Below, piece by piece: positions 1 through 20,841 of a stretch of DNA of 20,841 bases (positions are counted from its first letter, which is position 1; the number at the start of each line of letters is the position of its first letter). Position numbers and translations under genes: made by a program. The DNA is from a virus. The notes under the pieces are model-generated. The model saw only the letters and a list, made by a program, of their open reading frames with translations, made no database searches and was not told the DNA's origin. The stretch covers positions 1 through 20,841 of IMG/VR virus record IMGVR_UViG_3300002460_000198; one strand, written 5' to 3'.

Positions 1-302
1 AGTCTGGGGGCGGCAGACCAGGAAATATCCGTGCCGTTAGACCAAAGAACTCTATTGGCCGCTCCTACCACAAGCTCATCCCATTTGGGGGTAGAGTTGC
101 CGTAGATTAAAGAGCCACGGGTTACTGTTTGAGCTACAGAGTCGGTATGTTTTGAAGCATCTAAAATAGTGTGATTTGTAAGATTTGCAATCGTTACTTT
201 TTGGGTAAGGGGAATTCCAGCCGGATCATCTACCATAGGAACGATATCCGTTGATACGGGAGTAGTATTTTCTGTAAGGGCTGTAATTTTTACATCTGCC
301 GT
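1..302 (-). CDS. Tail fibre/structural protein, N-terminal part (runs off window), apparent ACG start
   Basis: This frame stays open from position 302 to the window edge (100 codons plus two bases), so the protein is truncated at its C-terminus here. Reading the first codon as Met, it begins MADVKITALTENTTPVSTD and continues with a VPMVDDPAG stretch, an opening I associate with phage tail-fibre or other virion structural proteins. The in-frame TAG at 312-314 leaves only GAT ACT AAA ACG before the Ala codon and there is no ATG, GTG or TTG. The SD-like AAAGGTAGG (311-319) lies 8 nt upstream of the ACG at 302-300, so ACG is the likely initiator. It follows a 46-aa ORF after a 17-nt gap. The structural role is inferred from the opening and the position; the start is odd but well supported by the spacing. 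Confidence 0.6.
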
Positions 303-319
303 TTTAGTATCCTACCTTT

Positions 320-460
320 CTATTCTGTTCTTAATAAATCACTATTTTCTGCGGTTAAATTATCGCTGGCTTCCGTAAGGATACGGAAAGTTTCTGCGGG
401 TGGTGCGCCTGATATCTCACTTATCGGGAAAGGTATAATCCCAACTTGTATTAAATCCAT
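320..460 (-). CDS. 46-aa hypothetical protein in the tail-side module
   Basis: This short ORF begins MDLIQVGIIPFPISEISG and ends LLRTE. The ATG at 460 follows directly after the TAA of the upstream gene (463-461), giving a TAAATG junction typical of coupled translation. The SD is weak. The composition is mixed, with a proline-containing N-terminal half and a C-terminal half likely to be helical (AETFRILTEASDNL). I do not recognise the family. Its place between two beta-rich structural genes suggests a small tail or fibre accessory protein, but nothing in the sequence proves function. Confidence 0.55.
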   Translation of the reverse strand: MDLIQVGIIPFPISEISGAPPAETFRILTEASDNLTAENSDLLRTE

Positions 461-1006
461 TTAACTTGCTTCAAAGTGAATTTGTAATCCATAAGAAAGC
501 GTCACAAGACTTGTTTGATAAATTGTTAGTGATTGATTTATTAAATCGGCACTTATCCCCGGTTCACCAAATGGCATAGCCCATCCACTCGATGTCGCCA
601 AAGATGTCCAAGGCCATCTATTAACTGTTGCACTACCTATAAATCCATCTGCTACACCTTTTGAATTTATCATTGCATTATTCAAATACCATTTTTGATC
701 GGCTGGCGGAACCAAAAGTGTTGAATAACCTGATGCTGAAATGTAGCCTGCAAATGTAGTTACCCCACCTCTACCCGGATAAGTTGTAACAAGACCAATA
801 AAATTACTTGATCCACCAAGTGAAACCAAAGAATTTATCGGTTGAGCAATAGAAACCAAGCCAAGCCAATTATTCCCTGTTGGCAAAGGTGTAAACTGCT
901 GAATTAACTGAACACCGCCAGATGCGGTTGAAACCACGTTAGCCCGTATTCCACTTGATTGATCTACAAGCTCAACGTCTTGAGATGATGTAGTTATATC
1001 AGACAT
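461..1006 (-). CDS. Beta-rich virion structural protein, likely tail fibre/receptor-binding component
   Basis: A 181-aa protein rich in Ser, Thr, Gly and aromatic residues with short alternating hydrophobic patterns, suggesting beta structure. The middle carries GNNWLGLVSI and SSNFIGLVTTYPG, the same xxxIG-hydrophobic-T motif repeated in the neighbouring 1006-1896 product, so the two genes probably share a fold unit. The C-terminal half (SGWAMPFGEPGISADLINQ onward) has no motif I can name. The ATG at 1006 overlaps the TAA of the upstream gene (TAATG) and follows the strong SD GGAGAGGAAG. No signal peptide or membrane segment. A virion-exposed role is inferred from composition and neighbours; the exact family is unknown. 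Confidence 0.7.
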   Translation of the reverse strand: MSDITTSSQDVELVDQSSGIRANVVSTASGGVQLIQQFTPLPTGNNWLGLVSIAQPINSLVSLGGSSNFIGLVTTYPGRGGVTTFAGYISASGYSTLLVPPADQKWYLNNAMINSKGVADGFIGSATVNRWPWTSLATSSGWAMPFGEPGISADLINQSLTIYQTSLVTLSYGLQIHFEAS

Positions 1007-1896
1007 TAAACTTCCTCTCCTATAAGTGTCGTATAAACATCCTGAGCCGATGAATCACGATTTGTCAATGTAACCCTAAAGGTATTAGTTGCCGCCTCCT
1101 CATAAGGAACATCAAATATAAATCGTGTATTCGGTTCTGCCGTTGAATTAAACTGCACACCTAATGCGACTGTCGTACCACCTAAAAGAGCTACTTTTAT
1201 TTTTCCTGATCCTGCTGCTTGAATACTTCTGACCAGAAGCGTCTTACCCGAATTAACAACGTAATCGTGATTTGCCGTTCCTGCCGCCGCAACTGCCGCT
1301 GATGTCGTGTAACTTATTATTTCATCGGTTTGTGTCCTGCCCGAAATGTAAACCGGCACAGCCTGAGCGTCTGCATTTCCAATAACTGATGTTGTCAAAC
1401 CAATATAAGCCGCAGAACTATTTAATGTAACTGCACTATTTATACCGATTACACCGCCAAGAATAGAAACTGATCCTATGTTAGCGTTTGAATTGTTAAG
1501 AGTAACCGAACCTATCGAATTAGGTCCTGCCAACAAAGTTACCATTGAATTTCCAACTCCTGCCGCTGCGGTATTAACTACTGCAAAAAGTGTTGCCGCT
1601 GATCCGATTACCGATGTTGTAAGTCCAATAAAATTAGGTGACGGGTTTAAAGTTACATTCCCTACATTAGGAGCTGTAAAATTAGACATAGACACTGCAC
1701 CTCCAAGGATAGATACACTTCCAATATTTGCATTAGAATTATTTAAAGTTACCAATCCGATGGAATTTGGTCCAGGGAATAATGTAGTCATTCCCGTATT
1801 TATCGTTCCGAATATGGATACCGAACCTATATGTGCCGCAGATGCGGAAAGTGATACGTTAGCGTTTACCGGTAAATAACTATTAAAATCTGCTAT
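1006..1896 (-). CDS. Repeat-containing tail fibre/receptor-binding-like protein, apparent AUA start
   Basis: From an ATA codon at 1896 this frame encodes 296 aa, beginning (I/M)ADFNSYLPVNANVSLSAS. No ATG, GTG or TTG occurs in frame until an ATG at 1791, which would cut off 35 residues matching the repeat pattern found later in the protein. GAGG lies 9 nt before the ATA, inside the end of the upstream gene. Residues about 42-66 and 124-148 are near-identical repeats (GPNSIG, LNNSNANIGSVSILGG), and GLTTSVIG occurs at about 91 and 166. The last 120 residues (from NHDYVVNSGKTLLVRSI) look like a beta-sandwich such as those ending phage fibres. The repeats differ at many synonymous positions, so the duplication is not recent. 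The fibre role is inferred. Confidence 0.7.
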   Translation of the reverse strand: MADFNSYLPVNANVSLSASAAHIGSVSIFGTINTGMTTLFPGPNSIGLVTLNNSNANIGSVSILGGAVSMSNFTAPNVGNVTLNPSPNFIGLTTSVIGSAATLFAVVNTAAAGVGNSMVTLLAGPNSIGSVTLNNSNANIGSVSILGGVIGINSAVTLNSSAAYIGLTTSVIGNADAQAVPVYISGRTQTDEIISYTTSAAVAAAGTANHDYVVNSGKTLLVRSIQAAGSGKIKVALLGGTTVALGVQFNSTAEPNTRFIFDVPYEEAATNTFRVTLTNRDSSAQDVYTTLIGEEV

Positions 1897-1897
1897 A

Positions 1898-2128
1898 TTA
1901 AATCACCTCGCTTTCTTTAGAATTTTGTAAATCTTTTAATGTCTGTTCTTTGCCTTTAATATCTTCCCGTGTTTGTGCAATATTTTCGTTATATTCCTCA
2001 TGTTTTAAAAGCAATTTCTTTTGTTCCAAGTCCATCCTATTTATGTTTTGTTTTAACTCCTCAATATTAAGTTTAAGTTCCGCAATCCTAACTTCACGTT
2101 CTAATTTTTCTTTATCTATAGAATCCAA
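1898..2128 (-). CDS. 76-aa coiled-coil protein
   Basis: Almost the whole protein is a charged amphipathic helix: Leu, Ile and Met recur in heptad-like spacing among Lys and Glu (for example IAELKLNIEELKQNINRMDL and later LKHEEYNENIAQ). A dimeric or trimeric coiled coil is therefore likely. The start is a TTG at 2128, reached from the strong SD GGAGG with 9-nt spacing, and it overlaps the end of the upstream gene by 17 nt. The stop lies 1 nt before the AUA start of the next gene. Small coiled-coil proteins among fibre genes may act as trimerising or chaperone-like partners, but the role here is unproven. Confidence 0.65.
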   Translation of the reverse strand: MDSIDKEKLEREVRIAELKLNIEELKQNINRMDLEQKKLLLKHEEYNENIAQTREDIKGKEQTLKDLQNSKESEVI

Positions 2129-2585
2129 AAAGGCTCACCTCCATTTTTTGATTAGCACTTTCTTTATGTAATGCCGTTACCGATATTGTCGATCCTGAAC
2201 CTATCGAAACCAACCCGAAACCCAAACTTAAATTTCGCATTGCCGTTGATATTCTGCCTGTTCCCTGTAATGTACCGTCTATTTTCATATTAAAAGCCGC
2301 TTCTGCCGATCCTGATGCCAAAAGTCCCTGTAAATAACCCGTATTTGAATTGATACCATAATTTAAAATTGTCGTTTCCGTATTGAAAGGAACTGCCGTA
2401 TCTTGCGCAAATGTATAGAAAGGATTTTGTTCCAAGGGTGAAATGGTATTAACCGTAGCATTTGCCCCGCCTGCCGCCGTATTGACAACCGCATAAATAG
2501 TCGCCGAAGAAATAAGACTAACCCGTTTTGAATATGTAAGATGACTATGTTCCTCCTTCTCAATAGTCGCTGACTGTTCAGGCAC
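2112..2585 (-). CDS. Beta-rich structural protein sharing an AVVNTAA module with the 1006-1896 gene
   Basis: A 157-aa protein. After a charged first 15 residues it contains SATIYAVVNTAAGG, closely similar to SAATLFAVVNTAAAG in the 1006-1896 product. The C-terminal half (TTILNYGINSNTGYLQGLL, IDGTLQGTGRIST, SIGSGSTISVTAL) has the alternating pattern of a small beta-sandwich, as seen in phage head-fibre or tail-fibre decoration domains. The start is a GTG at 2585, overlapping the previous gene's stop by 8 nt, with GGAG 10 nt upstream. It is probably a virion decoration or fibre component; the specific family is not recognised. Confidence 0.65.
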   Translation of the reverse strand: MPEQSATIEKEEHSHLTYSKRVSLISSATIYAVVNTAAGGANATVNTISPLEQNPFYTFAQDTAVPFNTETTILNYGINSNTGYLQGLLASGSAEAAFNMKIDGTLQGTGRISTAMRNLSLGFGLVSIGSGSTISVTALHKESANQKMEVSLFGFYR

Positions 2586-2937
2586 GTTTCAACAACTCCT
2601 TCTCCTTTTTAGTTTGTTGTTCCTGCCTGTCTAAAACTATCCATCTGTAAACTTCATTTATTGACTTTTCTAGACTTGTAAAACCCAAAGACCGTTGCAG
2701 AGCCTTAATTTCCGTCAGGTTGTCGATAATATCCGAAGATTTAGTCGTATCCTGCGCCCAACCTAAAATAGTCTGCAGTTTATCCTGATAAAGATGACTT
2801 TCACCGGAATCAATTTTAAAGTGTGAAATTAAACGTGAATAATTCGGGTCAAACTTCCACACATCGGGGTCCGGGTTTACCAATGATTTTACTTCTGGAC
2901 TTGATTCTGATTCTAATTCTAATTCTGGTTTGTCCAT
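2578..2937 (-). CDS. 119-aa hypothetical protein, first gene of the tail-side module
   Basis: The protein has an acidic, low-complexity start (DKPELELESESSPEV), then a WKFDPNYSRLISHFKID segment and a helical C-terminus rich in Lys, Glu and Gln (YRWIVLDRQEQQTKKEKELL). The ATG at 2937 sits 7 nt after a strong hairpin and U7 tract and has no SD. A GTG at 2949 in the same frame would lie inside the hairpin's 3' arm, so I prefer the ATG. It is the first gene after the glycan cassette. Function unknown; it may be a tail or neck accessory protein. Confidence 0.65.
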   Translation of the reverse strand: MDKPELELESESSPEVKSLVNPDPDVWKFDPNYSRLISHFKIDSGESHLYQDKLQTILGWAQDTTKSSDIIDNLTEIKALQRSLGFTSLEKSINEVYRWIVLDRQEQQTKKEKELLKRA

Positions 2938-2967
2938 AAAAAAAGCCACATACTATTTATATGTGGC
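2938..2967 (-). terminator. Perfect 8-bp hairpin plus U7, immediately before an AUG
   Basis: On the minus strand GCCACATA (2967-2960) pairs perfectly with TATGTGGC (2952-2945) around the 7-nt loop TAAATAG, followed by seven T residues (2944-2938). This is the textbook shape of an intrinsic terminator and ends the glycan cassette. The T tract abuts the ATG at 2937 with no SD between, so it may instead be a structured 5' leader (see findings). Confidence 0.75.
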
Positions 2968-2972
2968 AACCT

Positions 2973-2988
2973 TAGCTTATTTTAGCTT
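2973..2988 (-). promoter_or_regulatory. 16-nt box AAGCTAAAATAAGCTA, copy 2
   Basis: The box AAGCTAAAATAAGCTA is identical to the copy at 18363-18378, lies the same 5 nt before a hairpin, and has the same 7 nt between hairpin and AUG. Its TAAAAT could serve as a -10 hexamer that would place a transcript start just before the hairpin. No good -35 is visible. The first base overlaps the stop codon of the upstream glycosyltransferase. Confidence 0.55.
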
Positions 2989-3692
2989 CAAGTTACTAAA
3001 GAACCTGATTTGATAGGTCTTGTTCCATTCATTATACTACTATAACATTTTTGATAATAGTCACTCGCAATTTTATACTTTTCATTCCAATCGGCAGTTA
3101 ATCTTTCGTGATGTTCAGCCTTATAAAGAATCGACTGGTCTAAATAAGTTAAATAACCTGCCTTATCTATTCTTAAAAGCATCTCCTTTTCCCCAATTGC
3201 CGCTCCTTTTTCAAACTCCTCATCTAAACCACCTACATCCAAAATAGCCTGTCTTGGCAACGAAGCTAATGTGAATTCAATATCAATCGGGTTACATTCA
3301 TAAAAAGAACCATATTCTAAAGTTTGTCTTGGATCAGACCAAACTTGTACTCCATTTTCATATTGGTGACCGATTGCACCTACACAAGCTTTTGGATTAG
3401 CCTCATAATGCACCCAAAACCTCTCTAACGTTGTTGGCTCCATTTCTATCTGATCCTGATAAGAAACCACCAAATCGCCTTTGGCGGCCTTAAATCCAGC
3501 ATTGTAAGCACCATTTAAACGATAAAAGTCACCTTTACGTTTAGGCGGATCGGGAATCCAAACATCAGCATCTTTATACTCAAATGGGGAAACAACTATC
3601 CAAGTAAAATCACTTAACGTCTGACGCTGTAGCGACTTTCGATTTAACTCCAACCCCTGCAATCTTATCGAGGGTGTTATTACGGTTAACAT
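2988..3692 (-). CDS. GT2-like (GT-A fold) glycosyltransferase
   Basis: A 234-aa protein with a GT-A layout. MLTVITPSIR opens the nucleotide-binding strand, followed by LNRKSLQRQTLSDFTWIVV (residues 16-34) and YNAGFKAAKGDLVVSYQDQ (63-81). The metal site is expected at residues 79-81, where it reads QDQ rather than DXD or DD. The acceptor-side segment VGGLDEEFEKGAAIGEKEML (153-172) replaces the common ED motif. No membrane helix follows, so it is a soluble cytoplasmic enzyme. The ATG at 3692 lies inside the upstream small ORF (83-nt overlap). It is the last gene of the glycan cassette, followed by the box-hairpin element. Donor and acceptor cannot be deduced. Confidence 0.8.
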   Translation of the reverse strand: MLTVITPSIRLQGLELNRKSLQRQTLSDFTWIVVSPFEYKDADVWIPDPPKRKGDFYRLNGAYNAGFKAAKGDLVVSYQDQIEMEPTTLERFWVHYEANPKACVGAIGHQYENGVQVWSDPRQTLEYGSFYECNPIDIEFTLASLPRQAILDVGGLDEEFEKGAAIGEKEMLLRIDKAGYLTYLDQSILYKAEHHERLTADWNEKYKIASDYYQKCYSSIMNGTRPIKSGSLVT

Positions 3693-3810
3693 AAGGCAAA
3701 TATGGTTTTATCAATTCCTTTGCCTGTTCCCGTGATATAACACCGGATGCCGCCAAATTGGAAAGTGCCGCAGAAACATTGGCAAAGATTTGTGATTGTT
3801 CCAATTCCAA
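3610..3810 (-). CDS. 66-aa helical hypothetical protein
   Basis: The protein reads MELEQSQIFANVSAALSNLA and then ASGVISREQAKELIKPYLPY, a probable short helical hairpin with a basic, Thr/Ser-rich tail. The start is a TTG at 3810, with the strong SD AAGGAGG 9 nt upstream inside the end of the previous gene. Its last 83 nt overlap the start of the next glycosyltransferase in another frame, unusually long in this compact operon. I do not recognise it. Its place between two glycosyltransferases suggests an accessory role, but that is only context. Confidence 0.5.
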   Translation of the reverse strand: MELEQSQIFANVSAALSNLAASGVISREQAKELIKPYLPYVNRNNTLDKIAGVGVKSKVATASDVK

Positions 3811-3811
3811 A

Positions 3812-4603
3812 CTATTCCACCTCCTTTATTATAGTTTCAAGTCTATGTTTCCAAGTATGATTCTCAAGGATATGCTTTCTAGCATTCTGTATTATCATTT
3901 GTCTTACTTCAGGATGAGATAAATAATAATCAATTTTATCTTTGGCCTCTTGTATATCTTTAAAACCTATATAATGTACGCCTTCGGTAGCATATTTGTC
4001 TAAAAGTGGATGATAATCATTTAAAAGACATCCTGATGCCATACTTTCAAAGAACCGGCAATTTAAAAGTGGTATTTCACCTTCAAGTTGAGGCATAACA
4101 TTAAGAATTATTTTTGATTGTGACATATATTTCGGATAATCCTGCGGTTTGCAGTTAATAATTGTTGGTTGCAATTCTTGTAAAACAGCCCGTCTAAATT
4201 TATAACTTGGTATGTCATCTGTTCCTCCTATAAAAGAAACATCAAGGTTTTCTGGCAAATTCCACTTATAATGAATTGTAGGTTCTGCGGCCATTGGAAT
4301 ATTTATTGTGTTTTTAGGATATTTTTCAACCATATGGTCGGAAACTACAAAAATTTGGTCAACATCATAGTATTGAATATTTTTAGCCTGATGAGTTGTA
4401 TCATCAATTTCCCAATAAGCATTTTTTTTACCATCTTTAAATAATCCTTTATTATGAATCGAATCTATATTTAAAAGTAAATCCGCCTCACTCCATCTTG
4501 GTTGCGGGATTAACTCGACATCAGTCGTATGTAAAGCGGCAGTTATTAAATAACCGGGTGAATGAAGATCAAGTCTATCTGAATTTATACCTAGTTTAAA
4601 CAT
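3812..4603 (-). CDS. CgeB-like / group 1 glycosyltransferase
   Basis: A 263-aa protein. The C-terminal half carries the donor-binding signature of CgeB/Glyco_trans_1_2 enzymes: ILNVMPQLEGEIPLLNCRFF followed by ESMASGCLLNDY (about residues 166-197), then a helical tail with ENHTWKHRLETII. The N-terminal half holds short strands such as DLLLNIDSIHNKGLF and IFVVSDHMVEKYP, as in a GT-B fold. It is soluble, with no signal peptide. The ATG at 4603 overlaps the upstream acetyltransferase stop by 8 nt. It would transfer a sugar from a nucleotide donor to an unknown acceptor. Fold and class are fairly certain; specificity is not. Confidence 0.8.
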   Translation of the reverse strand: MFKLGINSDRLDLHSPGYLITAALHTTDVELIPQPRWSEADLLLNIDSIHNKGLFKDGKKNAYWEIDDTTHQAKNIQYYDVDQIFVVSDHMVEKYPKNTINIPMAAEPTIHYKWNLPENLDVSFIGGTDDIPSYKFRRAVLQELQPTIINCKPQDYPKYMSQSKIILNVMPQLEGEIPLLNCRFFESMASGCLLNDYHPLLDKYATEGVHYIGFKDIQEAKDKIDYYLSHPEVRQMIIQNARKHILENHTWKHRLETIIKEVE

Positions 4604-5048
4604 ATTTCATCACTAGCATTTCATTTTCTTTACCAATTTTTTTAAATCCTAGTCCTTCATAAAAATGAATAGCATGATTATTATTTGGTAAAGTTCTCAA
4701 ATAAAGAACTCTAAACTTGCCCAATTTAATAATTTCTCTTACCGCTTGACTCATCAATCCTGGAAATCCTGATACCCCACGTAGGACATTATCTAATTCC
4801 CAACGGCCTTTATATTTATTTATTCCTACATGACCAATTTTTCTACCATTAGGTGTAATTACCCAACAAAGATCACGTGTAGGATTTAAAGCAACAGTTC
4901 GCCACCAAGATTTAGTGCTTTTAAAAGTAACTGGTTTTTTATCCCTAAACCACTTACCACTTTTATTGCGCCAACGCATCATTAACCTTAAATCGCTATC
5001 GGTTGGCCGTTTAATGTACTTTAAACAACCTCTAATACTTTCTTGCAT
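4596..5048 (-). CDS. GNAT-family N-acetyltransferase, likely aminosugar-modifying
   Basis: A 150-aa protein of typical GNAT length. Visible hallmarks are a mid-protein core (CWVITPNGRKIGHVGINKY), the region RGVSGFPGLMSQAV where the acetyl-CoA pyrophosphate loop is expected (about residues 90-103), and the C-terminal NNNHAIHFYEGLGFKKIG (122-139), the conserved N..A..FYE.LGF segment. It lies directly after a DegT aminotransferase with a 28-nt overlap, the arrangement of PseH/perosamine-type pathways in which the new amino group is acetylated. That makes a nucleotide-linked aminosugar its likely substrate, by inference. The ATG at 5048 has little SD, consistent with coupling to the upstream gene. 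Confidence 0.8.
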   Translation of the reverse strand: MQESIRGCLKYIKRPTDSDLRLMMRWRNKSGKWFRDKKPVTFKSTKSWWRTVALNPTRDLCWVITPNGRKIGHVGINKYKGRWELDNVLRGVSGFPGLMSQAVREIIKLGKFRVLYLRTLPNNNHAIHFYEGLGFKKIGKENEMLVMKYV

Positions 5049-6094
5049 ATAAAATTAATTTGTTTTTCTGTCAACTTAACCCCACTTGGTAAGTTTATTC
5101 CATGATGACCAATATAGTATGAATTAAGTGTTCTATATTTTGTCTTATACATTCCCATTTCAGAAATCGGATAAAAGAAAGGTCTGGTATCAATACCATT
5201 TTCCCAAAGATATTTTCTGACTTTATCCCTATTTTTAACTATAATTGACGGCATCCAATAATTAGGTTGTGCATATTCATAATTTGGGTTCATTTCACCT
5301 AATCCACCTTCTTGATACCATTGGGCTATTTGTTTCTTTTTAGCAAGTAACTCATCAATATGCCTTAATTGTCCTAAACCTAATGCTCCTTGAATTTCAC
5401 TCATTTTAGCCATATAACCCATTTCATCATGCCAAAACTCTTTTGTTGTAGAACGACCATTTGTAGCTAATTTCCAAATCTTATCTGCAACTTCTTTGTT
5501 ATCGGTTACAGCCATACCACCTTCACCAATTGCTAGTAATTTTGCACCTTGAAAGGAAAAGCATCCAACATCTCCCCAAGTTCCCGAATGTTTCTCTCTA
5601 TAAAAAGAACCAACCGCCGGACAAGCATCTTCTATCACTTTTAAGTTATACATACGGGCAATGTTACAAATAACTTCCATCATCGGTGCATTGCCATACA
5701 TCCAAACAGGCATTACAGCCTTAGTGCGTGATGTAATAGCCTGCTTAAATGCTTCTATGTCGAGTGTCCATGTTTTAGGATCAATATCTACTAAAATAGG
5801 TATTGCGCCCGCTTGGGCGATTACATTGGCCGTAACAACGTATCCTAAGTCCGGCGTAATAACCTCGTCACCCTTACCAACACCTAAAGCTAAAAGCGCC
5901 AAAAATAAAGCATTCGTACCATTAGTCAGGGGAATAGCATATTTACTGCCAACATACTTTGCAAATTCTTCGGTAAATTTAGAAACATAATAGTTAAAGT
6001 CTTTTGTTCCCATTTTGTCTAAAGCATCCCGAACAAATAAATATTCTAAATCACTAAGTTCAGTCCCAGATGTTAAGATCGGTTTTCTAGCCAT
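5021..6094 (-). CDS. DegT/DnrJ/EryC1 family sugar aminotransferase, perosamine-synthase-like
   Basis: A PLP-dependent enzyme of 357 aa that would convert a keto-sugar nucleotide to an amino sugar, probably with glutamate as donor. Fold-type I landmarks are present: LTNGTNALFLALLALGVG (residues 56-73), PDLGYVVTANVI (81-92), the PLP-ring aspartate in VIEDACPAVGS (D156) and the Schiff-base lysine in FQGAKLLAIGEGG (K185). The C-terminal domain has DTRPFFYPI. Length and motifs fit GDP-perosamine synthase-like members best, though other DegT substrates remain possible. I chose the ATG at 6094, 8 nt after GGAG, over a GTG at 6103 that overlaps the SD. It overlaps the upstream GT2 by 22 nt and the downstream acetyltransferase by 28 nt. 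Confidence 0.9.
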   Translation of the reverse strand: MARKPILTSGTELSDLEYLFVRDALDKMGTKDFNYYVSKFTEEFAKYVGSKYAIPLTNGTNALFLALLALGVGKGDEVITPDLGYVVTANVIAQAGAIPILVDIDPKTWTLDIEAFKQAITSRTKAVMPVWMYGNAPMMEVICNIARMYNLKVIEDACPAVGSFYREKHSGTWGDVGCFSFQGAKLLAIGEGGMAVTDNKEVADKIWKLATNGRSTTKEFWHDEMGYMAKMSEIQGALGLGQLRHIDELLAKKKQIAQWYQEGGLGEMNPNYEYAQPNYWMPSIIVKNRDKVRKYLWENGIDTRPFFYPISEMGMYKTKYRTLNSYYIGHHGINLPSGVKLTEKQINFICKKVLEVV

Positions 6095-6792
6095 TCTTCC
6101 CACTCCTTTAAAAAATTAACCCGTGATTCCTGCTGAACTACGTTTTCGTTATACTGCCGTCTATCATATTCCAACTGACCATCTTCAGGTTTAAAACCTA
6201 AAGTTGCGTGCTTAATAACACAAAATGGGTTATATAGATTAACAAATCCTGCTTTTAAACACCTTAACCCTAACCCTGCATCCTCATAATACATCTGCCC
6301 ATAATGCGGGAGTCCGCCTACTTTTTGCCAAACTTCTTTTGACATAAAAGGCGTATTGGAATAATCAACCTTTTGTACTTCATCAAGAGGCGGTACGGGA
6401 ATTAAAGTTGTGCCGCTAAACATACCGCCCCTTGATAGTACCTCCTCACCCCGAAGTAAATGTGCCGCAAATACTCCGGCGTTTGGAGTTTTCTCATAAA
6501 GTTCAATTTGATTTGATAGCCAATTGGGTGTTACTTCCATATCATCATTTAAGATTTGAATGTATTTACCTTTTGCCCGCATACAACCCATATTCCACGC
6601 CTGTCCTACAGGAATAGAATTATTGTAGGTAATATATTCTAAATCTTGATTATCACACCATTCGTTCGTATCATCTTTAGAAACATCATCAACAACGATA
6701 ATTTCGTAATCGTCAGTGTATTGTCTTATCGAATTGATAAGATTTTCTAAATATGGTCGTCTATCCTTTGTTGCGATTATGATACTCGTCAT
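6073..6792 (-). CDS. GT2 family glycosyltransferase
   Basis: A 239-aa GT-A enzyme with the full classical signature: TSIIIATKDRRPYLENLI at the N-terminus, IIVVDDVSKDDT (31-42), AWNMGCMRAKGKYIQILNDD with the metal-binding NDD at 82-84, and the acceptor-side ED in YYEDAGLGLRCLKAGF (168-183). It lacks C-terminal membrane helices, so it is probably cytosolic. The ATG at 6792 lies within the preceding 56-aa ORF (32-nt overlap). It is an inverting transferase by family; donor and acceptor are unknown, though a sugar made by the neighbouring DegT/GNAT pair is reasonable. Confidence 0.9.
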   Translation of the reverse strand: MTSIIIATKDRRPYLENLINSIRQYTDDYEIIVVDDVSKDDTNEWCDNQDLEYITYNNSIPVGQAWNMGCMRAKGKYIQILNDDMEVTPNWLSNQIELYEKTPNAGVFAAHLLRGEEVLSRGGMFSGTTLIPVPPLDEVQKVDYSNTPFMSKEVWQKVGGLPHYGQMYYEDAGLGLRCLKAGFVNLYNPFCVIKHATLGFKPEDGQLEYDRRQYNENVVQQESRVNFLKEWEEWLENRS

Positions 6793-6931
6793 AAAATTTT
6801 GTATACCAAGCTAATGCCAAATATCTTTCATCCCAAATTGCTCTTTTGCCGCCATCTGCTTTACATTGGCTACAAACTTTTATATGCTCTTTTTTAATAA
6901 ACTCTTTAAATTCTTCTGGCGTTAAATTCAT
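6761..6931 (-). CDS. 56-aa CxxC hypothetical protein
   Basis: This small gene starts MNLTPEEFKEFIKK and contains a single CxxC (VCSQCK, residues 19-24), followed by a charged and aromatic helix (LALAWYTKFYDEYH). The ATG (6931) forms a perfect ATGA overlap with the stop of the transketolase C-half (6928), and its 3' end overlaps the next glycosyltransferase start. One CxxC might bind metal as a dimer, but no complete zinc site is visible. The chained overlaps and clean reading frame support a real gene. Function unknown. Confidence 0.6.
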   Translation of the reverse strand: MNLTPEEFKEFIKKEHIKVCSQCKADGGKRAIWDERYLALAWYTKFYDEYHNRNKG

Positions 6932-7377
6932 CTTGATAACGAAATGAAATCGGGTTTATCACATTCAATTGCCTTTTTAATTTCTTTCTCATTATTCGGC
7001 CAATGCTGATGGATATTTTTAAAACAACTAAAAAGACGTTTAGCATCTTCCGCATGATGCGTAAAACCTAAATTGCCATATTCTTTATCACGCCCTATAC
7101 CCACAAGTTTTACAAGTATTTGTTCATGGTCTAAATAAATTCTAATTCCTTCCCATGCCCGATAAAGATGCGGGGTTATCGAATAGACAAAAGGGATTTT
7201 CCCCGATAATGCCAACCCTACCGCTATATCAACCATTGCCTGTTCTGATGCTTCGCAATTAATTATCTGTTTATCATCAGGCTTAAAAAAACCGTAACCT
7301 ACGCCACCAAGAAGTAAAACAATGTCTTTATTCTTCTGCATTTGTTTCAATAGTTCGTCTCTAAATAACTTTCTCAT
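6928..7377 (-). CDS. Transketolase-like C-terminal subunit (pyrimidine-binding domain only)
   Basis: A 149-aa protein matching the pyrimidine-binding domain of transketolase/DXS enzymes. NCEASEQAMVDIAVGLALSG (residues 40-59) carries the Glu (E45) expected to contact the ThDP aminopyrimidine ring, and EYGNLGFTHHAEDAKRLF (99-116) is the conserved THH segment. It ends DFISLSR, where this domain normally ends, so the usual third domain (Transketolase_C) is absent. Stand-alone C-subunits are commonly about 300 aa, making this minimal. It overlaps the N-half gene by 17 nt, ensuring joint synthesis of an expected heteromer. In sugar clusters such enzymes transfer two-carbon units; the product here is unknown. 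Confidence 0.85.
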   Translation of the reverse strand: MRKLFRDELLKQMQKNKDIVLLLGGVGYGFFKPDDKQIINCEASEQAMVDIAVGLALSGKIPFVYSITPHLYRAWEGIRIYLDHEQILVKLVGIGRDKEYGNLGFTHHAEDAKRLFSCFKNIHQHWPNNEKEIKKAIECDKPDFISLSR

Positions 7378-7897
7378 AATGTGCCCCCAAACCTTTTAAT
7401 GGTTTATTACTTGTCTTTCTAAATTCAACAGGGAACCCAAACGACATAATCCTATCCCGCAATTGCTTACGATCAATTTTTTCCATTCCACCAAATCCAT
7501 TAGCATTAACATATATTTTTAAGTTAAATGCTTTTAGTTTCTTGGCAAGACGTAAGGTTTCCCACATTGAACCTTCACACCACTCTCCATCGGAGGTTAA
7601 ACAATATACGTTGTCTTTAGTTGCTAACGCTTTGCCCAAACTTATCGGAAATCCATGTCCCAATGAACCATACATTTGTGCATGGACACCAAATTCTTCA
7701 AATAAAGTTTCAGCATTTAAACCAGTGTATTTCTCAACAACTACATAATATGCAAGTCCCGCATGGCCTGATGATACTACTACTTCATCCAAAGAATATA
7801 TTTCATCTAAAATATCAATAGCAGATAAGTTTGAGCCTACATGCGCAAGCCCGTACTTTTTGGATATTTCAAGAATTCGCTTTTTGAGTTGATTCAT
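7361..7897 (-). CDS. Transketolase-like N-terminal subunit (diphosphate-binding domain)
   Basis: A 178-aa protein with the ThDP diphosphate domain in short form: GLAHVGSNLSAIDILDEIY (16-34), SSGHAGLAYY (42-51), YGSLGHGFPISLGKAL (76-91) and the cofactor motif SDGEWCEGSMWE (102-113) closed by NANGFG (131-136). The motif reads SDGE where GDGE is usual, but its Asp and the Asn of NANG are kept. Typical separate N-subunits are about 270 aa, so helices have been trimmed. It overlaps the upstream reductase by 29 nt and the C-subunit by 17 nt. Together the two halves should form one ThDP site. Activity is plausible but unproven. Confidence 0.85.
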   Translation of the reverse strand: MNQLKKRILEISKKYGLAHVGSNLSAIDILDEIYSLDEVVVSSGHAGLAYYVVVEKYTGLNAETLFEEFGVHAQMYGSLGHGFPISLGKALATKDNVYCLTSDGEWCEGSMWETLRLAKKLKAFNLKIYVNANGFGGMEKIDRKQLRDRIMSFGFPVEFRKTSNKPLKGLGAHYEKVI

Positions 7898-8792
7898 ACC
7901 ATTTAATTGTTTCCCGTATTCCCCTTTGAAAACTTGTAGTTGCTACAAACCCAAATTCACGTTTGGCCTTAGATACATCGAGATTACGTCTTGGTTGTCC
8001 ATCTGGTTGTGTCTTATTCCAAACTATCACACCCTTGTAGCCAATAATATCTTTGATAGTTTCCGCCAAATCTTTAATTGATATTTCCATGCCACTTCCT
8101 AAATTAATAGGTTCAGGCTTATCATAATGTTCCATAGCATCAACTATCCCCCGTGCCGCATCCTCAACATAAAGAAACTCACGTGTTGGTGTACCCGTTC
8201 CCCATAAAGTCACTTTATCCAAACTTAGTTTCTTGGCCTCATAGAATTTAGTTATCATAGCCGGAATAACGTGACTTGATTCCGAGTCAAAATTATCACC
8301 TAGACCATAAAGGTTTACTTGTAGAAGGTGGATTGAACTAAAGCCATATTGTTGTCTAGCCGCCTGTCCTTGAACCAAAAGCATTTTCTTAGCTAAACCA
8401 TACGGTGCGTTAGTTTCTTCGGGATAACCTGCCCATAAGCGATGTTCTTTAAAAGGTGTTGGTGTGTATTTAGGATAAGAACAAATAGTACCTACAGTTA
8501 CAAACTTCTTAATCTTTGCTTTTCGTGCTTCTTCAAACAACTGCGTACCCATTATTAGGTTCTCATAAAAAAAATCATAAGGATATTTACGATTAGCTCC
8601 TATCCCACCGACTTTGGCGGCAAGGTGTATGATTACTTCGCAATTCTGAGCTACCTTTTTACAGTCTTTAACATTTAATAAATCGAATCCTGCTTTATGC
8701 CCATACTTAATAACGTAATGTTTACGTTTTAAAAGTTCTTCAACTAGGTATTTGCCCAAAAAGCCTTCTGAGCCGGTTACGCCAACAACCAT
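7869..8792 (-). CDS. fcl: GDP-L-fucose synthase-like SDR epimerase/reductase
   Basis: A 307-aa extended SDR with GVTGSEGFLG (G7, G10, G13) for NADP binding and the catalytic YGLAK (Y131, K135). Family-specific segments are VGTICSYPKYTPTPF with the active-site Cys (C104), NLYGLGDNFDSESSHVIPA with the catalytic His (H174), and GTGTPTREFLYVEDAA. These match GDP-L-fucose synthase (Fcl/WcaG), which epimerises and reduces GDP-4-keto-6-deoxy-D-mannose to GDP-L-fucose. Length is normal. The ATG at 8792 has AAGGAG 8 nt upstream, inside the end of the preceding gene (16-nt overlap). No GDP-mannose dehydratase lies in the window, so its substrate must come from the host or from outside this fragment. 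Confidence 0.88.
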   Translation of the reverse strand: MVVGVTGSEGFLGKYLVEELLKRKHYVIKYGHKAGFDLLNVKDCKKVAQNCEVIIHLAAKVGGIGANRKYPYDFFYENLIMGTQLFEEARKAKIKKFVTVGTICSYPKYTPTPFKEHRLWAGYPEETNAPYGLAKKMLLVQGQAARQQYGFSSIHLLQVNLYGLGDNFDSESSHVIPAMITKFYEAKKLSLDKVTLWGTGTPTREFLYVEDAARGIVDAMEHYDKPEPINLGSGMEISIKDLAETIKDIIGYKGVIVWNKTQPDGQPRRNLDVSKAKREFGFVATTSFQRGIRETIKWYESTQKANS

Positions 8793-9718
8793 TTTTCAAT
8801 CTCCTTTGCATAGTGTAAGTGGGTCCAGTTGTCTAAAACATATTGGCGGGAATTAGCGTAAATATTTCGTTGATTAAAAACATTTTTAATATCTTTTGGA
8901 TCAGGTTCTGCAATATCCCCAAATTTACTTTCTCCAATATATTCACAAGCCTTGTAGTTGTCAGACATAACTATTACTGGCACATTACACGCCATTGCCT
9001 CTAAAACCGTCCTTTGCCCGCCACTATCGTTAGTTGCAGTTGAAACAATACATTCTGAGGCGTTGTAGAAATACGGCATAGCAGATTGTGAAAGAATTAT
9101 CGGTACGGTCATACAGCCTGCATCCTGCGCCCACTGGAGGCACTGTGGCTCATGTGGTTGGTATCTACCGATACATACACCATCTTTTCCAAAAGCCTGT
9201 GCAAAAAGGTCTTGGCGCTTCCACATACCAAATACAGCCGGATAGAGAGCTTTGAATATTTTAGGTTGTGGATATGGTTTGAATATGTCGGTGTTTATTC
9301 CAAAGGCTACTTTAGCGTTGTAACCTTGGTCTATGAATTTTTGGTTAATGTATTTATTCTCGGTAAAGATAATGTCGTATTCTTTACCTCTTGGGTGTTC
9401 TTCTGCGCCACCCGCAAAACAAAGGCCAACTTTAGCTTCTGATTCTTTTACTCTTTCAAACAAAGGCTGATTTATTTGCCCCCATAAAATAACATTATCT
9501 GGGCTGAATTGATAAAGACTTTCAATTGCAAAATTATCATCAGAGTAAGCATTTACAAGAATATTGTCCCGTCTATAACCTATTTCCTGATCTGATTTAA
9601 GTATAATTTCAACTTCGTGTTTCTTCCCTAACTCACTTAATGCCCAATACAAACCGTCTTGCCAAGAAACAAGATCGTAAATTGGTATTTCAATATCCCA
9701 AAGAAGACAGAGTTTCAT
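8777..9718 (-). CDS. GT4-like glycosyltransferase (GT-B fold)
   Basis: A 313-aa protein. The C-terminal domain has the retaining GT-B donor signature in DSGGQRTVLEAMACNVPVIV (231-250), preceded by MPYFYNASECIVSTATN and ending with LDNWTHLHYAKEIEKWLL. The N-terminal domain (MKLCLLWDIEIPIYDLVSW, NVILWGQINQPLFERV, VGLCFAGGAEEHPRG) is the acceptor half. It contains no membrane segment. The ATG at 9718 forms an ATGA overlap with the upstream 83-aa gene. It resembles glycosyltransferases of phage and surface-glycan clusters. Sugar specificity cannot be read from sequence. Confidence 0.82.
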   Translation of the reverse strand: MKLCLLWDIEIPIYDLVSWQDGLYWALSELGKKHEVEIILKSDQEIGYRRDNILVNAYSDDNFAIESLYQFSPDNVILWGQINQPLFERVKESEAKVGLCFAGGAEEHPRGKEYDIIFTENKYINQKFIDQGYNAKVAFGINTDIFKPYPQPKIFKALYPAVFGMWKRQDLFAQAFGKDGVCIGRYQPHEPQCLQWAQDAGCMTVPIILSQSAMPYFYNASECIVSTATNDSGGQRTVLEAMACNVPVIVMSDNYKACEYIGESKFGDIAEPDPKDIKNVFNQRNIYANSRQYVLDNWTHLHYAKEIEKWLLA

Positions 9719-9966
9719 ACTTTTAATATCTTACGTTTCCTTATCCAAGTCTTTGGTATTTTATGCAGATTAACAAACTTATCCTCATATTTATTCCAAC
9801 CACTGGCAATAACAATCATTTCTTTAGAATCTTTTAATAACCACCCAACTTCTCGAACAATCCAATTCCCGTATTCCTCATCTTCTGCCCAATCAAGTGC
9901 TTCTTGTTTTTCAAACCAGTTAGGATTTGTTAAAGCATCGCACCATTCAATATAAATTAATTTCAT
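9715..9966 (-). CDS. 83-aa hypothetical phage protein
   Basis: A small Trp-rich protein. It opens KLIYIEWCDALTNPNWFEKQ and has a central EVGWLLKDSKEMIVIASGWN followed by a basic tail. The strand-turn-strand look (VGWLLKDSKEMIVIAS) resembles small uncharacterised phage proteins with an IEW...GYV.KE...I.IS pattern. It is coupled at both ends by ATGA overlaps, so it is translated with the two flanking glycosyltransferase genes. I know no function for it; regulation or target recognition is possible but unsupported. Confidence 0.6.
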   Translation of the reverse strand: MKLIYIEWCDALTNPNWFEKQEALDWAEDEEYGNWIVREVGWLLKDSKEMIVIASGWNKYEDKFVNLHKIPKTWIRKRKILKV

Positions 9967-10541
9967 TTGTTAAACTCCTCATCCCACGATTTTGCCACTT
10001 CAGCCCACGCGAACTTACCCTTAGCCCAAGCCATCATAGATTCACGTTCTGTCTCATCTTGGTTTAATTGGTTAACTAACGCCTTAATATACGTTTCCTG
10101 CCATTCTTTTGTGCGTACTTTATAAGGCTCGCCTAACGGAACTTTAATACCATACTGCACAGTTTCCTTTAAGGCAGCATAGTCGGAAACCACAGGTATA
10201 CAACCCCCAATTTGCGCTCGCATAGCTGATATACAGGATATTTCGCCAAAGTCCGTAGGATACGCCCAAATACCGCTTTCTTCTATAGCTTTTTGGAGTT
10301 CTTTATGCCCGACACGGCCTACATGGGTTATTCCATCCTGTTGCATCATTTCGTTTATTTTTTTCTTCCATGCCTGACGTTCGGGGTTATTTGAATGTAC
10401 AAAGTCAAACAAATTCCAGCCGTAATAACATTTTAGAGTAACATCGGGTACTTGTTTCTTAATTTCAGGCCACATTTGAAGAAGCCATTCTAAACCACGG
10501 TCATAACTCGAGAGCCAGATTAGTTGTTTAGGATTTCTCAT
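9963..10541 (-). CDS. C-terminal (donor-binding) half of a split GT4 glycosyltransferase
   Basis: A 192-aa protein equal to one Rossmann domain of GT-B enzymes. It begins RNPKQLIWLSSYDRGLEWLL, normally the first strand of the C-terminal domain just after the interdomain linker, then HVGRVGHKELQKAIEESGIW and AYPTDFGEISCISAMRAQIG (93-112). The matching N-terminal domain is the C-terminal part of the gene at 11047-12798, with a full unrelated gene between. In the EX7E donor motif the first Glu is present (E100) but the second position is Arg (R108). The ATG overlaps the upstream stop as ATGA. Alone it lacks an acceptor domain, so it probably works with the other half, or is decaying. Confidence 0.82.
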   Translation of the reverse strand: MRNPKQLIWLSSYDRGLEWLLQMWPEIKKQVPDVTLKCYYGWNLFDFVHSNNPERQAWKKKINEMMQQDGITHVGRVGHKELQKAIEESGIWAYPTDFGEISCISAMRAQIGGCIPVVSDYAALKETVQYGIKVPLGEPYKVRTKEWQETYIKALVNQLNQDETERESMMAWAKGKFAWAEVAKSWDEEFNK

Positions 10542-11050
10542 ATAAATAACCTTTTAATAATAAACCTATGTATAAACTTTGGCAGTCCTAAAAATCTACC
10601 TTGTAATGCCGCCCGTGAATATGCCATATCAAGATAAAGTTGTGCCTCCATCTTAAAATCATGCTGTCCTAATTGATTAACTGTAATATGTGCCATTCGT
10701 TCTAATACTTCCCGCACAATTACATGTCCTGGATACTTCAAAGCCATTAAAGATGTAAAATGAAACATTTGCTGTAATTCATCGCCTACAAAGCGGATAT
10801 TAAAGTATTCGTGTTTGCTAGGTTCAAAATCCTTAACTCTATGTTTCTTTTTATGCTTATGTTCTTTTTGAAAGAACTTTTCTACTTGATTCGCATTTTT
10901 AGGATCACAACGAATAATAAAACCAGTAGTATCTAAAAAGAAGTGCCAGATTGGATCTTTGTAAAGCACTTTCTCTCGTAGTCGTTCGACAGCATCAAGT
11001 TTTGTAAATGCTGATTGGGCGGTATAGATAACAAACGCCGCTACTTTCAT
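10538..11050 (-). CDS. 170-aa unknown protein lying between two GT4 halves
   Basis: The ATG at 11050 (MKVAAFVIYTAQSAF) has GGAG 7 nt upstream and an ATGA overlap with the preceding gene. An upstream in-frame start at 11077 lies inside that gene and lacks an SD. The protein has a short beta-like N-terminus (HFFLDTTGFIIRC), a His/Lys-rich linker (KEHKHKKKHRVK) and a long helical region (LQQMFHFTSLMALKYPGHV, VLERMAHITVNQLG). I see no HNH, GIY-YIG or LAGLIDADG motif that would mark a homing endonuclease. It separates the acceptor and donor domains of one glycosyltransferase. It may contact them or be a simple insertion. Function unknown. Confidence 0.65.
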   Translation of the reverse strand: MKVAAFVIYTAQSAFTKLDAVERLREKVLYKDPIWHFFLDTTGFIIRCDPKNANQVEKFFQKEHKHKKKHRVKDFEPSKHEYFNIRFVGDELQQMFHFTSLMALKYPGHVIVREVLERMAHITVNQLGQHDFKMEAQLYLDMAYSRAALQGRFLGLPKFIHRFIIKRLFI

Positions 11051-12798
11051 AAATCCACTCCATTTGAACTTATCCACATCTTAGAATCGGGAATATTCGG
11101 CAATCTCTCCCTATGCCATTTAGAAAGTACGATAACTTTATCAATTTGCTTTAGGCGTTCTTCAGTAAACTCGGTTGAGTTGGGAATATCATGTAGCCAT
11201 ACATATCTCTTTTTAGCCTTTGGCATCCCGTCCATAATCCTGCGCCAGATAATTAAAATGTTAAAAGTATCTTTCATATTGAAATTAAAGTAAGGTTCGT
11301 ACTTAACTCCGTCATATTCGCCGCTATCTGCGCCGGGGTCGGCATAAACAGTCACTCTCCAGCCTAATTTGGCTAATTCTCGTGAAAGATAGATAACGGC
11401 TTCCTCCGAACCGCCAATTCCACCGTCAATACTCTTTGGCGACCAAGGTTCAAAGCCCGGACCGCAGAAAATAGTTATCTCATTATCTTTGTGTCTGCGT
11501 TCGGGTAAGTAAACCTGTCTAATCTCGGCCATAATGGGTTCGTTTTCAGTTCCTGTAGGCATAGCCTGAATAAGTGCCGGTATTTTACCCCTATCGCCTA
11601 TTTGCTCAAGGTATTTGGCTAAATAGACAACACTTTGGACAGCTTTGTTAGCGGCAATTACGGATTGCACATAAACTATGCGTTTTTCCATTTCTTCCGT
11701 TTCTAAAAGATTCTTTAATTGTGTTGCGGCCTCAAGTGCGGTATCAAACTTACCCGTGTTAATTCCAATATGATAAGCAATTTCCAAAGCCCTTGCTTTT
11801 AAGTCACGGGGATTGATTATCATAGTTGTCATCGGAACCGGCATTTTGGTTGCAATATCAAGCCACCTTTGCGCCCTGTCCCAATTGGTAGCCTGTGCAT
11901 AATGGGCGGCTATTGAAAGATAAGTTGACGGATACTGATCGGCTTCGTCTAGCGCTTTTAAAAGACATTCAATTGATTTTTCGGGCTGTTGCTTAATACG
12001 GAAACATTCAGAAAGATATTCCCAACAGGCCGCTCTCTCATCTGCCCATCCGCTCATAGACGTTGAGTGTTCCTGTGGTGAAAGATATTCCATGAAACAA
12101 ATCATTGCCTGATCTGTGTATTTTTCGGTTTCGTGGCGTTTGTCAAAGTAAGCCTTGCCTAAATAGTAAACAGTACGGGGGTCTTTGCGCTGTTCTTTTT
12201 TAACCTGTGCCTCAAGAATACGGATATTGCGCTCCAAATTAAATGCCATACGTTTGTCATCGGTCAGGTGAACAACTATCAACTCCTGAATGGCGATATT
12301 TTTGGCATTTTCCAAAATAATAGTTTCGTGGATTGCACCTACCCAACGGCCACGTTTGTTGCGGAATAAACGTTCCCGCATATGTTCGATAATAATTTCT
12401 TTGATTTTGCCTTCGGGGGTCAGTTCGACCTGATAAAGATACCGGCAAAAGATAAGGTCGACATTCTGCGCTAAGGCATTGTCGGCTATTGTCCTTAAAT
12501 TTGCGCCTAATTGCAGAACGTCATCTACATCAAGCCAGATAATATAATCATATTCTGCGGGGATTTGATCTAAGTTGAAGTTTCTAGCTTTTGCAAAGTC
12601 ATCTTCCCATTTAGTATAGGAAACATTTACGTTATATAAACTGGCTATTTCTTCTAGCGGTTTTACCTTTTGCTCTTGGGTGATAGTCAAGAATGCGCCA
12701 TCTACGAATTGCGCAACGTGCATTAAGCATCGTTTCAGCATCTCAGGCGGCTCATCCGCTTTTAATATCATCCCAAGCGCAATTTTCGCTTGGTTCAT
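11047..12798 (-). CDS. GT2 glycosyltransferase - TPR - GT4 N-domain fusion
   Basis: A 583-aa three-part protein. Residues about 1-160 are a GT2 domain of the TPR-linked type: LKADEPPEMLKRCL, WEDDFAKARNFNL, the metal site WLDVDD (88-93) and VGAIHETI (153-160). Residues about 170-420 are TPR-like helical pairs (TVYYLGKAYFDKRH, YLSECFRIKQQPEKSIECLL). Residues about 438-583 are the N-terminal Rossmann domain of a GT4 enzyme, with DGGIGGSEEAVIYLSRELAK (458-477), KRYVWLHDIP (530-539), VIVLSKWHRERL and SSNGVDL at the very end. The donor domain that should follow is encoded 506 nt further on. The GT2 unit looks intact. The acceptor is unknown. Confidence 0.88.
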   Translation of the reverse strand: MNQAKIALGMILKADEPPEMLKRCLMHVAQFVDGAFLTITQEQKVKPLEEIASLYNVNVSYTKWEDDFAKARNFNLDQIPAEYDYIIWLDVDDVLQLGANLRTIADNALAQNVDLIFCRYLYQVELTPEGKIKEIIIEHMRERLFRNKRGRWVGAIHETIILENAKNIAIQELIVVHLTDDKRMAFNLERNIRILEAQVKKEQRKDPRTVYYLGKAYFDKRHETEKYTDQAMICFMEYLSPQEHSTSMSGWADERAACWEYLSECFRIKQQPEKSIECLLKALDEADQYPSTYLSIAAHYAQATNWDRAQRWLDIATKMPVPMTTMIINPRDLKARALEIAYHIGINTGKFDTALEAATQLKNLLETEEMEKRIVYVQSVIAANKAVQSVVYLAKYLEQIGDRGKIPALIQAMPTGTENEPIMAEIRQVYLPERRHKDNEITIFCGPGFEPWSPKSIDGGIGGSEEAVIYLSRELAKLGWRVTVYADPGADSGEYDGVKYEPYFNFNMKDTFNILIIWRRIMDGMPKAKKRYVWLHDIPNSTEFTEERLKQIDKVIVLSKWHRERLPNIPDSKMWISSNGVDL

Positions 12799-12805
12799 AA
12801 AATTG

Positions 12806-13105
12806 TTAAGGCGTTCCTGTTACTGTTGCATAAAAGGAACGCTTATTCTGATCTATAAACTTTGATACGGGTACGGATTGTGCAATACAGGCTTTTACCC
12901 ACAAATCGCTAAAATCTTCTGAAATAACTCCCGCTACTGCTTGTAACCATTTCTTTTCAAGTTCTGTAATCCTAGTTCTGCCTGTTGCATCACTTACCTT
13001 GGAAGCATAATACTCACGCTTCATATCGTTTAACTTTTTATTAGCGCTTCGTGTACGTGAAGCAAACCAAGACCATTCAAGCTCACCTAATGTTGTACCA
13101 CTCAT
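12806..13105 (-). CDS. 99-aa hypothetical protein, possible virion component
   Basis: A 99-aa protein containing ELEWSWFASRTRSANKKLND and, from about residue 47, ELEKKWLQAVAGVISEDFSD followed by KFIDQNKRSFYATVTGTP. The central W-rich helix plus DLW segment resembles small phage structural proteins, but I cannot assign a family. Its ATG overlaps the previous stop as ATGA and the stop lies 7 nt before the first glycosyltransferase gene, so it is cotranscribed with the glycan cassette. Head completion or adaptor is a guess based on position after the capsid gene. Confidence 0.6.
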   Translation of the reverse strand: MSGTTLGELEWSWFASRTRSANKKLNDMKREYYASKVSDATGRTRITELEKKWLQAVAGVISEDFSDLWVKACIAQSVPVSKFIDQNKRSFYATVTGTP

Positions 13106-13515
13106 ATTTTTTCCGATACTCTAAAATTAGGATATTTCCTTGCGAATGTGTTATAAAATTTTCTATCCATCGGATAATCAGGATACATCTTCCAGATAAC
13201 ATTATGCACGAATTCGGGCATTCTTAACAAGAAGCGCCTTTCCATATGCTTACTTTTAGTTGTAGCATATTCTCTATCCCTAAGGTCAAGTTTTGTTATC
13301 TTTACCTCGTGGATTAACTCCCGCCACCTACCAGGATTTAACTTTGCCCAGATGTTCATTACTTCATCCACAAAAACCCAAAAAGTCTTTGTCTTGTAAG
13401 CCTCCATAATCCTATCTGCCGCCGCAACCTGTCTTGCTGAACGCCAGTTATTGTTGTCTAAAACCGGTATATATTTTGTGCTTATTGTATCCATATTAAT
13501 ATAGTTATCCCTCAT
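13102..13515 (-). CDS. 137-aa hypothetical protein downstream of the capsid gene
   Basis: A basic, helical protein: NWRSARQVAAADRIMEAYK, VFVDEVMNIWAKLNPGRW, and a C-terminal EFVHNVIWKMYPDYPMDRKF. I see no catalytic motif. The ATG at 13515 has GAGAG 7 nt upstream; an internal ATG at 13494 has its nearest purine run too far away. It is the first gene after a hairpin-bearing gap behind the capsid gene and overlaps the next gene as ATGA. In tailed phages this position often holds head-tail connector or head-closure proteins, but the sequence does not prove it. Confidence 0.6.
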   Translation of the reverse strand: MRDNYINMDTISTKYIPVLDNNNWRSARQVAAADRIMEAYKTKTFWVFVDEVMNIWAKLNPGRWRELIHEVKITKLDLRDREYATTKSKHMERRFLLRMPEFVHNVIWKMYPDYPMDRKFYNTFARKYPNFRVSEKI

Positions 13516-13648
13516 CGCTGAACTCTCGCCCGGTCAAGGGAAAGGGACTTACGAGCTTAACGTCTTAAAAACTATTTTAGTCTAGTTGCCCCCTAATGGG
13601 TAAAACTCATTAAGAGGCATACCAGACATTATTGACGCAATTTAGCTA
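13516..13648 (-). other. 133-nt gap after the capsid gene
   Basis: No gene fits here. It holds a 10-bp hairpin (13589-13617), a weaker AACTA/TAGTT hairpin running into TTTTT (13570-13587), and a short CTAGACTAAAATAG stretch faintly like the box found before portal. It probably lowers read-through from capsid into the genes below. Confidence 0.5.
13589..13617 (-). terminator. 10-bp stem-loop downstream of the major capsid gene
   Basis: CCTCTTAATG (13617-13608) pairs with CATTAGGGGG (13598-13589), including two G-U pairs, around a 9-nt loop. It lies about 30 nt after the capsid stop. The U run comes only after a second small hairpin, so it could be a weak attenuator or a 3'-end stabiliser of capsid mRNA rather than a strong terminator. 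Confidence 0.45.
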
Positions 13649-14563
13649 CTAGCCGTTTTGGTTGTAGCCTGAACGTCTGACTGACGCTCTCTGTTCGTGA
13701 GACTCAATTGTGAATCCACCGATCCACTCACCTTTCCTTTGGTCGCCCTGTGGGTCGTATTCCTTAAAGAATGGTTTTCTGAGCCATGCTTTTGCGAATA
13801 ACTTGGTGTTTACACCAATAACCTCTGGACCCGGTGTTGCGGCTGCCGAAGGAACGTCCTTATGAGCCATAATCTTGTGGTCGCCTCCTGCTGAGGTGTA
13901 GACAAGAATCTCTCGGACTAATCTCTTATCGGTTGCCGGAATGGTTCGTGTTGAATTGCCTGCGAATCCCGCTACCTTACTTTTTATCTTGTAAGGCATC
14001 AAGAACATATCAAACACATAATCGGGGTTGACTATGCTCCAAGTATCATTGACCATATCATCAATTTCAGTCTCGGAGAATGATGTTCCCGAATCACGGT
14101 TGGTGTAGTTGGTTGTAATCCAGCCTCTAAGTCCTTTCATTTGTCTTGCGACACCTGAAGAACCCGAAGCCAGTGTTGCATTTATAATTGTCCACTCTGC
14201 CTTATTTTTCCATTGTCTCAATGCCTGAGCCTTCTGGAATGCAAAAGGAGAACTGGAACCTGCAACACTAACTGCCTCCTCATCGCCAGATACTCGGACT
14301 GATTGTCGGATATTCTGAACGATGTTAACGTTTCTTGTAGGTTGGGTAAGATCGCTGTAAGTAGCATCTCCACCTTCCGAATCAGTCGCAACAGTTGTTG
14401 GACGTGTTACGTTAAAAAGCAACCACTCATGTAGTGTCTGACTTGCGCTCTTGTCGGGAAGTAAGGTCATCAAAGGAGTTTCATCCGGAGAAACGTCTCC
14501 GATTAAATCCAATAAATCCTCACGCCTACCAGTATCTTGGTATGTTATCAAACCATATGCCAT
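13649..14563 (-). CDS. Major capsid protein, SU10/DUF5309 type (HK97 fold)
   Basis: A 304-aa protein with the characteristic opening AYGLITYQDTGRREDLLDLI and then DVSPDETPLMTLLPD, the N-terminal arm of SU10-like/DUF5309 major capsid proteins. The mid-region VNIVQNIRQSVRVSGDEEAV (79-98) and the C-terminal FKEYDPQGDQRKGEWIGGFT and TIESHEQRASVRRSGYN fit the same family. It follows a scaffold-like protein and is preceded by the SD AAGGAG with 9-nt spacing. A strong hairpin sits directly 5' of that SD. It builds the icosahedral shell. This is the most secure structural call besides the terminase. Confidence 0.9.
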   Translation of the reverse strand: MAYGLITYQDTGRREDLLDLIGDVSPDETPLMTLLPDKSASQTLHEWLLFNVTRPTTVATDSEGGDATYSDLTQPTRNVNIVQNIRQSVRVSGDEEAVSVAGSSSPFAFQKAQALRQWKNKAEWTIINATLASGSSGVARQMKGLRGWITTNYTNRDSGTSFSETEIDDMVNDTWSIVNPDYVFDMFLMPYKIKSKVAGFAGNSTRTIPATDKRLVREILVYTSAGGDHKIMAHKDVPSAAATPGPEVIGVNTKLFAKAWLRKPFFKEYDPQGDQRKGEWIGGFTIESHEQRASVRRSGYNQNG

Positions 14564-14578
14564 TTATATCAACTCCTT

Positions 14579-14608
14579 CCCTACACCAGTTTTTAAGCCG
14601 GTATAGGG
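14579..14608 (-). promoter_or_regulatory. 11-bp stem-loop abutting the capsid SD
   Basis: On the minus strand CCCTATACCGG (14608-14598) pairs with CTGGTGTAGGG (14589-14579) with two G-U pairs around the loop CTTAAAAA. The 3' arm ends one base before the AAGGAG SD of the capsid gene (14578-14573). It has no U tract, so it is unlikely to terminate; it may stabilise the capsid mRNA after processing or tune ribosome loading. Confidence 0.55.
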
Positions 14609-14620
14609 TGTAGTCCATAC

Positions 14621-15403
14621 CTAGCTTTCCTCAAAAACTGAGGCTAAGGCATTTTCATCGCCTGAGCGAATCTTATGTCTTAGTTCTTCCTCAGACGTTT
14701 CAGTTTGGGTTCTCCTGTCGGATCGCCCTGTTGCCTCTAAAGAACCTTGTTCCTTTGCACTTTGCTGTGCATTGGCTTCCTGTTCAACTTTAGCTATTTC
14801 GGCATTTGTGGCTTTCATTGCAATTTCCCCTGCTTCCTTATAAGACAAAGCCCTGCTGCCGTATTCTGATGGGTTCACCATTGAATCCAAAAGAAAGGCA
14901 CGGGTAGCCTTATGAAGTTCAGGATCAAATTTGTCATTCTTAGGATCAAGTTGCGGTATAGCTGTGAATGCTTCCCGTGTCTGCTGATCCTCAATAAACC
15001 TATTGACCTGTGCAACTGCCGCTTCGGCTTTTTGAGTATTTTGAGAAAGTAAGACTCCTAACCTTTCTTCGTTTATGAATTTATTGCCGTACTGGTCTGT
15101 ATCCGTTACTTGGTCTAACTGACCTTGAGTTAATCCAGTATCAGTTTTCGGCCTCATTGACTCGAAGATAGGCTCAATTTCGGCTTTCTTGTCCAATTGC
15201 TCTTTCAAAGCCTTGTTTGCCTCTTTTAGCTTGTTAAACTGCTCCTTAGTGCGTTCTGATACGCCTTCGGGTAAATCAGCATCCGCATCCGCCTCAACTG
15301 TTGCGTCAACAGCTTTAACCTCAGCTTCCGCCGGTTCTGAGCTAGGCACTGGCTCCTGAGGTTCCTTTTTGGGTTCCTCTACTGCCTTTGTGTCATCTGC
15401 CAT
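14621..15403 (-). CDS. Scaffold-like protein
   Basis: A 260-aa protein from MADDTKAVEEPKKEPQ. It is acidic and Pro/Glu/Ala-rich for about 45 residues, then a coiled coil (KEQFNKLKEANKALKEQLDK, 53-72), a QYGNKFINEERLGVLLSQNT segment, a globular helical part (DKFDPELHKATRAFLLDSM) and a disordered Gln/Ser/Glu tail. These traits and its place immediately before the capsid gene fit an internal scaffolding protein. I chose the ATG at 15403 because GGAGG lies 6 nt upstream; an earlier in-frame ATG at 15445 has no SD. Specific family membership is not visible. Confidence 0.8.
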   Translation of the reverse strand: MADDTKAVEEPKKEPQEPVPSSEPAEAEVKAVDATVEADADADLPEGVSERTKEQFNKLKEANKALKEQLDKKAEIEPIFESMRPKTDTGLTQGQLDQVTDTDQYGNKFINEERLGVLLSQNTQKAEAAVAQVNRFIEDQQTREAFTAIPQLDPKNDKFDPELHKATRAFLLDSMVNPSEYGSRALSYKEAGEIAMKATNAEIAKVEQEANAQQSAKEQGSLEATGRSDRRTQTETSEEELRHKIRSGDENALASVFEES

Positions 15404-15456
15404 GTGACACCTCCTTTCTTTTTTATTTGCCTTTAACGCAGGCATTACGGGCTATT

Positions 15457-15696
15457 TCAAAATATTTTGAGGTCATCCCTATAAAGATGACCGTCTAAAA
15501 TTCTATCCCGTCCGTCTAAATTCCAGCCTGCACCACAATTGATACAATAAGCTATTTTATTACGTTCCGTTAAATTACCGCCATGTATGCATCTAGCTTT
15601 CTCATGCCATTCAATTATTTCAACTTCTCCACCCCAAAAATTCCTATCGGAACTTGGTGGCAGATCAGGTAATTTTGCTTTTCCGTTATTCTTCAT
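15457..15696 (-). CDS. 79-aa zinc-ribbon-like protein
   Basis: A small protein with one candidate metal site: CIHGG (Cys at about 36, His at 38) and CINCGAGW (CxxC at about 51-54). It is preceded by a Pro-rich N-terminus (KLPDLPPSSDRNFWGG) and followed by an Asp/Leu-rich tail. Such small zinc-ribbon proteins are often encoded between portal and scaffold genes in phages, with no established function that I know. The ATG at 15696 overlaps the stop of the 43-aa gene as ATGA. Confidence 0.65.
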   Translation of the reverse strand: MKNNGKAKLPDLPPSSDRNFWGGEVEIIEWHEKARCIHGGNLTERNKIAYCINCGAGWNLDGRDRILDGHLYRDDLKIF

Positions 15697-15824
15697 CTTC
15701 GCTTTCGTTTGGACACTCTAGTGTCAGGTTGTGGCTTTGATCCATATTTCTTTGCCCACCTCCTCGCAATTTTGGGATGTTTCATCCAAAGAAATTTGCG
15801 TTGTTTTGTACTTTTAAAAGGCAT
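15693..15824 (-). CDS. 43-aa highly basic peptide
   Basis: The sequence starts MPFKSTKQRKFLWMKHPKIA and continues with RRWAKKYGSK before a Lys/Arg tail. The KQRKFLW...HP.IA.RW..KYG pattern is familiar from small basic proteins in phage genomes near portal and capsid genes. It has one of the best SDs in the window (GGAGG before TTAAATG) and an ATGA overlap with the next gene. Nucleic-acid binding is likely from charge alone; the actual role is unknown. Confidence 0.65.
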   Translation of the reverse strand: MPFKSTKQRKFLWMKHPKIARRWAKKYGSKPQPDTRVSKRKRR

Positions 15825-15833
15825 TTAACCTCC

Positions 15834-16091
15834 TTAAACAGGTTTTGCCGTCTTGTTATTACCCAAAGGATGTTCCGGCCAGACTACGTTACCCGTAGTT
15901 CCTAAATCAGGCAAAGATAAATGTGTTGTCTTTTGTGCCTGTAATCTTAATGCCAAATCACCTGCGAATACTTTGGTTTCATTAGGACCAAATCTATATG
16001 CCGTCTGCCCATCGTAAACTTCAACGGCCTCATTGGTAACATTAGTAACGGGCCTGCTTTCCCTACCTGTGTCTGTATATGTAACTGCTAT
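15834..16091 (-). CDS. 85-aa hypothetical protein, apparent AUA start
   Basis: The frame reads (I/M)AVTYTDTGRESRPVTNVT and then VYDGQTAYRFGPNETKVFAG, ending GNNKTAKPV. It lies between the 79-aa gene and the 43-aa gene without other coding content. An in-frame TGA lies eight codons before GCA, and no ATG, GTG or TTG follows until about codon 46. The ATA at 16091-16089 overlaps the preceding stop as ATATAG. SD-like AAGGAG lies 16 nt upstream and GGTG lies 8 nt upstream. An ACG five codons... three positions earlier (16097) is a second candidate, 10 nt after AAGGAG. It may be a small head or portal accessory protein; no family recognised. Confidence 0.55.
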   Translation of the reverse strand: MAVTYTDTGRESRPVTNVTNEAVEVYDGQTAYRFGPNETKVFAGDLALRLQAQKTTHLSLPDLGTTGNVVWPEHPLGNNKTAKPV

Positions 16092-16327
16092 ATTCGTTTC
16101 ACCGCCTCTCCTTCACCTCGTTCGATTTTGGTCAAAGCCTGTGCCTCCTCTATCTGCATATCTACCCATCCTTTAATCTCCAGAACTATTTTTTTCATCA
16201 TTGACAACTTTCTATGTGCCGTTAATTCTTCCTGATCGCTTTTGAAGGCCTGTGGGTCAACAAAGTCTAATTTAACCCTGCTGTCCAGCTCCTCCCATAA
16301 AAGCTCCCATCCCTGGGATTTGACCAT
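16088..16327 (-). CDS. 79-aa helical protein overlapping the portal 3' end
   Basis: From the ATG at 16327 the product begins MVKSQGWELLWEELDSRVKL, then KSDQEELTAHRKLSMMKKIV and a helical tail (WVDMQIEEAQALTKIERGEG). This GW.LL.EEL...I pattern followed by coiled helices matches small proteins commonly encoded right after phage portal genes. The same frame is open further back to 16501, but that part only mirrors the Gln/Gly-rich portal tail. The overlap with portal is 56 nt. Function unknown. Confidence 0.6.
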   Translation of the reverse strand: MVKSQGWELLWEELDSRVKLDFVDPQAFKSDQEELTAHRKLSMMKKIVLEIKGWVDMQIEEAQALTKIERGEGEAVKRI

Positions 16328-18323
16328 TTCCTGCAGCTGGAAGCCCTTGCGCTGGCGCTCCTGCTCCTGCCCCGTTAACTGGCGCCCCTTGGATTGGTTG
16401 TCCTGTTGTTGGGTCAATTTGTCCTCCTTCCATTGGATTCGGTTGCAATTGTTCAAAGTATTTATCGGCATCTTTAAATCCGGCATCTTCAAAAGTATCA
16501 ACTAATAAATCTTTAACTTTAACCTTGTAACCTTCTTGTGCCAAGAGCGCGACAGCCTGTTGATTATTCATTAGTAACTCAACGGCTTTTTGTTTACCTG
16601 CCTTTTCATTCTGAAGCGCACCCAGCGCCATAGATTCAACATCCGCTATATAGTCATAATTACCCTTGAGGTCTTTAGGCTCAACTATAAGTGTACCGGC
16701 ACGACCCGATTGGTCTAATTGAAATTTGCTCTCCTGACCAAATTCACCTTCATTAACAGGATAAAGCGGTGTAGTCATTTCATTTACATCCATCTCAGGG
16801 TTTTCTGCCAAAAGTTGTATTGATTCATCCGTCAATCCCTGCCCGTCAAGACCTTGTTCCTTAAAGAATTCAATAGCATCCTTACCGACAATACGCATCA
16901 CATAACCCTGCTTGTCTTTCTTGCTAATTAACATTTTTTGATTCATCGTATGCCACAACATTACTTGACGTTGAATTGCCTCGGCTAAGAATATCTGGTT
17001 AAAATTATCTCTTGCACGTTGCTCTGTAGATACCTGTCTTACCTCAGTTGCGGTTTTATCCGTTCCTGATAACGGCCCGGGGATATTGGATACCCCCAAA
17101 GACGATTCGCCTAACGCTTCCTGTTCTGCCGCAACTAAAGTTGAGTAGATTTGGGTGAATTGCTGTAAGTTATTGGAGGATGTCTCGTAAGGCACAACAT
17201 CGGTTGCCGGATCATTCATTATCCACTTTGCACCTGAGATAAACTCAATGGTGTGCATACGGACACCTGATGCTCTTATCTTCAAAGGTGTCATCAATTT
17301 TAAATTTGCTTCATCAACAGCATGGGAAAGGAAAGCATTATTCGCTTTAAATAGTTTCATAACAGGTTCAACCTCAGAAACCCCATAAAGATCATCATCG
17401 ACCTGATAGTAACGAAGCATCACAATGGGAATTTCGTTATTGCCGTAAGGATTATCAATATCTCTCAAAACAATGCCGTATTTAGGAGCGAAGGTTATCC
17501 ATCTATCCCTGCGGTATTCTGTGACTATTTCAATTGTCTTAAAAACCCTGTCATCTCCTATAGCATCAGGTAAACCCAAGAGTTGTTTTGAAATTGACTG
17601 TCTGCGGTTATCACGCCTGTCGCCACCCTTTGATTTGGTTGACTCACGAATAAGGGACTCCTTAAGCTCTTTTAAGCCCTTGTAAATTGGTCCTGTGGAG
17701 GACGCGTCATTGACAGCTTCCAATTCCTGAAAAGTTACCCACTCCCGTACATCAAAATAATTACAATCCTCTATACACGTTGCCGTAGGATCAGGGCCGC
17801 AGTCGGCATTGGCAAGCGCACGGGAGCTTGGTCCGTCAAATACACATTTACCGTCACGCTTTTCATATCGCCATTTCTCAAGTTTGAATCCTGCGCCGTA
17901 CTTTCTAGTACGTTGTGAGGTCATTGCCCACTTACCAAGCTGTGTGCCAGAATAATTATCGTTATCCCATTGAAAAGATATAAGTTCGTTGTTAATCTTT
18001 GCACCTAATACATCTCCGCCCTCACGCGGTTCCATACGTCCACGTAGTTTGTTGGCAAATAATCGTGCATCTTTCTCGGTTATGAATGTAAATGTCCGTG
18101 GATCGGCTATAACAGCCTGATAAGGCCAAGTGTCGGGGTTAATATAGGTGCGATGCATCTTGTCAACGTCATCAAATCCGTCTTCTCTAATCTTTCGTTG
18201 ATCGGTATCATTGAAAGCATCATCATAATGACGTTTAACTTCATTGAAGCCCTGATCCGGCGCACCCTGAGGTTCGGTAATATCTGTAAATACTTTTTGT
18301 TTTTGAACTTTGCCTTTTGCCAT
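16272..18323 (-). CDS. Portal protein
   Basis: A 683-aa protein of P22-type portal length, forming the dodecameric DNA channel and docking site for terminase. Recognisable segments are FNEVKRHYDDAFND near the N-terminus, PRTFTFITEKDARLFANKLR, TSQRTRKYGAGFKLEKWRYE, YGNNEIPIVMLRYYQVDDDL, SEVEPVMKLFKANNAFLSHA and SNIPGPLSGTDKTATEVRQV, typical of large portal proteins. The C-terminal 60 residues are Gly/Gln/Pro-rich and probably disordered. The ATG at 18323 has no SD and sits 7 nt after a hairpin with U6. Its position between terminase and scaffold supports the call; I cannot name the exact portal family. Confidence 0.85.
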   Translation of the reverse strand: MAKGKVQKQKVFTDITEPQGAPDQGFNEVKRHYDDAFNDTDQRKIREDGFDDVDKMHRTYINPDTWPYQAVIADPRTFTFITEKDARLFANKLRGRMEPREGGDVLGAKINNELISFQWDNDNYSGTQLGKWAMTSQRTRKYGAGFKLEKWRYEKRDGKCVFDGPSSRALANADCGPDPTATCIEDCNYFDVREWVTFQELEAVNDASSTGPIYKGLKELKESLIRESTKSKGGDRRDNRRQSISKQLLGLPDAIGDDRVFKTIEIVTEYRRDRWITFAPKYGIVLRDIDNPYGNNEIPIVMLRYYQVDDDLYGVSEVEPVMKLFKANNAFLSHAVDEANLKLMTPLKIRASGVRMHTIEFISGAKWIMNDPATDVVPYETSSNNLQQFTQIYSTLVAAEQEALGESSLGVSNIPGPLSGTDKTATEVRQVSTEQRARDNFNQIFLAEAIQRQVMLWHTMNQKMLISKKDKQGYVMRIVGKDAIEFFKEQGLDGQGLTDESIQLLAENPEMDVNEMTTPLYPVNEGEFGQESKFQLDQSGRAGTLIVEPKDLKGNYDYIADVESMALGALQNEKAGKQKAVELLMNNQQAVALLAQEGYKVKVKDLLVDTFEDAGFKDADKYFEQLQPNPMEGGQIDPTTGQPIQGAPVNGAGAGAPAQGLPAAGNGQIPGMGAFMGGAGQQG

Positions 18324-18357
18324 AAAAAATGCGCCACAACATATTAAGTTATGACGC
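18324..18357 (-). terminator. 10-bp hairpin plus U6, immediately before the portal AUG
   Basis: GCGTCATAAC (18357-18348) pairs over its full length with GTTGTGGCGC (18340-18331), with three G-U pairs, around the 7-nt loop TTAATAT; then A and six T residues lead straight into ATG. It has the shape of an intrinsic terminator behind the terminase genes, yet also the same geometry as the element at 2938-2967. Confidence 0.65.
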
Positions 18358-18361
18358 CAAA

Positions 18362-18390
18362 CTAGCTTATTTTAGCTTTATCTAGCTTTT
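18362..18390 (-). promoter_or_regulatory. 16-nt box AAGCTAAAATAAGCTA, copy 1, with a third phased AAGCTA
   Basis: The exact 16-mer lies at 18378-18363. Upstream, AAAGCTAG extends it to three AAGCTA hexamers spaced 10-11 nt apart, about one helical turn. The hexamer TAAAAT within it could be a -10 site. The box stands 5 nt before the hairpin, as in copy 2. It may be a late promoter or a protein-binding site. Confidence 0.55.
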
Positions 18391-18404
18391 ATCTTATAAT
18401 ACTA

Positions 18405-18680
18405 CTATTGCTCACTTTCAACAATAGTTGCTATTTCCATTTTTCTACTTTTCGCTCCCTGTACTGTCATTGTACGCCCTTTATTGATGAAAATACGCAC
18501 TTCCCCCCATCCACCATTCCAAGCGACGTCATGTAAGGCGATTATAGCCTCTCTTATAACCTCCCATGATACTTGGGTCAGCTTTTGTGTCTCGTAAATT
18601 AGGTATAATTCGGGCGAAAATGCTTTTAGAAGTTCAATGAAGTTTTGCTCGTTTGCCGATTGTTCAGCAGGCTGATCCAT
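18405..18680 (-). CDS. 91-aa hypothetical protein between terminase and portal
   Basis: A mostly helical N-terminus (NEQNFIELLKAFSPELYLIY, VSWEVIREAIIALHDVAW) is followed by GGWGEVRIFINKGRTMTVQG, a short beta segment. No enzyme motif is visible. The ATG follows the terminase stop by 1 nt (TAATATG) with a weak GGGA upstream. It ends 81 nt before portal, the last gene before the box-hairpin element. Probably translated with terminase; function unknown. Confidence 0.65.
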   Translation of the reverse strand: MDQPAEQSANEQNFIELLKAFSPELYLIYETQKLTQVSWEVIREAIIALHDVAWNGGWGEVRIFINKGRTMTVQGAKSRKMEIATIVESEQ

Positions 18681-18681
18681 A

Positions 18682-19995
18682 TTATATCCCTATTCTAAAT
18701 TGTTTCTTTTGGCGTTCATCCGGCTGAAACTCCATATAATCATTATCTAGTTTCTTATAAGATACCGCAAAATATCTAAGTGCATCCATAGCGTGATCGT
18801 TAGCTTTTTCCGGTACATCGGGTTCGTTTAAGTCTTGAGCTTGAGTAACGCTTTTTTCTTTCCAGCGGTAGGTTTCAAATTCTTTGATGGTTTGTACGCA
18901 TGAATTAAAGATAAAAAGTGCTGGCAATCCTTTTTCATTTTCTGTTCTATTTTCAATGAAATGTCCGGGTGTGACCTTAAGTTTCTCAGATACCTTCTCA
19001 ATTCCGAATCTAACCCAACTGTTGAATTGTGTTCCAATTTCTTTATTGGCTTGTGTGATATAGATTCCTCTTTGGGCAAATTCTTGTATCCATTGGACGC
19101 CAGACGGATCACCATAGCTTGCGAGGATAGATTGACCTGCTGATTTAGAGTTAATAATACCTGCGTGATAGTCAATTGTTTGTCGTGTTTCGTAATATTC
19201 ATCAAATATGAACCAGTTTTCGTCCGGGTCCACTGCAATCCAGAGACAAGCTGTAGGATTGGTTGATCCAAAGTCAATACACCTAAATCTTTGCCAGCTT
19301 TCATCAATTGTAAATGGTTCAAGTGTGTGGATTTCTCTTTGAAAGTCTTTAAATACAAGTCCCGTAAACTTTCTAAAGTCTGCAAGATACTCCTGAGCAA
19401 ATGTATCTTCGGTAAGTTCGGTCTTGGCATTGTCTATTTCTCCTTTCGGGATGTATGGGTTGTCGAACGATGTGAAACGCCAGCTTTTGTAACTATCACT
19501 GCCTGCCTGCCCCAATTCGTAGAGGGAAAAGAAATGATTATATCCTTTGGGTGTTGAGATAAATATACTTGGAGCTTCATAATCTGTGAGGGTAGCGCGT
19601 AAAACTTCGGACCATAACCAATCCCAGTTTCGTATGGACGCAATTTCATCAATAACCAAGCCACGAAGTTTAACACCACGGAGCGCATCGGGATTTTCGG
19701 CTCCTTTAAGTTCGATAATACTGCCATTCTTTAAAGTGATTGATAATTCAACTTCATTCTTTTTGGCTATCCATTGATAAGGAATTATTTGTTGTAAAGA
19801 ATGCCAATGTATTTGTTTGGCTTGACGATATGTTGGTGAAACTATCCAATAGAGTCCTGGTTCTTTTGCCCATTTTAAGCATACTAATTGCGCAAGTGTT
19901 GACTTGCCCCAACGGCGTCCTGCACAAACTATTCTAAACCTATGTTTGTCCGTTGCTACCTGGTATTGAGTCTTGTGTAAGGTTACTTTGAACAT
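18682..19995 (-). CDS. terL: Terminase large subunit (packaging ATPase/nuclease)
   Basis: A 437-aa motor with both domains. ATPase: Walker A AGRRWGKST (25-33), Walker B LVIDE (113-117, catalytic E117) and the coupling motif STPKG (147-151). Nuclease (RNase H-like): IDFGSTNPTA with D241, YGDPSG with D296, and HAMDALRYF with D404. All key acidic residues are present, so it should be active. It packages DNA into proheads by binding portal and cuts concatemers. The ATG at 19995 overlaps the small subunit by 56 nt and sits directly after GAGG, an unusually close SD that favours coupled translation. Confidence 0.95.
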   Translation of the reverse strand: MFKVTLHKTQYQVATDKHRFRIVCAGRRWGKSTLAQLVCLKWAKEPGLYWIVSPTYRQAKQIHWHSLQQIIPYQWIAKKNEVELSITLKNGSIIELKGAENPDALRGVKLRGLVIDEIASIRNWDWLWSEVLRATLTDYEAPSIFISTPKGYNHFFSLYELGQAGSDSYKSWRFTSFDNPYIPKGEIDNAKTELTEDTFAQEYLADFRKFTGLVFKDFQREIHTLEPFTIDESWQRFRCIDFGSTNPTACLWIAVDPDENWFIFDEYYETRQTIDYHAGIINSKSAGQSILASYGDPSGVQWIQEFAQRGIYITQANKEIGTQFNSWVRFGIEKVSEKLKVTPGHFIENRTENEKGLPALFIFNSCVQTIKEFETYRWKEKSVTQAQDLNEPDVPEKANDHAMDALRYFAVSYKKLDNDYMEFQPDERQKKQFRIGI

Positions 19996-20380
19996 CCTCT
20001 ATAAATTCTACACTAACATCACCGCCAATGTTTACTTGAGTCAAATGACTTGGTGTTTCGTGCATTCCATGGTTTACTTTTAAAAGAAAAATAGCCATTG
20101 CGGCGTTAACATCCTTCCCTCCATACATCCCGTCATCCATCAATTGTTTCTTTTGATACATTAGTATTTTTTTTAATGATACGGAAAACTCTGGGTATTT
20201 CTTTTGCCATTCCTGTATGGTATCCGGTACTACACCAAGATATAATGCCAAACCTTCATAACTAGGCAGTTCGGTCTGCTCTCGGCCTGTTGTAGTAAGA
20301 TATTCTTCAATTTTGGGAAGTATTTCTTCAGGGATATATTTCGTGGGGCGCCCGCCGGCGTGTTTAACTATTTGAGTCAT
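19940..20380 (-). CDS. terS: Terminase small subunit
   Basis: A 146-aa protein beginning MTQIVKHAGGRPTKYIPEEI, a typical terminase small-subunit N-terminus with a GRPTKY segment. A helix-turn-helix follows at about 38-65 (ELPSYEGLALYLGVVPDTIQ), then a coiled oligomerisation helix (FSVSLKKILMYQKKQLMDDG) and a short C-terminal tail. It recognises packaging-site DNA and recruits the large subunit, encoded immediately downstream with overlap. The ATG at 20380 follows a GGGGG run with almost no spacer, an imperfect SD. Confidence 0.88.
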   Translation of the reverse strand: MTQIVKHAGGRPTKYIPEEILPKIEEYLTTTGREQTELPSYEGLALYLGVVPDTIQEWQKKYPEFSVSLKKILMYQKKQLMDDGMYGGKDVNAAMAIFLLKVNHGMHETPSHLTQVNIGGDVSVEFIEDVQSNLTQDSIPGSNGQT

Positions 20381-20395
20381 CCCCCATAGTATACA

Positions 20396-20479
20396 CTAAT
20401 AAATAAAAGGTGAGATTAAAAACAAAGTCACAAACGCCCAGATAATCAAGGCTGTCCAGAGTTCGATTTTAATAGTCAT
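20396..20479 (-). CDS. 27-aa single-helix membrane peptide
   Basis: A very short ORF reading MTIKIELWTALIIWAFVTLF and ending LISPFIY, essentially one hydrophobic transmembrane helix after a charged tip. The ATG forms an ATGA overlap with the stop of the 57-aa membrane protein just upstream, a strong sign of coupled translation. It ends 15 nt before the terminase small subunit gene. It may partner the upstream membrane protein; calling either a holin would be a guess. Confidence 0.5.
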   Translation of the reverse strand: MTIKIELWTALIIWAFVTLFLISPFIY

Positions 20480-20649
20480 TTATTTTTTAGAAGTAAGACT
20501 GCTGCCCATATCCCAAAAATATATAAAAGTATACCTGCAATAGTATATAGGCCATTTCCTACACCTGCTCCATCGTCAATGGCTGTACCAAGTACGCCAA
20601 TAATAACGCCTACAATAAGTGCATAGCCTACAAATTGTTTCTGTTCCAT
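20476..20649 (-). CDS. 57-aa membrane protein with two transmembrane helices
   Basis: The protein reads MEQKQFVGYALIVGVIIGVL, then an Asp/Gly-rich turn (GTAIDDGAGVGNG), then a second hydrophobic stretch (YTIAGILLYIFGIWAAVLLL) and a KNK tail, making a short hairpin in the membrane. The ATG at 20649 has a perfect SD, GGAGGTGA, 2 nt before it. The frame remains open upstream to the window edge through a zinc-finger-like sequence. Small hairpins like this can be holins, antiholins or membrane anchors; nothing decides between them. Confidence 0.65.
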   Translation of the reverse strand: MEQKQFVGYALIVGVIIGVLGTAIDDGAGVGNGLYTIAGILLYIFGIWAAVLLLKNK

Positions 20650-20841
20650 ATTCACCTCCCTTCTTTTAGGATTATTGATGTTTTTCTTATCACGTTCCCT
20701 TGTCAATAATATATATTTTTCTCTCTGCTTGTAATAGAACTTTAAAACGTATTCTCTATTATGTGGCTTGCATAAAAAATTAGTATACTTTCCCCACGTT
20801 TCTCCTTTTATTAACTCAATTTTACAAACATTACAAAACCT
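20650..20841 (-). CDS. Zinc-finger-like reading frame, partial, open into the 57-aa membrane gene
   Basis: From the window edge the frame reads RFCNVCKIELIKGETWGKY and then TNFLCKPHNREYVLKFYYKQ, followed by a basic linker. CxxC plus CxxH suggests a small zinc site, as in phage HNH-associated or recruitment domains. There is no stop before the 57-aa membrane gene, so either a fusion protein is made as well, or the zinc-finger gene simply shares the downstream stop. The N-terminus lies outside the window. No catalytic HNH motif is visible in this portion. Confidence 0.45.

Follow-up and report, generated by a model that had tools for sequence, protein, structure and literature searches.

Putative transcription-attenuation leaders before late-gene units in a clade of uncultivated tailed phages

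Two leader units in the window

The window is the whole stretch of DNA analyzed here, 20,841 nucleotides of the IMG/VR virus record IMGVR_UViG_3300002460_000198 (positions 1 to 20,841). Two of its minus-strand genes are preceded by the same compact unit (Table 1). As the initial annotation had placed them, the two copies stand at the starts of the portal–capsid and tail-side modules; the gene starting at 18323 encodes the portal protein and that starting at 2937 a protein of 119 aa. The portal protein matches PHROG 332/1216 and, weakly, the Pfam families Head-tail_con and SU10_portal. The capsid protein of the window falls in Pfam SU10_MCP. The region from the capsid module to the second unit (3000–13100, minus strand) has a run of genes that look like glycosyltransferase and sugar-nucleotide-type genes, and related genomes have similar sugar-type genes in the same region.

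Table 1. Positions of the leader units and their downstream genes in the window.
Feature	Positions	Strand	Basis or remark
Putative −35 TTGAAA, portal leader promoter	18416..18421	−	Placed by relatives, most with TTGACA; 5/6 consensus match
Putative −10 TATAAG, copy 1	18393..18398	−	Sequence; 17-nt spacer to −35
Leader hairpin, copy 1	18357..18385	−	Template fit; family covariation; holds 16-mer 18378–18363
Predicted intrinsic terminator hairpin, copy 1	18331..18357	−	Ranked top of the window's terminator-like sites
U-tract ATTTTTT, copy 1, ends at start codon	18324..18330	−	Sequence
Portal gene, 683 aa, first of portal–capsid module	16272..18323	−	PHROG and Pfam matches
Putative −10 TATAAT, copy 2, without a good −35	3031..3036	−	Sequence, shared ATAGTAGTAT; weak
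Leader hairpin, copy 2	2967..2995	−	Template fit; holds 16-mer 2988–2973
Predicted intrinsic terminator hairpin, copy 2	2945..2967	−	Terminator scan of the window
U-tract TTTTTTT, copy 2, ends at start codon	2938..2944	−	Sequence
119-aa gene heading tail-side module	2578..2937	−	Element also present at homologues in G001, G003, G011 and G012

The 16-mer AAGCTAAAATAAGCTA has two exact occurrences in the window, both on the minus strand. Each is followed by a gap of exactly 5 nt, a hairpin, and 7 U-rich nt that end at the ATG; the sequence confirms this arrangement, first described in the initial annotation, at both sites. The hairpin after the gap has 10 bp and a 7-nt loop in copy 1. In copy 2 it has either 8 bp with a 7-nt loop or 9 bp with a 5-nt loop. 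These two are the strongest of 15 terminator-like sites in the window.

Rather than being a box of its own, the 16-mer is the stem-loop AGCT-AAAATA-AGCT (P2 and its loop) plus one A on each side, and it forms the upper part of a hairpin of approximately 28 nt that adjoins the intrinsic terminator. A second helix, P1, pairs around the 16-mer in both copies. P2 and its loop are identical in the two copies, and all five P1 pairs differ. Copy 1 has P1 CTAGA/TTTGG and the internal-loop strands L1 TAA and L2 AG; copy 2 has P1 TAACT/GGTTG, L1 TGA and L2 AA, and its L1 doubles as the stop codon of the upstream gene. Both hairpins fit the family template in 9/9 pairs (score 19).

No further copy of the 16-mer with up to two mismatches is present elsewhere in the record. 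With up to three mismatches there are four matches against 0.54 expected, a number reached in 0 of 100 shuffles. The 16-mer was rejected as a conserved word, and its exact matches in IMG/VR are unrelated except those in L003 and L025, which are the same phage.

Promoters were called as consensus matches in records that are fragments. The string ATAGTAGTAT(T)ATAA is common to both window sites around the putative −10. The initial annotation had also stressed that neither gene has an SD motif and that most neighbors do. A simple motif scan of 27 starts in the window found an SD-like motif before only approximately 6–7 of them. Its absence from the other 20 or so makes an SD-free start ordinary in this genome.

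The leader plan in related phages

There are 35 portal loci in IMG/VR, and the relatives are 36–51% identical to the window portal. The portal had no match among 50,697 records of cultured phages, and a search of GTDB genomes with the portal and the MCP for a host gave no match. In the MCP-bearing records MW202497 and HTVC106P, no such leader unit was seen in the stretches read.

Besides the window, 23 portal loci of this uncultivated SU10-capsid phage clade share the leader plan. It usually consists of a sigma70-like promoter, a short leader, the hairpin, the terminator, a U-tract and the ATG. The promoter is usually of the TTGACA type, approximately 17 nt from the −10. The first bases of the terminator are the last bases of P1. 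The U-tract mostly holds 6–9 T (5 in a few), and the ATG follows 0–19 nt on. Most copies have the form expected of an intrinsic terminator, a stable stem followed directly by 6–9 T. Stem sequences are unrelated between phages; what they have in common is an A before P2, a purine after P2 and an A-rich loop. The preservation of architecture under changing stems, first noted from the two window copies, thus extends much further than these two. A lack of conserved copies in relatives would, by its own terms, have refuted the initial annotation; their presence supports both its selection on structure and its paired terminator/start switch.

A different suggestion was that TAAAAT within the 16-mer is the −10 of a phage promoter, with transcription starting at the hairpin. 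The hexamer is −10-like and is found at both window sites. It is conserved in no relative, where another stem-loop takes its place (GCGG-AAAAA-CCGC, TAC-GAAAA-GTA or GCGG-AGCAC-CCGC), usually downstream of a better promoter, which in most relatives is of the TTGACA type. We consider this promoter very improbable, and the 16-mer belongs instead to a transcribed hairpin, as its P2 stem-loop.

The element is dispensable within the clade, since at least seven portal relatives lack it; in most of these the gene is preceded by a promoter alone. The portals of L039 and its relatives keep the promoter and the start codon and are without the element, which makes the element a detachable module. In five portal leaders (L034, L036, L038, L041 and L049), the outer terminator encloses a further hairpin, which has a U-tract of its own. 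L007 was rejected as a member; its terminator follows a capsid-like gene, and no real ORF lies downstream. A further subclass with a three-pair P2 and TAGAA loops was observed at L139:3572, L139:15527 and L135:2449.

The element is repeated before several genes in some genomes. Whole records were searched for copies with a covariance model combined with a composite scan. Copy numbers were six for G014, approximately six for G003, three or four for G008 and two for G018; G011 and G012 each have several. Just as in the window, the two copies in G001 have the same P2 and loop but a different P1. The genes behind the element encode portals, homologues of the 119-aa protein, tail-like proteins, a glutamine-rich protein and small membrane proteins. 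Judged by position and content, these are probably late-type functions, and the majority fall in no named family. Homologues of the 119-aa gene in G002, G004, G013, G014, G015 and G018 are without the element.

Covariation and linkage of the parts

Thirteen hairpin copies of equal length align without gaps, with 94% of cells paired, and all nine pairs show two-sided changes. The covariation score of this alignment is 0.915, compared with 0.240 for shuffled and at most 0.148 for slid alignments, figures that are flattered because alignments A2 and A5 were built from copies of one length with hand-assigned loop classes. The same picture, subject to the same reading, is given by 27 copies (90.5% paired, score 0.904 versus 0.228). 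RNAalifold suggests a sixth P1 pair, in which case the internal loop may be 2×1.

The covariance model R1 recovers many relatives and extra copies. It scores the two window copies at 12.7 and 9.7 bits, short of significance, and their membership in the hairpin family rests on template, position and context. Rfam gave no relevant match in the window or in 19 element loci. Exact-motif scans for two other loop classes returned only copies already known and chance matches.

A composite scan for promoter, terminator and start found 46 sites in 932 kb, compared with 13 in a control sequence of twice the length. A hairpin geometry score of at least 18 was reached by 35% of the promoter- or start-associated terminators and by 3% of 200 other terminators from the same genomes (P = 4e-10). 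Both window sites exceed all but a handful of these others, several of which look like further members. When terminators were chosen by the hairpin alone, TTGAC lay upstream of 84% versus 17% (P = 7e-14), and an ORF starting with ATG began within 45 nt of 91% versus 18% (P = 1e-15). Hairpin, promoter, terminator and start codon are thus statistically linked. The selection by hairpin alone is the strongest evidence, because each feature is tested with the others left free.

These figures bear on two other readings. The units could be ordinary terminators of upstream operons in a compact genome, with the hairpin and the nearness of the start codon being coincidental. The stems are indeed good intrinsic terminators and the upstream genes run in the same direction, and G011 has a promoter–terminator pair without the hairpin before a tRNA-like gene (approximately 16382, minus strand). 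This reading predicts neither a hairpin that covaries, nor its constant position relative to the terminator, nor a promoter upstream of it, and we regard it as quite unlikely.

Alternatively, each unit could be a small-RNA gene, or a 5′ element for stabilization or translation, with its place before an ATG being secondary. Promoter, hairpin and terminator within approximately 60–100 nt are the anatomy of a small-RNA gene, although attenuated leaders release such RNAs too. The excess of ORF starts behind hairpin-bearing terminators argues against a separate small-RNA gene. So does the lack of other room for a promoter: none fits between terminator and ATG, which means that polymerase has to pass the terminator to transcribe the gene. 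As for translation, the initial annotation had proposed a U-rich, SD-free translated leader. This role of the U-tract is not supported. It always adjoins the hairpin, and its distance to the ATG varies from 0 to approximately 36 nt; some copies have an SD motif further downstream, and SD-free starts are common in this genome anyway. The L039-type portals argue that the element is not needed for translation start. An RNA gene or 5′ element of this kind is therefore unlikely.

A proposed attenuation mechanism and its known counterparts

We propose, with a probability of roughly 0.6, that the element is a transcription-attenuation (antitermination) leader before late-gene units of this clade. A constitutive promoter of host type would start a short transcript, the 5′ end of which would fold into the hairpin of P1, a small internal loop, P2 and the A-rich loop, followed by the terminator that begins with the last bases of P1. 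RNA polymerase would then halt in the U-tract, no further than the start codon, and short terminated RNAs would be made by default. During late infection, a factor acting in trans, most probably an RNA-binding protein of the phage, would recognize P2 and its loop and allow transcription to continue into the gene for the portal, tail or membrane protein. Release could occur in two ways. P1 might be held closed, which would keep the base of the terminator stem from pairing, or the factor might ride with polymerase. Control at the level of elongation appears well supported by the anatomy; the working terminator, the default-off state, the existence of a factor and the choice of release route are parts that we infer.

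For 15 of 18 copies, the P1-closed state lies 0.4–7.5 kcal/mol above the minimum-energy fold, and in 10 of those 15 all five P1 pairs are lost to the terminator. Hairpin and terminator overlap mostly by 3–5 nt in well-scoring copies. The overlap in the window copies is only 1–2 nt, so the two structures can largely coexist there and strict mutual exclusion is weak. Predicted energies and overlap together fit a default-on brake, released by a stabilizer of the hairpin or with the hairpin as a landing site. The nested terminators of the five portal leaders hint at a processive factor that rides with polymerase, because simple competition for the base of the outer stem would leave an inner terminator intact.

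Loop similarity is higher among copies of one genome than across genomes (permutation P = 0.0002), and the same holds for P2 arms (P = 0.001). The likeness of loops is as expected for a co-evolving, phage-specific trans factor, and shared ancestry or duplication could give the same. The CAT_RBD domain (PF03123) was absent from 20 phage records, although the host might encode one, and the NusG-type domain (PF02357) was absent from the same number of records, which are fragments. Comparison of gene content gave no clear candidate for the factor.

Two observations concern the neighboring terminase region. A gene of approximately 90–130 aa lies between terminase and portal (18405–18680 in the window, with counterparts elsewhere) in all 21 genomes or records compared; its window copy matches no Pfam or PHROG family. 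The ORF of the terminase large subunit in L004 (2348–4948, 866 aa) looks split by an intein-like insert (CLTEDTEVLTETGWQLI ... NTAGAW).

That no candidate RNA-binding protein was found would suit a switch in cis, in which the hairpin acts on RNA polymerase itself or binds a small ligand as a riboswitch does. HK022 put is an RNA structure of two stem-loops and approximately 70 nt that acts without protein in early operons, and putL, like the hairpin described here, lies near the (here inferred) 5′ end of the transcript (PMC9378689). Both are RNA structures close behind a phage promoter, and put defeats terminators. The single 28-nt hairpin before a terminator is far below put in size, however, and has no large conserved loop of the aptamer type. 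Its sequence is hardly conserved save for the two positions flanking P2, and its loops differ between genomes. A cis switch without a phage protein thus seems unlikely.

Returning to attenuation with a trans factor, we tentatively suggest that the units belong to an undescribed class of antitermination guided by an RNA hairpin. It would be a late regulon of up to approximately six units per genome, served by one phage factor whose loop specificity drifts between phages. If this is true, these phages would time their late genes through the elongation of transcripts from several separate promoters, and through neither a late sigma factor nor a phage polymerase nor one Q-type terminator. The late switch would then be based on RNA and distributed over the genome, its cognate factor could be tested, and its members would form a compact collection of RNA–protein pairs that diverge naturally. 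Its signature, independent of sequence, could locate late operons in uncultivated viruses.

Several known systems share parts of this design. The boxB of lambda N/nut is a small stem with a purine-rich pentaloop, and some loops here are exactly GAAAA (G012, G018 and L005). Here, however, no boxA was noticed, there is an extra P1 helix with an internal loop, loops vary widely between genomes, and the terminator is directly adjacent. At lambda pR′–tR′, an active promoter makes a short terminated leader RNA and Q releases the downstream genes by antitermination. The proposed purpose of the leader is similar, but factors of the Q type are loaded on promoter-proximal DNA, whereas the conserved feature here is an RNA hairpin that is repeated before several genes. 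AlpA-type control likewise has an active promoter, a short terminated leader RNA and release by antitermination (PMC7969949).

The RAT elements of the BglG/LicT/SacY and NagY antiterminators are hairpins of approximately 29 nt, the 3′ part of which overlaps the 5′ arm of a terminator, so that the two structures exclude each other (PMC3369936, PMC9981650). Size and layout are very similar here, with a short internal-loop hairpin near the promoter and its 3′ foot overlapping the terminator. The differences are the absence of a CAT domain from these records and one internal loop region instead of two. The overlap here is mostly 2–5 nt in relatives and only 1–2 nt in the window, and several minimum-energy folds keep both structures. 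In the dfn/mln leader of Bacillus velezensis, the antitermination factor LoaP needs a small hairpin upstream of an intrinsic terminator (PMC12691694), an arrangement also present here. LoaP, however, is a NusG paralogue, none of which was found in these records, and the dfn hairpin has a UNCG-type loop and serves chromosomal antibiotic operons instead of phage late genes. The layout is thus known from attenuation leaders; what appears to be new is its combination with a putative factor for which the records searched gave no CAT_RBD or NusG candidate and with a hairpin that has no Rfam match.
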